Source: Zhaonella formicivorans
GTDB lineage: Bacteria > Bacillota > DUOV01 > Zhaonellaceae
DNA: 64,000 bases
Direction: 5' to 3'
Assembly (NCBI RefSeq): GCF_004353525.1
Contig: NZ_CP085524.1
Location: forward strand, 2,266,142-2,330,141
How positions within the stretch are numbered: the first letter of the stretch is position 1; each line of letters starts with the position of its first letter. This document shows, in pieces, positions 1-64,000 of this stretch. The notes below the pieces were generated by a model. It was not told the origin of the DNA and did not search any database. It worked only from the letters and a program-made list of their open reading frames with translations. The position numbers were made by a program, and so were the translations under genes.

Positions 1-292
1 CGGGTACAAATTTATCAAAATAATGATTAGCAAAAATCCTTGCAGCTTTAATAGATATAATGTTTTGTATTAAATTTAGTGCGCTCTTATTAACTCTTTT
101 AAGTCCATTTAAATAATGAATGGCAAACCATTCTTTCTCTTTTTTTAAAAGATTCAAATATGGTAACATTGTCTCTTCGATTAATACTAAATCAATAATT
201 AGATCTTCTCGCCTAATCGATTTAGCAATTCGCGTTATCAAATATGCAATATATAAATGAAATGGTGTGTTTACTAAAATTGTTACTCTCAG
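1..292 (-). CDS. Glycosyltransferase-like protein, possibly sialyltransferase (3' end outside window)
   Basis: An open frame of about 97 codons runs off the left edge; only the N-terminus is visible. It begins (R)VTILVNTPFHLYIAYLI, a short hydrophobic strand followed by TPFH. This resembles the start of GT52/polysialyltransferase-type enzymes, which often open with STPFQ or similar. It directly follows the flippase in a legionaminic acid operon, so transfer of the nonulosonic acid to an acceptor is a sensible job, but that is inference. The start is uncertain: the frame closes at a TGA just upstream, and the first candidate is a CTG at 292-290 overlapping the flippase stop. The rest of the gene is needed to confirm the family. 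Confidence 0.45.
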   Translation of the reverse strand, partial: MRVTILVNTPFHLYIAYLITRIAKSIRREDLIIDLVLIEETMLPYLNLLKKEKEWFAIHYLNGLKRVNKSALNLIQNIISIKAARIFANHYFDKFVP

Positions 293-1767
293 GCCCCTTC
301 ACCAACCTCTATCCCACTTGTTTTTGTTTTTTTGTACTTAGTCAAACTAATCCAAAACAATATTCCGCCTGATATTATTACGTAACTTATTTGTAAAATT
401 GTTTTTAATATATATTTAACCATTAAATTTTCCAGAAGAATTATTGGAATCATTACCAATAATAGTGGAAAAAGCAAACTCCACGAAAATATAAAACTTT
501 TAACCCTACTAGTATTCAAAATAATTAGCGCTTTATAATTAATTACTAACATATATAATAAATAAGCTATCGATGTGCCTACAGCCACTCCCTCTATCCC
601 ATAATTAAGCTTGATCATTAATATGCTAAGTATAATATTCAAAATTGCTGTTAAGCCTAGTGCCTTTAAAATTATACCTTGTTTCGATAATGTATTAAAC
701 AAATGTCCTGCCATTCCAACCAAGGTTATAGGATAGACTCCAAGTACTAAGATTTGTGCTGCTATTATTCCTGGAAGATATTCTGGCAAAATTATTTTTA
801 CTAGCAATGGTAAAAAGATATAGATTAGACCCACAACAATGGAAATAACTGGAGCAAATAACATATTAAGTTTCTCGACTAATTCTTTTAATTTTTGTTT
901 ATTATTTGTTTTACCATATAGGTAGGGGAACTTTGGGTAAATCACTTGATTAACCACCTGGGTTATCATCATCAAAGTAGAATAAGTAATAAGAGCAATG
1001 CTATAATATCCAAGTTGTAGCGGAGATAATAAAAAAGATATTATTACCCTATCTAAACTTGTAATTAGAGTCCATGCTGTTCCTACTAAAAGAATTGGGA
1101 AACCTATTTTAGATAATTCATATGTTTTTTTAAAATTGAAAGTAATCCTAAGGTGCTTAAATTTTTTTCTTGCTAAATAGAGTTCAACCAACAATGATAT
1201 TGCTAAACCCCAAAAAAGCCCAGGAAATCCCATAAACTTAACAAATAAAATAGTTAGCACAGCCTTAATTACAATTTTTATTAATAGAAGCTTAGAGAGC
1301 CCTGAAAAATCTTCTTCGGATTTATAAATAACTTCTCCATAATTACAAATCGTCTGGATAAATAAGATAATTGAAGTCGCCACGATACTATAAACCATTA
1401 AGTTATTCCATTTGTAAATGAAGCTAAATAGAGTCGACCCGATACCTAATAGCAATGACAATAATAAAGGAAACCCAAACAAAGATCCAAAAGCGATGCT
1501 TTTAAGTCGTTTTACATTCTCCAAATCGTTTTTGCCAATGAAAAAAGGTATTTCTCTATTAATTGCATTCAAAACACCCAAATGCGAAAGTTGGCCGTAA
1601 ATAAAAGCTAGTGATAACGTAAGCCAGATACCATATTGTTCTGGGCCTAAAAGCTTCCTAACCCAGATATCAGATACAAAAGAAAGCATTTGCGCAAAAA
1701 CAGTAACGAAACCTATTGAAACTAAATCACTGAGAAGCTTATTTTGTTGTATTATTTTTTTTAACAA
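289..1767 (-). CDS. Polysaccharide/oligosaccharide flippase, Wzx-type (MATE/MVF superfamily)
   Basis: 492 residues with about 12-14 hydrophobic segments spread over the whole length, the layout of O-antigen/teichoic acid flippases. The start region (about residues 20-60) has the FVSDIWVRKLLGPEQYGIW pattern typical of this family. It should move an undecaprenyl-linked glycan across the membrane. The start is a TTG with AGAGGT about nine bases upstream. The gene is very AT-rich compared with the core genes further right. It lies 23 bp after legF and overlaps the next partial gene, so it belongs to the nonulosonic acid operon; the flipped glycan probably carries that sugar. Substrate is not shown by the sequence. 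Confidence 0.85.
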   Translation of the reverse strand: MLKKIIQQNKLLSDLVSIGFVTVFAQMLSFVSDIWVRKLLGPEQYGIWLTLSLAFIYGQLSHLGVLNAINREIPFFIGKNDLENVKRLKSIAFGSLFGFPLLLSLLLGIGSTLFSFIYKWNNLMVYSIVATSIILFIQTICNYGEVIYKSEEDFSGLSKLLLIKIVIKAVLTILFVKFMGFPGLFWGLAISLLVELYLARKKFKHLRITFNFKKTYELSKIGFPILLVGTAWTLITSLDRVIISFLLSPLQLGYYSIALITYSTLMMITQVVNQVIYPKFPYLYGKTNNKQKLKELVEKLNMLFAPVISIVVGLIYIFLPLLVKIILPEYLPGIIAAQILVLGVYPITLVGMAGHLFNTLSKQGIILKALGLTAILNIILSILMIKLNYGIEGVAVGTSIAYLLYMLVINYKALIILNTSRVKSFIFSWSLLFPLLLVMIPIILLENLMVKYILKTILQISYVIISGGILFWISLTKYKKTKTSGIEVGEGA

Positions 1768-1790
1768 TTTCTTATTACCTCTTTACAAGC

Positions 1791-2495
1791 CTACTGAAAT
1801 TCTTTACGCATAATTATTTCACATATATGGAAATCTAGTTCCGTATCTATATCGATTGAACGTTCTCTGGGCATCTTATATGCAAATGTACTTTGTCCAA
1901 ACCAAGATCCTTGTGTTTTTAGAAAATCCCATTTAGCTAAATATATTGCTCCGTTTAAACGAAAAAAAATTGGTAATTCTTGTCTGTTGGTATTGATTAT
2001 GTCGTGGCGAATAAAATGTTCCATGCTCCCGTTTTCTGGTAGAGTGTTACACCACCAGGGATGATGTTCTGTTTCGCATACAGAAACCACCGCATTTGCG
2101 TTTTTTTTAATTAAAACATTTAAAGCATTTAAAATATCTATTGCTTTTCTTAACGGGCTAGTAGGTTGTAACACCATAACCAAATCATATTTTTGGTCAT
2201 ATCTCTCTATCCAGCGCATTGCATGTTGCACTACATCCATACTTTTTGCTCCATCCGTTGCTAGTTCAGATGGTCGAATAAAAGGTACTTCAGCATCAGC
2301 ATTTTTTGCTACCAAGGCTATTTCTGTTGAATCAGTAGAAACAATTAGCCTGTCCAAAACCACGCTCTTTTTGGCTTCTTCAATTGTATAGTTTATTAGG
2401 GGTTTTCCTAATAAAGGTTTAATATTTTTCCCTGGTAAACCTTTTGATCCGGCTCGCGCTGGTATAATTCCTAATATCGAGTACTTGTTAAACAT
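1791..2495 (-). CDS. legF: CMP-N,N'-diacetyllegionaminic acid synthase (acylneuraminate cytidylyltransferase)
   Basis: 234 residues. The N-terminal nucleotide-binding motif IIPARAGSKGLPGKN (about residues 10-23) marks the NeuA/LegF/PseF family, which couples CTP to a nonulosonic acid. DLVMVLQPTSPLR (about 104-116) is the second conserved block. The family cannot be split into sialic, legionaminic or pseudaminic acid enzymes from motifs alone; legF is chosen because the neighbours are legB/legC-type and a ptmE-like gene. It sits 8 bp downstream of the guanylyltransferase gene in the same operon and makes the activated donor used by the downstream transferase. Confidence 0.85.
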   Translation of the reverse strand: MFNKYSILGIIPARAGSKGLPGKNIKPLLGKPLINYTIEEAKKSVVLDRLIVSTDSTEIALVAKNADAEVPFIRPSELATDGAKSMDVVQHAMRWIERYDQKYDLVMVLQPTSPLRKAIDILNALNVLIKKNANAVVSVCETEHHPWWCNTLPENGSMEHFIRHDIINTNRQELPIFFRLNGAIYLAKWDFLKTQGSWFGQSTFAYKMPRERSIDIDTELDFHICEIIMRKEFQ

Positions 2496-2503
2496 TTTGC
2501 CAC

Positions 2504-3574
2504 CTACTCTGCAGCACTGAAATACCTTAATGTATTACGATAATCTTCCCATTGCCCTATATCGAACCAATTTCCATGATGAGGGTATACACCAACTTTT
2601 CCACCATGCTCCTTAACTCTTTGCAACAAATCCGTCATATGTATTAATTCACCATCAATTATTAATTTAAGAATTTGTGGTTCAATTACATATAGCCCTG
2701 TATTGACCAAAAAATGATAATTTGGTTTTTCATCTATTGCTAAAAGGTTTTGTCCCTCGGTTTTCAATACGCCATATGGAATAGTGAAATCTTTAACTGA
2801 TCCTACAATGGTAAGCTGATTATTGTGTTCATGATGATGTCTGAGCAAATCAGCAAAGTTAATTTCTAAGATAACATCGCAGTTTGCAACTATAAATGTA
2901 TCTTTTATCTTGTCTACTAACAATTTTAATGCTCCAGCAGTACCTAAGGGTTTCTCTTCACAAACAAAATCCACTTTATAAGGTCGTCCGTTAGATTCAG
3001 AAAAATACATCTTGACAATTTCTGCTTTATAGCCCAAAGATAAAATAAACTCAGAAAATCCCTGTTGATAAAACTTATCCATTATAATTTCGATAATAGG
3101 TTTATCACCTATAGGTATCATTGGTTTGGGTAGTATTTTAGTAAAAGGGTCTAAACGGGTACCTTTACCACCTGCCATGATTACAACTTTTTCTAATCTT
3201 TCTTCACGGACAGTCGCAAAACAATCTGACCAGATAATCAAATCCGCTACCCTTCCCTCAGCATCAATTAAGGGAACATGTCTGATATTATATTTTTGCA
3301 TTACTTCTTTAGCTTTACTAATATGACTATTAACTGTTAATGTTTTAGGATGGAGATGCATAACTTTCTTCAGCTGTGTTTTTAAATCTAAACCATTTAA
3401 TAAAGCTCGTCGCACATCGCCGTCAGTAACAATACCGACAAGCTGATTCCTGCGGTCAACCACTAACAGCACCTGTAGCCCGGCTTCTTCCATTTTAGGC
3501 AAACTATCCCAAAGGGTATCGTCAGCTTGTACTATTACTTTTTGTAATATGTCAAAAGAACGCCATCTCACCAC
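2504..3574 (-). CDS. ptmE: CBS-domain nucleotidyltransferase, PtmE-like glucosamine-1-phosphate guanylyltransferase
   Basis: 356 residues. Two CBS domains occupy about residues 10-120 (QVLLVVDRRNQLVGIVTDGD; RHVPLIDAEGRV), followed by a sugar-phosphate nucleotidyltransferase domain from about 128 with MAGGKGTRLDPFTKILPKPM. This CBS plus NTP-transferase fusion is the architecture of Campylobacter PtmE, which makes GDP-glucosamine at the start of the GDP-linked legionaminic acid pathway. The start is one of two tandem GTG codons with GGGGTGA upstream. Its presence suggests the pathway here uses GDP-linked rather than UDP-linked intermediates; that is an inference from architecture. The CBS domains may bind adenosine nucleotides and tune activity. 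Confidence 0.75.
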   Translation of the reverse strand: MVRWRSFDILQKVIVQADDTLWDSLPKMEEAGLQVLLVVDRRNQLVGIVTDGDVRRALLNGLDLKTQLKKVMHLHPKTLTVNSHISKAKEVMQKYNIRHVPLIDAEGRVADLIIWSDCFATVREERLEKVVIMAGGKGTRLDPFTKILPKPMIPIGDKPIIEIIMDKFYQQGFSEFILSLGYKAEIVKMYFSESNGRPYKVDFVCEEKPLGTAGALKLLVDKIKDTFIVANCDVILEINFADLLRHHHEHNNQLTIVGSVKDFTIPYGVLKTEGQNLLAIDEKPNYHFLVNTGLYVIEPQILKLIIDGELIHMTDLLQRVKEHGGKVGVYPHHGNWFDIGQWEDYRNTLRYFSAAE

Positions 3575-3579
3575 CTAAT

Positions 3580-4236
3580 TCACCCCAGCTCTTTATCATT
3601 CGTAGTAACTACTTTCGCAGCCACGCCTAAAACTTTAGCCCCTTCTGGAACATCTTTTAACACTAGGGCACCAGCGCCTACTATACTGCTTTGGCCAATT
3701 CTAACATTTTGAATAATAGTTGCTCCCGTCCCTATATGTGCTCTATCCCCTACTGTTACCCCTCCGGAAAGGGTTACGCCAGGAGCTATATGAACATGAT
3801 TTCCTATTACGCAATCATGATCGATAGATGCTTTAGTGTTAATAATTGCGTTCTGCCCCACATTACTACCTGCCTGAATAATTGCGCCAGCCATAATCTG
3901 CACTCCTTCAGCCAGTTTAACATCAGAGGCAATTATAGCTGAAGGATGAATCAGACTAGCAAAGGAGTATCCTAAATTTTTTAGTTTTTGAAACAAATGC
4001 GTTCGTTTAGTTGTATCGCTAACCGAACCTAAACCATTCACTAATCTGACTTCGTCTGGTTGATATCGCAGAACTTCATCTTCGTTATCTATTAATCGTA
4101 TCCCATTTAATGTGTTAGAAAAAGTAGCTAACTTAGGATCAATCAGACAAAGAATCTTAATCCCCCTAAGTCGCAATATATCAATAAGGACCTTTGCATG
4201 CCCCCCTGCACCTAGTACAATTACAGGCAGACTCAT
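3580..4236 (-). CDS. Sugar O/N-acetyltransferase, NeuD/PglD family (probable LegH role)
   Basis: 218 residues. The N-terminal part has a Rossmann-like start with GAGGHAKVLIDILR (about residues 8-21). From about 100 there is a left-handed beta-helix of hexapeptide repeats with a conserved His (DHDCVIGNHVHIAPG, about 137-151). NeuD proteins O-acetylate sialic acids; PglD and LegH N-acetylate the 4-amino sugar nucleotide. The legionaminic pathway needs exactly one N-acetylation after LegC and no other acetyltransferase is in the operon, so the LegH step is the likely role. The gene overlaps legI by 4 bp. Which acetylation it performs cannot be read from the sequence. Confidence 0.75.
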   Translation of the reverse strand: MSLPVIVLGAGGHAKVLIDILRLRGIKILCLIDPKLATFSNTLNGIRLIDNEDEVLRYQPDEVRLVNGLGSVSDTTKRTHLFQKLKNLGYSFASLIHPSAIIASDVKLAEGVQIMAGAIIQAGSNVGQNAIINTKASIDHDCVIGNHVHIAPGVTLSGGVTVGDRAHIGTGATIIQNVRIGQSSIVGAGALVLKDVPEGAKVLGVAAKVVTTNDKELG

Positions 4237-5318
4237 GGTCTGATCACATCATCTTGTTTATAGTCTCTTTCCGCATTTTTCCCTAGCCAATCCCAATACT
4301 GCATTGGTGAAACCCCTATTCCTGGTCGTTTAATAGTAAGATTATCTTCAGAAAATAGTTCCCCTTTTTGAATATCTCTTGCTGCCACAAGGCTTTTTCT
4401 CGCAACATGTGCATTCTTTATTTCTATTTGTGTCGGAATCTTTATGGGTGAGCCTAATGCAGCTTCTACTTGACGAATAGATTGCACCATCATTTTTAAT
4501 TCCTCAGGTTCAAGTGACGCCTGATGATCAGGACCTGGTAAATTTCGAGCTAATGTAAAGTGCTTCTCTATTATAACAGCTCCTTGTGCTACTGCCGCTA
4601 TTGAAACTGCAATGCCTGGGGTATGATCTGATAAACCTACCTGCAAACCAAAACACCGCATCATGGTATGAATTACTCGCAGATTTACGTCCGAAAACGA
4701 TGCAGGATATTCAGTAGTGCAATGAAGCAAGACTACGTTATCCCTTAAAGCCTGTTGCCCTTCAATTGAGCAAAAGGCTTCCCTAAATGCTTTTAATGAT
4801 GGTTTTTTCCCCTTTACGGTATAACCAAAAGCCAAAACTCCAAGAGCTAATTCCACGTCACCAAGAGTACTCATGCCAGTGGAAAGTATAATGGGCTTGC
4901 CAGCCTGAGCAGCTTTTAACAAAAATGGTGCATTTGTAATCTCCCCGGAAGCTATCTTTATTATGGGTAAGTCAAAGGTATAAGTTAACAAGTTAAGACT
5001 CTCAAAATCAAAAGGAGTAGACAGAAATTGAATCTTTCGCTTATGACAATATTCGATTAGTAATTGGATATCCTCTTCACCTAGCTCGAGTTTCTTAAGC
5101 ATCTCAAGTTGACTTTCCAATCTTCCTGTAGTCTTGTTCTGATATTCGGCTTTAGGTGCTAAGCTACTGACAACTTTCTCTGCTTTGAAAGTTTGAAACT
5201 TTATTGCATCAGCGCCTGCATCAACAGCTACATCGACAAGCTCTTTTGCCATTTCAAGAGAACCGTTATGATTCACCCCTGCTTCTGCAATGACGTAGAC
5301 ATGGCTAAATTGATTCAT
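4233..5318 (-). CDS. legI: N,N'-diacetyllegionaminate synthase (NeuB family)
   Basis: 361 residues. The TIM-barrel part (to about 285) opens with AEAGVNHNGSLEMAKELV and contains KFQTFKAEKVVS. A C-terminal SAF/antifreeze-like domain (about 300-361) has KSLVAARDIQKGE and NLTIKRPGIGVSPMQ. This two-domain form is that of NeuB/LegI/PseI, which condense phosphoenolpyruvate with a six-carbon amino sugar. The gene is directly downstream of the 2-epimerase gene (no gap) and overlaps the acetyltransferase gene, so it is translated as part of the operon. Assignment to legionaminic rather than sialic acid rests on the surrounding legB and legC. Confidence 0.85.
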   Translation of the reverse strand: MNQFSHVYVIAEAGVNHNGSLEMAKELVDVAVDAGADAIKFQTFKAEKVVSSLAPKAEYQNKTTGRLESQLEMLKKLELGEEDIQLLIEYCHKRKIQFLSTPFDFESLNLLTYTFDLPIIKIASGEITNAPFLLKAAQAGKPIILSTGMSTLGDVELALGVLAFGYTVKGKKPSLKAFREAFCSIEGQQALRDNVVLLHCTTEYPASFSDVNLRVIHTMMRCFGLQVGLSDHTPGIAVSIAAVAQGAVIIEKHFTLARNLPGPDHQASLEPEELKMMVQSIRQVEAALGSPIKIPTQIEIKNAHVARKSLVAARDIQKGELFSEDNLTIKRPGIGVSPMQYWDWLGKNAERDYKQDDVIRP

Positions 5319-6497
5319 TTAAAAGTCCACCTCATAAAAATGTTTTTTCAACAAACTTTTGGGGTTAGTAATCTGTTTAAGTTTACAAATTATTCTTTCA
5401 GTGCTATAACCGTCTCCATAAGGATTAACTGTGTTTGAAAAATCTCCTGTTAATGCTTGGTAAATAGCTTTTACAATATCGCTGGCAATAGGTTCACAAT
5501 CGATGACCGATGATGCTTTCAAACGGCCCTTTTGACGGTCACCAATATTAACAGTTGGCTTTTTAAATGAAGGTACTTCATAAAGGCCACTTGATGAATT
5601 ACCAACCACAGCATCAACTTGAGCTATAGTACTTAAATAACGTAATTGACCTAAGGATGCATAAGCTCGAGCATTCTCGTGCACAGCTACATAATCTTCA
5701 ATCATATGAATTAAAGTACGTCCTTCAGTATCAGAATTAGGTTTTGTAAATATTAGACCCATTTCACTACCGAAGCTATCAAGTGCTTGTAACAGCTCTT
5801 GAAACTGAACCTTCGCGGGTCGATCATCTAATGTAGTTGGGTGAAATGTGATTAACAGATTTTTTTCTTTAAATTTAAAACCTAGTTCTTGTTCAAGTCG
5901 TTCCCGGCTAAGTAACTTTAAACGTTTTATTTGGTCAATTCCGGGGCTCCCAACATTGAAGATATGCTCAGGATTTTCGCCCATTTGCCGTACACGTTTA
6001 GCAGCTATTTCATTTGTTACAAAGTGCAGGTGCGACATCTTTGTAATGCTGTGGCGTATTGCTTCATCAAATGCGCCCTCTGTTGTGTCACCGCCAGCTA
6101 TATGAGCAATAGGTATTTTTTCCACAAGAGCTGCTTGCGCTGCCGCTAAAATTTCATAGCGATCTCCAAATAAGACGAGTATATCAGGATTTAACCGAGC
6201 TAAAGCATCAGCAAAGCCAATGGTAGCCAGACCTATTGATTTTGCTATGCCTACAGGGGTATCACTTGAAAGCAACATCTCCACCTTTTCGTTAATAATA
6301 AAACCATCCTGCTCAATGATGCTATAAGTTAACCCAAACTCCGGTGAAAGGTGCATTCCAGTAACTATAAGTTGTAACTCTAGTTGGGGATCTTGCTGAA
6401 TTTCTTTCATCAACCAATAAAGCAACCCATATTCTGCACGACTACCTGTTACAACACAAATCTTCCTTATTTTATCCATGTAAGTCACTATCCTCAT
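5319..6497 (-). CDS. legG: Hydrolysing UDP/GDP-N-acetylated sugar 2-epimerase (NeuC/LegG family)
   Basis: 392 residues. ICVVTGSRAEYGLLYWLM near the start and GDRYEILAAAQAAL (about 150-165) are characteristic of NeuC-type hydrolysing 2-epimerases, which release the nucleotide and hand the free sugar to the synthase encoded next. Two starts are possible: the ATG at 6497, or the ATG at 6479 (MDKIRKICVV), which is preceded by GAGGAT and gives the usual N-terminus; the second seems better. The gene begins 6 bp after legC. It is distinct from the non-hydrolysing 2-epimerase (mnaA) at 52.5-53.7 kb. Confidence 0.85.
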   Translation of the reverse strand: MRIVTYMDKIRKICVVTGSRAEYGLLYWLMKEIQQDPQLELQLIVTGMHLSPEFGLTYSIIEQDGFIINEKVEMLLSSDTPVGIAKSIGLATIGFADALARLNPDILVLFGDRYEILAAAQAALVEKIPIAHIAGGDTTEGAFDEAIRHSITKMSHLHFVTNEIAAKRVRQMGENPEHIFNVGSPGIDQIKRLKLLSRERLEQELGFKFKEKNLLITFHPTTLDDRPAKVQFQELLQALDSFGSEMGLIFTKPNSDTEGRTLIHMIEDYVAVHENARAYASLGQLRYLSTIAQVDAVVGNSSSGLYEVPSFKKPTVNIGDRQKGRLKASSVIDCEPIASDIVKAIYQALTGDFSNTVNPYGDGYSTERIICKLKQITNPKSLLKKHFYEVDF

Positions 6498-6503
6498 TGA
6501 TAT

Positions 6504-7676
6504 TTACCTGCACAAAAATGGACTGCTCGGAATATTAATTATTCTTGCTTCCAGGCTTTCGGCCATACTCACATCCATTCGTGGGCAAGTTTGATACATA
6601 GGTAGTTTATGCATGAGGATCCAGACTGGTCGAGTTTGAATTCCGTGAGTATATGTCAATTCAAGTAATTTATCTCTTTCGTGCGCATATTCTTTATTTA
6701 ATATAAGCACATTGAGCCAATAATTGCTTGTAGCAAATTCAGGTTCCGTAAAAAATTTAACTCCATTGATTTTGGAAAAAGCTTTCCTGTATTTTTCTGC
6801 TAAAGCACGCTTGTTTTTCAAAAAAAGAGGCAATTGCTCCAACTGGGCACAGCCTAACGCGGCATTAATATTTGGCAAACGGTAATTATAACCAATCATG
6901 TCATGATTAAAAGCCCATTTATGAGGCAGTTTAGCTGTTGTTGTCAAATGTTTTGCTAATTTGCCAATTTCCTCATCATTTGTTAAAATTGCTCCTCCGC
7001 CGCCGGTAGTAATTGTTTTATTGCCATTAAAACTTACTGCTGATACTTTTCCCCAATTTCCGGTATGGCGTCCTTTATAATATGAGCCTAAAGACTCTGC
7101 TGCATCTTCAACTAGTTCTAATTTAAAACGTTGAGCGAGCTCTACCAAGGGATCCATATCTACCGGGTGTCCAAATGTATGCATAGGCACAACTGCTTTT
7201 ATGCGACGTCCCGTTTTCTTATTAAAACATTCTCCGTACCGAACCTCAGCTATGTCATTTAAATATTCTTCAAGTTTATAAGGATCCAGACCTAATGTTT
7301 TTTCAGAACTATCGGCAAAGTGTGGAATCGCACTACAGTATGCTACAGCATTAGCGGTTGCAACAAAAGTTAGGTCTGGTACAATCACCTCATCATTAGG
7401 CTTAACTCCAACTAATATTAAAGCAATATGCAAAGCAGCAGTCCCATTCATTACCGCCACTGCATGCTTTACTCCGGTATAATCTGCTAGTTGCTTTTCA
7501 AATAGTTCAACATATTTACCTACGGAAGAAACCCAGCCAGTATCGAGACAATCTTTTATATATGCCCACTCGTTCCCAGTAAAAACAGGCTCATGTAATC
7601 CAATAATATCCCGTTCTTTTGGTAGGCATTCCTTGATAGTTGTTACAATTGCGTTAAGATCCAATTTACTTATCAT
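6504..7676 (-). CDS. legC: PLP-dependent sugar aminotransferase, DegT/DnrJ/EryC1 family (LegC)
   Basis: 390 residues. FTGNEWAYIKDCLDTGWVSS at the start, EDAAESLGSYYKGRHTGNWG in the middle and SFNGNKTITTGGGGAI with the PLP lysine (about residue 220) identify a DegT-family aminotransferase. It should aminate the 4-keto group made by LegB. It overlaps legB by 4 bp and precedes legG, the order expected for the pathway. Members with other sugar substrates look similar, so the substrate is inferred from the operon. Confidence 0.85.
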   Translation of the reverse strand: MISKLDLNAIVTTIKECLPKERDIIGLHEPVFTGNEWAYIKDCLDTGWVSSVGKYVELFEKQLADYTGVKHAVAVMNGTAALHIALILVGVKPNDEVIVPDLTFVATANAVAYCSAIPHFADSSEKTLGLDPYKLEEYLNDIAEVRYGECFNKKTGRRIKAVVPMHTFGHPVDMDPLVELAQRFKLELVEDAAESLGSYYKGRHTGNWGKVSAVSFNGNKTITTGGGGAILTNDEEIGKLAKHLTTTAKLPHKWAFNHDMIGYNYRLPNINAALGCAQLEQLPLFLKNKRALAEKYRKAFSKINGVKFFTEPEFATSNYWLNVLILNKEYAHERDKLLELTYTHGIQTRPVWILMHKLPMYQTCPRMDVSMAESLEARIINIPSSPFLCR

Positions 7677-8683
7677 ATATTGTATATATCGGCTTTGTAG
7701 TGCTTAAGGTTTTCTGGGTTACTAAACCACGTCGCCGTTTCCTGCAACCCCCTTTTTAATCCTTCTCTACCACTATAAATCGGCTCCCAACCAAGAAGAT
7801 TTTTAGCCTTGGAATTATCAGCCCATAATCGTTCAACTTCGCTCTTTTCCGGTCGCAATCTAATTTCTTCTGTTTCAATTTCAATTTCTACGTCCATAAC
7901 TTCAGCTATTAGTTTAGCAGTATCACCAATAGAGATTTCGTAGTTACTGCCAATATTTATAATCTGGCCTATGGAATTATCTGACTCCAGAGCAGCTATA
8001 AAACCTTTAACAGTATCTTTTACATAGTTAAAGTCACGAGTGGGATGCAGCGCGCCAAGCTTTATCTTTCTTTTCCCGCTTGCAATTTGGGTAATTACTG
8101 TCGGAATGACAGCACGGGCCGATTGTCTTGGTCCGTAAGTATTAAATGGTCGTACTATTGCAACAGGGGTATTAAAAGAATAGTAAAAGGACATAGCGAG
8201 CTGATCTGCGCCTATTTTGCTCGCTGAGTACGGCGATTGTCCTTGCAACGGGTGATCTTCAGTTATAGGTACAAATTTAGCTGTGCCATAAACTTCACTG
8301 GTCGAAGTATGCACAACCTTTAAAATTTCCAGTTCTCTGGCTGCTTGAAGGATATTTAAGGTACCCTTAATGTTTGTATCTACATAGGTATCTGGCGAAT
8401 AATACGAATATGGAATTGCTATTAATGCAGCTAAATGTATAACCGCATTACAACCCTTCATAGCCTGTTTAATGCCATGTGGGTCGCGCACATCGCCTGC
8501 AAAAACATCTAAATTGTCACGAATCTCTTTGGGAGAATGGTCTAACCAACCCCATGAATTAAAAGAATTATATAAAACAAAAGCACGCACGTTATACCCT
8601 GAACGCACTAATTCTTCTACTAAATGTGAACCTATAAAACCATCTGCTCCAGTAACCAAAATGTTCTTGTTTATCAGATGCAA
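7673..8683 (-). CDS. legB: NAD-dependent sugar-nucleotide 4,6-dehydratase (LegB)
   Basis: 336 residues, extended short-chain dehydrogenase. The Rossmann motif GADGFIGSHLV is at about 12-22 and the catalytic YxxxK is in SPYSASKIGAD. The length and the HPTRDFNYVKDT block fit the LegB/SDR family that makes a 6-deoxy-4-keto sugar. It is the first gene of the operon; the start is TTG with GAGGG about six bases upstream. The 464-bp AT-rich gap upstream should hold the operon promoter. Other 4,6-dehydratases remain possible, but the following legC-legG-legI set supports this call. Confidence 0.85.
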   Translation of the reverse strand: MHLINKNILVTGADGFIGSHLVEELVRSGYNVRAFVLYNSFNSWGWLDHSPKEIRDNLDVFAGDVRDPHGIKQAMKGCNAVIHLAALIAIPYSYYSPDTYVDTNIKGTLNILQAARELEILKVVHTSTSEVYGTAKFVPITEDHPLQGQSPYSASKIGADQLAMSFYYSFNTPVAIVRPFNTYGPRQSARAVIPTVITQIASGKRKIKLGALHPTRDFNYVKDTVKGFIAALESDNSIGQIINIGSNYEISIGDTAKLIAEVMDVEIEIETEEIRLRPEKSEVERLWADNSKAKNLLGWEPIYSGREGLKRGLQETATWFSNPENLKHYKADIYNI

Positions 8684-9147
8684 AATAATCCCTCTCTTTA
8701 TTAACTAAGCAGGATATATTTATATCAAGCCTTTATATCTTCTTAAGGTGATCAGTTATTTTTAAATCTTTGCCTACCTACCAGCATTCAAAGCATCTAG
8801 TTTAGTATTCACCTTCTCGCCGGTTGGGTTGCCTATTTTTTCGTCTGCAACAATGTCAACTATGTTTATAGTTATTCAATATAGTTCTTCAGCCAAATTC
8901 CAGCGTAAGTTGTTAATATTTATGAAAGCATCGTTTGCAGTATATAACAAATACATTGGTAGTATTGCTCGCAAGTTGGTAATATAGATGCTTATAATTT
9001 CATCTGACATTATGATCACTAGTAATATATTTTTCTACTAACCCTTAGCCCACAACAACACTCCTAACAATTTTATCGTAACTCCATTTTGTAAGAGAAA
9101 ACAAAAAATTCTCCTCAACGACCGGCTGTTGTTAATGTCCCCTAATA
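8684..9147. other. AT-rich intergenic gap upstream of the legionaminic operon
   Basis: 464 bp without a credible gene. It should contain the promoter of the minus-strand leg operon, but I could not pick one with confidence. Two similar stretches (GCGTAAGTTGTTAATAT near 8903 and GCAAGTTGGTAATAT near 8970) may be a degenerate repeat. Confidence 0.4.
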
Positions 9148-10026
9148 TTAGCTGCTTACATTAGTGCCCTTAAAATCTATTGGATTACGTTTAAAATAAT
9201 CCTGAATAAACGCCACAAACAAGCCCACCATTAGCCCCAACACCATTGCCACTGCCACAATTACTTTCTTTTGTGGCGCAACGGGGTACTGCGGTATTCT
9301 TACCGGGTTTATAACTTTAACATGCTCAAGGGCATCTTTTTCCTTTTGGAGGGACAGGTATCTGTCCAACAGCGCAATACGCTGGCTGTCTATTTCCCGC
9401 AGATAGTTATATACTTCATTAGTACGTATTTCTTTTTTCGTCTCATCGATACCTGGATCATTTTCCAAAGTAGTTATGAATTTTTTCGCCAGATTCAGTT
9501 CTTCTTCTTTCTCTTTAAGCTGTTGATTTATGGTAGCTAATTGCTGGGATATTAGTTTTTCATGGTTAGTATAGTCTTTGAGGCTTAAGTTCGTATATAT
9601 TGCTACCATCTGCTCGATAATCTTTTTACCTAATACCCTGTCCTTTTCCTTAACCGCTATTTGAATAAATGATGTATCTTTAACTATGTCTACGGATATT
9701 TTCTCCTTAAATTGTCTGTACTCTTCAGGTTTTACATCTAACCCCAACTGCTTAATTACTTCCATAAGTACGTTATCACTCAACAGTACTTCTTTAGCTC
9801 CTGCCGGGTTAGTATATATATTTGAATTATAGTTCCCCAGAGAAATTGTTGAAGACATTTTATATACGGGCTCTTGCAAAAAAGCAAAAGCGGTTGCGGC
9901 GATGACTGTCACCAAGAAAATGGTTAAGATCGTCTTGCGCCGGCGCCAAATCACCATAATAATGTCTCGCAAGTCAATTTCATCGTAGACTTCCTGATAT
10001 AGACTAATTTCTTTCTCGCTACTCAT
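9148..10026 (-). CDS. Polysaccharide chain-length determinant (Wzz/YveK-type co-polymerase)
   Basis: About 292 residues with an N-terminal membrane helix (about 30-50, after DIIMVIWRRRKTILTIFLV), a coiled-coil periplasm-like region rich in Lys/Glu (about 150-225) and a C-terminal helix preceded by the proline-rich IPQYPVAPQKK motif. This is the Wzz fold that sets glycan length. The chosen start is the ATG at 10026 because GTGAGG lies seven bases upstream; the GTG inside that ribosome site would add four residues. No tyrosine kinase partner is visible. It is probably co-functional with the adjacent glycan operon. Confidence 0.8.
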   Translation of the reverse strand: MSSEKEISLYQEVYDEIDLRDIIMVIWRRRKTILTIFLVTVIAATAFAFLQEPVYKMSSTISLGNYNSNIYTNPAGAKEVLLSDNVLMEVIKQLGLDVKPEEYRQFKEKISVDIVKDTSFIQIAVKEKDRVLGKKIIEQMVAIYTNLSLKDYTNHEKLISQQLATINQQLKEKEEELNLAKKFITTLENDPGIDETKKEIRTNEVYNYLREIDSQRIALLDRYLSLQKEKDALEHVKVINPVRIPQYPVAPQKKVIVAVAMVLGLMVGLFVAFIQDYFKRNPIDFKGTNVSS

Positions 10027-10225
10027 AGGGTACCTCACTTTATTGCTATGTTTAATTGCTCAACCTTTTATTGCATTCGACAATAAAACGGATAATCCTT
10101 CAATAATTTTGAAATTAAAGTAATAACAGGCAACCTATGGTTAAAACTTTGATTCCCAAGTATCTTAGCTTTCATAAAAGCTTGATTATCCCGAGCATGG
10201 CATACTGCCGTAATCGGACCCAAGT

Positions 10226-10257
10226 AGAGGGGATACCCCCGCGGGGATATCCCCTCT
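10226..10257. terminator. Strong hairpin downstream of the stalk-domain gene
   Basis: AGAGGGGATA and TATCCCCTCT arms enclose a GC-rich centre (CCCCGCGGGG-like). It lies 22 bp beyond the stop of the minus-strand gene at 10280. No clear T-run follows on that strand, so it is either a weak terminator or a 3' stabilising structure. Confidence 0.45.
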
Positions 10258-10279
10258 AGATCTGCACCTGTATCTCTAC

Positions 10280-11494
10280 TTATTGACTAACTATAACCAT
10301 CTGGCTTTGCTGATCCCACTTGGCCTTGGCACCCAGTCCCTCACTCAGGAACCGGAGGGGAACCAGTACCCGACCGCCGGTGATGGTAGCAGGTACATCC
10401 AGGTTGACGGGAGTGCCGTTAACCGTGGCGACCGGACTGTCAGCAGTGAGGTTGATGGTGATGTCCGCCTTAACCACTGTCACCTGGCGGGTCGCTCCGT
10501 CCCAGGCCACCTGGGCGCCGAGACTTTCCGCCAGCGCCCGGAACGGAACCAGGGTGCGCCCATCGACGATCTGGGGCTGGACATCGAATTGCGGCTTGCT
10601 ACCGTTGACAAAGACCTTGACTCCTTCAATCCCCACTTTTTGATAAGCCCCGCTCAACTTGGCGAAAATGTCCGGGTCGTTGGGGTTAAGAGCGGCGGCC
10701 TGTTCGTATTTTTCCAGCGCCTCATCCAGTTCTCCCTGGAGTTCCAGGAGTTCTCCCAGCAGTTCGTAAACGTCGTCGTCACCTGACTTTTTGGTGGCCA
10801 TGGCCTGGAGCTGTTGCAGCGCTCCCTCTTGATCCCCCTGGCGGTAGAGGCTTACCGCGAGCAAGATCCCAGCTTCTTCGTTGTCCGGGTCTATAGCCAG
10901 GAGCTGTGTTGCCGCTTCTTTGGCCTGATACCACTGGCCCAGGGCGGCATAGGCCCTGGCCATGTCTTCGTAAGCCTCTTTATCATTGGGGTCCTCCGCC
11001 AGTTTCGTCAGGGCCTTTGCCAGGTCTTCCTGGGCTTTTGCAAGTCTTTCGGCTTGCTTCTCGGCGTCTTTATCACCTTTGACCTCTTCCTCGTCCAGGT
11101 CAAGGTCTTCATCCGCTTCTTCGCGAGCTGCTTGATCCTCGTCTACGTCTTCGTCCTGGTCTTCAACTTTGTTCGCATCTTTGCCGGCATCCCGTTCTTC
11201 ATGCCGGTCTCCATCATCCTTGTCTTGATCCTCGTTCTCGTCCTCGTCCAGGTCGCCGACTGCGTCTGTATCTTCGTCCTCGTCCGCATCTTCGTCAGCC
11301 TGGTCTTGGTCACCAGCCGTGCCTGGTTTGTCATCGCCGGTGTCCCCTGGCACAGTCGGGCTGGCAGAGACTTCCGGTGCCGGTGACGTGCCTCCTGCGG
11401 CGGCTGCCACTCCTCCTCCCACAGAGTATACCACTACCAGAAAAACAGCCATCACCAGCAGTACCAGTAACCTTTTACTACGCATCCTAAACAT
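10280..11494 (-). CDS. Secreted protein with acidic linker, TPR repeats and C-terminal stalk (copper amine oxidase N-terminal-like) domain
   Basis: 404 residues. A signal peptide occupies about 1-33 (RMRSKRLLVLLVMAVFLVVV then small residues). Residues about 45-150 are almost only Asp, Glu, Gln, Lys and Ala. Three TPR-like repeats follow (about 150-275; DPNDKEAYEDMARAYAALGQ, ALNPNDPDIFAKLSGAYQKV). The last 110 residues are two copies of the stalk module (VNGSKPQFDVQPQIVDGRTL; ...GGRVLVPLRFLSEGLGAK). Such proteins sit outside the cell; the stalk modules resemble those in many Clostridial surface proteins. It lies downstream of rsgI and may be part of the SigI regulon, which is a guess from position. 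Confidence 0.75.
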   Translation of the reverse strand: MFRMRSKRLLVLLVMAVFLVVVYSVGGGVAAAAGGTSPAPEVSASPTVPGDTGDDKPGTAGDQDQADEDADEDEDTDAVGDLDEDENEDQDKDDGDRHEERDAGKDANKVEDQDEDVDEDQAAREEADEDLDLDEEEVKGDKDAEKQAERLAKAQEDLAKALTKLAEDPNDKEAYEDMARAYAALGQWYQAKEAATQLLAIDPDNEEAGILLAVSLYRQGDQEGALQQLQAMATKKSGDDDVYELLGELLELQGELDEALEKYEQAAALNPNDPDIFAKLSGAYQKVGIEGVKVFVNGSKPQFDVQPQIVDGRTLVPFRALAESLGAQVAWDGATRQVTVVKADITINLTADSPVATVNGTPVNLDVPATITGGRVLVPLRFLSEGLGAKAKWDQQSQMVIVSQ

Positions 11495-11640
11495 CTGAAC
11501 CTCTCCTTTCTTCTGTTTTGGCTTTCACTGGTTAGTGCGTGGGCGGAAAAAAATTTGGGGGTCCAGATCAAAAAAATTTTCCTCCTCGCGAACGTCGCCT
11601 TGATCATCGCCCTTGCTCTCGTCCTCATCGCCGGAATCTT

Positions 11641-12993
11641 TTAGAACACCGACACCGGAGTCTTCGTTTCTTCGTCGCCACCGTTATCACTGCCCGCATC
11701 TTCTTTTACTTCTTTGCCCGGTTCTTGTTTAGAAGAATCATCGGGTTGACCACCATCACGATCAATGCTCTGGTCCCGGGCGTCGCCATCTTGATCATCA
11801 ATGTCTGATTTGCTATTGGTCCCACTATCGGGTGATAGGATCTTCCCTTTTTCATCGCCCGGACCCGGCGCGGGTGAACGAGTAGTAGGCTCATCGCTGT
11901 TCGCTTCAAGTTGGGCGTCGTCTTTTTCATCTTCTATGCGGGTATCCTCCGCGCCAGCTTCATTACCTTCACCCTCACCCTCATCCGCTTCATCATCTCT
12001 TTCTTCGCCTTTACTGCCGTCTTCTTCCTCGTCCTCCGGGAGGCGCTCGCCGTCCGTGTCGCGCTCTTCGTCCTCATCCACTGGACGAGATTCTGCTGGC
12101 CTAGCATCCCGGTGCTCCGGATTACCGGTGGTTTCTTGAGTACTGCCAGGCGGCACTGTCCTGGGGTTAACCAGGGTCTCCTTGGAGGGCGGCTGCTTGC
12201 TGCCGGGTCCCGAGGTGACACCGAATTCAACCACTAGCTGTTCCAATTGAATGCCCCTGGCGGATAAACGATTCAGGATTTCCGGTATGCCGGTCTTATC
12301 CTTTAAGCTGGGGCCTGGCAGAACTCCCTTTTCGGCTGCCCTGGTAATGAGCAGGTAGTGGTTTACCGAAAGACCCGCCTCCCTGGCTCTGATGCGTTCC
12401 TCCGGAGAGGCGTTTTGAATGCCGACCTTACCTTGAACGTTCCGGGCAGCAAGGCTTTTCAGGACAGCTTCTTTTACCCCGGAAGCGTTTACCGGGACAG
12501 GTGCTCCGTCCCTGGCCGGGATAATGGTCACCAACACCAGGTTATCCCGTCCGGGTTTAAGGTAACCGGAGTATTCGGCCTTTTGGATTATCTGGTCAAG
12601 GAAGGTATAGACGTCCTTCTTCCGGGGAGAAAGGCCCTTTACCAGCAATTTGGCGTCCTGGTTCAGGGGTTCCACTTCCAGCGCCCTGCCTGCACCGTCC
12701 ACGGCGATTTCCAGGCTGGGGTTGATGTCCACGGCCAGGTAGGCTACAGGGGTATCGCCGCGGACCAATTGCCAGAGGAACGCCCCCAGGAATATCATTA
12801 CTACCAGGCCCGCCACCAGGGCACCCCGGGAGGCGAAATACGGAACGGCGGGTACGGGCTGTTCAACCCACACCTCCTGGCCGACGGCAGCTCCTGTGGC
12901 AGGAAGGGGATACCGCCTGAACTGCCGGTCTTCGGTGGCGACCCACATGTGGCGGCCTTCCGTCTTCACCACTAACCCTTTTATCTTGGTCAT
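11641..12993 (-). CDS. rsgI: Anti-sigma factor RsgI-like, membrane protein with acidic extracellular tail
   Basis: 450 residues. Residues 1-52 form the cytoplasmic RsgI N-terminal domain (MTKIKGLVVKTEGRHMWVAT) that binds SigI. One membrane helix follows (about 57-78). The extracellular part starts with the conserved VAYLAVDINPSLEIAVDGAG block (about 84-103). From about 250 to the end the chain is a low-complexity Glu/Asp/Gly tail. ATG and the sigI stop overlap by 4 bp, so the two are translationally coupled, as in other Firmicutes. In cellulolytic Clostridia the tail carries a polysaccharide-sensing domain; here an acidic, probably disordered tail takes its place, so the signal sensed is unknown. 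Confidence 0.85.
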   Translation of the reverse strand: MTKIKGLVVKTEGRHMWVATEDRQFRRYPLPATGAAVGQEVWVEQPVPAVPYFASRGALVAGLVVMIFLGAFLWQLVRGDTPVAYLAVDINPSLEIAVDGAGRALEVEPLNQDAKLLVKGLSPRKKDVYTFLDQIIQKAEYSGYLKPGRDNLVLVTIIPARDGAPVPVNASGVKEAVLKSLAARNVQGKVGIQNASPEERIRAREAGLSVNHYLLITRAAEKGVLPGPSLKDKTGIPEILNRLSARGIQLEQLVVEFGVTSGPGSKQPPSKETLVNPRTVPPGSTQETTGNPEHRDARPAESRPVDEDEERDTDGERLPEDEEEDGSKGEERDDEADEGEGEGNEAGAEDTRIEDEKDDAQLEANSDEPTTRSPAPGPGDEKGKILSPDSGTNSKSDIDDQDGDARDQSIDRDGGQPDDSSKQEPGKEVKEDAGSDNGGDEETKTPVSVF

Positions 12994-13775
12994 CGAAGGT
13001 CACCTCCCCTGGAAGAGCCGGTCGGCGTTTTTGACGTGTCTGTTGGTCCGGCGGTACAGGCAGCCGGCGGTGGCAGCGAGAACAAAGAGCGCAGGTGCGT
13101 GAATTCAGGAACGGTGAGAATCAGGGTCAACGCCAGGATGTAAGCTCGTCCCCTTTTTAATACCTTCCGGCTGAGACGGGTGGCCCGGGACAGCTCCCGG
13201 AGAGGGAGCTGCTTGTAACGCTTCACGTAGGCCAGCAAGTCCTGTTCCCGGGCCAGCACGCAGGCGGCTTGCACCAGCATCTCCCGGGTATCCCGGTGCC
13301 TGGGACAGGCCCGTTCCAAAAGTTGCAGTGAAAGGTTAAAGGTATGTAGAGCCTGGTCGAAGCGGAGCATTTCTTCCGCCCGCTCGCGGGCCAGTTCTTC
13401 CTCGTGATACTGTCGCCATGCGGCAGCTGCTTCCCACTGCGGAAGACCTTCCTCATCGCCGGGCAATCCTTCCAGGGAGAGGTGGCGGTGTCGTGATTCT
13501 TTACGATAGTAGTCGATCAGCCGGTTTTTGATCACCAGCCGTGCATAATGGAGAAACTCCTTGCCGGCAGAGGGGTTGAAGGTATCGATGGCCTCGTTGA
13601 AGGCCAGCAGGCTGACGCTCAACTCGTCGTCGTTTTGCCAGTAAAGCCTGCGACCGCAGTAAGCAGCCGCGACCTCTGTTATGTAGGCCCGGTGAGATTG
13701 GATCAGAACATCCCGGGCCTGCTCATCTCCGGCCCTGGCCTTTTCCAGGAGGTCTTGCAACTGTGGATCCTGCAC
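12990..13775 (-). CDS. sigI: RNA polymerase sigma factor SigI
   Basis: 261 residues. The region-2 part includes ARAGDEQARDVLIQSHRAYI and NDDELSVSLLAFNEAIDTF (about 12-75). The C-terminal part has the SigI-type helix-turn-helix (LLAYVKRYKQLPLRELSRAT, about 180-200). It directs transcription of genes controlled by RsgI, encoded next with a 4-bp overlap. The start is GTG with GGGTGATC upstream. SigI is a heat- or polysaccharide-responsive factor in the species studied; which genes it controls here cannot be told from the window. Confidence 0.85.
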   Translation of the reverse strand: MQDPQLQDLLEKARAGDEQARDVLIQSHRAYITEVAAAYCGRRLYWQNDDELSVSLLAFNEAIDTFNPSAGKEFLHYARLVIKNRLIDYYRKESRHRHLSLEGLPGDEEGLPQWEAAAAWRQYHEEELARERAEEMLRFDQALHTFNLSLQLLERACPRHRDTREMLVQAACVLAREQDLLAYVKRYKQLPLRELSRATRLSRKVLKRGRAYILALTLILTVPEFTHLRSLFSLPPPAACTAGPTDTSKTPTGSSRGGDLR

Positions 13776-14195
13776 CAGGTGATCACCCGCCTACACTAAC
13801 ATTCGTGGACCGTTGTGTTTTTCGGGGCCTTTGAAGCCGATTAAGTGTCAAAAGTTGATTACTTAATTTTCCGGGGTTACTAAGATTGTACCAAACGACA
13901 GCACTCGACGTAAATAGACAGGAAGCGAGGTAACCAAAGGGACTGCCTCCTTTATCCCTTACGACTACCGCCAAGTATTTGCAATTTTAGAATACGCAGG
14001 TCCTCATCATCAACTGTGTTAAACCTACTACTCTTTTCTAATATCTTTAGGGCCATTTCAAGGAAAGTAATTTGCTCTTCGTTAATGTGGGTGGCTGATA
14101 CAGCTAATTTCCCATTAAACAATAGGCGTATAACTTATAACCGAGAAAATAGAAGCCCGGGAGGCTTGAATTTTCTCCCGGGTCATTTTTCCAGC
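13776..14195. other. Intergenic region upstream of sigI
   Basis: 420 bp with no supported gene. It should carry the sigI promoter (minus strand). The only clear structure is the terminator hairpin at 14156-14182. Confidence 0.4.
14156..14182 (-). terminator. Terminator of the coiled-coil genes
   Basis: Perfect 8-bp stem CCCGGGAG / CTCCCGGG with an 11-base loop, 14 bp beyond the stop of the minus-strand gene at 14196. A pyrimidine-rich stretch follows on the minus strand. Confidence 0.6.
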
Positions 14196-14501
14196 TCATT
14201 TTACCATTCTTTTGACAGCTAACTCGACGACGCTTATCTCGCCTCTCAATTCTTTCATTATTTCCTGGTGTTGGCGTTCATTGCTTTCCGCCAAAGCAGT
14301 GATTGCCTCAAATGCTTCCTCCAGTTTATCGTTCATTTCCTCCTGGTTTATCTCAACCTTGCCTAGTCGTTTATCTATCTCATCAATACGTTTATCTATC
14401 TCATCAAAGCGTTCATTGACCTCTTGTTTAAATCCGGCAAACTCCAAATAAAATTTTTCTATCAATTGATAAATTTTCTCTTCCACTGCCCCACACCTCA
14501 A
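14196..14501 (-). CDS. Small coiled-coil protein of unknown function
   Basis: 101 residues, highly charged, with heptad spacing through most of its length (RFDEIDKRIDEIDKRLGKVE). No membrane segment or enzyme motif is visible. It follows the repeat-rich coiled-coil gene by 11 bp, in the same orientation and before a shared terminator, so the two are probably co-transcribed and may form a mixed coiled coil. Function not recognised. Confidence 0.55.
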   Translation of the reverse strand: MRCGAVEEKIYQLIEKFYLEFAGFKQEVNERFDEIDKRIDEIDKRLGKVEINQEEMNDKLEEAFEAITALAESNERQHQEIMKELRGEISVVELAVKRMVK

Positions 14502-14512
14502 TTACAGGCTGT

Positions 14513-15055
14513 CTATGCGTTAGAAGCCTTCATCTTCTTCTTTATGGCAAATATTTCTCTTTCGTTCTGCTTTTCTTTATCTATTAAGTAATCAAGGTCT
14601 AAAGATATTTTATCGAGCATTTCAGTATGTGCAAATACAGTCCTGGCAATCGTTTCTGTTTGATTATTAAGATCTTGAAATTTTTGATTAGCCTCTTTTC
14701 TAAATTCAGCCAGGCCTTCTTCCAGATTAGCTTGTCTTGCCTCCAGTTTTCCAAAGCCTTCTTCTAGTTTAGCTTGTCTTGCTTCCAGTTTTCCAAAGCC
14801 TTCTTCTAGTTTAGCTTGTCTTGCTTCCAGTTTTCCAAAGCCTTCTTCTAGTTTAGCTTGTCTTGCCTCCAGTTTTCCAAAGCCTTCTTCTAGTTTAGCT
14901 TGTCTTGCTTCCAGTTTTCCAAAGCCTTCTTCTAGTTTAGCTTGTCTTGCCTCCAGTTTTCCAAAGCCTTCTTTTAGTTCTTGTTGCCCTTGGTCTAAGG
15001 AATTTAATTTTTGAAGTATTTGTTTTAAAATATCCTCCATTTCCTCCACCCCCAC
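14513..15055 (-). CDS. Coiled-coil protein with six 14-residue repeats
   Basis: 180 residues. The centre has six near-identical 14-residue repeats (EEGFGKLEARQAKL), each exactly two heptads, so a long regular coiled coil is expected. The C-terminus (about 110-180) is also charged and helical. Start is uncertain: the GTG at 15055 or the ATG five codons later, preceded by GGGGGTGGAGG. An IS lies directly upstream (15065-16907) and has cut the gene off from a good promoter now at 16913-16941. Function not recognised; it resembles helical proteins often found singly in Peptococcaceae accessory regions. Confidence 0.6.
   Translation of the reverse strand: MGVEEMEDILKQILQKLNSLDQGQQELKEGFGKLEARQAKLEEGFGKLEARQAKLEEGFGKLEARQAKLEEGFGKLEARQAKLEEGFGKLEARQAKLEEGFGKLEARQANLEEGLAEFRKEANQKFQDLNNQTETIARTVFAHTEMLDKISLDLDYLIDKEKQNEREIFAIKKKMKASNA
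14727..14980. repeat. Six tandem copies of a 42-bp unit inside the coiled-coil gene
   Basis: The unit contains GCTTGTCTTGCCTCCAG and TTTTCCAAAGCCTTC; copies differ mainly by C/T at a synonymous site. High identity between units indicates recent expansion or gene conversion, so repeat number may vary between strains. Confidence 0.85.
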
Positions 15056-15056
15056 G

Positions 15057-15064
15057 CAAACATT
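15057..15064. repeat. 8-bp target-site duplication, left copy (CAAACATT)
   Basis: Identical to 16908-16915 on the other side of the IS. Confidence 0.8.
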
Positions 15065-15142
15065 CGTAGTGTTAATTAATTTACACCAAAATAGATTCTA
15101 AAGTCTTATATATCGGGGGTTTCAAGTTTTTTTACAATAAAA

Positions 15143-15232
15143 AACAATAACACCCCCGTTTTTGGTATAATTGAGTCGTTCAAAACAACAATCCACCAAA
15201 AGGAGAGTGTTATTGTTGAACTCAATTATACC
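15143..15232 (+). promoter_or_regulatory. Interleaved inverted repeats around the transposase start
   Basis: Two perfect inverted repeats alternate: AACAATAACAC (15143-15153) with GTGTTATTGTT (15207-15217), and GGTATAATTGAGT (15164-15176) with ACTCAATTATACC (15220-15232). The order A-B-A'-B' cannot form two nested hairpins at once; it gives alternative folds or a pseudoknot. A' covers the TTG start codons and lies just after AAAAGGAG, so pairing A-A' would hide the start in transcripts that enter from outside. TATAAT inside B may be the element's own -10. Confidence 0.7.
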
Positions 15233-16649
15233 ATTTTTGATACTATACAATCAATTTTTACTTAAACAAATTCGCCAGTTACTTTTGTTTATCGTTAAAA
15301 ATATTCCCTTAAAAACTCCTAAACAGGATATCACCAGCCCGAAGTATCGTAAGCTTACTGTGGACAGGCTCCCCATTATTAAACAGCCTGAAAAACTTGA
15401 CTACAAGCAGCTGCTTAACGATTACAAGTCTAAGCATGGTAAAGAGCTTAAACCTGTTAAGTCCCGTGGGAAAAACCCTGTTTCTCCCGATGTTGTTTGC
15501 CACCGTTGCGGCGCCCCTCATACATACCTCTACGACAATACAGGAGGCCGTGGTCAGCTTTTATGCAAAGTCTGCGGGCTAAGGTTCAACAAAGATAAGA
15601 AGGACTTTAAAATCGGTGCACTTACTTGCCCTTATTGTGGCAGAATCCTTGAGAAAAAGAAGGAGCGCAAGCAATTTAATATCCACAAGTGTACGAACAA
15701 GAAATGTCCTTTTTATCTTCAGTCCCTTAAAAACCTTTCTCCGGAAGACCTGGAAGAATACAAGAAAGATAAGCATAAATTTAAGCTACACTACATCTAC
15801 CGCGAGTTCACTGTCGACTTTTTTAAGGTCGATTTAAACAGTATGCCTAAAGGATCAGTCAATTTTACTTTTCGTCACTTTTCTCCTCACATTCTTGGTC
15901 TTTGCCTGACCTATCTTGTAAACCTTGGGCTGTCCACACGGGCTACTTCCAGGGCCCTTTGGGAGATCCACGGCGTTAAAATCTCTCATGTTATGGTCAG
16001 TAAATATGCCAAAACTGCTGCCGCTTTGGTTAAACCTTACGTTGATAATTTTGATTACAAACCCACAAACTACCTGGCTGCTGATGAAACCTACGTTAAG
16101 GTCAGAGGCATCAAGCATTATGTCTGGTTTATTATGGATGCACTCAAAAAATCTATCTTGGGCTATTGTGTATCTGATACAAGGGATGTAGGTCCTTGTA
16201 TCCTGGCTATGCGTATGGCTTTTGCTAAGTTTAAAGATTTCCCCGCTCAAGCCCTAAAGTTTGTTGCTGATGGCTACTCTGCCTACAAGCTTGCACAGCA
16301 GCAGTTCATGCTTAAAGACATGGATTTTAACCTTACGCAGGTATTCGGACTCACCAATGATGATCCTGTTTCGGAAGAATATCGCTGGCTTAAGCAAATT
16401 ATTGAACGCCTTAACAGGACCTTTAAATTCTCCTATCAGGTGACAAACGGCTATGGTAGTGGGGAAGGCTCAAATACCCATGTGTCACTTTTTGTAGCCT
16501 ATTACAACTTCCTGCGCCCACACTCCTATACTTACTGGCAGCCACTAAACTCTATTCCGGAACTTGAGTCTATCCCAAACATGCCTGCTAAATGGCAGAA
16601 GCTTATTGAATTATCACAGCAGCTTATCCTGTCACAGCAAACACCATAG
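15213..16649 (+). CDS. DDE transposase with zinc ribbons (IS6/IS240-like)
   Basis: About 478 residues from TTG at 15213 or 15216, both preceded by AAAAGGAG. The N-terminal third has Cys4 zinc ribbons (CHRCG...CKVCG; CPYCG...CTNKKC). The catalytic part shows D in LAADETYVKVRG, D in KFVADGYSAY and E in IIERLNRTFK, followed by FVAYYNFLRPH, the layout of the IS240/IS6 DDE domain. It should cut and join the element's ends. The gene is intact, so the IS may be active. The long N-terminal zinc-ribbon region is larger than in standard IS6 transposases. Confidence 0.85.
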   Translation: MLNSIIPFLILYNQFLLKQIRQLLLFIVKNIPLKTPKQDITSPKYRKLTVDRLPIIKQPEKLDYKQLLNDYKSKHGKELKPVKSRGKNPVSPDVVCHRCGAPHTYLYDNTGGRGQLLCKVCGLRFNKDKKDFKIGALTCPYCGRILEKKKERKQFNIHKCTNKKCPFYLQSLKNLSPEDLEEYKKDKHKFKLHYIYREFTVDFFKVDLNSMPKGSVNFTFRHFSPHILGLCLTYLVNLGLSTRATSRALWEIHGVKISHVMVSKYAKTAAALVKPYVDNFDYKPTNYLAADETYVKVRGIKHYVWFIMDALKKSILGYCVSDTRDVGPCILAMRMAFAKFKDFPAQALKFVADGYSAYKLAQQQFMLKDMDFNLTQVFGLTNDDPVSEEYRWLKQIIERLNRTFKFSYQVTNGYGSGEGSNTHVSLFVAYYNFLRPHSYTYWQPLNSIPELESIPNMPAKWQKLIELSQQLILSQQTP

Positions 16650-16670
16650 AACAGGCGGTAGCACCCTTAA

Positions 16671-16796
16671 TCCTTCAACCTCTTATCTGCCCTTAAACAT
16701 GCGGTTCAAAGACTGTCAAATGCCTTTCTTCGAAGGCAATGACCTCTTGACAGGCTTTGAATCCGCATTGTTATGCTCTTCATAGAGGTTGGAGGT
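16671..16796. repeat. Long imperfect hairpin after the transposase stop
   Basis: Arms extend from the centre TGCCTT/AAGGCA (16721-16738) through CTGTCAA/TTGACAG, TTCAAAG/CTTTGAA and ATGCGG/CCGCAT out to CAACCTCT/AGAGGTTG. It may end transcription of the transposase, block transcription from the right, or be an end-recognition structure. Confidence 0.65.
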
Positions 16797-16907
16797 GTTT
16801 TGTTTTACTGTTCTTCTGGGCTATCTCGTTTTTCAGGTGACATTTTGGGTTTAGTCTGTCCCATATACTCCTTAAACTGCATTTTTCATAAGTTAGTTAA
16901 CACTATC

Positions 16908-16915
16908 CAAACATT
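16908..16915. repeat. 8-bp target-site duplication, right copy (CAAACATT)
   Basis: Matches 15057-15064. Confidence 0.8.
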
Positions 16916-16941
16916 ATACTATTTCCGGAATTATCCATCAA
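16913..16941 (-). promoter_or_regulatory. Probable sigma-A promoter displaced from the coiled-coil gene by the IS
   Basis: On the minus strand TTGATG (16941-16936), a 17-base spacer and TATAAT (16918-16913). Removing the IS and one target copy places this promoter immediately upstream of the gene now ending its 5' side at 15055. It now reads into the right end of the IS. Confidence 0.6.
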
Positions 16942-17004
16942 GAAAAGTAAGGTGGGGAGAACAAAACCGCTTGGCGCGATGGCTGTGGTAACTTTCCTAG
17001 TAAC

Positions 17005-17130
17005 AAAATTAAATAAAAAGAGAAAAAGTATGCCCTTTTTGTGGTATTGTTTAATCGCCAATCCAAACAAAACAGAAAGGAGCATACTTTTCTTTTATGA
17101 TTATACCATTTGTTAAGATACAAATATAAA
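17005..17130 (+). mobile_element. Relic of the left end of a related insertion sequence
   Basis: The stretch repeats the layout of the IS start at 15.15 kb: AAAAGTATGC (17024-17033) pairs with GCATACTTTT (17082-17091), GGTAT (17043) with ATACC (17103), AAAGGAG at the same place, then an ATG (17097) reading MIIPFVKIQI before a stop. The complete IS reads SIIPFLILYNQ at that place. The rest of the element is gone. Confidence 0.65.
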
Positions 17131-17325
17131 TATTATAAAAGCCGACCCCCTCCTGATTTTGATGCAATAGAATCACAAAGCATTAAGTGGGGAGGGGGGA
17201 AATATGCCCAAAACAGGGTCTTTTTACACATCTAGTAGCCCGTTCCAATAAAGTTGCAAATAATAAAATATTCAGTCAGCGCCTATTGATAAAGAATCAA
17301 GTAGATATTCTCCAATTTTAGGGGG
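17131..17325. other. Non-coding stretch between IS relic and DUF2442 3' half
   Basis: About 195 bp with a C/G-rich inverted pair (CCCCCTCC near 17145, GGGGAGGGGGG near 17192). No gene seen. Confidence 0.3.
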
Positions 17326-17579
17326 TCAGCCCGTCAATATGCGATATCTTTTTTCATATAAGACCTCCGGGTCAATATCAGCTTGATTAGACCATTCAAT
17401 ACTATCAAAACTAACTCTGACCGATTTAAATTTTTTCTCATCCTTAAGCTCTTTAAATATACCTTTATCTATCCTGAAAATTAAACGACCCTAAAAACAG
17501 GCAAAAAACAAGACCTATATAACCAGCTTGCATTTCCCATATATTGGGTGCAACCCGGTATCTACTGATGTATATGTTA

Positions 17580-18806
17580 TTAAGCTACCTCTTCGACCGT
17601 AACCTTGTATCCTAAAGATTCTAGCTTCTTGATAGACTGTTTTACTACCGTTTGACGCTTGCGTTCTTCATAATAGTTAGGACCAAGTTCAATATAAGGC
17701 TGTCTTTTCTTAAGGATGTGATAGGCGATGATAAGAATGCTATGGGCAACAGCTAAGGACGCCCGGTTTGCTCCTCTTCTGGCCGCGATACGGTGATACT
17801 GGGACGCTAAATACGTATCTTTTGTGCGGGACGCTGCTCGGGCTGCTTCAACTAAAGCACTTCGTAACTTTTGGTTGCCCTTCTTGGCTTTGCCAGACTT
17901 TCGTTTACCGGCACTTTCGTTGTTACCTGGAGCTACTCCAGCCCATGAACATAAGTGGGCGGCAGAGGGGAACTGATCCATATTTGTACCTGCTTCAGCC
18001 AAGATTTGTTCAGCGGTACGTCTTCCCACTCCGGGTATAGTGTCCAATAACTCCAGGTCTTCTTCAAAAGGGAGCATTCGTGCCTTTACTTCTTCATCCA
18101 GTTCAGCGATTGTTTTATCCAAGAAGTCAATATGCTTTAGTTGCTTAGCAAGCATCAGTTTTTGATGAGACCCTATTAAACCATTAAGGGCTCTTTGAAG
18201 TTCTTCTTTCTTCTTTTTCAGCTTACCCTTAGCCAACTCAGCGAGAATCTCAGGGTCTTCTTGCCCTTGAATCATAGCCTCAATCATATCCCGTCCAGAT
18301 TTGCCCAAGACATCACGTGCCACAGAAGAAAGTTTTATATTGGCCCCTTCTAAAACCTTTTGTATCCGGTTTATTTCCCGCGCTCTTTCCTCAATCAGGC
18401 TTCGCCGGTACCGGATAAGTTCCCGCAACTCTCTTTGTTCGCGAGAGGGAATATAACTGCCTTGCAACAAGCCATGTTGTAACAATCCTGCAATCCACTC
18501 GGCATCTTTGACATCTGTTTTACGTCCCGGCACATTCTTGATGTGTTTAGCATTCACCACCATAACGTTGATTTCTTCCAATTCCAGAAGGTTGTAAATC
18601 GGTTTCCAGTAAGAAGCGGTACTTTCCATCGCCACATGAGTACAGCCTTTGCTTTTGAGCCAGTCCACTAAAGAGATAAGGTCATCGGTCATGGTTGAAA
18701 AGGTACGGATTTCTTTCCCTTCGGGGGTGATGGTGCAGGCGACGACGTTCTTCTTATGAACGTCTAAGCCGCAGCAATGAGTGTAGAGAACATCCACAAG
18801 TATCAT
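17580..18806 (-). CDS. IS110-family transposase (DEDD)
   Basis: 408 residues. The RuvC-like N-terminal domain has GLDVHKKNVVACTI (first D), MESTASYW (E) and PGRKTDVKDAEWIAGLL (last two D). A central coiled region leads to the C-terminal Transposase_20 domain with DTIPGVGRRTAEQILAE and CSWAGVAPGNNESAGKRK, which holds the serine used in strand exchange. Full length and without frameshift, so probably functional. Confidence 0.95.
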   Translation of the reverse strand: MILVDVLYTHCCGLDVHKKNVVACTITPEGKEIRTFSTMTDDLISLVDWLKSKGCTHVAMESTASYWKPIYNLLELEEINVMVVNAKHIKNVPGRKTDVKDAEWIAGLLQHGLLQGSYIPSREQRELRELIRYRRSLIEERAREINRIQKVLEGANIKLSSVARDVLGKSGRDMIEAMIQGQEDPEILAELAKGKLKKKKEELQRALNGLIGSHQKLMLAKQLKHIDFLDKTIAELDEEVKARMLPFEEDLELLDTIPGVGRRTAEQILAEAGTNMDQFPSAAHLCSWAGVAPGNNESAGKRKSGKAKKGNQKLRSALVEAARAASRTKDTYLASQYHRIAARRGANRASLAVAHSILIIAYHILKKRQPYIELGPNYYEERKRQTVVKQSIKKLESLGYKVTVEEVA

Positions 18807-19015
18807 CCTTTTGGCTGGTTAAGATTGAAGGGCTGGTGCAACAACCACTAATGGATCATTCTATCCTGCGTGCTCTCAAAAAGAGGCAACAATCTGTGGT
18901 GCACCAGGTCGTTGTGGTCTGTCTAAATAGCGGGCTCAAAGCACCATAAAAACCCGACCTGCCTTCGCCAGCCAATAGGTGATTCGACATGAACCAATTT
19001 TCATCCTTCCGATGG
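18807..19015 (-). ncRNA. Candidate bridge RNA region of the IS110 element
   Basis: About 230 bp of non-coding DNA lie upstream of the transposase inside the element, the position from which IS110-group elements express the bridge RNA that guides target and donor recognition. Short complementary stretches (CAACAACCAC near 18839; GTTGTGG near 18912) could form a stem. Structure was not computed; the call rests on position and element type. Confidence 0.4.
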
Positions 19016-19154
19016 TGCCGCGTTAGCGGCATGGAGGTCTAAATAGGGTTTCATATCAAAAATTCTCTTTTCACCATTTTCAAAAGTTAAAAGTAATTGA
19101 TAATCATTCAAAGGTTCTACACCTTTAACTGCTAAATACATAAATCTACACCTC

Positions 19155-19421
19155 CTATTTAAGCGGCTCAATTTTAAAAGGAAGTTCACTATTCATTACC
19201 AAAGTCCAGTTTGCTAATAATTCTTCCTGCCTTAGTTCAGCCCATGCCAAAACCAGCTTAAGTTGTTTCTTCGGTAAGTTTCCTTCTTTTAATTCACAAG
19301 TATTTATATCAATTATTGCTTTATATTCTCCGTAATAAGCATGGAAATGTGGTGGATTGTGTTTTTCTGGTGCACAAAACATTCTAATTATTATTCCGTA
19401 AAACATACTTATAGTTGGCAC
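19155..19421 (-). CDS. DUF4160 family protein
   Basis: 88 residues with the family signature IIIRMFCAPEKHNPPHFHAYYG (shown only in part: NPPHFHAYYGEYKAIIDI). The start is GTG with AAGGGTGAT close upstream, giving the usual MPTIS N-terminus. It is directly followed by the DUF2442 gene, whose ribosome site overlaps this stop region. The two families nearly always occur together and have been proposed as a toxin-antitoxin-like pair; here the partner is broken by an IS, so DUF4160 is expressed alone if at all. Confidence 0.85.
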   Translation of the reverse strand: MPTISMFYGIIIRMFCAPEKHNPPHFHAYYGEYKAIIDINTCELKEGNLPKKQLKLVLAWAELRQEELLANWTLVMNSELPFKIEPLK

Positions 19422-19544
19422 ATTATCACCCTTTCCATTAAAACATATAACTATACAAGTTTAGTGTACCACGCGTCTAACATTCCTTCAATGCAGAAAC
19501 CAAGGGTAAACCTAAATCGAAGGATCCAAGGGCGGGATCCTTCT

Positions 19545-19640
19545 ATCTTCCTGTCCGTGGCATATTTCAGCACCCTCTGTTTACTCGACCACACTTTACC
19601 GCCACTTCGCAACCATAGGAACCGTCCCCTTGGTCCGGTG
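19545..19640 (-). mobile_element. Degenerate RAYT/REP relic, copy A
   Basis: Similar to 23690-23840: GTGGCATATTT at 19557, then GCAACCA and GAACCGTCCCC. On the minus strand an ATG at 19563 starts MPRTGR and then stops, the worn N-terminus of a REP-associated Y1 transposase. The GAACCGTCCCC motif is of the REP type found beside such genes. Confidence 0.5.
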
Positions 19641-19647
19641 GTCCGGT

Positions 19648-19689
19648 GATACCATAAAAATGGTATCTACATACCATAAATGGTATAAT
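19648..19689 (+). promoter_or_regulatory. Twin palindromic operator over the mntA promoter
   Basis: GATACCATAAAAATGGTATC (19648-19667) and ATACCATAAATGGTAT (19671-19686) share the half-sites ATACCAT/ATGGTAT. The second overlaps TATAAT (19684-19689), the likely -10. A dimeric repressor bound here would block mntA transcription, as in self-regulated toxin-antitoxin modules. Confidence 0.6.
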
Positions 19690-19710
19690 GATGTCGAAGG
19701 AGGGGTATCC

Positions 19711-20139
19711 ATGGATAAACAAAATCAGTTGAAAAGAATTTGTGAAGAGTATAAGATCGCATTGGTCTATATCTTTGGCTCGCAAGTTAAAACCGGTCTG
19801 AATTTGCTCCATGGGATTAAACAGGAACTGCACGACCCTCTGACAGATATAGATATTGGGGTCGTTTTTGATCACGAACTTCCTAGTCCAAAAGAAAGAC
19901 ATATCCTGTACAGCAACCTGTATAATCATTTGGAAGATTTGTTTTTACCATATCCACTCGACTTGGTTTTCTTGCAAGAAACCCATTCTGTATTTCAGGC
20001 TAACGCAATTAACGGACATTGTCTCTACTATTCCAGACTTGAATTTAAAGAAGAGTATGAAGAAAACATCTTTTGCCGCGCTTTAGATTTCAGACCTTTT
20101 TTAGAAAAATATCTGGATGAAATCTTGGAGGAGGTTTAG
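19711..20139 (+). CDS. mntA: MNT-domain nucleotidyltransferase (antitoxin partner of HepT)
   Basis: 142 residues. The active-site block is ALVYIFGSQVKTG (about 18-30) with DPLTDIDIGVVFD (about 41-53), giving the GSx..DxD pattern of minimal nucleotidyltransferases. MntA-type antitoxins neutralise HepT by adding AMP near its RNase site. The start is the ATG at 19711 with AAGGAGGGG upstream. The reading frame is complete: its stop TAG lies in the target duplication of the transposon that begins at the next base. The toxin gene hepT is now 3.1 kb away at 23250. Confidence 0.8.
   Translation: MDKQNQLKRICEEYKIALVYIFGSQVKTGLNLLHGIKQELHDPLTDIDIGVVFDHELPSPKERHILYSNLYNHLEDLFLPYPLDLVFLQETHSVFQANAINGHCLYYSRLEFKEEYEENIFCRALDFRPFLEKYLDEILEEV
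20134..20139. repeat. 6-bp target-site duplication, left copy (GTTTAG)
   Basis: Matches 23242-23247. Confidence 0.85.
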
Positions 20140-20258
20140 TGTTTCTGCCCGCACTATTTGACCTTACCTTGCTCAGATTCAGTTGCCGTTTAGAAAAAGG
20201 ATTTATTCTTCTCTTGACGAAAAATAACAGAAAGAATCTGAACAAGGAGAAAAGGAAA

Positions 20259-20306
20259 AGCCTTCAAGTAAGGTTAAACGAGCTGGCACTCTCCCTTACT
20301 GAAGGC
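20259..20306. repeat. Inverted repeat in the transposon leader
   Basis: GCCTTCAAGTAAGG and CCTTACTGAAGGC form a 13-bp stem with one bulge, 20 bp before the first gene. It could attenuate transcription or shield the first gene from outside transcription. Confidence 0.5.
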
Positions 20307-20325
20307 TTTCCCACATTCCGTCGCC

Positions 20326-20895
20326 TTGATTGTAACGTATTTAGGCACTTCAGTAAAGGAGTATTTAGAAAAACATTTACATATTTTGGGGCAAAAACAG
20401 TGGTTTTGCCCTCTGTGTCAAACTAAAATGGCTGCTCACGGCCAGTATTTGCGCAAGCTGATTACGGCAGATGAAACCGTAGCGAGAATTCCTATAGCAC
20501 GCTTCCGTTGCGGTAACTGTCGCCGCACCCATGCCATCCTCCCCGATTTCATTTCTCCCTATCGTCATTATTCAATGGATATTATTGCACCGGCGGTAGA
20601 GGAAGTAGTTGATGATCAGGTACCGCCAGAACGGGTCCAAGGTGGGCAGGACATTCCCACCACCCGCCGGTGGGTGCGTCGGTTTCTCAAGCGGTACAGC
20701 GAGGCCGTCGGCGTGCTGGAAAGCCTGGCTTTCCGATTATCAAAACGAATAGATTCACTCATCAAGGAAAATTGGCCTTCTCCCTGGCAACAGTTACGGG
20801 CCGCCTTAGATAAATTGCCTCCTATAGATTCTACGTCGGTATTGGGAGCGGTAAACATCTGGCTGACCATGGACGTGGTCGGCCTCTGGCTGTAA
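20326..20895 (+). CDS. Transposon-encoded zinc-ribbon protein (DUF6431-like)
   Basis: 189 residues from a TTG start (MIVTYLGTSVKEYL); no good ribosome site precedes it, so the start is tentative. A Cys4 zinc ribbon is formed by FCPLCQTKMAAHG (about 28-40) and FRCGNCRRTHA (about 63-73). The C-terminal part is helical and basic (TTRRWVRRFLKRYSEAVG). Proteins of this kind are found just upstream of DDE transposase and ATPase genes and probably help bind the ends or target; that role is inferred from position. Confidence 0.6.
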   Translation: MIVTYLGTSVKEYLEKHLHILGQKQWFCPLCQTKMAAHGQYLRKLITADETVARIPIARFRCGNCRRTHAILPDFISPYRHYSMDIIAPAVEEVVDDQVPPERVQGGQDIPTTRRWVRRFLKRYSEAVGVLESLAFRLSKRIDSLIKENWPSPWQQLRAALDKLPPIDSTSVLGAVNIWLTMDVVGLWL

Positions 20896-20982
20896 CCAAT
20901 TCCACATAGTTTAGGCTCCTGGCCATCCTTAAATCGTGGTATGGTGGAAAAAACACCATATTTTAACAAGGAGATGGTCTGG

Positions 20983-22332
20983 ATGTCAGAAGAGAAGTAC
21001 ACCCAACAGGATACTGCGCTTAAGCGCTTCGCCCTGATTGCTCCTTTGCTTGAACCGGATTTGGAAGCAGCGGAAAAGCGCCGGCGGCGAAATGAGATTC
21101 TGGCCCGTGGGGAGATTTCGTCGCGTACCCTGCGCCGTTACATTCAACTTTACCGACAACAGGGATTGTCCGGACTTATGCCAAAAGTCAGGTCCGACCA
21201 GGGAAACAGCCGGGCGATCGCCCCGGAGATTATCCGGGAGGCAGTTAAACTTAAGACTGAGCTACCCGAACGAAGTGTCAGCCAGGTTATCGAGATCCTG
21301 GAAGGGGAGCAGAAAACCCGGCCGGGAGAACTGGCCCGTTCTACCTTGAGCAGACATCTGTCGCGCCTCGGCTTAACCAAGCCAGAAGCCAATCAAACCC
21401 TACCTGGTCACAGGCGCTTTCAAAAAGGAGAGCGGAACCGTCTGTGGCAGGCAGACATCAAATACGGGCCGTATTTACCCCATCCCGAAAACCCTAAACG
21501 AAAAGTCAGGACTTACCTGGTTGCCTTTATTGACGATGCCACTCGGCTTTTGTGCCACGGGGAGTTTTACCTCGACCAGAGGCTACCGGCCTTAGAAGAT
21601 GCTTTCCGTAAAGCCATCTTGAAGCGGGGTGTTCCAGACGCCGTCTATGTAGACAATGGCAAAGTCTTTATCTCCCGCTGGTTCCGTCTGGGGTGTGCCA
21701 AACTTGGCATCAGGCATATCCAAACCCAGTTTTATTCGCCCGAAGCGAAAGGCAAAATTGAGCGCTTCAATCGAACCGTTGAATCGTTCCTGGCTGAACT
21801 TAAACTCAAGCCGCCCACAACATTGTCAGAACTCAACCAACTTTTTGCTGTCTGGATGGAAGAGGGTTACAACCACCACCCGCACAGTGCCCTGGACAAT
21901 GAAACTCCAGCTTATCGGTTCCAAAAAGACCCGCGACGACTTCGCTTTGCCAGCCTGGAAGAATGTCGGGAAGCCTTCCTCTGGGAGGAAAGCCGCCGGG
22001 TGGATAAGACCGGGTGCATCAAACTCCAAGGCCGGCTTTACGAGATTGGGTTGGAATGGGTGAAGAAAACCGTTGACCTTCGCTTTGATCCCTTTGACCT
22101 GGAAACCATTGAATTCTGGCATAACGGGCAAAAACAGGGACTGGCCAGGCCACTGGTTATCCAAGAATACAACGTCACCGCCGCAAAACATGAAACAGTT
22201 CAAGAGACGGTAACTTTTTCCCAGGGTTCCCGTTTGTTAACTGTCCTTGAGGCAAGAAGCCGGGCCCGTCGTCAGCGTAAACTTGGAGCCATCCCCTTCC
22301 GCCACCTGGAGGGAGGGAAAGAAGATGTTTGA
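20983..22332 (+). CDS. DDE transposase/integrase (Mu/IS481-like)
   Basis: About 449 residues. N-terminal helix-turn-helix regions (about 25-75; EILARGEISSRTLRRYIQ) bind DNA. The rve core has D in LWQADIKYGPYLPHP, D in AVYVDNGKVFISRW and E in SPEAKGKIERFNRTVESFL. A Mu-type C-terminal beta domain follows. The start is the ATG at 20983 with AAGGAG nine bases upstream. Its stop overlaps the start of the ATPase gene by 8 bp, so the two are coupled. Confidence 0.85.
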   Translation: MSEEKYTQQDTALKRFALIAPLLEPDLEAAEKRRRRNEILARGEISSRTLRRYIQLYRQQGLSGLMPKVRSDQGNSRAIAPEIIREAVKLKTELPERSVSQVIEILEGEQKTRPGELARSTLSRHLSRLGLTKPEANQTLPGHRRFQKGERNRLWQADIKYGPYLPHPENPKRKVRTYLVAFIDDATRLLCHGEFYLDQRLPALEDAFRKAILKRGVPDAVYVDNGKVFISRWFRLGCAKLGIRHIQTQFYSPEAKGKIERFNRTVESFLAELKLKPPTTLSELNQLFAVWMEEGYNHHPHSALDNETPAYRFQKDPRRLRFASLEECREAFLWEESRRVDKTGCIKLQGRLYEIGLEWVKKTVDLRFDPFDLETIEFWHNGQKQGLARPLVIQEYNVTAAKHETVQETVTFSQGSRLLTVLEARSRARRQRKLGAIPFRHLEGGKEDV

Positions 22333-23128
22333 ACCTTTCTTTGGCTTTCACCGTACCCCCTTCGGGCGGGATTTGCCGGTAAAGTTCCTGTTTACTACGC
22401 CAGCCCATGAGGAACTGGTGTCCCGCCTCAAGTACGCAGCGGAAAAACGCCTCTTTGCCCTCATTACCGGGGAAGTCGGCGCAGGCAAGTCAACAGCTCT
22501 CCGCCAACTAACGTCTTTACTTAACCCGAATAAATACAGGGTCATCTACATCAGTGATTCGGGTCTCACGCCCAGACATTTTTACTGGGAGGCTTTACGC
22601 CAACTGGACTGCGAGCCCCGGTTTAACAGAGGGCAGGCTAAACGTCAGCTTCACCAGGTTGTTTTTGACTTGGTTGAAAACCAGCAGAAAGTACCGGTGG
22701 TCATTGTCGACGAGGCCCACTTGCTTGACCGGGAAATGCTCGAAGAGATTCGGTTCTTGCTCAATTTTCGCATGGACTCGTATAACCCAATGAGTCTGAT
22801 TCTGGTCGGGCAGCCAGAGCTACGGCGCATCCTGCAGCTCCAAGTTTATGAAGCGATTGCCCAGCGGGTGAACCTGCGCTACCATTTGCCACCCATGGAA
22901 CGGAAAGAGGTAAAAGACTACGTAGACCATCATTTAAAAACAGCCGGCGTCAGTTCACCCATTTTTACTGATGATGCGTTGGACGTGGTATACGAATACG
23001 CTGGTGGCATTGCCCGTAAGGTCAACAACGTATGTCTTGCCTGCCTCATGGCGGCGGCTGTGGAACAAAAAAGGCTCATCGATGACCATATGGTTAAGGT
23101 GGTAATTGAAAACGAGTTTGCAGTGTAA
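22325..23128 (+). CDS. AAA+ ATPase, ExeA/TniB-like transposition partner
   Basis: 267 residues from ATG 22325 (MFEPFFGFHRTPFGRD), preceded by GGAGGG. Walker A is ITGEVGAGKSTALRQL (about 46-61), Walker B is VVIVDEAHLLDREMLEE (about 124-140) and an arginine-rich sensor region follows (LVGQPELRRILQL). Such ATPases choose the target and activate the DDE transposase. The start lies inside the transposase gene. Confidence 0.85.
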   Translation: MFEPFFGFHRTPFGRDLPVKFLFTTPAHEELVSRLKYAAEKRLFALITGEVGAGKSTALRQLTSLLNPNKYRVIYISDSGLTPRHFYWEALRQLDCEPRFNRGQAKRQLHQVVFDLVENQQKVPVVIVDEAHLLDREMLEEIRFLLNFRMDSYNPMSLILVGQPELRRILQLQVYEAIAQRVNLRYHLPPMERKEVKDYVDHHLKTAGVSSPIFTDDALDVVYEYAGGIARKVNNVCLACLMAAAVEQKRLIDDHMVKVVIENEFAV

Positions 23129-23138
23129 AGTTTTTCTA

Positions 23139-23170
23139 AATGGCCGGGTGGTACTTAAGAGCTGCCCGGC
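23139..23170 (+). terminator. Terminator-like hairpin inside the transposon right end
   Basis: TGGCCGGG and CCCGGCCA pair around a 15-base loop just after the ATPase stop. There is no T-run, and part of the arm is also a copy of the end repeat. Confidence 0.45.
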
Positions 23171-23241
23171 CAAATAAAGTGAGATGAAAATGCGGCCAGT
23201 CAATGTGAGCTAAACGCGGTCAAATATTGTAAGCCGCTACA

Positions 23242-23247
23242 GTTTAG
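23242..23247. repeat. 6-bp target-site duplication, right copy (GTTTAG)
   Basis: Joining 20139 to 23248 gives GGAGGAGGTTTAGCAATG, restoring a ribosome site seven bases before the hepT ATG. Confidence 0.85.
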
Positions 23248-23249
23248 CA

Positions 23250-23681
23250 ATGCCCGTTGACAAACTGCTGGTCAAACAAAGGCTTGCCCTGATTGCTGAG
23301 TATTTAGAAGAATTAAGAGAACTGGCTCGTATGCCTAAAGAAGAATTTTTAAAGATACGCAATTCTTCTTCTGCTGAAAGCTTCCTCAGGCGTTCACTGG
23401 AAGCAATTTTTGATATTGGACGACATATTTTGGCTAAAAACGGAGGAATAAATATTGCTCAAGAGTATAAAGGAATAGCTCGCGGGTTGGGAGATAAAGG
23501 AATTATAAGTGAGGATTTGGCTGAGCAACTAGTCAAAATGGCGGGCTATCGGAACAGGTTCGTCCACCTTTATCACCAGGTTTCTGATGAAGAATTATAT
23601 GAGATTATCCAGGATAATTTGAAAGATATAGCAAGGTTTAAAAACCAAATCTTGGAGTACATAACCAAGAACAGAACATAA
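23250..23681 (+). CDS. hepT: HepT-type HEPN RNase toxin (DUF86), cut off from its ribosome site
   Basis: 143 residues. The HEPN signature RNRFVHLYHQV (about 98-108) includes the R-x4-H and the tyrosine that MntA modifies. The protein is helical throughout and of normal length. The gene originally followed mntA with GGAGGAGG as ribosome site; a transposon now separates them and the new upstream sequence (AAGCCGCTACAGTTTAGCA) has no ribosome site. The frame itself is intact. Likely translated poorly or not at all. Confidence 0.85.
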   Translation: MPVDKLLVKQRLALIAEYLEELRELARMPKEEFLKIRNSSSAESFLRRSLEAIFDIGRHILAKNGGINIAQEYKGIARGLGDKGIISEDLAEQLVKMAGYRNRFVHLYHQVSDEELYEIIQDNLKDIARFKNQILEYITKNRT

Positions 23682-23689
23682 ATAATTTG

Positions 23690-23840
23690 CCTGTTAATAC
23701 CTCTTAAGACAATATGATATATCCCTGTTCTGCTTTTCTTTCTTCCTGTTGGTGGCATATTTTAAGCACTATCTATTTACTCTGCAACATTTAAACACCA
23801 CTATGCAACCACAAGAACCGTCCCCCTGGTTTTCTTCGTC
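23690..23840 (-). mobile_element. RAYT transposase N-terminal fragment with REP-like sequence, copy B
   Basis: On the minus strand ATG 23758 starts MPPTGRKKSRTGIYHIVL then RGINRQIIY, the standard N-terminus of REP-associated Y1 transposases, before the frame enters hepT. Next to it GAACCGTCCCCCTGG and several CCCCTGGAACCTTC units (23816-23896) resemble the cognate REP sequences. The rest of the transposase is absent. Confidence 0.65.
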
Positions 23841-23912
23841 CCCCTGGAACCTTCACTGGAACCTTCAAACCCCCCTGGAACCTTCCCCTTGGTTCCTGCT
23901 GAAAAGCGAACA

Positions 23913-23946
23913 AAATAGGGAGCAACTAAAAAGTTGCTCCCTATTT
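23913..23946 (-). terminator. Terminator of the SLH-protein gene
   Basis: Perfect 15-bp stem AAATAGGGAGCAACT / AGTTGCTCCCTATTT with a 4-base loop, 11 bp beyond the stop at 23957, followed on the minus strand by TTTTG. Confidence 0.85.
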
Positions 23947-23956
23947 AAAAGGTATT

Positions 23957-26407
23957 TTAGTCGTTATCGATTACTAAGTATTCGATAACACCATCTTTAG
24001 CTTTCAACTGAACTACTATGTCATCAGTTGCAATGCCACTCAGACCAATAACATTTACTTCATCATCAGTTACATCGTAGATAACTGAATCAGAGTTAAT
24101 AGTGTACCAAACATTATCAATTTCGACCATGTTGGCAGAGCTATTAATCTTGGTAACCGCTTTAGTTGGGCTGAATACACTGTAAACTGCTTCGTTAGCA
24201 GTCTTACCATCAACTAAGGTGTAAGATACAAGACGATATTTAGTTAAGCCTGGATCTGCATCGGCTTTAACATTGTATGTCTTGCTTTCACCTTTAACGT
24301 TTAAGGTAATGGTGTAACCATCTTTATTATAGCCACTACCAGTGTAGATAGCATACATGGTAGAAGAAGCTAAAGCTGTCCGGTCTTTAACAACGATATA
24401 CTTGACAACGCCATCTTTAACATATGCATAAGTATCAACTAAGGTCTGGCCGTCATCAATATAGCTATACAGCGAGGAGAAGCTAGAGGTTACAGCTTTC
24501 TCTTCTAAATCATCATTGTAAACTCTAAAGACAACAGTATTGTTGTTAGCAGTTAACCAAGAACTGTTATAGTATACTCTAGTATTGTCCTTAACATCTG
24601 TAATATCAAGAGTCATGGCACTTGCAAGAGATACTACCTCAAACTTGTCAATAGCACCATCACTGTCTAAAGTGAACTTAACAAGAGCATAATCATAAAC
24701 ATCACTTGTTACAGCAGTTTGTGCTAAATCAGCAGAATCATCAGTGACAAGATAAGAAACTTTTGTTCCATCAGCAAGCAGGAATCTTAGATAATCATTA
24801 GTTCCTGTACTGCTCGGCACATCGGGTAATCTCTTGATTAATAAAGCGTATTTATAAGAGTCTTCAGAGGTGTCAATATCACCAGCTAGATATACTGGGC
24901 TGTTAGGATTAATTCCAAAGCCAAGTACTACATTCTTACCGATGAAATCTTTGGCATCGCTCAACTGCATTGTTGTAGCATTGAAGTCATCACCGTTATC
25001 TGTAGACCAAACGCCGGAGAAGTCATACTTCTTGCCATCAACTTTGATTTGTGTAACATCTGTGCCACTAAATTTCGAAACAGATTCAAAGGTGCCTTCT
25101 ACTTTTTTGCCAATTACTACAAAGTAATTGTCTACATCATAAACGCTACCAAAATCATAAACAATATCATTTTCCTTGATGTCACTGAAATCTACAAATT
25201 TGCCGTCTTTAACTACTACATAGTTATAGTCATCAGCATCCTCATCTAAATTCCAGTCATCGCCACGCTTAGCTGTGATTTTCAATTTTGCGGCGTCAAC
25301 GGACTTAACAATAGCGTCTTTCATGTTAGCAAGTGTATCAACATCAATTGCTCTTAAACCGACTACTTTACCATCTTTATCAAGAGTCAATTTAATAACA
25401 TCGGCTGCAGCAACGCCCTCTTTACTAAAATCAACAACTTCATCTTTGTAAACAATACTAGCGACTGCGTCTTTGCCAAACTTATAAGTCTTTTCGTCAG
25501 AACCAACTTTAATCTTGATGCTGGCATTCTCAGCAATGCTGTTAACTGTTGAAACGTATACGCCTTCAACTACTGAAGAACCGTCTTTAACTTCTACGTA
25601 GCTAATCTTGCCATCAGTCAAAATATACTTCACATATTTATCTTGTAAGCCAGCTGCGTCAGCTGCGCCGACGATTTTAGCATCAGCAGTCATTTCGATG
25701 CCATTAAGCTTTATTTTGCCGTTAACTTTAGTCACAGACTTAACAACTACTTTGTCTACGACTGTTCCACTGTCAAAGTACTTGCTCAAAAGAGTATCAG
25801 CAGACTCATTGAATTTATCATTGTCTTTATCGTAAGAAACAATCTTGGTTTCCAATGTTTTAGAAGCGAATTGGAACACATCGCCACGAACAGCAGGAGC
25901 TTTAGCATCGAAAGCTACATCTTTAGTAATTTCTAAAGCAGCAGCTTTAACGAGATAATCTACTGGCCAATCACCAGGTAGGTTATCATTATACCCTAAG
26001 ATTTTCATTAACATAGTTACGATTTCTCTGTAGGAAACAGGATCGTTCGGACGGAAAGTACCTTGTGGGTCACCTTTAACCCAACCTTGAGCAGCGGCTA
26101 AGTTAATCCAGCCTGTGTACCACTCACCAGGTTTAACGTCGCTGAACTTAGAAGGAGTGCTCTTTAAGAGTTCAGCAGCATCTTTCATTCCGGTTGATTT
26201 AGCTAAGATTACTGTAATTTCAGCGCGGGTAATGGTTTTGTCAAGACCAAGTCCTCCACCAGGATAGCCTTCAATAACGCCTAAGGATAGAAGTTTGTTG
26301 CCGGCTTTTTCAGCAGCTGTCGGCTCGGCTGCCATTGCTGGAACTGCGATGCTGAAGAGGAAAGCCAGTGCAACGATTAGAGAGATGATTTTTCTCATCT
26401 TCTTCAT
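23957..26407 (-). CDS. S-layer homology (SLH) domain surface protein
   Basis: 816 residues. Signal peptide about 1-27 (KIISLIVALAFLFSIAVPAMAA). SLH repeats fill about 30-190 (EGYPGGGLGLDKTITRAEIT; SDVKPGEWYTGWINLAAAQG; RPNDPVSYREIVTMLMKILG). The long rest is Asp/Val/Lys-rich, beta-like and without cysteine, typical of S-layer proteins that form the outer lattice. SLH domains anchor to pyruvylated wall glycan. AAGGGGG precedes the start. It ends with a strong terminator and probably is monocistronic and highly expressed. It is a possible acceptor of the glycan made by the leg operon, which is speculation. Confidence 0.85.
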   Translation of the reverse strand: MKKMRKIISLIVALAFLFSIAVPAMAAEPTAAEKAGNKLLSLGVIEGYPGGGLGLDKTITRAEITVILAKSTGMKDAAELLKSTPSKFSDVKPGEWYTGWINLAAAQGWVKGDPQGTFRPNDPVSYREIVTMLMKILGYNDNLPGDWPVDYLVKAAALEITKDVAFDAKAPAVRGDVFQFASKTLETKIVSYDKDNDKFNESADTLLSKYFDSGTVVDKVVVKSVTKVNGKIKLNGIEMTADAKIVGAADAAGLQDKYVKYILTDGKISYVEVKDGSSVVEGVYVSTVNSIAENASIKIKVGSDEKTYKFGKDAVASIVYKDEVVDFSKEGVAAADVIKLTLDKDGKVVGLRAIDVDTLANMKDAIVKSVDAAKLKITAKRGDDWNLDEDADDYNYVVVKDGKFVDFSDIKENDIVYDFGSVYDVDNYFVVIGKKVEGTFESVSKFSGTDVTQIKVDGKKYDFSGVWSTDNGDDFNATTMQLSDAKDFIGKNVVLGFGINPNSPVYLAGDIDTSEDSYKYALLIKRLPDVPSSTGTNDYLRFLLADGTKVSYLVTDDSADLAQTAVTSDVYDYALVKFTLDSDGAIDKFEVVSLASAMTLDITDVKDNTRVYYNSSWLTANNNTVVFRVYNDDLEEKAVTSSFSSLYSYIDDGQTLVDTYAYVKDGVVKYIVVKDRTALASSTMYAIYTGSGYNKDGYTITLNVKGESKTYNVKADADPGLTKYRLVSYTLVDGKTANEAVYSVFSPTKAVTKINSSANMVEIDNVWYTINSDSVIYDVTDDEVNVIGLSGIATDDIVVQLKAKDGVIEYLVIDND

Positions 26408-26712
26408 TACTTTTAAATCCCCCTTTGATTTTTTGTCTCTTTTTGTGATAAAACTTGGTGTTTTGAAGATTAGTTTAGCGCTATGCGGTGAATCACTCCC
26501 TTCACTTTTGGTTTTATTGCAATTAACCTAAAGGCAACGTCAGCTGTCAGCTATCAGCTGTCAGCCGTCAGCAATTAAGAAAGATTGCTAAGTCTTAATC
26601 GCTCACGGCTAACGCCGTAGTGACTTATGTGATATTTTTCGTTTTCAAAGAACAGATTTCCTTTAGGCAGTAAAGGTTTTAATAAATTTTTAATGTGCAT
26701 TTACTTTACACA
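26408..26712. other. Leader region of the SLH-protein gene
   Basis: 305 bp without a gene. It should hold the SLH-protein promoter on the minus strand. It contains the first heptad array of the window (26539-26572). Confidence 0.5.
26539..26572. repeat. Heptad array (NTCAGCY)
   Basis: About five units (GTCAGCT GTCAGCT ATCAGCT GTCAGCC GTCAGC). This is the leftmost array in the window. Confidence 0.85.
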
Positions 26713-27450
26713 CTATTTACTACGCTGTTTTTTTCTGGTTTCTTGCATAATTTTCAGGGCAAATTTGGGCAATGCCAGCATCCTGCCAAAGCGGCGGGGT
26801 TCCTTGATGAGCCTGTAGAGCCACTCCAGTTTCATGTTTTGAAATATTTTGGGGGCTCTTTTTACTTTGCCGGCGATGACGTCGAAGCTCCCCCCTACCC
26901 CTATGGAGACGGGTACATTCAGTTCCTCCAAATGTTCCCGGATCCAGTACTCCTGCCTGGGAGCACCCAGGGCTACAAAGAGGATGTCGGGGTCTTTGGC
27001 CTTGATATCAGCCAAAAGGGCCGGCATTTCATTAGACGGAATAAAGCCGTTTTGGGTTCCCACTATCTTTAAATTTTTATATTTTTGCTTTAAATTTTCG
27101 GCAGCCAGCTCCGCTACACCGGGAGCGGCCCCGTAGAGGTAGATTTTCCAACCCTTGACGGCTGCTTCCTTAACTATCTCCAGCATCAAATCGATGCCGG
27201 TGACTCTTTCGGGAAGGGGATTGCCGAGTTTTTGCGAGGCCCAGACCACACCGGCTCCGTCGGGCGTTACCAGGTCCGCCGCATTTATTACTTCTTTAAG
27301 CTTTGGTTCATGCTGCGCCCGGTAAATTATTTCGGCGTTCAGGGTGATTATATGTCGGTGCTCTCGATTTTTAATGTACTCCTCGACTTTTTCCAGGGCC
27401 TGTTGCATTGTCACTTGATCAACTTTGGTCCCCAGGATGTCTACTCTCAT
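26713..27450 (-). CDS. WecG/TagA/CpsF family glycosyltransferase
   Basis: 245 residues. MRVDILGTKVDQVTMQQAL at the start, TPDGAGVVWASQKLG (about 81-95) and ALGAPRQEYWIREH (about 170-183) are the conserved blocks of the GT26 family. In Bacillus TagA adds N-acetylmannosamine to lipid-linked GlcNAc in wall teichoic acid assembly. The non-hydrolysing epimerase that would supply UDP-ManNAc is encoded at 52.5 kb, and LCP ligases follow here, so a role in a wall glycopolymer is likely. Confidence 0.9.
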   Translation of the reverse strand: MRVDILGTKVDQVTMQQALEKVEEYIKNREHRHIITLNAEIIYRAQHEPKLKEVINAADLVTPDGAGVVWASQKLGNPLPERVTGIDLMLEIVKEAAVKGWKIYLYGAAPGVAELAAENLKQKYKNLKIVGTQNGFIPSNEMPALLADIKAKDPDILFVALGAPRQEYWIREHLEELNVPVSIGVGGSFDVIAGKVKRAPKIFQNMKLEWLYRLIKEPRRFGRMLALPKFALKIMQETRKKQRSK

Positions 27451-27533
27451 AATGTAATACGCACCCCGCTTTTGCTTTCTTGCACTTTTTCGGAAAAAAT
27501 TTTTAAAACTTTTTCCGAAAACATCTCGGGTCC

Positions 27534-27871
27534 GTTGTCAGTTGTCAGTTGATAGTTGTTAGTTCTTAGTTGCAAGTATTCTTGTGGGGTCAATTTTCTA
27601 GAGATATGCAGCCATCAGCTATCAGCAAGTAGCCTACAGCTATCAGCTATCAGACGGTAGCTTTAAACCGGACAGCGGTATGGGGACACCTCTCATGCAT
27701 GTAGTATGAACGATGAGGAATGTCCCCAATTATACACTAGAGGAACGGGGACACACCCCGGCTAAGGAACGGGGACACACCCCTATGCAAGATTTATACT
27801 TGTTCGGGGAATGTCCCCGATTTAACACTTGTTCGGGGAATGTCCCCGATTAATTCTAGGAATGTCCCCGA
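27534..27871. repeat. Intergenic repeats: heptad arrays and CGGGGAATGTCCCCG palindromes
   Basis: T-form heptads at 27534-27575 and C-form at 27609-27654. From 27690 a second family appears: GGAACGGGGACACACCCC twice (27743, 27763) and TTCGGGGAATGTCCCCGATT twice in full (27804, 27833) plus a half copy that touches the stop of the LCP gene. No gene in 27451-27871. Confidence 0.8.
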
Positions 27872-28870
27872 TTAAAGCTGATTGCCGGCGTCAGAGGTCG
27901 TGCTTTCCGAGGATTCGGGTTCGGGCTGCACTTTACCGGTATAGATGTCCACCAGCTTCTTAACCTCTTCTTCGTCAGCCAGCCAGTAGCTGATGCCGCC
28001 GATGTATTCCGGTGTCCCCGGCAGCATGGTACCCTCGATAGCCGAGGTATCTGTTTTGCGCATAACATTGGCCAGGGCCAGCATTTCTTTCGTTGACAGA
28101 TTGGTCTTCACGCTTGCATTTACTTCGCTGACCAGTTTAGGCAGTTTCCAGACAGTGCTGAGTTTAATTGTTTCTTCTGCCAGCTCTTTTAAGAACTTCT
28201 GCTGGCGTTTTATCCTGGTGGTATCGTCGCCATCGCTACGGTAGCGGACGTAGCCCAGGGCATCGTGGCCGTTTAACCTCTGCAGGCCGGGCTGCAAATC
28301 GATGCCTTCTGCCTTATATAGCATCCGTTTCTCCACATTCATCTCGATGCCGCCTAAGGTATCGATGATCTTCTCGAAGTTCTCAAAGTTTACTTCCACA
28401 TATTTATCGATATCCACGCCTAATAAATCACTAACTACTTGGGCCGTAAGTTCGGGGCCGCCAAAGGCATGGGAATGGTTGAGTTTTTGTTTGCCGCGCC
28501 CGGGGATATCCACCCTGGTATCCCTGGGAATGGATAAAAGCTTGACATCGGGCTTTTTCAGGTCCAGAAAAGCCACTATGATGGTATCGGAACGGGCAGG
28601 TTCGTTACCCCGCTGGTCCACTCCCAAAAGCAGCACATTCAGGCGCTTGTCGTCGGGCAGTATTTCTTCGGAAGGCAGTTTTTCACCGCCGGAAGCATAG
28701 CTCTTATTTAACCACCACTCGGCAAAGCGGTAGCCGCCGTAAGTAAAGATTGAAAAGACAACAATCAGCATTATTATGGTAGGTATCCAGGGAATACCTT
28801 TTTTTCTTTTGATTCTTTTTTTGGGTTGGGACACATCGTACCAGAAATCGCTATCGTAATTGTCAGCCAT
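27872..28870 (-). CDS. LCP (LytR-CpsA-Psr) family wall polymer ligase
   Basis: 332 residues. N-terminal basic segment, one membrane helix (about 30-50), then the LCP domain (about 75-225) with LNVLLLGVDQRGNEPARSDT and LLSIPRDTRVDIPG, which carry the Asp and Arg residues that bind the lipid pyrophosphate. RYRSDGDDTTRIKRQQKF follows. LCP proteins move teichoic acid or capsule from undecaprenyl pyrophosphate to peptidoglycan outside the membrane. The C-terminus is a short Ser/Thr tail that ends inside repeat sequence. Confidence 0.9.
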   Translation of the reverse strand: MADNYDSDFWYDVSQPKKRIKRKKGIPWIPTIIMLIVVFSIFTYGGYRFAEWWLNKSYASGGEKLPSEEILPDDKRLNVLLLGVDQRGNEPARSDTIIVAFLDLKKPDVKLLSIPRDTRVDIPGRGKQKLNHSHAFGGPELTAQVVSDLLGVDIDKYVEVNFENFEKIIDTLGGIEMNVEKRMLYKAEGIDLQPGLQRLNGHDALGYVRYRSDGDDTTRIKRQQKFLKELAEETIKLSTVWKLPKLVSEVNASVKTNLSTKEMLALANVMRKTDTSAIEGTMLPGTPEYIGGISYWLADEEEVKKLVDIYTGKVQPEPESSESTTSDAGNQL

Positions 28871-29456
28871 TTTTAATCACCACCAAGCGCCCTGTAGGGG
28901 CGAGTTGTTAGTCACTAAGCCATCAGCTGTCAGCCTTCAGCCGTCAGCTTTCAGCTTTAAGCTTAAGCCTTCTGAGTTGTTAATCGCAAGTACTTCGCTG
29001 GAGTAGTCACCAGTCCCTAGTTGCAGGTATTCCTCTTGGGTCAGCGTTAGCCGGCAGCTATTCGAGCCAAGGAACGGGGACACACCCCTATGCAAGATTT
29101 ATACTTGCTCAGGGAATGTTCCAGAATGAATGCTTGTTCGGGGGATGTCCCCGAATTACTTCTATTTAGGCAGCATCTTATATAGTTATACTTCTATTTA
29201 TCGCAGATGGCAAGGCTTTTTTAGCTATCAGCGTCAGCCAGCAGCTGTCAGCCTTCAGCTATCAGCTATCAGCTTTCAGCTTTAGTCTACCTTCTTAGTT
29301 ATTAGCTGTAAGTGTTTCTTCCAGGTCAGTTACCGAGATACAAGGACACACCCTACCCAAGATATATGCTTTTCCGGGGAATATCCCCGAATAAATACTT
29401 ATCCGGGAATCGCCCCACTTACTTAATATATGAAGATTTTAATGTAACTGAGGAAT
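28871..29456. repeat. 586-bp repeat-filled intergenic region
   Basis: Heptads at 28903-28958 and 29222-29285. Between them lies a second copy of GGAACGGGGACACACCCC with TATGCAAGATTTATACTT (29072-29110), identical to 27763-27800. GGGGGATGTCCCCG follows at 29133 and a worn third copy at 29336-29427. No gene seen. Confidence 0.75.
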
Positions 29457-30065
29457 CTAAGGTGTTATTTTTATGGTTTTGGTCTCCTTTACCCACTCCA
29501 CTTTGGCGCCGAGGTTTTCGGAAACAAAGCGCAGGGGAACCAGAGTGCGGTTGCTTTTGATAACCGGGGGGGCATCCAGTTCCACAATAGTCCCGTTGAC
29601 CAGGGCGGCTTTGGAGCCAATTTGCAGTTCAATCCTGTTTTGTCCTGATTCAAAGGACACGGTTTTGGCCTCCCCTACCCAGCCCACTTTGGCGCCCAGG
29701 GCCTCGCCAATGAAGGCAAAGGGCAGCATGGTTGTGCCGTTATGTAAATAGGGCGCTGCATCCAGCTGAACTTCCTTTTCCCCTACAAAAGCTGTTTTGC
29801 TTCCGATCCGGAGCGTTATTGTTTCTTTTTTGACACTCTTTTGCCCCTTTACTTTTTCTTCCAGCTCAGCTACTTGTACTTTTAATTTATCTATTTCTTG
29901 CTGCAGTCCGCTTATGGCGCTATTGATGTAATTGTCCACGTAGCTCTTGGTAACTATAGGGTCGGCATCGCTGCCGGGCAGAGGCTGGTCTGCCACAGCA
30001 CTGCCTACAGCGTAGCCGAGGATAATCACGGCGAGACTAATTATAAAGAAACGCTTGATATTCAT
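29457..30065 (-). CDS. Secreted stalk-domain (copper amine oxidase N-terminal-like) protein
   Basis: 202 residues. Signal peptide about 1-25. A short coiled coil (about 45-75; LQQEIDKLKVQVAELEEKVK) leads to two stalk modules (about 85-140 and 145-202; ...LHNGTTMLPFAFIGEALGAK, ...KSNRTLVPLRFVSENLGAK). It shares the module with the protein at 10.3-11.5 kb, without TPR or acidic linker. Probably binds or spaces at the cell surface; no catalytic residues are seen. Confidence 0.8.
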   Translation of the reverse strand: MNIKRFFIISLAVIILGYAVGSAVADQPLPGSDADPIVTKSYVDNYINSAISGLQQEIDKLKVQVAELEEKVKGQKSVKKETITLRIGSKTAFVGEKEVQLDAAPYLHNGTTMLPFAFIGEALGAKVGWVGEAKTVSFESGQNRIELQIGSKAALVNGTIVELDAPPVIKSNRTLVPLRFVSENLGAKVEWVKETKTIKITP

Positions 30066-30652
30066 GCGAGTTTCTCCCTTCTATATTTCATCCTTAGTCA
30101 TTAGTCGTCAGCTATCAGCCAGCAGCCGTCAGCTATCAGCTATCAGCTGTCAGCCATCAGCTTTCAGCCAGCAGCTGTCAGCCAGCAGCCGTCAGCTGTC
30201 AGCTTTCAGCCGATTACAGTGTGGTATTCCTCTCTGGTCAGTAAGCCAGTAGTTCAAACTTTATTCTTGTATTGGGTATAAAGACAACCCCTTTTAGGCA
30301 ATATTAATAATGTCTTCGACAATAGTATTGAATTTCCTGTAAATATTCCTCTGAAATAGTTGGAAAATGGTTTAGAAATAAAGCGCAAAAATTTCTAAAA
30401 ATTTAGTTAAAAAGTATTGCACTAAATTTCACAATAAGGTATACTGTGATTAAAGAGGAGTATTTTTGTACTAGTAATCATACATGTGGATAGCGGATGA
30501 TGTAAAAGAATGTACCATATTTCACATGATCATCCATGGGAAATATCTAAAAGAGGAGTATAATTATAAATAAAAAGCTTTATTTTTATACATTAGCATG
30601 TACCGTATTTCACATGTATATATTAGGAACAGTTGTCGAAAGGAGGGGCATC
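30066..30652. repeat. Heptad array and duplicated leader
   Basis: A long heptad array (about 16 units, T-form then C-form) fills 30093-30211. From 30450 two similar blocks about 90-98 bp apart each contain AAAGAGGAGTAT (30452, 30550) and TGTACCATATTTCACATG / TGTACCGTATTTCACATG (30511, 30599). Confidence 0.75.
30417..30445 (+). promoter_or_regulatory. Sigma-A-type promoter for the small gene at 30653
   Basis: TTGCAC (30417-30422), 17-base spacer, TATACT (30440-30445). It gives a leader of about 200 bases that contains the duplicated blocks. Confidence 0.6.
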
Positions 30653-30814
30653 ATGAGAGGACACCTTAATCTTTTGGAAAGAGAGCGCAACGTCTTACTG
30701 GAAAAGTGGACTACCGCCAGAGGGAGCGAAAAGGCTAAGCTCCTGGTGAAAATAATGGATATTGATGAGCAGCTTGAATTAGGAAGGAAAAAAGAAAAGA
30801 AGAAAATCGGCTAG
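30653..30814 (+). CDS. Small charged protein, possibly Spo0E-like
   Basis: 53 residues from ATG 30653, with AAAGGAGGGG seven bases upstream. It is one helical hairpin (LNLLERERNVLLEKWTTARG, then KLLVKIMDIDEQLE). Spo0E-type phosphatases are of similar size with an SQELD motif; here MDIDEQLE is only loosely alike, so this is a weak suggestion. It has its own promoter, a long leader and a terminator. Confidence 0.5.
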   Translation: MRGHLNLLERERNVLLEKWTTARGSEKAKLLVKIMDIDEQLELGRKKEKKKIG

Positions 30815-30818
30815 GGAA

Positions 30819-30853
30819 GCTGTCAGCTATCAGCTGTCAGCCATTAGCCAGTA
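30819..30853. repeat. Heptad array
   Basis: About five units between the small gene and its terminator. Confidence 0.8.
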
Positions 30854-30859
30854 GAAACA

Positions 30860-30890
30860 AACGCGAGGCGGGTTTCCTCGCGTTATTTTT
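30860..30890 (+). terminator. Terminator of the small gene
   Basis: AACGCGAGG / CCTCGCGTT stem, 7-base loop, then ATTTTT. Confidence 0.85.
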
Positions 30891-30910
30891 ATGCTCTTTC
30901 GAGTCCGTTT

Positions 30911-31867
30911 TTACCGGGTTATTTCGTAGATGGTGTTTTGCAAGGGGTAGGTCAGGAGTTCGTAGTGTTTTTGGCCGCCGATGAGCTTTGTACGGCCAGG
31001 GAGGATGACTTTGGTGATTTTAGTGGTGTCAACTCCCCGGGCAATTTTGTAATGCAGCATGAGGTTTTTAGGGTTGATTTTAAAATCGGTGCTGACATAT
31101 TTTTTGGCGCTAAAAATAAGCCTGGGCAGGTCAATAAAAAACGTCCCGGGTTTGGTGAATTCCCGCATCAGGGCGCCCAAGATCTCTTGATCTTTGGGCC
31201 CTACTTTCATGGTAAAAAGGTCGGCTAAGTTCACCTTTTCCCCGTCGATGTAGATGGGGTCAATGAATTTTTCTATTTCGTCGAAGACGGCTCTCTGGAT
31301 CAGGATGTGGTAGGCAATGTGCACCTCCATCTCCTTTTCCAGCACCTTTTTTACCCCGCTCACCCCTTCCCGCCGGTATAATTGGGCAAAAGTGTAGCTT
31401 TCCCCAGGTACCAGGGAGAAAGTGGGGGTAAAAACAGCTCCCGACTGCATTTTATCCCGGTAGTTAATGCTGTACAGGGAACACATCAGGAGCTTGTCAC
31501 CGTCCACCCCCAAAAACAGCACATTGAGGTTATTGCTCTGTGTGTTGAGGTGTTTGTTTTCCGGTTCCGGTGTTAACTCCGCCTTGGGTCTGCCCGGTAG
31601 CGCTGTAAAGGAGGGGCTTGCCATTTGGTAAACCGGACCAGGGTCCCTATCCAGGGGAAGGTATTCCGGGGAAAGTTCGTAGGCATTTTCTTTTTGCCTG
31701 AATTCCCCAGCGTGGGAAAATGTAATCTGAGGGGAAACAGCAGGTTTGCTTTCCGGCTGCCTGAATTTAAGAAACAGCACTTGCGCGGCGATAAAAAGAA
31801 AAGCCACTAACACCCCGACGATAACGGGGGCAAGCAGCCGGTTTAGCTTACGGGACTTCTTCAGCAT
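30911..31867 (-). CDS. Divergent LCP-like membrane protein
   Basis: 318 residues with one membrane helix (about 12-32). NLNVLFLGVDGDKLLMCSLY (about 112-131) aligns with the LCP start (NVLLLGVDxR...SDT), but the Arg and SDT residues are missing. The rest keeps the LCP-like order (AYHILIQRAVFDEIEKFIDP; IYIDGEKVNLADLF). It probably cannot perform the ligase reaction and may be a regulatory or structural paralogue of the LCP protein at 27.9 kb. Monocistronic by position. Confidence 0.55.
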   Translation of the reverse strand: MLKKSRKLNRLLAPVIVGVLVAFLFIAAQVLFLKFRQPESKPAVSPQITFSHAGEFRQKENAYELSPEYLPLDRDPGPVYQMASPSFTALPGRPKAELTPEPENKHLNTQSNNLNVLFLGVDGDKLLMCSLYSINYRDKMQSGAVFTPTFSLVPGESYTFAQLYRREGVSGVKKVLEKEMEVHIAYHILIQRAVFDEIEKFIDPIYIDGEKVNLADLFTMKVGPKDQEILGALMREFTKPGTFFIDLPRLIFSAKKYVSTDFKINPKNLMLHYKIARGVDTTKITKVILPGRTKLIGGQKHYELLTYPLQNTIYEITR

Positions 31868-31888
31868 TCTTTCACCTCATACCTGGGG

Positions 31889-31949
31889 TCAGCCAACAGC
31901 TATCAGCCGTCAGCTATCAGCTTTCAGTTGTCGGCCATCAGCTCTTAGC
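31889..31949. repeat. Heptad array upstream of the LCP-like gene
   Basis: About eight units. The rest of the 223-bp gap to mbl (31868-32090) shows nothing else. Confidence 0.8.
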
Positions 31950-32090
31950 ATTCTGTCGTCGGATTTATAATTACTAATGAGCAATGGATACTGGTTCTAT
32001 AAGTCCACAAAAGCCATACATACAACTAAGGACTTACGACTGAAGCACTACGGTAGGATAGTATAACCTATAAAATTTTCTTTATTCACT

Positions 32091-33119
32091 TTATATAACT
32101 TTTTTCGACAACACGCCGCTTTTCTGCAGGACGTTGAGCATGCTGAGGGCTTTGCCGGTGCCTAACGCCACGCAGGAGATGGCGTCATCGGCCACATAGA
32201 CGGGTAAGCCTGTCTCCTCCTGGAGCAGGGTGTCCAGGCCGTCTAAAAGGGAGCCGCCGCCGGTCATTACAATGCCTCTGTTTATAATATCGGCGGAAAG
32301 TTCGGGCGGGGTCCTTTCCAATACTTCTTTCACCGCCCCTATTACAGCTTCCACCGGCTCAAACAGGGCCTGGTTAGCTTCATCGGAGGTGACCGTAATG
32401 GTTTTGGGCAGGCCGCTGACCAAATCCCGGCCCCGGATGTCCATGGAGGTGTTTCCCTTTTTGCCGGCAGGGTAAGCGGTTCCGATCTGGATTTTCATCT
32501 CTTCTGCCGTTCTTTCGCCAATCATCAGGTTATACTCCCGGCGGATGTAGCGCACGATGGCCTCATCAAATTTGTCGCCGCCAACCCGCAGGGACTTGGA
32601 CAAGACCACGCCTCCCAGGGACAGCACCGCCACGTCGGTAGTACCGCCGCCGATGTCCACTACCATGCTGCCGCTGGCTTCCGAAATATCCAAGCCGGCT
32701 CCCAATGCAGCGGCGAGGGGTTCTTCGATCAAGTAGGCCTGTTTGGCCCCGGCCTGCAGGGCTGCTTCCCTGACCGCTCTCTCTTCCACTCCGGTCACCC
32801 CGGAGGGTATGCAGACCATTACCCGGGGCTTAAAAAGGAATTTTCTGCCGCAGGCCTTATCTATAAAGTAACGGAGCATCCGTTCCGTTGTGTCATAATC
32901 TGCAATGACGCCTTCCCGCAACGGGCGAATGGCTACGATATTACCTGGGGTCCGGCCGAGCATCCGGCGGGCTTCCTCGCCTACTGCGATTAACTGCCCG
33001 GAGGTCTTATCGATAGCTACTACCGATGGTTCATTCAGGACTATTCCCTTGCCTTTCAGGTAAACAAGTACGCTGGCTGTACCCAAATCTACCCCGATGT
33101 CCATCCCAAAACCAAACAT
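32091..33119 (-). CDS. mbl: MreB-like cell-shape protein Mbl
   Basis: 342 residues, actin fold. GMDIGVDLGTASVLVYLKGK at the start (phosphate 1), VVDIGGGTTDVAVLSLGG (about 155-172, phosphate 2) and IVMTGGGSLLDGLDTL (about 288-303, adenosine) are present. It forms filaments under the membrane and guides side-wall synthesis. The position after spoIIID is the same as for mbl in Bacillus and Clostridia, which is why mbl is preferred over mreB. Confidence 0.9.
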   Translation of the reverse strand: MFGFGMDIGVDLGTASVLVYLKGKGIVLNEPSVVAIDKTSGQLIAVGEEARRMLGRTPGNIVAIRPLREGVIADYDTTERMLRYFIDKACGRKFLFKPRVMVCIPSGVTGVEERAVREAALQAGAKQAYLIEEPLAAALGAGLDISEASGSMVVDIGGGTTDVAVLSLGGVVLSKSLRVGGDKFDEAIVRYIRREYNLMIGERTAEEMKIQIGTAYPAGKKGNTSMDIRGRDLVSGLPKTITVTSDEANQALFEPVEAVIGAVKEVLERTPPELSADIINRGIVMTGGGSLLDGLDTLLQEETGLPVYVADDAISCVALGTGKALSMLNVLQKSGVLSKKVI

Positions 33120-33291
33120 TATCCCTGCTCCCTTCCCGAGTATGATTTATGTGAAAAGTATAGCTTGTCCGTTGGCAGAAGCTAAATCACTTTGAGCAGC
33201 TGAAAATAAAAAAACAAATATTGTTACAGATGGTAGATTTCGCTACAGCTGTATTTTATTCGCCAAAAAGAGGCAAATTCCTTTTATATCT

Positions 33292-33549
33292 TTAAGAAAC
33301 TTCATTTTCTTTGTATTTTTTCCGTGTTGCCTCTCCGCCGCGCAGGTGCCGTTCCGCTTTATTTTGTTCTAAAACGATACGCACTTGGTTGGCCAATCCT
33401 TCATTTATCTGCGGTAAGCGTTCTGTTACGTCTTTATGGACGGTACTTTTGCTTACGCCAAATACTGCCGCGGTTTGACGGACAGTAGAGTTGGATTGAA
33501 TGATATAATTGCTGATATCCAGCACCCTTTGGCGGATATAGTCTTGCAT
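33292..33549 (-). CDS. spoIIID: Sporulation transcription regulator SpoIIID
   Basis: 85 residues from ATG 33549 with GGGGAGG eight bases upstream. MQDYIRQRVLDISNYI and the helix-turn-helix STVRQTAAVFGVSKSTVHKD (about 21-40) match SpoIIID, the mother-cell DNA-binding protein made under SigE that switches the later programme. The C-terminal basic tail (RKKYKENEVS) is present. The first 38 codons and the upstream region occur a second time at 35.5 kb. Confidence 0.95.
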   Translation of the reverse strand: MQDYIRQRVLDISNYIIQSNSTVRQTAAVFGVSKSTVHKDVTERLPQINEGLANQVRIVLEQNKAERHLRGGEATRKKYKENEVS

Positions 33550-33683
33550 ACTCGGGCCTCCCCTTTTTGTATTCTGTTTATTTATATGAGGGGAAGCGTG
33601 CAAGTAGAACAGGAAGTGAGCTTTCAGCTATCAGCTGTCAGCCTTCAGCCCATTATGCTATAAAGTAGTGCATTAGGTCAGCT
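33435..33683. repeat. 249-bp direct repeat, copy 1 (5' part and leader of spoIIID)
   Basis: Nearly identical to 35468-35716 (offset 2033), differing by about two bases around 33650. It includes the first 38 codons of spoIIID, its ribosome site, the upstream region and a heptad array (33620-33650). Confidence 0.9.
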
Positions 33684-33751
33684 TGCAGCCGTCAGCTATC
33701 AGCCTTCTTGTGTTTCTATGGAGTTGGCATAAAAGCAAAAACCGCAGCAAG

Positions 33752-33815
33752 ATGCCAGCAGTACAGCTTGTAGACAAAGCCCGCATATATCATGTATTAT
33801 TTCGCTCTGGGTGTT
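33752..33815 (+). mobile_element. Possible RAYT N-terminal relic
   Basis: From ATG 33752 the frame reads MPAVQLVDKARIYHVLFRSG, similar to the MPRxxRxKSxxxIYHVMxRG start of REP-associated transposases, then degenerates. It lies between the duplicated spoIIID repeat and the DUF4143 ATPase gene. Confidence 0.4.
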
Positions 33816-33871
33816 CCTTTTACAGGTTCCTTAAATTCAGAAGTAATTGCCTTTTTCAATTTGAACAAGAC

Positions 33872-35224
33872 TTAATTCTTCTCCTGCTGCTTCAACGCCA
33901 TCCCGATGAGTTTGTCGGCATAATCGGCCATGAACATCGGAATATTCAACAGATCATCGTCCAGCCGCAGATTGTTCAATGAAAAACGGACACGGAGCTT
34001 GACCTTGTCACCGTATTTTTCTTTAAACTTCTTCAGGCTTTTGCTTTCGACATTGCTTTCCGATTTAACCTCTACGGGCAAAATATCGTTTTCTCTCTGG
34101 ATCAGAAAATCCACTTCATACCGGGGATTGTCCATCGTCCAATACCGAGGCATAGCTTCAAACTGGTTTCTCAATGCCTGCAGCACATAATTCTCGCTGA
34201 GCGCTCCTTTAAACTCCACAAACAGCCGGTTGCCTTCGCCGAAAGCGGAAGGCGCCAAAAGCGACAGACGGCGCAAGAGCCCCACGTCCACCATATAAAG
34301 CTTGAAGGCAGACAAATCGTCATAAGCGGAAATCGGCAGTCCCGGCGCACTGCTGCGGTATATCTTATAAGTCAGGTTGGCATCGCAAAGCCACTGCAAT
34401 GCATCCTCATATTCTCTGGCCCGGGCGCCTTCCTTGACAACTTTATAGATGAACTTTTTGTTCTCCCTGGCCAGCTGAGAAGGTATTGACTTCCAGATGA
34501 GCGATATTTTAGGAAAGTCCTTGGGATCAGGATGCTTGGCAAAGTCCCGTTCGTAGGCCCCCAAAATATTGGACAGCACCTGCTGCATAAGTTCAACATC
34601 CCGGTCTTCCGTCCAGGATCTGACAGATTCCGGCATTCCACCTGTAACAAAATACATCTTGAGCTTTTCATAGAGTGGGTTGAAGAAGGCATCCGGAATT
34701 GGCTCAATCCTGTCGATGCTGTCCATGTAAGCGGCAAGATTGCCGTCACCATTGGCCATTAAAAATTCAGTAAAGGTCATAGGCCCAATTTCCAAGAAGT
34801 CTACTTTGCCTACAGGAAAAGAAGCAGGCTTAGACAAGGCAATGCCCAGAAGAGAACCTGCACAGGCTACATGATAGTGGGGTGTGTTTTCGCAGAAATA
34901 TTTAAGTGTATTCAGAGCATTAGGACATTCCTGGATCTCATCGAAGACTATGAGTGTGGCCTCCGGCTTATCCGGCTTGATGGTTTGGCCGCTGGCCATC
35001 ATCAAGTTTTGTAAAATCCGCTCCACATCCTTTGTGTTTTCAAAAAACTGCTTGTATTCCGGGTGTTCATCAAAGTTAAAATACGCAATATTTTCATAAT
35101 AACGTCTGGCAAATTCTTTAAGCAGCCATGTCTTGCCCACCTGCCGGACACCCTTTAAAATGAGCGGTTTCCGGTGCCTGGAATTTTTCCACTGCAGCAA
35201 CTCCTGCATGATCAGCCTTTCCAC
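33872..35224 (-). CDS. AAA-family ATPase with DUF4143 domain
   Basis: 450 residues. Walker A KPLILKGVRQVGKTWLLKEF (about 18-37), Walker B LIVFDEIQECPNALNTLKYF (about 90-109), then the DUF4143 domain with the nuclease-like block YEVDFLIQRENDILPVEVKS near residue 385-404. The start is GTG 35224 with GGAGGTGGG upstream. These are common accessory proteins of unknown cellular role. The gene sits between two copies of the spoIIID start region, so it arrived by insertion or duplication into the spoIIQ-spoIIID interval. Confidence 0.85.
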   Translation of the reverse strand: MERLIMQELLQWKNSRHRKPLILKGVRQVGKTWLLKEFARRYYENIAYFNFDEHPEYKQFFENTKDVERILQNLMMASGQTIKPDKPEATLIVFDEIQECPNALNTLKYFCENTPHYHVACAGSLLGIALSKPASFPVGKVDFLEIGPMTFTEFLMANGDGNLAAYMDSIDRIEPIPDAFFNPLYEKLKMYFVTGGMPESVRSWTEDRDVELMQQVLSNILGAYERDFAKHPDPKDFPKISLIWKSIPSQLARENKKFIYKVVKEGARAREYEDALQWLCDANLTYKIYRSSAPGLPISAYDDLSAFKLYMVDVGLLRRLSLLAPSAFGEGNRLFVEFKGALSENYVLQALRNQFEAMPRYWTMDNPRYEVDFLIQRENDILPVEVKSESNVESKSLKKFKEKYGDKVKLRVRFSLNNLRLDDDLLNIPMFMADYADKLIGMALKQQEKN

Positions 35225-35341
35225 AATACCCACCTCCAAAATATCACATTTTTATACATATTTTGCGTCAGTTTATCACACTTTTATAAATTATTATAAC
35301 CACATGCCTAATTTTAAGTCAACAGATCACACACATATTAA

Positions 35342-35371
35342 AACCTGCCTCGCATAAAACAAAGGCAGGTT
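35342..35371. terminator. Hairpin upstream of the ATPase gene
   Basis: AACCTGCCT / AGGCAGGTT, 12-base loop. It lies between the truncated spoIIID copy and the ATPase gene and could end transcription coming from spoIIQ on the minus strand. Confidence 0.5.
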
Positions 35372-35408
35372 CTATTAGCAACAGATTCTCTTAGCAATGC
35401 GTATCATT

Positions 35409-35582
35409 TTATCTATCAGGCGGCGTATTCGAACACCCAGTGCAACCGACACCAATTCTTAACACGGTATGGACGGTACTTTTGCTTACGCCAAATACTG
35501 CCGCGGTTTGACGGACAGTAGAGTTGGATTGAATGATATAATTGCTGATATCCAGCACCCTTTGGCGGATATAGTCTTGCAT
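35409..35582 (-). pseudogene. Truncated spoIIID copy
   Basis: The frame starts at ATG 35582 as MQDYIRQRVLDISNYI and follows SpoIIID exactly through VFGVSKSTVH, then changes to TVLRIGVGCTGCSN and stops. The recognition helix is cut short, so the product should not bind DNA normally. It keeps the original promoter side next to spoIIQ. If expressed it could be a 57-residue peptide. Confidence 0.85.
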
Positions 35583-35716
35583 ACTCGGGCCTCCCCTTTT
35601 TGTATTCTGTTTATTTATATGAGGGGAAGCGTGCAAGTAGAACAGGAAGTGAGCTTTCAGCTATCAGCTGTCAGCCTTCAGCCAATTACGCTATAAAGTA
35701 GTGCATTAGGTCAGCT
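35468..35716. repeat. 249-bp direct repeat, copy 2
   Basis: Partner of 33435-33683. It abuts the 3' end of the M23 peptidase gene. Confidence 0.9.
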
Positions 35717-35721
35717 GGCTG

Positions 35722-36498
35722 CTACCGCAGGTATTCAGCCGGATTTACTGCTTTTCCGCTCTTGCGGAGTTCAAAGTGCAGGTGCGATCCCTGGTCCGGT
35801 TCGCCGGGGGTTTCGCCTACCAGCCGACCCAGAGTCGTTCCCTGGTCCACCTGCTGCCCTTGCTGCAGTTCGGTCTCCAGCGCACTGTAGACTGTTTGCC
35901 AGCCTGCACCGTGGGTAAGAGTAACTTTGTACCCTCCATCGGACAGTTGTTCGACTTTTTCGACCTTACCGGAAAGGGCTGCTTTAACCGGGCTGCCCTT
36001 TTGGGCAATAAAGTCCACGCCGGGGTGGAGGCGGTAATCTTCATGCACCTGGGAGTAGACAAAAGCAAATCCCTGTCCGATTTGGCCCTGCACTGGCTGC
36101 AGCATGCCGTTTAAATCTGGCTCCTTAGTTTCCTCCTTAACCGGAGCGCTTGCCGGGGCTGCCACCGGTGTTTGTTTGTTTTCCGTTTTTACCGGTGGCT
36201 TGAGGGATACCCCAGCCCGCTCCCCGGCAGAGGGTGGATTAATAAAAATTACTTCTGTCTCCTGAGGTGCAGCGGTCTCCAGGTTGTCGGTCTTATAGGC
36301 TACAGGCGCCAGCTTGTTTTCCCAGTAGGCAGTGATCCCAAGCACTACAGCGGAAACTATCAAGCCGAAGAATAAGACGTATAAAGGCGGATATAATACC
36401 GGCGGTTTCAATTCCTTGAATTTGGGTATGTTCAGATGTAAAAATTTTAAGTTGATGATTTTTTTGTAGCCCTTGAAATCAGGCAGGGGCTTTTGCAT
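35722..36498 (-). CDS. spoIIQ: M23 family metallopeptidase, SpoIIQ-like
   Basis: 258 residues from ATG 36498 (AGAGGTGAT upstream). A membrane helix at about 45-65 leads to a Pro/Lys-rich linker and a LytM domain (about 150-255) with HPGVDFIAQKGSPVKAALSG and SHLHFELRKSGKAVNP; the His and Asp zinc ligands and HLHFE are present. SpoIIQ links forespore and mother cell by binding SpoIIIAH. Position between spoIID and spoIIID supports the name. Clostridial SpoIIQ proteins often keep an active zinc site, as here. Confidence 0.85.
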   Translation of the reverse strand: MQKPLPDFKGYKKIINLKFLHLNIPKFKELKPPVLYPPLYVLFFGLIVSAVVLGITAYWENKLAPVAYKTDNLETAAPQETEVIFINPPSAGERAGVSLKPPVKTENKQTPVAAPASAPVKEETKEPDLNGMLQPVQGQIGQGFAFVYSQVHEDYRLHPGVDFIAQKGSPVKAALSGKVEKVEQLSDGGYKVTLTHGAGWQTVYSALETELQQGQQVDQGTTLGRLVGETPGEPDQGSHLHFELRKSGKAVNPAEYLR

Positions 36499-36570
36499 AG
36501 ATATCACCTCTCTGCCTAAAAGTTTTTCCATTATTTACCGAACTTATACCTGCTCTTTGGCCTGTCCGAA

Positions 36571-36597
36571 TAGTTGTTAGTTGCTAGTTGTTAGTTT
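36571..36597. repeat. T-form heptad array
   Basis: GTTGTTAGTTGCTAGTTGTTAGTTT upstream of spoIIQ (given here as overlapping units GTTGTTA, GTTGCTA, GTTGTTA). Confidence 0.7.
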
Positions 36598-36668
36598 ACT
36601 CCACCCGCTTATGAACAAATAACATGAACAAATAAAAAGAGAGTAGGGAGTCTACTCTCGCTAACATC

Positions 36669-36845
36669 TCACCATGTTATTCTTTCCTCCGTGAAGCGAT
36701 GCAATTCTTTCATGGCATCTTCTACATTTTGAAAGCGCTCTACCCGCCCTGCTAAAACATCTGCATCGGCTTCACGTTCCCCTTCTTGCCATGAGCGTGT
36801 CCAGTACCAATCTTGGTTATCATCATCGGGGGAGGGCTGTAAATA
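36669..36845 (-). pseudogene. C-terminal fragment of an AbrB/MazE-type antitoxin gene
   Basis: Minus-strand frame without a start codon reads NQDWYWTRSWQEGEREADAD then VLAGRVERFQNVEDAMKELH and ends at TGA 36669. The WTxxWQxGEREADxDixxGR pattern is typical of the C-terminus of AbrB/MazE/SpoVT-family antitoxins. The DNA-binding N-terminal half is missing. It lies between spoIID and spoIIQ, where related genomes usually have nothing. Confidence 0.65.
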
Positions 36846-36859
36846 TTGGATTTATTTAA

Positions 36860-37852
36860 TTATTTCCCCTTATCGCTTACATATTTTCTCAATTCGGTGC
36901 CGGTGTAATAGTGGCTGAGGATCTGCTTGTAGTTCTTGCCTGCTTTAGCCATGGCATTGGCGCCGTACTGGCTCATGCCCACGCCGTGGCCGTAGCCGGT
37001 GACGGTAAAGGTGATCTTGTCCCTTTCCGCTTTCCACTCAAATTTGGAGGAATTGAGTCCCAGCCGGCGGCGGAATTCTTCCCCGGAGAAGGTTTTATCC
37101 CCCGCCTGGATGGACTTAACCCTGCCGGTGCCTGTCTTTTCCAACACTTTCAGGGTACCCTGGGACCCGCTGTTGATCTTGGCTGCGGGTACTGCTTGCA
37201 AGTTGGTGCCCAGCGCTTTGTCCACCTGGGCCAAAGATAAGGTCACTGTAGTTTGAAACTTTGGCGACTCTTTATCCCCAGGGGAGGGAACGCTCTTTAA
37301 ATAAGGAATGGCAAACTGCCACACATCCTCCGAGTTTTCGGTCCGTCCCACACCGGTGGAATGATAAACAGGGTCAATGAGTTTGCCCTGGTAAACCAGG
37401 ACAATTCCGGCGGTTTTCTCTACAGCTTCCGCTATTTTTTTATGATTAAGGGCGTACCTCAGTAATCCCCATTTCTTTTTCATTTCCTTTTCCGACAGCC
37501 AGCCCTGGCAGTGGCCGGGGTCGGTGCAGACGTCGGCGTCTTGGTGGTGAGGGTTGGGGCTTTTCCTGCTGAGTTGCATCTTTTTTAGGGCATAGGTGCG
37601 GGCAGCCACTGCCTGGGCTTTCAGCGCTTCCGGTTCAAAGAGGGCGGGCATTTCGGCGGCCACCACTCCAACCAGGTACTCTTCCAGGGGTATAGTTTCA
37701 ATTTTTTTAGTGGCATGGTTTAAGACGCGGAGCATAGGACCGGTCGCCTTAACTTTTACTTTTGGGCTTTCACCGTTTAGCACTACCAAGGCCGGGAGGG
37801 CGATCAGGGCGAAAATCAGGAGACAAACTACCAGTGCAATTAACCGTTTCAC
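36860..37852 (-). CDS. spoIID: Stage II sporulation protein D
   Basis: 330 residues. Membrane helix about 5-27, then the SpoIID domain with PLEEYLVGVVAAEMPALFEP (about 55-74), EALKAQAVAARTYALKKM (about 74-91) and VTGYGHGVGMSQYGANAMAK (about 290-309). It is a lytic transglycosylase that acts with SpoIIP during engulfment, in the mother-cell membrane. It heads the block spoIID-spoIIQ-spoIIID-mbl. Confidence 0.95.
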   Translation of the reverse strand: MKRLIALVVCLLIFALIALPALVVLNGESPKVKVKATGPMLRVLNHATKKIETIPLEEYLVGVVAAEMPALFEPEALKAQAVAARTYALKKMQLSRKSPNPHHQDADVCTDPGHCQGWLSEKEMKKKWGLLRYALNHKKIAEAVEKTAGIVLVYQGKLIDPVYHSTGVGRTENSEDVWQFAIPYLKSVPSPGDKESPKFQTTVTLSLAQVDKALGTNLQAVPAAKINSGSQGTLKVLEKTGTGRVKSIQAGDKTFSGEEFRRRLGLNSSKFEWKAERDKITFTVTGYGHGVGMSQYGANAMAKAGKNYKQILSHYYTGTELRKYVSDKGK

Positions 37853-38107
37853 AGGATCAGTCCTTTGCAGAGAGATTGGCCGCCTATCTTGAAAATGGGT
37901 TAAAATTTTCCATTCGTTCTGACAGTAGCATAGGTGCCTATTAGCAATCGGCCGTAAGTTTAGCTTGTCTTATTTATAGATATTCTTTTGGGACTGATTT
38001 TATGAATCTATTGCCGGCATGAAAATGCGTGACAAAAAATAAAAGCTGCACTGAACCAGTACAGTCTAAGTATAAACAATCAGTCTATTAAACAAAGTAA
38101 TGTTTGT
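37853..38107. other. Intergenic gap between spoIID and the HEPN/MNT pair
   Basis: 255 bp with divergent genes. It should hold the spoIID promoter (minus); nothing else is evident. Confidence 0.4.
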
Positions 38108-38136
38108 TTGATCGTGAAACTTTTTAATGCTAAAAT
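38108..38136 (+). promoter_or_regulatory. Sigma-A-type promoter of the second HEPN/MNT pair
   Basis: TTGATC (38108-38113), 17-base spacer, TAAAAT (38131-38136); AAAGGTGG follows before the start. Confidence 0.65.
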
Positions 38137-38161
38137 ATACGTAAAAGGTGGTAAAATATGT

Positions 38162-38541
38162 ATGTTTATTGAGTCCGCCAAATGGATTATACAAGCTGAA
38201 TATGACCTAGGCACAGCTGAGGACATGTTCAAAGCAGGGCGCTACATATATACAATATTCATGTGCCACTTGGCTGTCGAAAAGCCTTAAAAGCGCTCAT
38301 CGTTGAGCATACCGGTAATACTCCGCCTCGGAGCCATAACCCTGTATATTTATTTAATTCAGGAAATGCTAAATTATCAGATGAACAGGTTAAATTTATT
38401 ACACGGCTTAGTTTGGCTGGTGTAGTTACCCGTTACCCAGAAGATCTCGATCAGGCAATCCAAGATTATTCTCAAGAAGTTACTAGTTCTTATCTTAAAC
38501 AAGCAAAGGAAGTGGTCCAGTGTTTAAAACAGCAGATCTGA
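38162..38541 (+). pseudogene. HEPN-domain protein gene with one-base frameshift
   Basis: The first frame (ATG 38162) reads ESAKWIIQAEYDLGTAEDMF to MCHLAVEK and stops at 38290. The other frame continues ALKALIVEHTGNTPPRSH, the normal HEPN sequence, to TGA at 38541. Adding one A to the AAAA run at 38280-38283 restores a single 125-residue HEPN protein. PRSHNPVYLF and the C-terminal RYPED motif are intact. The break is in a homopolymer, so sequencing error or slippage must be considered. It precedes and overlaps its MNT partner. Confidence 0.85.
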
Positions 38542-38867
38542 TAGATGAAACTATTGCTGCATATTTGAAGGCTTTAAATAAAATGGGAGTTACTATCTCC
38601 AGTGCTTATTTATACGGTTCACAGGCAGAAGGGACTGCCGACTCAGATAGCGATATTGATCTTATTGTAGTTTCACCTGTATTTTCAAATATGCCTTTAT
38701 GGCAACGTCTAGAAATTTTAGGAGACGCTCTTGCGGAAGTTATGAAGCCAATTGAAGTAATTGCATATTCGCCAAGTGAATTTGAAATGAAAAAAAATGT
38801 TAAAACAAGTTTTTTACATCATATCTTAGCAAAAACTGATACAAAAAAAATTATTCAAAAGCAATAA
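38520..38867 (+). CDS. MNT-domain nucleotidyltransferase, partner of the HEPN gene
   Basis: 115 residues with YLYGSQAEGTADSDSDIDLI (about 32-51), the complete GSx..DxD active site of minimal nucleotidyltransferases. It starts inside the 3' end of the HEPN frame, the usual coupled arrangement. The gene is intact. Its upstream partner has a frameshift, so translation coupling may also be affected. A terminator follows. Confidence 0.8.
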   Translation: MFKTADLIDETIAAYLKALNKMGVTISSAYLYGSQAEGTADSDSDIDLIVVSPVFSNMPLWQRLEILGDALAEVMKPIEVIAYSPSEFEMKKNVKTSFLHHILAKTDTKKIIQKQ

Positions 38868-38880
38868 TAAAGTATCTAAG

Positions 38881-38920
38881 AAAACCGCTGCTATAGCAAA
38901 GCAACGGTTTTTTTATTTTA
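38881..38920 (+). terminator. Terminator of the HEPN/MNT pair
   Basis: AAAACCGCTGC pairs with GCAACGGTTTT (one bulge), then a T-run. Confidence 0.8.
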
Positions 38921-38926
38921 TGCGCC

Positions 38927-39361
38927 TTATCTTTCTTTGAACTTTTCCAGCAGCACTTTGCCCACCTCAGGGCTCTGTTTTAGCACTTTCATCAGGTAAG
39001 CGAAGGCGCTGCCTTCATACTCAGGGTGCTCACCCAAAAGGGCCATTTCGAGGGCCATTCTGATGATATTGATCACGCAGTCTTCTTCGTGGTTGTCCTG
39101 GCAGTCCTGGCACTGGCCCAAAACTTCTACCAGGGCATCAATCAAATCGTCACGGTAGAAGACCTTATAATCACCGGTGGGAATCAAGGTTGCCCCTTTG
39201 CTGATGACTACGGTATTTTTCTTCTGGGTATACTCCAAAGCCATTTTAGCAAAACCGATCAGGCACTTTGACTTGGCGCAGGTACCGCACTCCTCCTCGG
39301 TCTTGCAGCATTTATTCACTGCCAGGCTGATTTTCTCCACATCAATATTGCTTGCCGCCAT
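38927..39361 (-). CDS. Cysteine-containing protein of unknown function linked to the siroheme-type reductase
   Basis: 144 residues. Nine cysteines in two groups (NKCCKTEEECGTCAKSKC, about 17-33; GQCQDCQDNHEEDC, about 82-95) suggest metal or cluster binding. No membrane segment. It is 3 bp downstream of the reductase gene, so the two are co-expressed and may work together. I do not recognise the family. Confidence 0.6.
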   Translation of the reverse strand: MAASNIDVEKISLAVNKCCKTEEECGTCAKSKCLIGFAKMALEYTQKKNTVVISKGATLIPTGDYKVFYRDDLIDALVEVLGQCQDCQDNHEEDCVINIIRMALEMALLGEHPEYEGSAFAYLMKVLKQSPEVGKVLLEKFKER

Positions 39362-39364
39362 GCT

Positions 39365-40078
39365 TTATCCCTCCAAAAAAGCTAAAAAATCGTTTTCCTC
39401 TTCCACCGGGCGGTATTGGCCCAGCAACTCAGCGCCGGGAATGAAGGGGGCCAGTCCCTCCCTGACAATGGTTTTGCACAGCCTTTCTTTAGGCATGCCC
39501 AAAGCCCGGTACTTTTCCAAAACATATTCCAGCACTGCCTCAACTCCTGCGGCAGTAACCTCCTCAACTATTTTCTCCGCATGGACCGGTTTCCTGCTGC
39601 CGCCCCTGCCGCCGAGATAAATGCTATACTTATCCGTCCCGGTAGCAATAACGCCAAAGTCGGCGCAGAGGGGATCGGTACAGCCCCGGTGACAGCCGGC
39701 CACAGAGATTTTAAAGTCGTGGGGAACAGGCTGGTCCATGAATTTCTCCTGAATTGATGCGGCAAGCGAAAATACGTCGGTCAGCGCCCTGAGGCAAAAC
39801 TCTTCCCCGCCGGCGCAGCTTTTCACATTGCGCACCACCTCACCGAAAGAGCCTATTTTCAGGCCAAGGTCTGTTACCCCCTGCCTGAACTCCTCCAATT
39901 TTTCCTCGGGGATCAGGAACAGCACTGTCTGCCTGGTGGTAAACTTACTGCCCAGACTTCCTACCTGGATGCTTAATTTGCCTAAGCCAATCAATTGTTC
40001 CGGAGTAACTATACCACAGGGAGCAACTATTCCCACTCCCAGCACCCCGTTCTTTTGCTTGAAGATGGCATCGCCCAT
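39365..40078 (-). CDS. Small nitrite/sulfite reductase-like protein (4Fe-4S/siroheme)
   Basis: 237 residues, far shorter than full assimilatory enzymes. The ferredoxin-like half domain (GIVTPEQLIGLGKLSIQVGS) precedes the cluster motif NVKSCAGGEEFCLRA and GCHRGCTDPLCADFG, where C-x6-C and C-x3-C should bind a 4Fe-4S cluster bridged to siroheme. Proteins of this size are the low-molecular-weight sulfite-reductase-like group of anaerobes; their true substrate is often unknown. The partner gene adds a Cys-rich subunit or chaperone. Confidence 0.75.
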   Translation of the reverse strand: MGDAIFKQKNGVLGVGIVAPCGIVTPEQLIGLGKLSIQVGSLGSKFTTRQTVLFLIPEEKLEEFRQGVTDLGLKIGSFGEVVRNVKSCAGGEEFCLRALTDVFSLAASIQEKFMDQPVPHDFKISVAGCHRGCTDPLCADFGVIATGTDKYSIYLGGRGGSRKPVHAEKIVEEVTAAGVEAVLEYVLEKYRALGMPKERLCKTIVREGLAPFIPGAELLGQYRPVEEENDFLAFLEG

Positions 40079-40466
40079 TGTTTTTCCTCCCGGGTATGTA
40101 TGTAGGGTCTCGTTGTTAGTTGTCAGTCATTAGCCCTTAGTTGCATGTATCTTTCGGAGACTAGCTTTCGGAGACTATCCGTCGTCAGTCCTCAGTTTTA
40201 GGAATACCTGCAACAAAGAACCAGAGGCTAAAGTCTGCCGCTGATAGCTGAAAGCTGATGGCTGATAGCTATGTTAAGGTAACCATACCGTGAAATGGCA
40301 ATTTTGACAAGAATCTACCTTGTTTTTTATAATTTTTTTATTGCATTTTGTGCTGTTTTTGGCCCCTGGCGGCATGTTTAGCTTGCCGGTGAAAGAGGAA
40401 CTTGACAAAATACGTAGAATTCAAATTTATTAAATACCATTGGTTAATTAACATGCGGGACGGTGT
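40079..40466. repeat. Intergenic region with heptad arrays and MCP promoter
   Basis: T-form and C-form heptads at 40109-40140 and inverted C-form at 40232-40272. TTGACA at 40402-40407, followed after 17-18 bases by an AT-rich -10 (ATTTATT), probably drives the MCP gene. Confidence 0.6.
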
Positions 40467-42230
40467 ATGCGTGTGTTTAAAAGAATGACTTTGGCAACCA
40501 AGTTTATCGCTTCAGTGGCGCTGGTATTGTTTATCTGCGTGCTCATCCTGTTTTATTTGATAAATGTTCAGAATACCAAGCGGACGGAGGAGATCTACCT
40601 TGAACAGGCAAAAGTGATTGTCCGGCAACTTACAGCAGCCCGGGTATTTTTGTCAAATGTCCAGAATAAAATCAATACCGACAAGGACGGCAATTATGAA
40701 TTTAAGGGCATAAGCCCGGTCATCGGTTCCAAAATGATTGCCGATGAGTTCAATAAAGAAGGCGGATATAAGATTAAACATACGAGCCTTATGTACCGCA
40801 ACCCCGAAAATGCGCCTGATGAATGGGAAAAGAAGGTGTTGACCAAATTTGAGGGGCAAAAAACGGCAGCCGACTTTGCGGAGAAAGTAAAAATGCCGGA
40901 CGGGACAAAAGTACTGCGTTATGCCTATCCAATGCGGATTGAGGAGTCCTGTCTGGAATGTCACGGAGAACCCAAAGGGGAAAAGGATCTGACAGGATAT
41001 ACCAAAGAGGGGTATAAAGTGGGAGAACTGCGCGGGATGGTCAGTATAATCATACCGCTACCCGCCGTGAGCTTAATCTTTAATTCCAATTTCTTTGTTG
41101 TTGTGCTGGGCGGCTTTTTAACCATTATTTTGATTTTTTTCCTGGTCAGATACAGTATCTTAAAACCTTTGAAGGCAAACATGGAGGCTTTAAATGCTGT
41201 TGCTTCTGGAGACTTAACCCACACGCCGGAGATTAAGGAAGGCCAGGACGAAATGGTCCAGCTGAATAACGTGGCAGCCAAAATGGTAACAAATTTGCGG
41301 AAACTAATCGGCAAGGTAAATCAGAGCGCCGCCGATGTAACCGATTTCTCGGACCAGTTGAACCTGAGCGCCGATCAGACAGCCCAGGCTACCGAATCCA
41401 TCAGCCAGGTGGCTCAGGAACTGGCTGCCAACGCCCAGCTGCAGCTTGACTCCACCCTCAAGACCAAAGAACTGGCGGAACAAATGGCACAGCAAGCGGA
41501 ACAGATCAGCAGCAGCACCCAGAAAGCGACCGAAGCATCGACCTTGGTGGTGCAGCAGGTTGAATCGGGCAGCGATGCTATTGCTTCCACCATTGACCAA
41601 ATGGAAAGCATCTCCGCCACGGTAGCCAGTTCCCATGAGCTGGTGGAACAGCTATCCACCAGGTCCCAGGAGATAGGTAAAATTATTGAAGTAATTACCA
41701 ATATCGCCAGCCAAACCAATTTGTTGGCTTTAAATGCGGCCATTGAGGCAGCCCGTGCCGGTGAGCAAGGGCGGGGCTTTTCGGTTGTAGCGGAAGAAGT
41801 GCGCAAGCTGGCAGTCCTGTCGGCCCAGTCGGCGGGGGACATCAGCAATTTAATCAGGCTGGTGCTGGAGGATATCAACCATACTGTAGCTTCAATTAAT
41901 AAGAGCAGGGATATTGTCCAGGCGGGGATGAAAATCGCCGCCCAGGCCGGGGAGGCTTTCGGCCAGATCAGCCAGGCCATCGCCGAATCCCAGGCCCAGT
42001 CAGAAGCAGTATTTGCCGCAGCTAACCAGATCGTGGCAGCAGTTAACACCGTGCTGGCGGAAGTGGATGAGGTGGCCCGGCTGGCCGGTACCATGTTTGA
42101 CCGGACTTCGGAAGTGGCTGCGGCAACCGAGGAGCAGACTGCAACGATGCAGCAGATAGCTGCCTCCACCCAGGAACTGCACCAGCTGGCAATGAACCTG
42201 AAAACCATGGTAGCTGAGTTTAAGCTCTAG
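40467..42230 (+). CDS. Methyl-accepting chemotaxis protein with c-type heme sensor domain
   Basis: 587 residues. Membrane helix about 12-32, then an outside Tll0287-like (DUF3365) domain with [12 protein letters not shown], a CxxCH heme site at about 162-166. A second helix (about 205-225) is followed by HAMP and a cytoplasmic signalling domain with [20 protein letters not shown] and [18 protein letters not shown]. The heme should report redox state or bind a gas or ligand and steer motility. No other chemotaxis gene is in the window. Monocistronic. Confidence 0.9.
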
Positions 42231-42250
42231 CGCGCAAGCGCTAGAGCTTA
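42221..42250. other. Perfect 13-bp hairpin over the MCP stop codon
   Basis: TAAGCTCTAGCGC / GCGCTAGAGCTTA with loop GCAA, a GNRA tetraloop. The stop TAG is in the stem. No T-run follows, so it may protect the 3' end or act with the terminator 30 bp further on. Confidence 0.7.
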
Positions 42251-42278
42251 ATCGTCAGTCCTTACAGTAGTCGACATA

Positions 42279-42325
42279 AAAAAGCAACAGAGCTGTACAG
42301 AATCCTGTCCGCCCTGTTGCTTTTT
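42279..42325. terminator. Bidirectional terminator between MCP and murA
   Basis: AAAAAGCAACAG / CTGTTGCTTTTT with a loop of 23 bases; T-runs on both strands. Confidence 0.8.
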
Positions 42326-42488
42326 GACCCGGACCGGGCTTGGCCTCCGGACTTGCAGTCTGCCGGGCTCGTGCCTCTGCCGGGTAAGTTTTTAAAAACT
42401 AAAAATATTTTAGCAGATTTCTACTACAATGTATAGTTGAAAATGCGATGGAATTATAAAAAAGGATAAAATTTATCTTTAAATATCC

Positions 42489-43775
42489 TTATTCGCCCGA
42501 GCATGCACATTCGCCGGCTTGGCATTTTTCCCGCCGGATATCTGCGCCCACAGCCCGCAGCTTTTCTACCAGGTTATCATAGCCGCGGTCGATGTGGTGC
42601 AAGGCTCCTATTTCCGTCTGTCCTTCGGCCATCAGCCCGGCAATTACCAGGGCCGCTCCTGCCCGTAAGTCGGTGGCTTGGACCGGGGCTCCGGTCAAGC
42701 GTTCCACCCCTTTGACCACTGCGCTGTGCCCTTCGATAATAATCTGGGCGCCCATCCTTTTAAATTCATCTGCATGCATAAAGCGGTTTTCAAAAACTGT
42801 TTCGGTAATTACGCTTGTCCCTTTGGCGGTAGTCAGCAGGGCCATGAGCTGGGCCTGCATGTCGGTAGGAAAACCGGGGTAAGGCAAAGTTTTGATATCC
42901 ACTGCCTCTACCCTGCCGTTTCCTTTGACCCGGATGCCGGTAGGCTCTTCGGTAATTTCCACTCCCGCTTCCAAAAGCTTTGCCACCACCGGCTTAAGAT
43001 GGTCCACAATGACGTTTTCAATTAAGAGGTTGCTGCCCGTGGCAGCGGCCATTACCATGTATGTACCCGCCTCTATGCGGTCAGGAATAACCGCATGGGT
43101 TGCCCCTTTCAGACTTTTTACACCTTCGATTTTGATGATATTGGTTCCCGCCCCGGAAACGCGGGCTCCCATGCTGTTTAAAAAGCTGGCCAGATCCACT
43201 ATTTCCGGTTCCTCGGCAGCATTTTCGATAATAGTGGTGCCTTCCGCCAAGACTCCTGCCATCATGATATTTTCCGTGGCCCCCACACTGGGAAAATCCA
43301 GGTAGACTTTAGCTCCTACCAAACCGCTGGCGCTTGCTTCGATTAATCCATGCCCGATGTTAATGCTGGCTCCAAGAGCAGCCAGACCTTTCAGGTGCAG
43401 GTCGATGGGCCTGGTTCCAATGGCACAGCCGCCGGGAAGGGACATCTTGGCGCGGCCGAAACGGGCCAAGAGAGGTCCCATCACTAAAAAAGAAGCCCTC
43501 ATCCGGCGGACATAATCGTGGGTTGCTTCGGTACTTGTAATTTCTTCGGCGCAAATTTCCAACTCCTGCTCAGGGCCTCTGGAAATTTTTGCGCCTAAAC
43601 TATCTAAAACCTGGCACATCGAGTCTACATCGGCCAGGTGAGGGATCTCATGCAGCACACACTTGTCTTCAGCCAGGAGAGTAGCAGCAATAATTGGCAG
43701 GACTGCATTTTTTGCCCCGCTCACCGTGATGCTGCCTTCCAGGCGTTTTCCCCCGGTTACGATGATTTTCTCCAA
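42489..43775 (-). CDS. murA: UDP-N-acetylglucosamine 1-carboxyvinyltransferase
   Basis: 428 residues. [20 protein letters not shown] at the start and the loop [19 protein letters not shown] with the reactive Cys (about 116, target of fosfomycin) are present. It carries out the first committed step of peptidoglycan synthesis. It follows ywmB and the atp operon as in Bacillus. Confidence 0.95.
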
Positions 43776-43857
43776 CTATTCTTTCCTCCCTGCTCGACTG
43801 TCTTTTCTATATTTCGTCACATTACCCTGAAATCCTGCAAAATCAGGGTAGGAAGAA

Positions 43858-44613
43858 TCAATACTCCCCGTTTAACAGGGGTGAACCCACACGGACAACA
43901 GTTTTTCCGGCAATATCATCATAGCTTAAGGCAATATTCAAATTGATTTTTCGTCCGTCAACTTTCAGGCTGTCCTTAATTAAAGGGGTATAGCCGCTTA
44001 TGCTGACCAGTTCCGGCCCGGAGACTCCTTCAACTCTTAAGGCGGCTACTTCCTTAAACATTTCGTAGACCAGCCGCTCTTTTTGTACCAGGGTAAGCTC
44101 TTTTTCCAGGGTCCCGGTAAAAATCACAGAGACCTTGGGACTTGCGCCCAATTTCTTAAAAGCAGCTTTGGCTTTTTCCTGCCAGTCCTCTAGATTTGTG
44201 CTGCTTCCCCGCTGGGTTAAATTAACCAGCAAATAAGTGCCGGACTGCTCGCTACCCCCACCCAAAGTCGCCAGGTTAGCGTAAAAAAAAGAGTCGGGCT
44301 CCAGATCGCCTTCCAAAATCATTCCTTGCAGGTGGTGCTCTCTCACGGCGGTAAGCTTAAAAACTGCCTCCGGATCAAAAGCCGCTGAGACGGCTTTTAA
44401 TATTTCAACCATTTTTCCGGGCTCTATTTGAGGGTATTTTAATTTTGCCCAAGCCTGGACATTTAATTCTTCCAAGTTTGCGCCAGCATGCATAAAGCTC
44501 TGATAAGCAGGATGGGTGCCGTTTCTTACAAAAGCCAGCGCCGGCAGGGCTGGGTTAAAATAAATTACAGTTATGAGTACGAGAAATGAAAGTACAGCCA
44601 AACGCTTTTGCAT
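43858..44613 (-). CDS. ywmB: YwmB family protein
   Basis: 251 residues. Signal peptide about 1-27 (LAVLSFLVLITVIYF then ALPALA). The body matches the YwmB/TATA-box-binding-like fold by length and by the ending SLKVDGRKINLNIALSYDDI, plus position between atpC and murA. Function is unknown in Bacillus; it is probably outside the membrane. Confidence 0.75.
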   Translation of the reverse strand: MQKRLAVLSFLVLITVIYFNPALPALAFVRNGTHPAYQSFMHAGANLEELNVQAWAKLKYPQIEPGKMVEILKAVSAAFDPEAVFKLTAVREHHLQGMILEGDLEPDSFFYANLATLGGGSEQSGTYLLVNLTQRGSSTNLEDWQEKAKAAFKKLGASPKVSVIFTGTLEKELTLVQKERLVYEMFKEVAALRVEGVSGPELVSISGYTPLIKDSLKVDGRKINLNIALSYDDIAGKTVVRVGSPLLNGEY

Positions 44614-44720
44614 CTTACACCTCCTAATTTTAGAACAGGTTTGGCAATGTGTCTAATGTGTAGTTTTACCATCTTCCCACCGGCTAATCAGTTGAAAGAA
44701 AAAAATACAAAATGAAAACA

Positions 44721-44751
44721 GGAAACCCGCGGCTTATTGCCGCGGGTTTCC
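44721..44751 (-). terminator. Terminator of the atp operon
   Basis: Perfect stem GGAAACCCGCGGC / GCCGCGGGTTTCC, loop TTATT, T-rich tract on the minus strand. Confidence 0.85.
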
Positions 44752-44856
44752 TGCCCTTAGGTTAATTGCTAAATTCATAGCAATATTATAATGTTTCTAC
44801 CTGGCTGCCCCATTTTCCTGCAGGGAATAGGTGGGATTTTTATTTCATGCCGGCCT

Positions 44857-45255
44857 TTATTCCGCTGCTTTAATTCTGGCCAGAGCCTTGCGCAAAGCCA
44901 GCTCAGCCCGCTGTACATCCAGGCCTTCAGGACGCTCTCGGAGCCGTTTTTCAGCCCTTTCCTTGGCCCGTTTGGCCCTCTGCAGGTCTATTTCCTCTTT
45001 TCGTTCAGCGGTATCGGCCAAAATTGTTGCTTTGTTTTCATATACTTCCATAAAGCCGCCGCTGATGGCCAGCTTATTTTCCTTGCCTTCGATCTTATAC
45101 TCCAGGACACCGGGGGCAAGGCCGGTAACTAGCGGAGCATGTCCCGGCAAAATACCTAAATAGCCGTTACTTCCCGGCGCAACCAAAGAATCCACTTCCT
45201 CACGGAGCACCAGGCGTTCCGGCGAAACTACTTCCATTACGATTTTTGCAAGCAT
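44857..45255 (-). CDS. atpC: ATP synthase F1 subunit epsilon
   Basis: 132 residues from ATG 45255 (AAGGGCG upstream). VVSPERLVLREEVDSLVAPG and NGYLGILPGHAPLVTGLAPG are conserved. The C-terminal helical pair (about 85-132) is present and may inhibit hydrolysis. Last gene of the operon. Confidence 0.95.
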   Translation of the reverse strand: MLAKIVMEVVSPERLVLREEVDSLVAPGSNGYLGILPGHAPLVTGLAPGVLEYKIEGKENKLAISGGFMEVYENKATILADTAERKEEIDLQRAKRAKERAEKRLRERPEGLDVQRAELALRKALARIKAAE

Positions 45256-45268
45256 ACAGATCACGCCC

Positions 45269-46684
<1,416 letters not shown>

Positions 46685-46742
46685 TCACCCCTTTGCTAAT
46701 TAACTCCCTAGTAAATAATGACGCAGCATTAGAATAACTTCG

Positions 46743-47597
46743 TTATTCTAATGCTGCTGCGCCGCCCACGATTTCGGTGATTTCCCTGGTAATGGCAGCC
46801 TGACGGGCGCGGTTGAAGGACAATGTCAATTTTTGAATCATTTCTCCCGCGTTGTCGCTGGCTGCATCCATAGCCGTCATCCTGGCGCCATGCTCGCTGG
46901 CTTTGGCCTCTAAAAGGGCCTTGTAAATCAGGGTTTCTAAATAGCGAGGCAGCAGTGTATGCAGCACTTCCTTGGCGGACGGCTCGTAAATATAGTCAAC
47001 TTCGGCGCTGTTTTCTTTTTTCTCTACTTTTGTAACCGGCAGCAGCCTCTCTGTAAGCGGCTGCTGGCGAATAGCCGAATAGAATTTGGTATAGACCAGG
47101 TTCAATTCCTGAACCTCTCCCGAGATATAAATTTGAGCCAGTTCTCTGGCCAGTTCCCGGGCTTGGATGTAGTTAGGGTCATCGCCCAAGTCCAGGTACT
47201 CCCGCAGGAGGGTATAGCCTCTCCGGCGGAAATAATCCCTGCCTTTTTTACCAACGGCGATGATTACGCTCTCCTTGTCGTTTTCCCTGATTAGGGACTC
47301 GGTCAGCCGGATGAGGTTGGCGTTATAGCCGCCGCATAAACCCCGGTCGGCGGTTATAACCACATATCCCACTCGGGAAGTTTCCCGGGAATCCAACAAA
47401 GGATGGCTGTAATCCTCGCTGCCGTGAACGAGCCTGCCCAATACCTCCTGCAGCTTTGCGGAATAAGGACGGGCAGAGACTACCTTGTTTTGGGACTTAC
47501 GGAGCTTAGCGGCTGCCACCATTTTCATGGCCTTGGTTATTTTCTGCGTGCTCTCAATACTCCTGATGCGCCGCTTGATGTCCCGCATTCCTGGCAT
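46743..47597 (-). CDS. atpG: ATP synthase F1 subunit gamma
   Basis: 284 residues. MRDIKRRIRSIESTQKITKA at the start and ITREITEIVGGAAAL at the end form the central rotor coiled coil. Full length. Confidence 0.97.
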   Translation of the reverse strand: MPGMRDIKRRIRSIESTQKITKAMKMVAAAKLRKSQNKVVSARPYSAKLQEVLGRLVHGSEDYSHPLLDSRETSRVGYVVITADRGLCGGYNANLIRLTESLIRENDKESVIIAVGKKGRDYFRRRGYTLLREYLDLGDDPNYIQARELARELAQIYISGEVQELNLVYTKFYSAIRQQPLTERLLPVTKVEKKENSAEVDYIYEPSAKEVLHTLLPRYLETLIYKALLEAKASEHGARMTAMDAASDNAGEMIQKLTLSFNRARQAAITREITEIVGGAAALE

Positions 47598-47636
47598 TGT
47601 AGGTTCACCACCTTTATGGCGCAGTGCGCTGCAGAA

Positions 47637-47665
47637 TCAGCCGTCAGCTTACAGCCTTCAGCATA
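47637..47665. repeat. Heptad array between atpG and atpA
   Basis: About four units inside the operon, hence transcribed. Confidence 0.75.
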
Positions 47666-47716
47666 CTTTCACTGACGCACGCGCTGCATTAAAGTTTTGT
47701 GAAATATTTAATCGGT

Positions 47717-49225
47717 CTACGCTGTAAATGTTGCTTTGAATTCTTCGATTGCTTTCTTTAAGCTCTCAATCAGTTCATCGGAAAGCTTGCCGCTTGTGAC
47801 AATCTCTTTTAAGATGTCGGGATGGCTGTTTTTCATGAAAGTCAAAAATTCAGCCTCAAATTTCCTGACTTTGTCAACAGGTACATCGTCCAGGTAGCCG
47901 TTAACGGCGGTATAGATGCTGACTACCTGTTCCTCTACCGGCATCGGCTCATACTGGCCCTGTTTCAGGATTTCCACGATCCGCTCACCACGGGCCAGGC
48001 GGGCCTGGGTGGCTTTATCCAGGTCAGAACCGAACTGGGCAAAAGCTGCCAGCTCCCGGTACTGAGCCAGGTCAATCCTCAGGCGTCCGGCAACCTGCTT
48101 CATGGCCTTGATTTGGGCAGCGCCCCCTACCCGGGATACGGAAATACCCGGGTTAATTGCAGGACGCACCCCGGAATAGAACAGGTCGGACTCAAGGAAA
48201 ATCTGACCGTCAGTAATAGAAATAACGTTAGTAGGAATGTAAGCCGACACGTCACCGGCCTGGGTTTCAATTACAGGCAAAGCTGTAAGTGAACCGCCGC
48301 CCATTTCATCGCCCAGCTTGGCAGCCCGCTCCAACAGGCGGGAGTGGAGATAAAATACATCACCGGGATAGGCTTCCCGGCCCGGCGGACGGCGCAAGAG
48401 CAGCGATAACTCCCTGTAGGCAGCTGCCTGTTTGGATAAGTCATCGTAAATCACCAGCACGTCTTTGCCGTTGTACATAAACTCTTCACCCATGGCGCAG
48501 CCGGCATAGGGAGCAATATACAGCATAGGCGCCGGCTCACTGGCCGAGGCGGAAACAACTATGGAATAATCCATGGCGCCGTGGTCTTCCAGGGTTTTGA
48601 CAACCCCGGCCACGGTTGAGGCCTTCTGGCCTATGGCCACATAGATGCAGATCACATTTTGGCCTTTTTGGTTGATAATGGTGTCAACTGCCAGGGCGGT
48701 TTTACCCGTCTGCCGGTCACCGATGATCAGTTCCCGCTGTCCCCGGCCAATGGGCACAAGCGAGTCAATAGCTTTTAAACCGGTCTGCAGCGGCTGGTGC
48801 ACTGACTTACGGTAAATAACCCCAGGGGCAGGCGACTCCACGGGCCTGAACTTATTGGTTGTGATGGGGCCCTTGCCGTCGATGGGCTGTCCTAACGCGT
48901 TAACTACACGGCCAATTAAGGCTTCGCCTACCGGAACTTCCACGATCCGGCCGGTGCGTTTGACTTGGTCACCTTCTTTGATCCCGGTATAAGGACCGAG
49001 GATAACGCAACCGATGTTATCTTCCTCCAGGTTCAGCACCATGCCGAAAATGCCGCCGGGAAATTCCAGCATTTCCCCGGCCATGGCTTTTTCCAAGCCA
49101 AAAACCCGGGCAATGCCGTCCCCTACCTGGATTACAGTTCCCACTTCGGAAACCTCAACCCCGGACCGGAAATTAGCGATCTTGTCTTTCAAGATCGAGC
49201 TGATTTCATCCGGCCTTAAACTCAT
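47717..49225 (-). CDS. atpA: ATP synthase F1 subunit alpha
   Basis: 502 residues from ATG 49225 (GAGG eight bases upstream). Walker [16 protein letters not shown] and [17 protein letters not shown] are present. Non-catalytic nucleotide sites. Confidence 0.98.
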
Positions 49226-49302
49226 ATATTTCACCTCGCATGTTTACGTTAACCTACAAAATAAATTCTAAACTTACAACAGTTATTCTGATTTTGAAGC
49301 CT

Positions 49303-49365
49303 AGCCAACAGCCGTCAGCCTAAACATTATTTTGCTGTTGGCTGAAAGCTGGGAGCTGACAGCTA
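49303..49365. repeat. Inverted heptad arms between atpA and atpH
   Basis: CCAACAGCCGTCAGCC and GCTGTTGGCTGAAAGC-type arms can pair into a hairpin in the atp mRNA. Confidence 0.7.
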
Positions 49366-49899
49366 TCCCATAAGAATCTCTTTCATCTTCTGCAGGCGGG
49401 TGGCGATGGAGCCATCCAGCACTTTATCCCCGATCTTAATTATTGCCCCGCCGATAATCCCCTTATCCACTTTATGGATGAGGCGCACATTCTTGCCTGT
49501 GGACTGGGATAACTTTTGTTCCAGGTCCTTTTTGTCTTCCTGGGACAGCTCGGCGGCACTCCTGACTTCCGCTTCAATGATGTTGCGCTGCCTGTCAGCC
49601 AGTTTGGTATATGCTTTGACTATACCGGTAAGAAACCGTTCCCGGCGTTTTTCCAGCAGCACATAGAAGAAGTTTTCGGTAAGTTGATGCAGCTTTCCGG
49701 CGAAGATTTGGTCAAAAACCCACCGTTTTTCCGGGGCTGGAATGAGCTGGTTGTCCAGCATCCGCCTGAATTCTTCGCTTTCTGCCGCCACCCGGAGAAT
49801 TTGATTCAATTCCTCTTCAATCCGGTCTAAGAGATTATTTTCCAAGGCCAGCTCAAAGAGGGCCTGTGCATAGCGGTGCGCTACTGCCTGATCACTCAT
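49363..49899 (-). CDS. atpH: ATP synthase F1 subunit delta
   Basis: 178 residues. AHRYAQALFELALENNLLDR at the start and DKGIIGGAIIKIGDKVLDGS at the end are the family blocks. Forms the outer stalk with subunit b. Overlaps atpF by 4 bp. Confidence 0.95.
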   Translation of the reverse strand: MSDQAVAHRYAQALFELALENNLLDRIEEELNQILRVAAESEEFRRMLDNQLIPAPEKRWVFDQIFAGKLHQLTENFFYVLLEKRRERFLTGIVKAYTKLADRQRNIIEAEVRSAAELSQEDKKDLEQKLSQSTGKNVRLIHKVDKGIIGGAIIKIGDKVLDGSIATRLQKMKEILMG

Positions 49900-50399
49900 T
49901 GTACTTCGCCCACCCCTGCTACAAATTCCTTAAGCAGCTTCTCATGGTCTTTGGGCGAAAGTTCTCTTTCAATCACCTTGCCGGCTGCCATGATAACCAT
50001 GCCGGCAATCTCGCCCCGGATCTCAGCCAAAGCTTTAGCTTTTTCACCTTCGATTTCAGCTTTGGCCCTGGCCAGGGTTTTACCGGCTTCCTCCCGGGCC
50101 TCGGCAAGAATCTGCTCCTTCATGCTTTCACCCAGCTTGGTAGCGCGGCTGATAATTTCCTGGGCTTCATTCTTAGCATTGGAAATTTGCTCTTCATACT
50201 TGGCTAAAAGAGCGCTTGCCTCTTCCCTGGCCTTTTGAGCTTCCTCCAAGGAACCGGCGATCCGCTGCTCCCGCTCTGCCAAAATCCGGCCAACCGGTTG
50301 GTAGAGAAATTTATATAAAAAGCCAATGACAATCAGCAAGTTGATTGCCATCAAAATGAAGGTCCAGACGTCAAAATTAAGAGCCTTCAGTACTTCCAT
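49896..50399 (-). CDS. atpF: ATP synthase F0 subunit b
   Basis: 167 residues from ATG 50399 (GGAGGTGAGG six bases upstream). One membrane helix (about 8-28) and a long charged helix. Stator stalk. Confidence 0.95.
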   Translation of the reverse strand: MEVLKALNFDVWTFILMAINLLIVIGFLYKFLYQPVGRILAEREQRIAGSLEEAQKAREEASALLAKYEEQISNAKNEAQEIISRATKLGESMKEQILAEAREEAGKTLARAKAEIEGEKAKALAEIRGEIAGMVIMAAGKVIERELSPKDHEKLLKEFVAGVGEVQ

Positions 50400-50498
50400 G
50401 TCAAGCCTCACCTCCGGCCTAAAAATAGTACGTGGGCGAATAAGAGAGCCTCTCTTATCCGCCCAAGGGCTGTGCCGCATAGCGGCCTTCCGGCCGCC

Positions 50499-50592
50499 TC
50501 CTTAGTCCTTAGTCGTTAGTCATTAGTTTGTTGTTAGCATCTAATTTCCAAAAAAGGAATGTAAGACTAAGGATTAAGGACTAACGACTGAC
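50499..50592. repeat. T-form heptad inverted arms between atpF and atpE
   Basis: CCTTAGTCGTTAGTCATTAG (50506-) and ACTAAGGATTAAGGACTAAC (50566-) can pair. A C/T variant of the heptad, inside the operon. Confidence 0.7.
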
Positions 50593-50613
50593 CCAAAAGA
50601 GTGCTAGCTAGTA

Positions 50614-50832
50614 TTAGAGCTTTGTCCACATTAAGATAGCGATAACGAAGGAAAAGAGCGTCAACGCTTCCATAAAGGCCAGGGCTAAAAGCAGATTAGT
50701 TCTGATATCCCCTGCGGCTTCAGGTTGACGGGCAATGCCCTCCATAGCTCCCCTGGCAGCATTACCTTGGCCAAGAGCAGAACCCAGGGCTGCTAAACCG
50801 ATTGCCAGTCCAACGCCAATAAAACCTAACAT
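50614..50832 (-). CDS. atpE: ATP synthase F0 subunit c
   Basis: 72 residues, two membrane helices with the polar loop ARQPEA. The ion-carrying Glu is in [13 protein letters not shown]. The residue after Glu is Ala and the sodium-type ES/ET pair is missing, so proton coupling is predicted. Confidence 0.95.
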
Positions 50833-50921
50833 GACTAAACCTCCCTTCTTTTGTTAAGCACAACCAAATTCTTTTGAGTTAAGATGGTTAATTGCAAATA
50901 ATTTTTTGCTTAAAGGCTTTG

Positions 50922-51008
50922 AGCCTTCAGCCTTCAGCTGTCAGCGATCAGCCTTTATTTTTAAAATTCAATTAAAAGCTGATGGCTAACAGCTGATAGC
51001 TGATGGCC
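50922..51008. repeat. Inverted heptad arms between atpE and atpB
   Basis: Forward units 50922-50953 and reverse units 50976-51008 with a short AT spacer. Confidence 0.8.
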
Positions 51009-51034
51009 GACCCTAGAGACAATCTTAAGAGCTA

Positions 51035-51724
51035 TTAGTGGCCGTGTACCATAGCGGCGATGTAAGTTGTGGTCAGGAGTGTGAACACAAAAGCCTGGAT
51101 GAAGCCCATCAGCACACCTAACATCTGAATTGGTACGGGAGCGAAAAGGGGCACCAGGGTAAAGAGAATTACTACCACCATTTCCTCCCCGAACATATTG
51201 CCAAAAAGACGGAGCGACAGGGAAACCGGTTTGACCAGTTCCTCAATCACATTCAAAGGAGCAAGAACGGGAGTGGGGGAAAGAAAATGCTTTAAGTATT
51301 CCACCAACCCTTTGTTCTTAATTCCAATTAACTGCACGGTGATAATGGTGGTCACCCCAAAAGCCGCCGTAGTGCTGAGGTCCATGGTCGGGGGCTTCAT
51401 TTCGGGAATAAACCAGGCCCAGTTTAAAAACAAGATGAAGATAAACAAGGAGCCTACCAAAGGGATGTATTTTTTACCCCCGTGGCCCAAAACGGATTCC
51501 AGGAGCCCGTATAAAAATTCAACTATCATTTCCGGAAAATGCTGTTTGCCTGAAGGGATAAGCTTCAAATTCCTGGTAGAGATAAGCACCAGCGTAAACA
51601 AAACAGCCATTACAATCCAGGCATTCACCACTGTTGAGGAAACCGGTATGGGACCGATCTGAAAAACGGTATGGGGCTTTAGGTGTTCCATAATATTTGC
51701 TAATTCCGCTATTCTTTCCTGCAC
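51035..51724 (-). CDS. atpB: ATP synthase F0 subunit a
   Basis: 229 residues, five to six membrane helices. SLSLRLFGNMFGEEMVVVIL includes the essential Arg. Ion half-channels. Confidence 0.95.
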   Translation of the reverse strand: MQERIAELANIMEHLKPHTVFQIGPIPVSSTVVNAWIVMAVLFTLVLISTRNLKLIPSGKQHFPEMIVEFLYGLLESVLGHGGKKYIPLVGSLFIFILFLNWAWFIPEMKPPTMDLSTTAAFGVTTIITVQLIGIKNKGLVEYLKHFLSPTPVLAPLNVIEELVKPVSLSLRLFGNMFGEEMVVVILFTLVPLFAPVPIQMLGVLMGFIQAFVFTLLTTTYIAAMVHGH

Positions 51725-52027
51725 TTAACTCACCCCTTTCATTTTGAAAATAGCAATTATACGCGGGTGGTAAAAAACAAACTGCAACAGCAGCCCTGCA
51801 AGTGCCCCCAGCAAAAACGCCTCACCCTGCAGGCCGGCTATCACCAGCACCGCCAGGGAGACAGCCATTTTTAAAAGGACCCGGCCCATCAGCCGATTAT
51901 AGGTTTTGAAGGGCTTTTCTCCTCCACGGGGCACAAGAGCTTTAACCACCAAAAAGGAATTTAAAACTGTAAACGGGAGGGCAAAAACCACCCCAAGTAA
52001 AAATTCTTTGTAATCAACACCGGTCAT
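51725..52027 (-). CDS. atpI: ATP synthase subunit I
   Basis: 100 residues with four hydrophobic segments. It lies between the AtpZ-like gene (4-bp overlap) and atpB. AtpI helps assemble the c ring in some species. Confidence 0.8.
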   Translation of the reverse strand: MTGVDYKEFLLGVVFALPFTVLNSFLVVKALVPRGGEKPFKTYNRLMGRVLLKMAVSLAVLVIAGLQGEAFLLGALAGLLLQFVFYHPRIIAIFKMKGVS

Positions 52028-52320
52028 TTGTCCATACCTTTGTCATCTTGGTAATCTTCTTCCCGTCCAATTTTTTTGACCGCAGCTTCCTTGCCGGGCG
52101 GCTTAAATTTTTCCAGCAAGTACAATTCCTGCAGCAAGGAGTAAAAAGATACCCCCACTCCAAGCAAAATTCCTGCCAGCATCAGGAAAGGGGCAGTTCC
52201 CAGTTTCCGGTCAAGCAGGTTACCCCCAAAATAGCCCAGCAAAATACTTGCAGCCATGGTTATACCAAAAGAAAAGGCAAAATTCGCATACCGGGCGTAA
52301 TTCCAGTAATCTTTTTTCAA
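52024..52320 (-). CDS. atpZ: AtpZ/AtpI-family protein
   Basis: 98 residues, two membrane helices (about 12-30 and 40-62; GITMAASILLGYFGGNLLDR), then a charged tail. First gene of the operon; AtpZ proteins are linked to ion supply for ATP synthase. Confidence 0.8.
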   Translation of the reverse strand: MKKDYWNYARYANFAFSFGITMAASILLGYFGGNLLDRKLGTAPFLMLAGILLGVGVSFYSLLQELYLLEKFKPPGKEAAVKKIGREEDYQDDKGMDK

Positions 52321-52522
52321 TTACTGCTTCCCCCTATATTTTCGGGCTAATTAAACTCTTCTTTACAATTCCCAGGGAATGAGAAATTATACCTTTTTTT
52401 GGTGGAATGCTTAAACCTGCTTTATAATTTAAGCCTGTGTACTATTCGACTCATGTTTACCAAATTCCTTGTTTTGTTTTGGTATTTTTATTAGATATCT
52501 TGCTGGAAATTATTTAAAATTT
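52321..52522. other. Intergenic region upstream of the atp operon
   Basis: 202 bp AT-rich, no gene. Should hold the atp promoter; none chosen. Confidence 0.3.
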
Positions 52523-53674
52523 TTATGATTGATAATCATCAGGACGCCGGTCAGTAAGGCCGTAGGCAAACCGCAGGCTCTGCACGATACGCCGGGCGGC
52601 TTTACCATCCCCGTAGGGGTTCACTGCATTTGCCATCTGCCGGTAATAACCGTTGTCAATAAGCAGCCGCTTCGCTTCACGATAAACTTGCTCAAAGCCG
52701 GTGCCCACCAGGCTGACCGTACCTGCGGCAACAGCCTCGGGCCTTTCGGTGGTATCTCTCAAAACCAGGACTGGCTTGCCCAGGGAAGGGGCCTCTTCCT
52801 GCAGCCCTCCCGAATCGGTCAAGACAATAAAAGAACGGGCCATGAGGTTAACAAAAGGCTCATAGTCCAAAGGTTCGATTAAGCGCACCCGCGGCAGTTC
52901 TCCTAAAACCTCCTGCACCACCGAGCGGACCTTGGGATTTTTATGTACCGGGAAAACCACTTCCAGCTCTGGGAACTCCAGCACCAGTTGCCGCAGGGCT
53001 GCAAAGATATGGCGCATAGGTTCGCCCAGGTTTTCCCGCCGGTGGGCTGTGATAAGCACCACTTTGCGCCCCTCAAAGTCAAGCCCTTCCAACCCTGGAA
53101 TACCGCTAAAGTTAAAGACGGGGTTGACTGTTGCCAGTAAAGCGTCGATTACCGTGTTGCCGGTAACAAAGATCTGCTCTTCCCTAATCCCCTCCCGCAA
53201 TAAATTCGCCTTGGCGGAGCCTGTAGGCGCAAAGTGCCAATCGGCAATGGCCCCGGTCAGTCTGCGGTTCATCTCTTCAGGAAAGGGAGAATACTTGTTG
53301 CCGGTCCTTAAACCCGCTTCCACATGGCCCACGGCAATCTGGCGGTAAAAAGCAGCCAGGGAAGCCACGAAAGTGGTGGTAGTGTCACCGTGCACCAGCA
53401 CAAGGTCCGGCTGCTCCCTCTCGTATACTTGGCTTAAGCCTTCCAGAGCCCTGGTGGTGATTTGGGTGAGGGTTTGTTGGCTCTGCATAATATCCAGATC
53501 GTAATCGGGAGTTATGGCAAATAACTGCAGCACTTGATCCAGCATTTCCCTATGCTGGGCCGTAACTGCCACCTTGGAAATTATCTCCCCGGGGTATTTG
53601 GCCAGTTCTTGAACCAAGGGAGCCATTTTAATCGCCTCCGGCCTGGTGCCGAAAACGGAAAGAACTTTTAGCAC
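52523..53674 (-). CDS. mnaA: UDP-N-acetylglucosamine 2-epimerase, non-hydrolysing
   Basis: 383 residues from GTG 53674 (AAAGG ten bases upstream), giving VLSVFGTRPEAIKMAPLVQE at the start. LITAHRRENLGEPM and TDSGGLQEEAPSLGKPVLVL are family motifs. It makes UDP-ManNAc for wall polymer linkage, matching the WecG/TagA transferase at 26.7 kb. Confidence 0.95.
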   Translation of the reverse strand: MLKVLSVFGTRPEAIKMAPLVQELAKYPGEIISKVAVTAQHREMLDQVLQLFAITPDYDLDIMQSQQTLTQITTRALEGLSQVYEREQPDLVLVHGDTTTTFVASLAAFYRQIAVGHVEAGLRTGNKYSPFPEEMNRRLTGAIADWHFAPTGSAKANLLREGIREEQIFVTGNTVIDALLATVNPVFNFSGIPGLEGLDFEGRKVVLITAHRRENLGEPMRHIFAALRQLVLEFPELEVVFPVHKNPKVRSVVQEVLGELPRVRLIEPLDYEPFVNLMARSFIVLTDSGGLQEEAPSLGKPVLVLRDTTERPEAVAAGTVSLVGTGFEQVYREAKRLLIDNGYYRQMANAVNPYGDGKAARRIVQSLRFAYGLTDRRPDDYQS

Positions 53675-53693
53675 TATAGTCACGCCTTTCTGG

Positions 53694-53811
53694 TCAGCCG
53701 TCAGCTTTCAGCCGTCAGCCTTCAACTCTCATCCACCGGCCAACAACTGATAGCTGATAGCTGTTGGCTGATAGCTGATAGCTGTTGGCTGATAGCTGCT
53801 AGCTGCTAGCT
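53694..53811. repeat. Heptad arrays, both orientations
   Basis: Forward units 53694-53728, reverse units 53747-53811 (about nine, with several AGCTGCT variants). The last run touches the MazG-like stop. Confidence 0.85.
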
Positions 53812-54120
53812 GCTTTTGAGGTAGCCCTTTTTCATCAGCTTAGATATATGTTCTTCCAAAGCCTGGGAAAGATCGACATTGTAGTGTTCTTCCAGTACGA
53901 ACATCATGGATACAGCAGTTTGGGCCACGTCCAGGAGCTCCCGGGTAATCATTTTCATTACCTCCTGCTCTTCCATGCTTATTTTTTCTCCGTTTAGCCC
54001 CCTGAACTTACCTATGGCTTGGGCCAACTCCCCCGTCTCCTCCATCAGTTTTAAGGCTGTGGATTCCATGGTGGGGGAGAGGTTGTCCAACCGTGGCAGG
54101 GCGATTATCTTCTTTTGCAT
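53806..54120 (-). CDS. MazG-like nucleotide pyrophosphohydrolase
   Basis: 104 residues from ATG 54120 (AAGGAG eight bases upstream). ALKLMEETGELAQAIGKFRG and ITRELLDVAQTAVSMM hold the EExxE..ExxD metal motif. House-cleaning of non-canonical nucleotides is the usual role. Confidence 0.8.
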   Translation of the reverse strand: MQKKIIALPRLDNLSPTMESTALKLMEETGELAQAIGKFRGLNGEKISMEEQEVMKMITRELLDVAQTAVSMMFVLEEHYNVDLSQALEEHISKLMKKGYLKSS

Positions 54121-54138
54121 TTTCCGCACTCCTTATGA

Positions 54139-54362
54139 GGTAGCCGTCAGCTGTCAGCCAGCAGCCTTCAAGCTTTCAGCCATCAGCTTTCAGTCGTCAG
54201 CCTTCAGCTCTCAGCCACCGGCCAACAACCTCTTATGTCTTATTGATCAGAGAGTAATAAAAAGCAAATACTGTTTAATTTTATCTAAAAAAACTTATAA
54301 CTACAGCAAGAAGCTAACAACTGATGGCTGTTGGCTGATAGCTGATAGCTGGGAGCTGATAG
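54139..54362. mobile_element. MITE-like repeat, copy 1
   Basis: Forward heptads (54139-54216), an AT-rich centre with ACCTCTTATGTCTTATT and AAAGCAAATACTGTTTAATT, and reverse heptads (54318-54362). The centre is nearly identical to 55949-56047. Confidence 0.75.
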
Positions 54363-54372
54363 CCTCTGTATT

Positions 54373-54819
54373 CTAGTCTTCGTACTTTACGACCGGTATC
54401 CCCGCTTGATCAAGGATCTCCTTGGCTAAGGCATCAGGGTAATCTCCTTTAGTAATAACTTTCACAATGCCTGCGTTAACTATCATTTTAGCACAAACTA
54501 CACACGGATGGGTAGTGGTATAAAAAGTTCCTCCCTGGATGCTTACTCCATAGAGGGCAGCTTGAATAATAGCATTTTGCTCAGCATGAATACCCCGGCA
54601 TAGCTCATGCCTCTGCCCTGAAGGGATATTTAAGTTTTCCCGCAGACAGCCAACTTGGGCACAGTGAGGAAGGCCGCTGGGGGCTCCATTATAGCCGGTG
54701 GTTAACAGACGTTTATCTTTGACAATAATCGCACCTACCTGGCGCCTTAAGCAGGTGGAACGTTTGGCAACAGTTTCAGCAATTTCCATGAAATAAGAAT
54801 CCCAACTCGGACGCATCAC
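54373..54819 (-). CDS. comEB: dCMP deaminase (ComEB family)
   Basis: 148 residues. Zinc ligands in [16 protein letters not shown] (His, Glu) and [16 protein letters not shown] (two Cys). Converts dCMP to dUMP for thymidylate synthesis. Confidence 0.92.
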
Positions 54820-54842
54820 ATTTTGTATTCCTTTCTTGTCCA

Positions 54843-54877
54843 GCCGTCAGCCATCAGCTGTCAGCTTTCAGCTTTCC
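54843..54877. repeat. Heptad array
   Basis: About five units; the inner ones form the last codons of the four-helix bundle gene. Confidence 0.7.
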
Positions 54878-55183
54878 AATAAATGCATTAAGTAGCCTAA
54901 AAAGCTCTTCTACATAGTCATCCAAGATTTTGTGCTGCGTATCATTTATATAGCCCAAATCGTAACTAAGTCTTAAATAATATTGAACTTCCGCAGTTGA
55001 ACCTTTTGAAATGTGTAAGAACTGTATAAATTCTTTATCATATTGTCTGACTTGGCCTTCTGCAATATTAGCTGGTATTGATACAGCCGCCCTTCGTATT
55101 TGGCTTACCAGACCAAACATCTCAGCTTTCGGAAATTGTTGAGTGACTTCATAAATTATGCAAATGCATGAGCCTTTTGCCAT
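54854..55183 (-). CDS. Four-helix bundle protein (S23-like)
   Basis: 109 residues. FGLVSQIRRAAVSIPANIAE and IQFLHISKGSTAEVQYYLRL are the family pattern. These proteins are scattered, often transferred genes of unknown function. It breaks the usual run comEB-upp and its 3' end lies in heptad sequence. Confidence 0.85.
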   Translation of the reverse strand: MAKGSCICIIYEVTQQFPKAEMFGLVSQIRRAAVSIPANIAEGQVRQYDKEFIQFLHISKGSTAEVQYYLRLSYDLGYINDTQHKILDDYVEELFRLLNAFIGKLKADS

Positions 55184-55232
55184 ACTAATAAATTTTCATA
55201 TTTCGGCATATAAGACCTCTAGGACATGTTTT

Positions 55233-55264
55233 TAGCTGATGGCTGACGACTGATAGCTGATAGC
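55233..55264. repeat. Reverse heptads after upp
   Basis: About four units adjoining the upp stop. Confidence 0.75.
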
Positions 55265-55893
55265 TATTTTGTGCCAAACAGTCTGTCTCCTGCGTCGCCC
55301 AGGCCGGGGACGATATAGCCGTGGTCGTTGAGGCATTCGTCCACCGCCGCCGTGAAGATATCCACGTCGGGGTGCTCCTCCTGGACCCTTTTAATCCCTT
55401 CGGGAGCCGCGATTAGGCACATCAGCTTGATGTTTTTTACGCCGCGCTGTTTCATAAATTGTATGCCGGCAGAGGCCGAACCCCCGGTAGCCAACATCGG
55501 GTCTACGATAATGATGTCCCTTTCGGCCACATCGGTGGGGAGCTTGCAGTAGTATTCAACGGGCTGCAAAGTCTCCGGATCTCTGTATAAGCCGACGTGA
55601 CCCACTTTAGCGGCAGGGATCAGTTTCAGCATTCCGTTCACCATTCCGAGACCAGCACGGAGGATAGGGATAATCCCCACTTTGCGGCCCGCAAGCATCT
55701 TGCTCTTGCAAGTTGTAAGGGGAGTTTTGACTTCCACTTCTTCCAAAGGAAAATCACGGGTAACCTCGTAGGCCATCAGCATGGCAACTTCTTCGACCAA
55801 CTCCCGGAAGTCTTTGGAACCGGTATCCTCCGCCCTGATTAAAGTGATCTTATGTTGAATTAATGGGTGGTCCAGTACATAGACTTTTGACAA
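55264..55893 (-). CDS. upp: Uracil phosphoribosyltransferase
   Basis: 209 residues. [20 protein letters not shown] is the PRPP-binding loop; the C-terminal [11 protein letters not shown] is standard. Salvages uracil. Confidence 0.97.
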
Positions 55894-55917
55894 ATTTATC
55901 CCTCCAATTTAATCATC

Positions 55918-56085
55918 CGCCGTCAGCCTTCAGCTCTCAGCCACCAGTTAACAACCTCTTATGTCTTATTTATCAGAAGAATAATAAAAAGCAAATACTG
56001 TTTAATTTTATCAAAAAAAACTTAAAATTACAGCTAGAAGCTAAGAACTGATGCTGTTGGCTGTTAGCTGACAGCTGACAGCCTT
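55918..56085. mobile_element. MITE-like repeat, copy 2
   Basis: Forward heptads 55918-55948, centre nearly identical to that of copy 1, reverse heptads 56048-56085. Located upstream of upp. Confidence 0.75.
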
Positions 56086-56094
56086 CTTAAAAGA

Positions 56095-56640
56095 CTACTT
56101 ACAATATATCGCTCTTTCTCCCCCGATTAGTTTGGGACGAGTCCGCGCCAGCGTCAAGTGGGCATTACCTATATTTTTCAGGGGCAGCCTGACCGGTACA
56201 GCCACGTGCTTGAGATGCATGCCGATAAAAGTATCCCCGATATCAATGCCGGCATGGGCCACAATCTTTTCGACCACAACCGGACTGTCAAAACGCTCCA
56301 TCGCAACCGCAGCCAAGGACCCACCCGCTTTAGGCGCCGGGATAACAGAGACGATCTCAAAACCGTATTTTTCAGCCGCTTCTTCTTCGATGACCAGGGC
56401 CCGGTTAAGGTGTTCGCAGCATTGGACCGCCAGGTAGATGCCCTTTTCCTGCAACAAAGGCAATAATTCAGCCATGATGGTTTGCGCCACTTCCAGATTG
56501 GAGGCCGTCCCTATTTTTTGCCCTACCACCTCACTGGTACTGCAGCCCACAACCATAATTTGCCCCGGCTTTAAATTGGCCGCTTCCAGAAGCCCGCTGA
56601 CGGCTTGGCGGGTCTGCTGGGCAATTGTATTTAATTCCAT
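56095..56640 (-). CDS. ywlG: YwlG family protein (TIGR01440/DUF436)
   Basis: 181 residues. [20 protein letters not shown] and [18 protein letters not shown] are conserved. Role unknown. The same neighbours as in Bacillus, but glyA, which usually lies between this gene and upp, is absent. Confidence 0.9.
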
Positions 56641-56661
56641 ATTTACCCTCCTCTGTATTAA

Positions 56662-56880
56662 CAGCCATCAGCTATCAGCCATCAGCTGTAAGCTTTTAGC
56701 CTTACTTTCTTATTTCTAAATTGCATGTATTCCTCTGGGGCAGTCCCCAGTCGACAGTTATCAACAGTTATCAGTTGTATGTATTTCACTCGGGTAATTG
56801 AGTCGTTGGTCATTAGTTTGAGCTCATCTATCAGTCATCAGCTTTCAGCATGGTGGCTTTCTGCTGATAGCTAACGGGGT
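56662..56880. repeat. Heptad arrays between ywlG and rpiB
   Basis: Forward at 56662-56697 and 56830-56850, short reverse at 56868-56880. Confidence 0.7.
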
Positions 56881-56882
56881 CA

Positions 56883-57347
56883 TTACTGACGTCCAGAATA
56901 CTTTTGCTCAATTTCCCTAATTTTTTCTATCCGTCTCTGGTGTCTGCCGCCGGCAAATTCCGTCTCCAGCCAAATTTTTACAATATCAAGGGCCAACCCC
57001 GGGCCTACCACCCGCTCGCCTAAAGTCAAAATGTTGGCATCGTTATGTTCCCGTGAGGCCCGGGCGGAAAAAGTATCGTTGCACAGCGCGGCCCTAATGC
57101 CCGGAACTTTATTGGCAGCTATGCCTATGCCGATCCCGGTACCACAGACCAGTATGCCCCGGTCGTATTTTCCTTCCGCTACAGCCTCCGCAACAGCCAA
57201 AGCGTAGTCGGGGTAATCAACGGAATCGGTGCTCATGGTGCCAAAGTCAGTAAACTCCAGTCCGCTCTCCTGTAGATATGCTTTTATTTTTTCTTTAAGT
57301 GTGTACCCGCCATGATCGCATCCTAAAGCAATTTTCAAATTTCTCAC
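56883..57347 (-). CDS. rpiB: Ribose-5-phosphate isomerase B
   Basis: 154 residues. GCDHGGYTLKEKIKAYL, CGTGIGIGIAANKVPGIRAA and REHNDANILTLGERV hold the catalytic Cys and the phosphate-binding residues. Confidence 0.95.
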   Translation of the reverse strand: MRNLKIALGCDHGGYTLKEKIKAYLQESGLEFTDFGTMSTDSVDYPDYALAVAEAVAEGKYDRGILVCGTGIGIGIAANKVPGIRAALCNDTFSARASREHNDANILTLGERVVGPGLALDIVKIWLETEFAGGRHQRRIEKIREIEQKYSGRQ

Positions 57348-57353
57348 TCCTGT

Positions 57354-57527
57354 TCAGCTAGCAGCTAGCAACTAGCAGCCCTCAGCTTTCAGCCGCCAGC
57401 TATCAGCTCTTATTGTATTTCTTACAGGTCATTAACCAGGCATTATCAAGTGTAAGTTCCGCCAAATTACGGAAAATAGTTTTTTCGGATGATGGCTATA
57501 TGCTAACTACTGAAAGCTGACGGCTAA
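57354..57527. repeat. Heptad arms with unique centre
   Basis: Forward 57354-57410, reverse 57492-57527, about 80 bp between, unlike the MITE-like centre near upp. Confidence 0.7.
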
Positions 57528-57625
57528 CTGTTATTGTTCTACCTTTGGTTTAATTATTCCTCTTTCTTCGACAATTACGCGTCAAAAAAAAGAAAACATA
57601 AAAGAAAAGGGACCGGGTCCCTGTT

Positions 57626-58111
57626 TCACTCGAGCTTTTTTAGATCATCGTCTTGCATAAACTTATCCAGTGCTTTGTCGACAGCAGCCTGGATTTCGGC
57701 AGCGCATTCTTTATATACTTCCAAAGATTGCCCAAAGGGGTCTGCCACATCAAGCTCGCCGTTTTCATCGCCTGCAGCGTACTCATGCAGGGTGAAAAGC
57801 TTGTCCGCAACCTCTGGGTAAAACTGGGCCAGTTGGTGTTTATGGTCCCTGGTCATGGCAAGGATAAGATCGGCTTTTTGCAGCAGTTCCGCATTCACAG
57901 GCTTTGCCTGGTGTTTACTGAGATCAATGTCAATTTCGCGCAGGGCGCGAACCGCGTTGTCAGCAGCAGGCGACCCCTGCCAAGCTGCGGTACCTGCCGA
58001 CATGAAAGTAACCTTTTCAGCTAAACCCTTTTTTGCGGCCAAATCACGGGCCAGGGCCTCCGCCATGCTGCTGCGACAGGTGTTGCCGGTACATACGAAA
58101 AGAATTGTACG
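57626..58111 (-). CDS. ywlE: Low-molecular-weight protein arginine phosphatase
   Basis: 161 residues from ATG 58111 (GGAGGGTTGAA upstream). The P-loop FVCTGNTCRSSMAEAL has the Thr seen in YwlE, which favours phosphoarginine over phosphotyrosine. DPFGQSLEVYKECAAEI has the acid. Reverses McsB marking. Confidence 0.88.
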   Translation of the reverse strand, partial: RTILFVCTGNTCRSSMAEALARDLAAKKGLAEKVTFMSAGTAAWQGSPAADNAVRALREIDIDLSKHQAKPVNAELLQKADLILAMTRDHKHQLAQFYPEVADKLFTLHEYAAGDENGELDVADPFGQSLEVYKECAAEIQAAVDKALDKFMQDDDLKKLE

Positions 58112-58133
58112 CATTTCAACCCTCCTCGATAAG

Positions 58134-58255
58134 CTTTCAGCCACCAGCCTTCAGCTATCAGCTGTTTAAGTATTTCTATTAAGCTTAAGATAATTTGTCA
58201 GGGAGGTAGTCCTAAGAGGTTTTTGCTGATGGCTGATAACTGACAGCTGAAGGCT
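58134..58255. repeat. Heptad arms between ywlE and mntP
   Basis: Forward 58134-58163, reverse 58228-58255. Confidence 0.75.
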
Positions 58256-58841
58256 AGAAAAACATTTTAACTCCTATTATAGTTAATATAATTCCCCCGA
58301 CAATCTGGGCTTTTTCGCCCAGCCAGGAACCCATTCTCTTGCCCAGAATAAAGCCGGTCGCTGTCATGATGCCCGCTACAGCGCCCATGATCAGCACAGT
58401 CAGAGCCAGATTGGCTTTTAAAGTGCCTAAGCCAAAGCCCACTGTCAGGGCGTCCAGGCTGACGCTGCCGGCTAAAACCAGCATAGCCCATAAGCCGCTG
58501 TAAACCTGCACCGGGTAAGGCCCTTGGACTTGAGTAGTTTTCCTGGCCACCCCAAAATTCATAATGCCGGTATCTTCGCCAAAACCCTCCCTGAGCATTT
58601 GAATGCCGATAAAAATCAGCACCACCGCCCCGATGTAAGAAGCCAGCTGCCCTACGGCTTTTCCCAACAGAGAGCCTAAAAAGAGCCCTGTTAAAGGCAT
58701 AAAAATGTGAAAGAGGGAAACTATCCCGGAAATCATTGCTATCCTACGCCAGCGGATGCCCGTTAAACCTATCCCGATGGCCATAGAAAAAGCATCGGTG
58801 CCCAATGCTACAGCCACCAACAAAACTGTTGCAAGCGTCAT
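58254..58841 (-). CDS. mntP: Manganese efflux protein MntP
   Basis: 195 residues, six membrane helices. ALGTDAFSMAIGIGLTGIRW and GSVSLDALTVGFGLGTLKAN contain the paired Asp residues of the family. Exports Mn2+. Confidence 0.92.
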   Translation of the reverse strand: MTLATVLLVAVALGTDAFSMAIGIGLTGIRWRRIAMISGIVSLFHIFMPLTGLFLGSLLGKAVGQLASYIGAVVLIFIGIQMLREGFGEDTGIMNFGVARKTTQVQGPYPVQVYSGLWAMLVLAGSVSLDALTVGFGLGTLKANLALTVLIMGAVAGIMTATGFILGKRMGSWLGEKAQIVGGIILTIIGVKMFF

Positions 58842-58860
58842 GGTTTTACCTCCGGTAAAA

Positions 58861-58888
58861 AGCCGTCAGCCACCAGCTATCAGCCGGC
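58861..58888. repeat. Heptad array
   Basis: About four units upstream of mntP; the rightmost one seen in an intergenic region. Confidence 0.75.
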
Positions 58889-58965
58889 AGCATCTACGCG
58901 GCGATGGACAAAATGTCAACTGAGAACTGTTTCTAGTACTTTTAGTATGCTGAAATATCTGTCAG

Positions 58966-59694
58966 CTACTCCATTATGCTTAGCATAAATATTACTAAAA
59001 AACCCAAAAACATACCGAGCAGGGAGTAATTGGGATGGCGCTGACGGGATTCAGGAATTATTTCCCAGAAAACGATATAAAACATGGCCCCGGCAGCCAG
59101 GGACAGCAAAAACGAAATAAAGGATTTGGATAATCCTACAATCAACAGTCCAAGCATAGTCCCTACCGGGGTAAAGATACTGACCAAACCGGTTAGGCCG
59201 ACAATTCTGGAAGGCTTAAGGCCGCTCATTAAAAGAGGAGCAGCGGTTGCCATTCCCTCCGGGATATTATGTAAGCCTATAGCCACAGCAATCAACCAGC
59301 CCAAATGCAGCGTAGCCGAAAAGCCTGCTGCAATGGCAACTCCTTCGGGCAAATCGTGGAGGGCGATGCCGATGGCAATCAAATAGCCCATCCTGCGAAG
59401 ATAAACTTTGTCCCTGGCCGCGCTTTTTTGCCCGCCGGCAAAGGTAAGCAGTTTACTTAACAACGTGAGCAAAAGCAGGCCTGCAACAAAACCGGCGGTT
59501 AAAGTATGGATACTGCCATAGTCCAAGGATGACGGCAACAGGTCAAGAATAACTACACTCAACATGATTCCCGCTGCTAAACCTAAAAAAACAGCAAGCA
59601 TTTTTTCCGAAGGTTTGCCGCATGCCAGAATAATTAAGGCACCGATGGCAGTGGCCAGACCTGCCAACAGGCTTAAAAAGAGAATTTCCCCCAT
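58966..59694 (-). CDS. ZIP family metal transporter
   Basis: 242 residues from ATG 59694 (GGGAGG six bases upstream), eight membrane helices. IGIALHDLPEGVAIAAGFSA and AIGLHNIPEGMATAAPLLM are the metal sites of helices IV and V. Imports zinc or another divalent metal. Confidence 0.9.
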   Translation of the reverse strand: MGEILFLSLLAGLATAIGALIILACGKPSEKMLAVFLGLAAGIMLSVVILDLLPSSLDYGSIHTLTAGFVAGLLLLTLLSKLLTFAGGQKSAARDKVYLRRMGYLIAIGIALHDLPEGVAIAAGFSATLHLGWLIAVAIGLHNIPEGMATAAPLLMSGLKPSRIVGLTGLVSIFTPVGTMLGLLIVGLSKSFISFLLSLAAGAMFYIVFWEIIPESRQRHPNYSLLGMFLGFLVIFMLSIME

Positions 59695-59765
59695 AGCCAG
59701 CCTCCCGGACTTCATTCAACAGCTACCTTAATTCTTATTTCGGCTTGCTGGCAAATATTACTCAC

Positions 59766-60854
59766 TCAAGCTTTTATAACACGATGGCTTGCCGCTTTTC
59801 GCAGCCGGTTCATAATAGCAACACCTATTCCATTTTCAGGAAAAGTTTGAGCAAAAACAACGTCCAGGTGATAACGGTCACAGTTGCGCAAGGCACTGTA
59901 AAGCCTGGATGCTACTTCGCCCAAATCTTCTCCTGGACCAAGGGTTTCGTAATGGTCGGGTTGGGGCACCATTTCCCTGCACAAAAACAGCATCTCCTCG
60001 GTACAAATAATCCCTACCCTTTTACCTTCCGCTTTATGCTGTTCCACCAGCTCTTTCATTTTTAGGGCCACTTGCCAGGGCTCCCCTTCAACCAGAAAAA
60101 CTTTTGCCCTGGGGGCATAGTGGGCATATTTCATTCCAGGCGCCCGCGGCACGAGGCCATCAATCAAGTACTCTCCTCTTATCGCCGGGTCCAACACTAC
60201 CTGGCCCAGGACTTCCTGGAGCTGTTCCAAAGTTACTCCGCCAGGGCGCAGTATAACAGGCGGGTCCGATGTCAAATCCAAAACTGTGGATTCGAGGCCT
60301 ACACTGGTTTTGCCTCCGTCAACCACTGCATCTATTTTCCCCGCCAAATCCTTTAAAACATGGGTACCAATGGTAGGACTGGGTCTTCCGGAAAGATTGG
60401 CGCTGGGGGCGGCTACCGGTACGCGGGCTGCCTTCAGAAACGCCAGGGCGATAGGATGGGCCGGCATCCTGACAGCTACCGTATCAAGCCCCGCGGTGAC
60501 AATATCGGGTACGCACCGGCTTTTGGGCAGAATCAAAGTCAGAGGGCCCGGCCAAAAGAGTTCCATCATGCGTTCAGCCAGGGGTGGAATTTCCCTGGCC
60601 AGCAGGTCAATTTCTTTTTGTTGGGCCACATGCATGATCAACGGATTATCGGCTGGCCGGCCTTTAGCCTTAAAAATTTTGGCTACCGCTTCCGGGTTTA
60701 ACCCATCGGCGCCGAGCCCATAAACCGTTTCCGTAGGAAAAGCGACCACACCGCCCTTTCTTAAAATCTCAGCGGCTTCCTGAATATGAGTCAAATTAGG
60801 CACCTTCGGATCTATTCTATAATAACGAGTACGAATTGTAATCATTTCCATCAC
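59766..60854 (-). CDS. tsaC: L-threonylcarbamoyladenylate synthase (TsaC/Sua5)
   Basis: 362 residues: YrdC domain (about 15-205; FPTETVYGLGADGLNPEAVA, KGRPADNPLIMHV) and C-terminal Sua5 domain (about 240-362). Makes the intermediate for t6A in tRNA. The two-domain form is usual in Firmicutes (ywlC). Confidence 0.95.
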   Translation of the reverse strand: MMEMITIRTRYYRIDPKVPNLTHIQEAAEILRKGGVVAFPTETVYGLGADGLNPEAVAKIFKAKGRPADNPLIMHVAQQKEIDLLAREIPPLAERMMELFWPGPLTLILPKSRCVPDIVTAGLDTVAVRMPAHPIALAFLKAARVPVAAPSANLSGRPSPTIGTHVLKDLAGKIDAVVDGGKTSVGLESTVLDLTSDPPVILRPGGVTLEQLQEVLGQVVLDPAIRGEYLIDGLVPRAPGMKYAHYAPRAKVFLVEGEPWQVALKMKELVEQHKAEGKRVGIICTEEMLFLCREMVPQPDHYETLGPGEDLGEVASRLYSALRNCDRYHLDVVFAQTFPENGIGVAIMNRLRKAASHRVIKA

Positions 60855-60881
60855 CCCATACTAGGGATAGTATACCACAAA

Positions 60882-60906
60882 AAAAAACCCGCAAAACGGG
60901 TTTTTT
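60882..60906. terminator. Bidirectional terminator upstream of tsaC
   Basis: AAAAAACCCG / CGGGTTTTTT with a 5-base loop. Confidence 0.85.
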
Positions 60907-60966
60907 AGCTAACAGCCAACCTGAAACCAAGTTTTAAGCGTTGGGCATAAACGTTTACAGCAAAGG

Positions 60967-60991
60967 CTACCGGCTTAAAGCCAGTAGCCTG
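60967..60991 (-). terminator. Hairpin after nhaA
   Basis: GGCTACCGGCTTAAAGCCAG plus TAGCC forms a short stem (GGCTAC..GTAGCC). Little T-run. Confidence 0.4.
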
Positions 60992-61034
60992 CTTATCATA
61001 CTACTGCTTCACCTGTTTAAAACGAAGGGTAAAA

Positions 61035-62210
61035 TCACAAATCTGCGGTAATCCTTTTGATGCCTAACACCCTGCCTAAAATAATGGCTATGATTGATAC
61101 ACCGGCGCTAAATAAGGCCCCCATCTTAGCCGCCCCTTGAATTTCCGGGTCCACGAAGGCGGCTCCCGCCACGAACAGGGCTACAGTCAAGCCCATAGCG
61201 GCCACAAACCCGGCTAAAAACAGCTCTTTTTTCGTCATCCGGTTGGGCAGAGGGAAACCAAGCAGCGTACCGATATAACCCAACAAGAAGATACCCACAG
61301 TCTTGCCGATAAATAATCCGGCGGTTACCAGCCAGGTAGGGACTCCAATAGCGGAAAACTCTACCCCTGCGTTGGCCAAGCCGAAGAAGAACAGGCCGAA
61401 ATCAATAATTACTTTCCACTCATGTTCAAAGGTAGCCAAGGTGCTATGCTCTCCCTCTTCAGCTTCAAACAAGCCGCTTTCGACTTTCGGGGCGGAAGGC
61501 AGGAAAGGAACAATAAATACCAGGGCCAGCGCCGGGTGCAAATGGGCATTGTGCAGGCCCAGCCAGCTAAGCAATCCGCCCCCGAGAATATAGGGCCAAT
61601 AGCTTGAAACTTTAGCCCGCCTCAAGAGGTAAGCAACCAGCATGCCTGCCAGAACCAGGAGGAGCCACACGGGCTGTACCGGATGAAGCGGATCGGGATA
61701 GAAGACGGCAATAATGACCAGGCCGATGGCATCATCGGCGATGGCCAGAAGCAGCAAAAACTTAACTGCCGGGTGCTTGTCACCGAAAACGAATCGGGCC
61801 ACCAGCCAGGCTAACGCTATATCGGTAGCAGTGGGAATACCCCAGCCCCTGACAAATTCGGGAGATCCGATCAGGGAATTGAGTGTCAAGTAGACCGCAA
61901 CAGGGCCCAATACGCCGCCGGCAGTTGCCAAGAGCGGGTTAATCGCCTTTTTGATTGGGTTTAAGTCACCCCCCGGCAACAAGCTCTGGGTGATTTCCAC
62001 CCCGGCAATGGCAAAGAAAAATACCATAAAGACATCGTTGACCAAAAAGTGAAAATTCACTTCTCCGAATAGAGGTTCTTCAATAAAGTGATGGTAGCTT
62101 TCCGGCGCAATATTTGCCCAAAACAAGGCCGCAATGACGCCCGCAATTAACGGAATGGAAAACTCTTGCAGCAGTTTTACAGTTTTATTCAATACACGCC
62201 CCCCTAACAT
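61035..62210 (-). CDS. nhaA: Na+/H+ antiporter NhaA
   Basis: 391 residues, about 12 membrane helices. GWGIPTATDIALAWLVARFV and LLLLAIADDAIGLVIIAVFY hold the Asp residues for ion exchange. Fits sodium or pH homeostasis. It is not part of the usual prmC-tsaC neighbourhood of Bacillus, so likely an insertion. Confidence 0.95.
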   Translation of the reverse strand: MLGGRVLNKTVKLLQEFSIPLIAGVIAALFWANIAPESYHHFIEEPLFGEVNFHFLVNDVFMVFFFAIAGVEITQSLLPGGDLNPIKKAINPLLATAGGVLGPVAVYLTLNSLIGSPEFVRGWGIPTATDIALAWLVARFVFGDKHPAVKFLLLLAIADDAIGLVIIAVFYPDPLHPVQPVWLLLVLAGMLVAYLLRRAKVSSYWPYILGGGLLSWLGLHNAHLHPALALVFIVPFLPSAPKVESGLFEAEEGEHSTLATFEHEWKVIIDFGLFFFGLANAGVEFSAIGVPTWLVTAGLFIGKTVGIFLLGYIGTLLGFPLPNRMTKKELFLAGFVAAMGLTVALFVAGAAFVDPEIQGAAKMGALFSAGVSIIAIILGRVLGIKRITADL

Positions 62211-62290
62211 TACTTAATTCTAGCCGGTTATTTTGGTATACAGGATTAGGCATACTTTGCATAAATTTTACCATGGCAACATTTATTAAG

Positions 62291-63247
62291 TCAACTTAAC
62301 AACCGTCCAATAATTACCCGCTCCAAATTGGCATAATCGTCCAGAATCTCTATTTCTGAGAATCCCTGGCTTGCCAGAATTTTTTTAACATCCGCCCCTT
62401 GATCGCTCCCTATTTCCAGCGCCAGCCAACCCCCCCGGTCCAGCACATTTTTGCTTTCCCGGGCCAGGCGGCGGTAAAAGGCAAGCCCGTCCTCACCGCC
62501 GGCCAGAGCCGTAACAGGTTCGAAAGTGACTTCGGGCTGAAGGTGGGGTACGTTACCAGCCGGAATGTAGGGGGGATTGGAGACAACGATATCAAAACCT
62601 CCGGCTTCGTGATAGTTGTTGGTTGTTAGTTGCTGGCTGTTGTTATAGTTGTTAGTTGTTGGTTGTTGGTTGTTAGTTGTACATGCTGTTCTTTGGGGCA
62701 AAAAAGGCTGTAGTAAATCACCGTGGACAAATGTTATCTCAACACTATGTTTTTCAGCATTTCTTTTGGCCACTTTTAAGGCTTTCTCGGAAATGTCCAC
62801 GGCAAAGACTTGTGCTTCCGGCCAAAATTTTTTGAGACAAATGGCGATAATGCCGCTGCCTGTGCCTACATCAACTATTTTGGCTGCAAGGGGAACACGA
62901 CGTTTTAGGCCCAGTACCGCCTGCACCAGTATTTCGGTGTCATCCCTGGGAATAAGGACATGCTCATTAACTGCAAAATCCAAGGACATGAATTCCCGGC
63001 ACCCGGTCAGGTACTGCAAAGGGTAATGTTCAGCTCGTTTTTTTACCATTTCCCTGAAGCGTCTTTGTTCAGCCTCGCCTATTGTCTCGGGCAGATGCCC
63101 CAAAAGTTTGGCCCTGGTCCACCCTAAAGCATGGGCTAATAATACCTCCGCTTCCAGCCTGGCATTTAAAATACCGCTCCGATGCAAAAAAGGAACCGCC
63201 CAGGCCAGTTCCTTCTTGGCTGTCGGCGGTCCACTGCTCTTCAACAC
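62291..63247 (-). CDS. prmC: Peptide chain release factor N5-glutamine methyltransferase, with Asn/Gln/Thr-rich insert
   Basis: 318 residues from GTG 63247, preceded by AAGGTGGA in prfA. The N-terminal helical domain is followed by the SAM-binding domain (VDVGTGSGIIAICLKKFWPE) and the catalytic NPPYIP motif. Between THEVHGDLLQ-type strand (VEITFVHGDLLQPFLPQRTA) and FDIVVSNPPYIP lie about 28 unusual residues (TNNQQPTTNNYNNSQQLTTN...). That stretch is a T-form heptad array (unit GTTGGTT/GTTAGTT) read in frame. It methylates the GGQ glutamine of RF1, encoded directly upstream. Confidence 0.92.
   Translation of the reverse strand: MLKSSGPPTAKKELAWAVPFLHRSGILNARLEAEVLLAHALGWTRAKLLGHLPETIGEAEQRRFREMVKKRAEHYPLQYLTGCREFMSLDFAVNEHVLIPRDDTEILVQAVLGLKRRVPLAAKIVDVGTGSGIIAICLKKFWPEAQVFAVDISEKALKVAKRNAEKHSVEITFVHGDLLQPFLPQRTACTTNNQQPTTNNYNNSQQLTTNNYHEAGGFDIVVSNPPYIPAGNVPHLQPEVTFEPVTALAGGEDGLAFYRRLARESKNVLDRGGWLALEIGSDQGADVKKILASQGFSEIEILDDYANLERVIIGRLLS
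62613..62685. repeat. Heptad-type array inside prmC
   Basis: Units GTTGTTG, GTTGTTA, GTTGCTG, TTGTTAT, GTTGTTA, GTTGGTT follow one another; three 7-bp units equal seven codons, so the frame is kept. Confidence 0.8.
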
Positions 63248-64000
63248 TTATTCCACCTTCTTTAGCTTCTCGGCTTGGTCAGTGGTAATCAAGGCATCAA
63301 TAATCTCGTCTAATTCCCCGTCAAGAATAAGGTCAAGCTTATGCAATGTGAGGCCGATACGGTGGTCGGTTACCCTGCTTTGAGGAAAATTATAAGTCCG
63401 GATCCTTTCGCTGCGGTCACCGGTCCCCACCTGGCTTTTCCTGGCGCTGGCCAGTTCGCCTTGCTGCTCTTCCTGGGCTTTTTCCAAAAGACGCGCCCGC
63501 AACACTTTCATAGCTTTATCTTTATTCTTGTGCTGGGACTTTTCGTCCTGGCAGGATACAACTATGCCCGTAGGAAGGTGGGTAATCCGCACCGCCGACT
63601 GGGTGGTATTGACCGACTGGCCGCCGGGCCCGCTGGAACAAAAAATGTCTATCCTGATATCGTTGGGGTTAATTTGCACATCCACCTCTTCCGCCTCAGG
63701 CAAAACCGCCACGGTTACGGTAGAAGTATGAATTCTGCCGCCCGACTCGGTGGTAGGAATGCGCTGTACTCGGTGCACGCCGCTTTCAAACTTCAGGCGG
63801 CTGTACGCACCCTGCCCTTCAATGGCGAAAATAATCTCCTTATAGCCGCCGATGTCGGTGGGATGGTCGCTTAAAATCTCCAAGCGCCATCCCTGGCGCT
63901 CCGCATAGCGGGAATACATTCTGAACAAGTCCCCGGCAAACAGGGCTGCTTCATCGCCCCCGGCACCGCCCCGGATCTCCATAATGACGTTCTTTTCGTC
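63248..64000 (-). CDS. prfA: Peptide chain release factor 1 (5' end outside window)
   Basis: At least 250 residues; the frame runs past the right edge ([20 protein letters not shown]). The GGQ motif is in [20 protein letters not shown]. It ends translation at UAA and UAG. The stop is directly followed by the prmC start. Confidence 0.97.

Follow-up and report, generated by a model that had tools for sequence, protein, structure and literature searches.

Antisense control is already known for several insertion sequences (ISs), namely IS10, IS30, IS200 and ISPpu9 in the section of PMC8450116 that deals with it. For IS10, a passage of PMC5006887 describes RNA-OUT as a 69-nt RNA, the first 35 nt of which are complementary to the translation initiation region. 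ISPpu9, as presented in part of PMC8450116, combines an antisense sRNA directed against the leader with folding of the leader itself; its mRNA leader is 244 nt long, and the antisense RNA appears to raise expression. For the IS6 family, the relevant passages of a review describe the control of transposase expression as little known and call it surprising that IS6100 transposition increases behind a strong promoter (PMC7986276). The IS6 group includes long members whose hosts are Clostridia and their relatives, such as ISHahy6, ISHco2 and ISTet2 (clade VIII in PMC6807381, clade i in PMC7986276). Passages of these two papers characterize them by a zinc finger and an extra N-terminal part, a protein of about 450 aa, a length of about 1.7 kb and 8-bp target duplications, and do not mention an antisense RNA or leader structure. 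Our search of the open-licence literature returned no report of antisense control in IS6-like or IS91-like elements.

In this work, we analysed a window of 64,000 nucleotides from Zhaonella formicivorans (contig NZ_CP085524.1). It contains a complete IS6-like element with interleaved inverted repeats (A, B, A' and B') around the start of its transposase gene and, downstream of it, a second leader with repeats, referred to below as the relic. The features of both are collected in Table 1. In our model, the A:A' repeat probably encodes a small antisense hairpin RNA that keeps the transposase low, in the manner of RNA-OUT.

Table 1. Features of the IS6-like element and of the relic leader (window coordinates)
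Feature	Position	Strand	Description	Basis
Target duplication CAAACATT, left copy	15058..15065	.	right copy adjoins 16908 downstream	
Complete IS6-like insertion sequence	15066..16908	+	1843 bp; 6 near-identical genomic copies; ends from 8-bp target duplications	
Left terminal inverted repeat, 17 nt	15067..15083	+	partner 16889-16905, 88% complementary	
A0:A hairpin, sense strand	15114..15158	+	terminator-like (G/C base, then U5)	fold
Predicted antisense RNA, ~80 nt	15137..15218	-	5' arm A', loop, 3' arm A, U-tract	
Arm A	15143..15162	+	minus strand: 3' arm of predicted antisense RNA	
Arm B	15163..15176	+	contains extended -10 (TGG TATAAT, 15163-15171) of transposase promoter	sequence
Expected sense transcription start	15178	+	7 nt past -10; placed by promoter spacing	
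Arm A'	15198..15217	+	covers Shine-Dalgarno 15199-15205; minus strand: 5' arm of predicted antisense RNA	
Transposase	15216..16649	+	TTG start most likely 15216 (or 15213); 477 aa; N-terminal zinc-ribbon-like region and DDE domain	
Arm B'	15220..15233	+	minus strand: contains -10 of predicted antisense promoter	
Antisense promoter (consensus match)	15225..15254	-	TTGATT-18-TATAAT, TG before -10, 10/12 matches; in first transposase codons	
Probable left end and leader of IS91-like element	16956..17129	+	arms 17024-17033 / 17082-17091; Y2_Tnp and integrase domains in relatives	
Predicted antisense RNA of relic leader	17012..17093	-	fold -23.1 kcal/mol, z -4.84	
Leader peptide MIIPFVKIQI	17097-17129	+	in relic leader	

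Perfect 8-bp target duplications flank all six genomic copies of the element. They place its ends outside the repeats, which are thus internal and cannot be its terminal inverted repeats. The transposase passes the Pfam model DDE_Tnp_IS240 (37.5 bits, cut-off 27), which indicates an IS240-type DDE domain, and stays below the threshold of the NCBIfam IS6 model (72.5 bits, cut-off 125); because of the latter, we call the element "IS6-like". Its N-terminus contains CxxC motifs, recognized by eye in the sequence, and a sub-threshold match to Zn_Ribbon_TF. The element is similar to the long IS6-group members from Clostridia (clade VIII, PMC6807381; clade i, PMC7986276) in the features described for them: it shares the 8-bp target duplications, short (17-nt) terminal repeats, the zinc finger and the extra N-terminal part. 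It differs from them in size (477 aa and 1843 bp) and in falling under the IS6 cut-off.

An earlier reading of the letters alone (the sequence-only reading) had located interleaved A and B arms around the ribosome site, and we find both pairs where it put them. A (AACAATAACAC, 15143-15153) and A' (GTGTTATTGTT, 15207-15217) are the cores of a 20-nt pair (15143-15162 / 15198-15217) that is 85% complementary. B (TGGTATAATTGAGT, 15163-15176) and B' (ACTCAATTATACCA, 15220-15233) are complementary over all 14 nt (100%), so that one is an inverted copy of the other, at a distance of 43 nt. The leaders of the IS and the relic fold much better than dinucleotide shuffles (z -6.1 and -5.5, respectively), and the minimum-energy sense folds consist of A0:A and B:B' in the IS and of A:A' in the relic. 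The A-B-A'-B' order had also suggested a pseudoknot. We rejected a pseudoknot with both full helices because its linkers, 2 nt between A' and B' and 0 nt between A and B, should be too short to span a 20-bp helix; moreover, the minimum-energy folds are different ones. A terminator scan of 15050-15300 found none, and thus did not call the A0:A hairpin. In Rfam, the window matched only three eukaryotic families at E<1, far under their gathering scores, and the loci of eight relatives gave no match at the gathering score.

Relatives of the element came from GTDB genomes (15 loci in one scan), from genome searches (6 of 398, 5 of 299 and 2 of 2), from the order of Clostridium oryzae (39 of 225 genomes), from plasmids (11 records, 6 of them fetched) and from a single viral contig; a phage collection gave no match. 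From these loci 107 leaders were cut; 61 remained below 93% identity, and 60 after removal of L094, whose leader is not at the expected place. Two loci with a missing leader (L090 and L119), one near a contig end that is near-identical to L019 (L020) and loci without the N-terminus were not counted. The proteins behind the 60 non-redundant leaders are 34-100% identical to the query. Most of the family shares a common order: A-run, A, C-run, -10-like sequence, A/C-rich leader, Shine-Dalgarno sequence, A', start codon and B'. A sense -10 with at least 4 of 6 matches is found in 58 of the 60 relatives, a TG precedes the -10 in 43 of the 60, and the mRNA leader has a mean A/C content of 77%.

Across this family, A:A' is conserved and covarying. 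Cognate arms pair with a mean energy of -18.2 kcal/mol, against -9.0 kcal/mol for arms swapped between leaders that are less than 50% identical, a comparison that uses no alignment of the arms. For a test independent of shared ancestry, we took 30 path-disjoint leaf pairs from a tree of the coding sequences and compared the pairing of own and swapped arms. Of the 22 pairs that were informative, 19 favoured the cognate arms, with a mean gain of 4.55 kcal/mol (sign test p 4e-4; Wilcoxon 1.3e-4). Across 300 random pairings, the fraction had a median of 0.84, and 97% of the sets were at p<0.05. The control arms gave no signal (A0:A' 11/25, A:B' 12/21, A0:B' 7/19); A0:A reached 17/25 (p 0.054 / 0.02). 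One member, L113, retains little of A:A' (-7.4 kcal/mol); in it, a perfect copy of A0 faces A0 instead.

Individual base pairs were examined in an RNA alignment of 34 of the 60 leaders that was built from the sequences only; the 34 were hand-picked for diversity among members with antisense signals (by the family criteria below, L027 lacks an A-run of 5 or more and L073 lacks the promoter). The following counts describe these 34 leaders only. All eight core pairs of A:A' have changed on both sides; 87.9% of the core cells pair, against 76.8% after shuffling, and none of 500 shuffles reaches any of five measures. Sliding the helix lowers all five measures and leaves 28-71% pairing. RNAalifold predicts 10 pairs, 6 of them with compensatory changes. 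The argument of the sequence-only reading, that the A:A' sequence shifts while the pairing is kept and that the pairing therefore matters, is thus borne out.

The same reading had proposed covariation as the test for both helices, and B:B' does not pass it: only 9 of 17 contrasts favour the cognate arms, and none of 300 random pairing sets reaches p<0.05. For this reason, we do not regard B:B' as an independently proven RNA helix. The -10 boxes of two facing promoters would largely produce its complementarity by themselves. By inspection, the complementarity runs beyond the -10 in many members, and between some clades, for example L025 and L081, B:B' looks compensated.

The second of these promoters is a consensus match on the minus strand, from which transcription would be expected to start at about 15218, at the outer end of A'. 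The A-run upstream of A on the plus strand is a U-tract after A on the minus strand. Because the promoter and the U-tract flank the stem, the hairpin looks like an antisense RNA of the RNA-OUT type. For the minus strand from 15136 to 15218, the predicted structure is a single hairpin that leaves a U-rich tail unpaired (-30.4 kcal/mol, z -6.67), and the first ~41 nt of the predicted RNA (15218-15178) would be complementary to the beginning of the transposase mRNA, covering the leader, the Shine-Dalgarno sequence and the start codon, if the sense start is placed as in Table 1. The prediction thus contains each part of the RNA-OUT anatomy, that is, a promoter inside the start of the transposase gene, a stem-loop with a U-tract and 5' complementarity to the initiation region, so that the comparison with IS10 drawn by the sequence-only reading was apt. 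That reading considered the sense strand: the A:A' pairing it saw stands, while the antisense promoter and the U-tract escaped it. With its 3' arm, the predicted antisense RNA reaches upstream of the sense start, which explains why the inverted repeat straddles the transposase promoter; the antisense hairpin of IS10 likewise has its 3' arm upstream of the sense start.

These signals occur together in the family. Counting a promoter when 8 or more of 12 positions match and the -10 lies 8-9 nt from the start codon, both promoter and A-run are present in 46 of the 60 members, only the promoter in 2, only the run in 2 and neither in 10 (Fisher 5e-8); among 21 representatives, the corresponding numbers are 11, 2, 1 and 7 (p 0.002). 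In the predicted folds of 46 of the 48 promoter-bearing members, the 5' end of the RNA pairs just before the U-tract, giving a mean length of 83 nt. In 59 of 60 members the minus strand folds better than the plus strand, and in 45 of 60 its z is the lower of the two (-4.75 vs -3.55). In the ten members in which neither signal is recognizable (L034, L036, L037, L100-L102, L104-L106 and L115), A:A' persists, with energies of -9.0 to -24.3 kcal/mol; therefore, the hairpin can be present where no promoter is recognizable. Two further observations were not used as evidence. In 60 of 60 members the hairpin loop sits at the sense start, a position that mostly follows from the way the segments were defined. 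A.C mismatches, which are wobble pairs on the minus strand, outnumber G.T in A:A' (141 vs 41), but non-cognate arms have nearly the same ratio (966:318), so that the excess mostly reflects composition. Within the core, G.T is halved per row (0.12 vs 0.24) and A.C is unchanged (0.75 vs 0.79). Together with a further core count, in which 8 of the 34 rows were omitted from the second tally because they were out of register, this amounts to a mild bias toward the minus strand.

We therefore propose a model with two convergent promoters at the left end of the IS. From the sense promoter, with its -10 in B, transcription of the transposase mRNA would begin at about 15178. The antisense promoter, with its -10 in B' and its -35 deeper in the first codons, would start a small RNA leftward at about 15218, which would copy A' as its 5' arm, the mRNA leader as its loop and upper stem and A as its 3' arm, and would end at the U-tract. 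Pairing of this RNA with the transposase mRNA may then block translation, the more strongly the more copies of the element are present, as with RNA-OUT. As a by-product, the same arms would fold back in transcripts that enter from outside and make the start region harder to open.

This by-product is the whole function if the repeats act in the sense strand only, which we consider unlikely. In outside transcripts, A and B would then pair with A' and B' and so mask the start codon and the ribosome site, and the element's own transcripts, which begin after B, would stay open, as in IS10 and IS50. A and B do sit upstream of the expected sense start, and the B:B' wobble is biased toward the plus strand (G.T 25 vs A.C 10; 16 vs 5 among representatives). 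In addition, opening the region from -16 to +16 is computed to cost 15.6 kcal/mol in read-through transcripts and 8.1 kcal/mol in own transcripts (59/60), a difference of about 7 kcal/mol, and the read-through cost also exceeds that with shuffled upstream sequence (9.6; 58/60) or with the upstream sequence of another member (11.5; 57/60). To this extent, the idea of the sequence-only reading that the repeats block outside transcripts is partly supported. However, the unpaired probability of the Shine-Dalgarno sequence is the same in outside and own transcripts (0.42 vs 0.42; 0.35 shuffled), so we discarded it as a sign of protection, and the sense fold of the window favours A0:A with B:B' over A:A'. 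Moreover, action in the sense strand leaves unexplained the antisense promoter, its co-occurrence with the U-tract and the better fold of the minus strand. Protection against read-through is plausible as a second function of the arms, next to the antisense RNA.

Alternatively, the minus-strand hairpin and U-tract could be a mere intrinsic terminator for transcription leaving the IS, with the promoter-like sequence a by-product of conserved codons. A stem followed by a U-tract is indeed present, and the promoter-like hexamers overlap conserved codons. Two results also speak against the antisense promoter: its -10 and -35 sit in coding sequence, and p against synonymous recoding is 0.05 or less in only 14 of the 60 leaders; and a promoter scan gave hits no commoner than in shuffled sequence (1 found, 1.1 expected). 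Over the family, however, the mean antisense promoter score of 9.43 of 12 drops to 8.30 after synonymous recoding, and the score lies above its own synonymous null mean in 52 of 60 members (16 of 21 representatives, p 0.0013). In addition, 48 of 60 members keep the -10 at a distance of 8-9 nt from the start codon, immediately ahead of the hairpin; promoter and U-tract are lost together; and the loop is unusually long for an intrinsic terminator. These points make a mere terminator very unlikely. It is more improbable still, to the point of being hardly credible, that the repeats act as DNA, as paired operator sites for the transposase or a host protein: B and B' are spaced inverted copies of one sequence, but the members differ freely in their arm sequences and still preserve the complementarity, which a fixed protein site would not do.

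The relic contains arms AAAAGTATGC (17024-17033) and GCATACTTTT (17082-17091) within a 16-nt pair (17024-17039 / 17076-17091) that is 88% complementary. It was said to have the same repeat order as the IS with a different, again pairing A:A'. This is correct for A:A', whereas B:B' is conserved only in part (6 bp, TGGTAT/ATACCA, recognized by eye). The description as "an IS and its relic" has to be given up, since relatives of this leader precede tyrosine-recombinase and Y2_Tnp (IS91-like) genes, which excludes a remnant of the IS6-like element; judged from these relatives, the relic most likely represents the left end of an element of another type, IS91-like. A DNA search of the 398 genomes with the relic leader listed 43 genomes, many with short and weak matches, and the better ones include 83% identity over 98 nt in G020, 76% in G197 and 81% in G135. 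The good relatives follow a left end like GAAGAACGAAATCGCT-GCGATAGCTT, which is partly recognizable in the window, and precede a leader peptide of 10-19 aa and then the N-terminal domain of a tyrosine recombinase (integrase SAM domain). In one locus (L146), the C-terminal part of a Y2_Tnp transposase lies just downstream of the leader (2.9e-13); the copies are degraded or at a contig end. A plasmid search with the integrase fragment found none.

In the relic family, too, the arms change in step: over seven leaders, several of which are close relatives, cognate arms pair at -23.3 kcal/mol and non-cognate arms at -16.1 kcal/mol, although the cognate pairing ranks first in only 3 of the 7. On the minus strand, each of the seven forms a single long hairpin close to a U-rich end, and this strand is the more stable in five, the exceptions being the relic (plus -27.3, minus -23.7) and L150. 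Scored with a profile built from the 60 IS6-like leaders, all seven reach 6.6-22.7 bits, and the best of 700 shuffled decoys reaches 3.3; a shared promoter and ribosome-site consensus may add to this score. Compared at the level of their leaders, the two transposon types thus appear to have one design. Tentatively, and with somewhat more doubt than belief, we suggest a portable control module, that is, facing promoters with pairing -10 boxes that enclose a self-limiting antisense hairpin RNA, shared by descent or exchange between DDE (IS6-like) and HUH/Y2 (IS91-like) elements with a tyrosine recombinase.

The antisense-RNA signal in long IS6-like elements of Clostridia, Geobacillus and Lactobacillaceae offers a concrete, testable mechanism for the control of their transposase. 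The strategy itself is known; the prediction would extend RNA-OUT-style control to long IS6-like elements, a group whose control was essentially unknown before, and raises the question of whether such modules move between transposon types. The IS91-like (Y2_Tnp) elements have the same leader design as the IS6-like IS, but their transposase chemistry is unrelated and the leader precedes a 10-19-aa peptide. IS10, which belongs to another DDE family, is alike in having a small antisense RNA opposite the transposase start. That RNA has been shown experimentally in IS10 and is predicted here, with about 80 nt, of which about 41 would be complementary; here, in addition, the two -10 boxes are complementary to each other (B:B'). 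With IS200 and ISPpu9, the element shares the combination of an antisense sRNA, predicted in our case, and structure in the mRNA leader; it differs from ISPpu9 in that the leader is only ~38 nt long and the arms extend upstream of the mRNA start.

In seven leaders of related elements (L100-L102, L104-L106 and L115), the leader belongs to a group in which the A:A' pairing is present (AACTTGC.../...GCAAG) and from which arm B', a recognisable antisense promoter and the A-run, which forms the U-tract on the minus strand, are all absent. Arm A of these leaders contains a TTGCCA-like sense -35 element.

On the sense strand (15114-15158), arm A has an alternative pairing partner, namely the segment A0 that lies upstream of it. 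The contrasts between own and swapped arms are borderline for this A0:A pairing (17/25), which could stop incoming transcription. The leader of another relative, L113, carries a perfect inverted copy of A0 where arm A would stand, and most of the A:A' pairing is lost; A0 and its inverted copy together form a terminator-like hairpin upstream of the transposase promoter.

Elements adjoining the IS and the relic leader are listed below. In addition, a 47-bp stretch past the relic (17284-17330) occurs once more in the genome (L045, 91%).

Neighbours of the IS and the relic
Feature	Position	Strand	Relation
Coiled-coil-like ORF, made of 42-nt repeats	14513-15055	minus	close beside IS insertion point
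IS110-family transposase	17580-18806	minus	adjoins relic

A solo 54-bp IS right end is found at genome positions 989958-990011 (L007). Two otherwise nearly identical copies carry clusters of neighbouring substitutions, five in L006 (window equivalents 15507-15515) and three in L005 (16290-16292), which look as if they came from local template switching. Three of the six genomic copies (L003, L004 and L006) share a 1-nt deletion in the T6 run at 15820-15825, which splits the transposase frame, and each of them has a separate target duplication. Either defective copies moved, or slippage re-establishes the frame.

Follow-up and report, generated by a model that had tools for sequence, protein, structure and literature searches.

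Among the long simple sequence repeats of bacteria, heptanucleotide repeats form an established class; they are mostly intergenic, with some genic examples (PMC4679880, PMC4692102, PMC2700814). For arrays of the GGGAATC/GGGGAYT type, the intergenic shares give an intragenic fraction of 7–11% in Xanthomonas and about 32% in Nostoc (PMC4692102), while direct repeats of TAACTGA have been described from Beggiatoaceae, cyanobacteria, and Bacteroidetes (PMC4679880). In neuO of E. coli K1, a tandem run of AAGACTC that can reach dozens of copies lies within the coding sequence, near its 5′ end, with proven slippage (PMC13001214). Repeats of a different build, the Rickettsia palindromic elements (RPEs), occur in frame in conserved genes, and a guanylate kinase that carries one retains its activity (PMC2229807).

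The locus described here lies in a 64,000-nucleotide stretch of Zhaonella formicivorans DNA (the window, by which the whole stretch analysed is meant), where a heptad array is translated inside prmC. Enzymes of the PrmC/HemK type methylate the GGQ glutamine of RF1 and RF2. PrmC contributes to growth in model bacteria, as seen in a described fitness landscape, where its knock-down gave a defect (PMC8073009). The open reading frame (ORF) was identified as PrmC by a TIGR03534 score of 284.7 bits, above the curated cut-off of 199.1, and this was the only match in the 3.31-Mb genome (G000), with no other copy found. Its hexamer coding score is 116, and the halves on either side of the array are both conserved. 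The gene, its neighbor, and its catalytic motif are as follows.

62291..63247, minus strand: prmC, release factor N5-glutamine methyltransferase, 318 aa, GTG start, intact (TIGR03534, 5.9e-85).
63248..64000, minus strand: prfA (release factor 1), the partner gene upstream of prmC, continuing past the window edge (NF001859, 453 bits; TIGR00019, 449 bits).
62567..62578, minus strand: catalytic NPPY motif, intact, six residues past the end of the linker, with the strand 218–223 intervening (translation; DSSP of the AlphaFold2 model).

The motif is read in the translation as N224-P225-P226-Y227, and N224, P226, and Y227 are invariant across 47 sequences and kept here.

An earlier note on this DNA had proposed, from the letters and a list of ORFs, that a heptad array is translated inside prmC, and this is borne out by a lag-7 scan and by Tandem Repeats Finder (TRF), which reported 10 copies of a 7-mer at 62613–62680 and 1.9 copies of a 33-mer at 62612–62674. 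The coordinates given there, 62613–62685, were right to within a few bases of the span found by codon dissection. The array and the residues around it can be laid out thus.

62612..62680, minus strand: heptad-encoded insert T190–Y212, TTNNQQPTTNNYNNSQQLTTNNY (TRF, lag-7 scan, codon dissection).
62645..62677, minus strand: 33-nt unit 1, TNNQQPTTNNY, residues 191–201 (33-nt self-alignment, 26 of 33 identical; TRF period 33).
62612..62644, minus strand: 33-nt unit 2, NNSQQLTTNNY, residues 202–212 (33-nt self-alignment; TRF period 33).
62681..62698, minus strand: non-heptad linker residues P184–C189 (PQRTAC), N-terminal to the array, which may hold some of the extra length (relatives' linkers, codon dissection).
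62597..62611, minus strand: non-heptad linker residues H213–G217 (HEAGG), C-terminal to the array (codon dissection).

On the coding strand, 62612–62680 runs ACA ACT AAC AAC CAA CAA CCA ACA ACT AAC AAC TAT AAC AAC AGC CAG CAA CTA ACA ACC AAC AAC TAT and encodes TTNNQQPTTNNYNNSQQLTTNNY; at the peptide level, the stretch CTTNNQQPTTNNYNNSQQLTTNNYHEAGGFDIVVSNPPY would be diagnostic of its translation. The array units are TAGTTGT, TGGTTGT, TAGTTGC, and TGGCTGT, that is, a degenerate TRGYTGY, and the two translated 33-nt units have the same residue at 8 of 11 positions. The reading frame was formerly ascribed to three units making 21 bp, which is wrong; it is held by the two 33-nt units, each consisting of four heptads plus 5 nt and thus of 11 codons. 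Two features keep the gene open: the unit length of 33 is divisible by three, and wherever a heptad contains TAA, that triplet is out of frame. Both remaining coding-strand frames, and all three on the opposite strand, have stops within the 95 nt. Across arrays, 31.6% of frames are stop-free on the YRGYY strand versus 9.5% on the complement, which is the one used by prmC, and random ordering of units and frame left the stretch open in 23% of trials. The open frame of prmC is therefore lucky but not remarkable.

Comparison with other PrmC proteins places the array at a site of variable length. Relatives in genome contigs were found with an alignment query, a single-protein query having matched none. 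The linker from the GD motif to FDIVVSNPPY measures 40 residues in the window's PrmC versus 8–39 in 109 others; it spans 8–13 residues in 94 of the 110 proteins, and the 40 residues seen here are the longest. Likewise, the linker preceding FDxIVSNPPY is usually short in 30 PrmC proteins from G000 and its relatives, and in the two other genera of the same family, whose PrmC is about 59% identical overall, the sequence at this point reads PFLKENSKFDI and PFQGSHTFDI; the nearest relatives have linkers of 10–11 residues. The other long linkers in the 110-protein set (39, 28, 24, 22, and 21 residues) are unrelated in sequence; the one of 39 residues, LFSPFSDFNTHGNGETRSFPRRCEHGPGPGGGFEEFEGG, lies at the same site in a PrmC of another lineage (L013 of G003). 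The comparison (8 to 40 residues over 110 proteins) implies that the site is naturally length-variable and that the insert is lineage-specific. Alignment with relatives, which the earlier note had recommended as a check, found the insert absent from distant PrmC proteins, and the conservation named there as refuting was not seen among the 109. Its figure of about 28 residues also agrees with a linker some 29 residues longer than in relatives. Roughly 23 of these 29 extra residues are heptad-encoded and the remainder lies in the flanks PQRTAC and HEAGG, within the natural range; about 17 linker residues have no heptad coding, and a small part of the extra length stays unaccounted for.

An AlphaFold2 model of PrmC was built from the 47 sequences, with a mean pLDDT of 92.9, core blocks at about 97–99, and blocks over residues 191–210 at 55 and 51. 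According to DSSP, the insert sits between the strands E172–175 and E218–223 of the model, and Foldseek gave as its best match 2b3t_A, the E. coli PrmC–RF1 complex (TMt 0.93, E 1.1e-27), with a HemK fold. The surface loop predicted earlier is supported by this model, which combines a confident HemK fold (about 98) with a low pLDDT over the insert (about 51–55), and the insert is probably a polar, disordered loop at the surface. The topology further suggests that the loop would stand at the strand end opposite the catalytic NPPY, about six residues off. No secondary structure is predicted for the insert's mRNA (MFE 0 kcal/mol). PrmC with its insert is most likely still active.

The array in prmC belongs to a population of repeats that is dispersed through the genome. 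Period-7 tracts, defined by 28-base windows with at least 75% match, were compared with 30 Markov shuffles and with other lags: the window holds 19 tracts versus none in the 30 shuffled controls, and lags 3–6, 8–13, and 15 gave no tracts in the window, while lag 14 is a harmonic. The units follow YRGYYNN, with the dialects CAGCYNT, TAGTYNT, and TRGTTGT. Three intergenic examples from the window are listed for comparison.

27524..27577, plus strand: intergenic heptad array including the GTTG-type dialect (lag-7 scan).
53692..53818, strand not assigned: convergent inverted array pair, a GTCAGCC arm followed by a GCTGATA arm, intergenic (lag-7 scan and pair analysis).
54142..54364, strand not assigned: second convergent inverted array pair, a long hairpin of -77.2 kcal/mol, z -5.3 (TRF, folding).

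The resemblance to intergenic units pointed out earlier is confined to a minority dialect (42 matches), whereas most other arrays use CAGCYNT or TAGTCNT. The prmC array has exact 20–22-mers in common with arrays between genes, among them those at 1.566 Mb and 2.522 Mb. Where arrays of opposite sense are neighbors within 250 bp, the YRGYY arm comes first and its complement second in all 13 cases in G000, in all 7 in G090 (another family of the same phylum), and in all 3 in G002 (the same family), and such convergent pairs are predicted to form long hairpins. Besides the two window pairs listed above, convergent pairs occur at loci L100, L105, L106, L115, L118, L123, L126, L129, and L130. The prmC array is a solo arm without an inverted partner.

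Several further observations concern the arrays at large. A dispersed core, TAGTTGCATGTATGGCTTT, is found at 28 places in G000, mostly beside TAGTCCT arms, as at L129:783-801 (+) and L106:6290-6308 (+); its reversed control gave no match, and outside G000 there was a single weak match, in G002, while G001 and G090 gave none. A REP-type Y1 transposase was considered as a driver and rejected, since G000 has one and G001 and G002 have two each, yet G001 is nearly array-free. No Rfam family covered the arrays in the sequences searched. One region of G000 (~0.13–1.25 Mb, roughly a third of the chromosome) is nearly devoid of arrays, with only 2 of 40 GTTG-type matches (in a single array at 0.498 Mb) and no array in seven 20-kb samples; the switch in GC skew between 0.85 and 0.99 Mb, interpreted as the terminus, falls within it. 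In the window, near-identical heptad arrays 2 kb apart (33615–33653 and 35648–35686) suggest array copying or duplication. The CAGCTAT/CAGCTGT dialect has a patchy distribution, with 95 matches in G090 and none in most of 300 genomes of the phylum. Finally, the ORF 14513–15055 on the minus strand contains 6.3 copies of a 42-bp unit, 96% identical (14714–14979), which would amount to a protein repeat of 14 residues should that frame be the one in use.

A heptad array in the interior of a gene is a rare exception. The survey covered 864 kb (26%) of the genome, about 86% of it coding according to a home-made hexamer gene caller, and roughly half of the stretches were picked in array-rich regions, so that densities are not genome averages. 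Of the 98 arrays in these 864 kb, one is well inside a gene (prmC), one is mostly within a weak ORF, and 15 overlap the end of a gene; under other thresholds the ratio of genic to other arrays was 1 to 97–123. Looser thresholds yielded few extra genic matches, at the background of other lags or near gene starts. At L046/L047 (C-terminal end), L066/L067, and L128:11808, apparently genic arrays are situated close to gene ends, and these were not scored as internal. A prmC-type 20-mer has 42 matches genome-wide within two mismatches, and among the 30 with loci checked, only those in prmC are inside a gene. The earlier statement that the repeat can enter genes and be tolerated thus stands as to occurrence, given prmC and the G002 case described below, but as a rare exception (1 of 98 arrays).

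The reading that best accommodates these data, to which a probability of about 0.8 is assigned, is that a heptad arm entered or grew in the tolerant, length-variable linker of prmC and persisted there as a neutral or near-neutral sequence. One arm of the dispersed intergenic repeat would have entered by copying, or grown by slippage and a 33-nt duplication, and would have been retained by virtue of a stop-free frame, two 33-nt units, an unstructured mRNA, and a polar, probably disordered loop away from NPPY. The route of entry, the neutrality of the insert, and the retained activity of the enzyme are inferred, while the array, its restriction to this lineage, the frame and unit arithmetic, the intact motifs, the predicted disorder, and the rarity in genes are observed.

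As to that route, copying from an intergenic array is favoured, though not proven, because exact 20–22-mers are common to both. A possible though less probable course is growth in place, with a short CAAC-rich seed in the linker expanding through slippage and duplication of 33 nt: the two 33-nt units are identical at 26 of 33 positions, and neither a target-site duplication nor an element end was seen, but arrays between the genes of this genome have the dialect and the exact 20–22-mers, and no similar growth was seen in any other gene interior over the 864 kb. The flank of the prmC array, GTACATGCTGTTCTTTGG, resembles the dispersed core, TTGCATGTATGGCTTT, suggestively by eye, and this was rejected as chance (p = 0.53). 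The lack of flank similarity fits growth in place, and because the link is not significant, copying cannot be separated from it.

It is improbable that the N/Q/T-rich loop has been retained for a role in binding, regulation, or assembly. Such a role could be argued from an N/Q/Y-rich, low-complexity tract that is open in the rarer-open orientation, but the loop is conserved in none of the 109 other PrmC proteins, its composition follows straight from the DNA repeat, and the share of random trials left open implies that its openness needs no special cause. More improbable still is a contingency locus, in which gain or loss of heptads would shift the frame and switch PrmC off and on as in neuO. 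Seven is no multiple of three, and with stops in the other two coding-strand frames a change of one heptad would truncate PrmC before NPPY, for which the heptad phase variation in the coding region of neuO is a solved precedent (PMC13001214). Against this, the prmC units are degenerate, with a longest exact period-7 tract of 20 nt versus 3–53 repeats in neuO, and a conserved housekeeping enzyme without a second genomic copy is an unlikely target. An assembly error or a pseudogene has almost nothing to recommend it, for although repeats are prone to such errors, the genome is a single, 99% complete contig and the gene retains an open frame across the array, conserved halves, its coding score, and a confident fold.

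A second, independent in-frame case gives the preferred reading, an arm accommodated in a tolerant linker, some generality. In G002, the gene at L307:814-1860 (G002:C23) carries two in-frame heptad arrays of the dialect AATTTTG/AGTTAAG, encoding ...DLIQNSEFKIQNYDRSIQNSQKPTLNSKLLTLNSQRLN..., and its product has, by eye from the sequence, an N-terminal membrane anchor, with the array stretch in a linker; searches of Pfam and NCBIfam gave no match for this protein. The ortholog in the window, 30911–31867, is without the heptad stretch. Since these arrays are in frame, in a linker, and in another gene, this kind of event recurs, while in the more distant G090 none of 30 arrays is internal to a gene. 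It is tentatively conceivable, at somewhat less than even odds, that new low-complexity loops arise from heptad arrays again and again, each time independently, in conserved proteins of this Clostridia family, as in prmC and the membrane-anchored protein of G002 with their different dialects. If so, the arrays would be a non-palindromic counterpart of the RPEs and would show where new protein loops can come from. The route from intergenic repeat DNA to protein demands that several things coincide: a frame free of stops, a length that is a multiple of three, a lack of RNA structure, and a tolerant loop. The 97 arrays outside gene interiors versus one inside are a measured contrast, and PrmC is easily assayed; in general interest, the convergent-arm layout of the intergenic arrays may outweigh the prmC case.

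Set beside the described systems, these arrays resemble the heptanucleotide repeats reported by Mrazek in 2007 (as cited in PMC4679880) and those of Xanthomonas and Nostoc (PMC4692102) in their period of seven, many dispersed copies, and overwhelmingly intergenic location. They differ from these in following YRGYYNN, in having several dialects, in being more degenerate, and in being far less often genic (1 of 98). With the heptads of Geobacter metallireducens (GGACCGG and the MTYCTGA class, PMC2700814) they share dispersal between and within genes, some Geobacter classes also being paired on opposite strands, but the units are others and the arrays here are longer and more degenerate. TAACTGA repeats, of which no tandem copy was found in the 864 kb, are likewise heptads whose orientation sets their translatability; a few of them lie in ORFs, mostly at protein ends, whereas the prmC insert is internal in a conserved enzyme. 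Like neuO, prmC has a 7-nt tandem repeat within its coding sequence, but its units are degenerate and internal, with a frame set by 33-nt units. Like the RPEs, the repeat is dispersed, intergenic, and also present in frame in a conserved housekeeping protein where it is apparently tolerated; unlike those stem-loops of 105–146 bp, the prmC insert is a non-palindromic tandem of 69 nt with no predicted structure. The prmC case is thus an addition to the known coding heptads and in-frame repeat inserts rather than a new kind.
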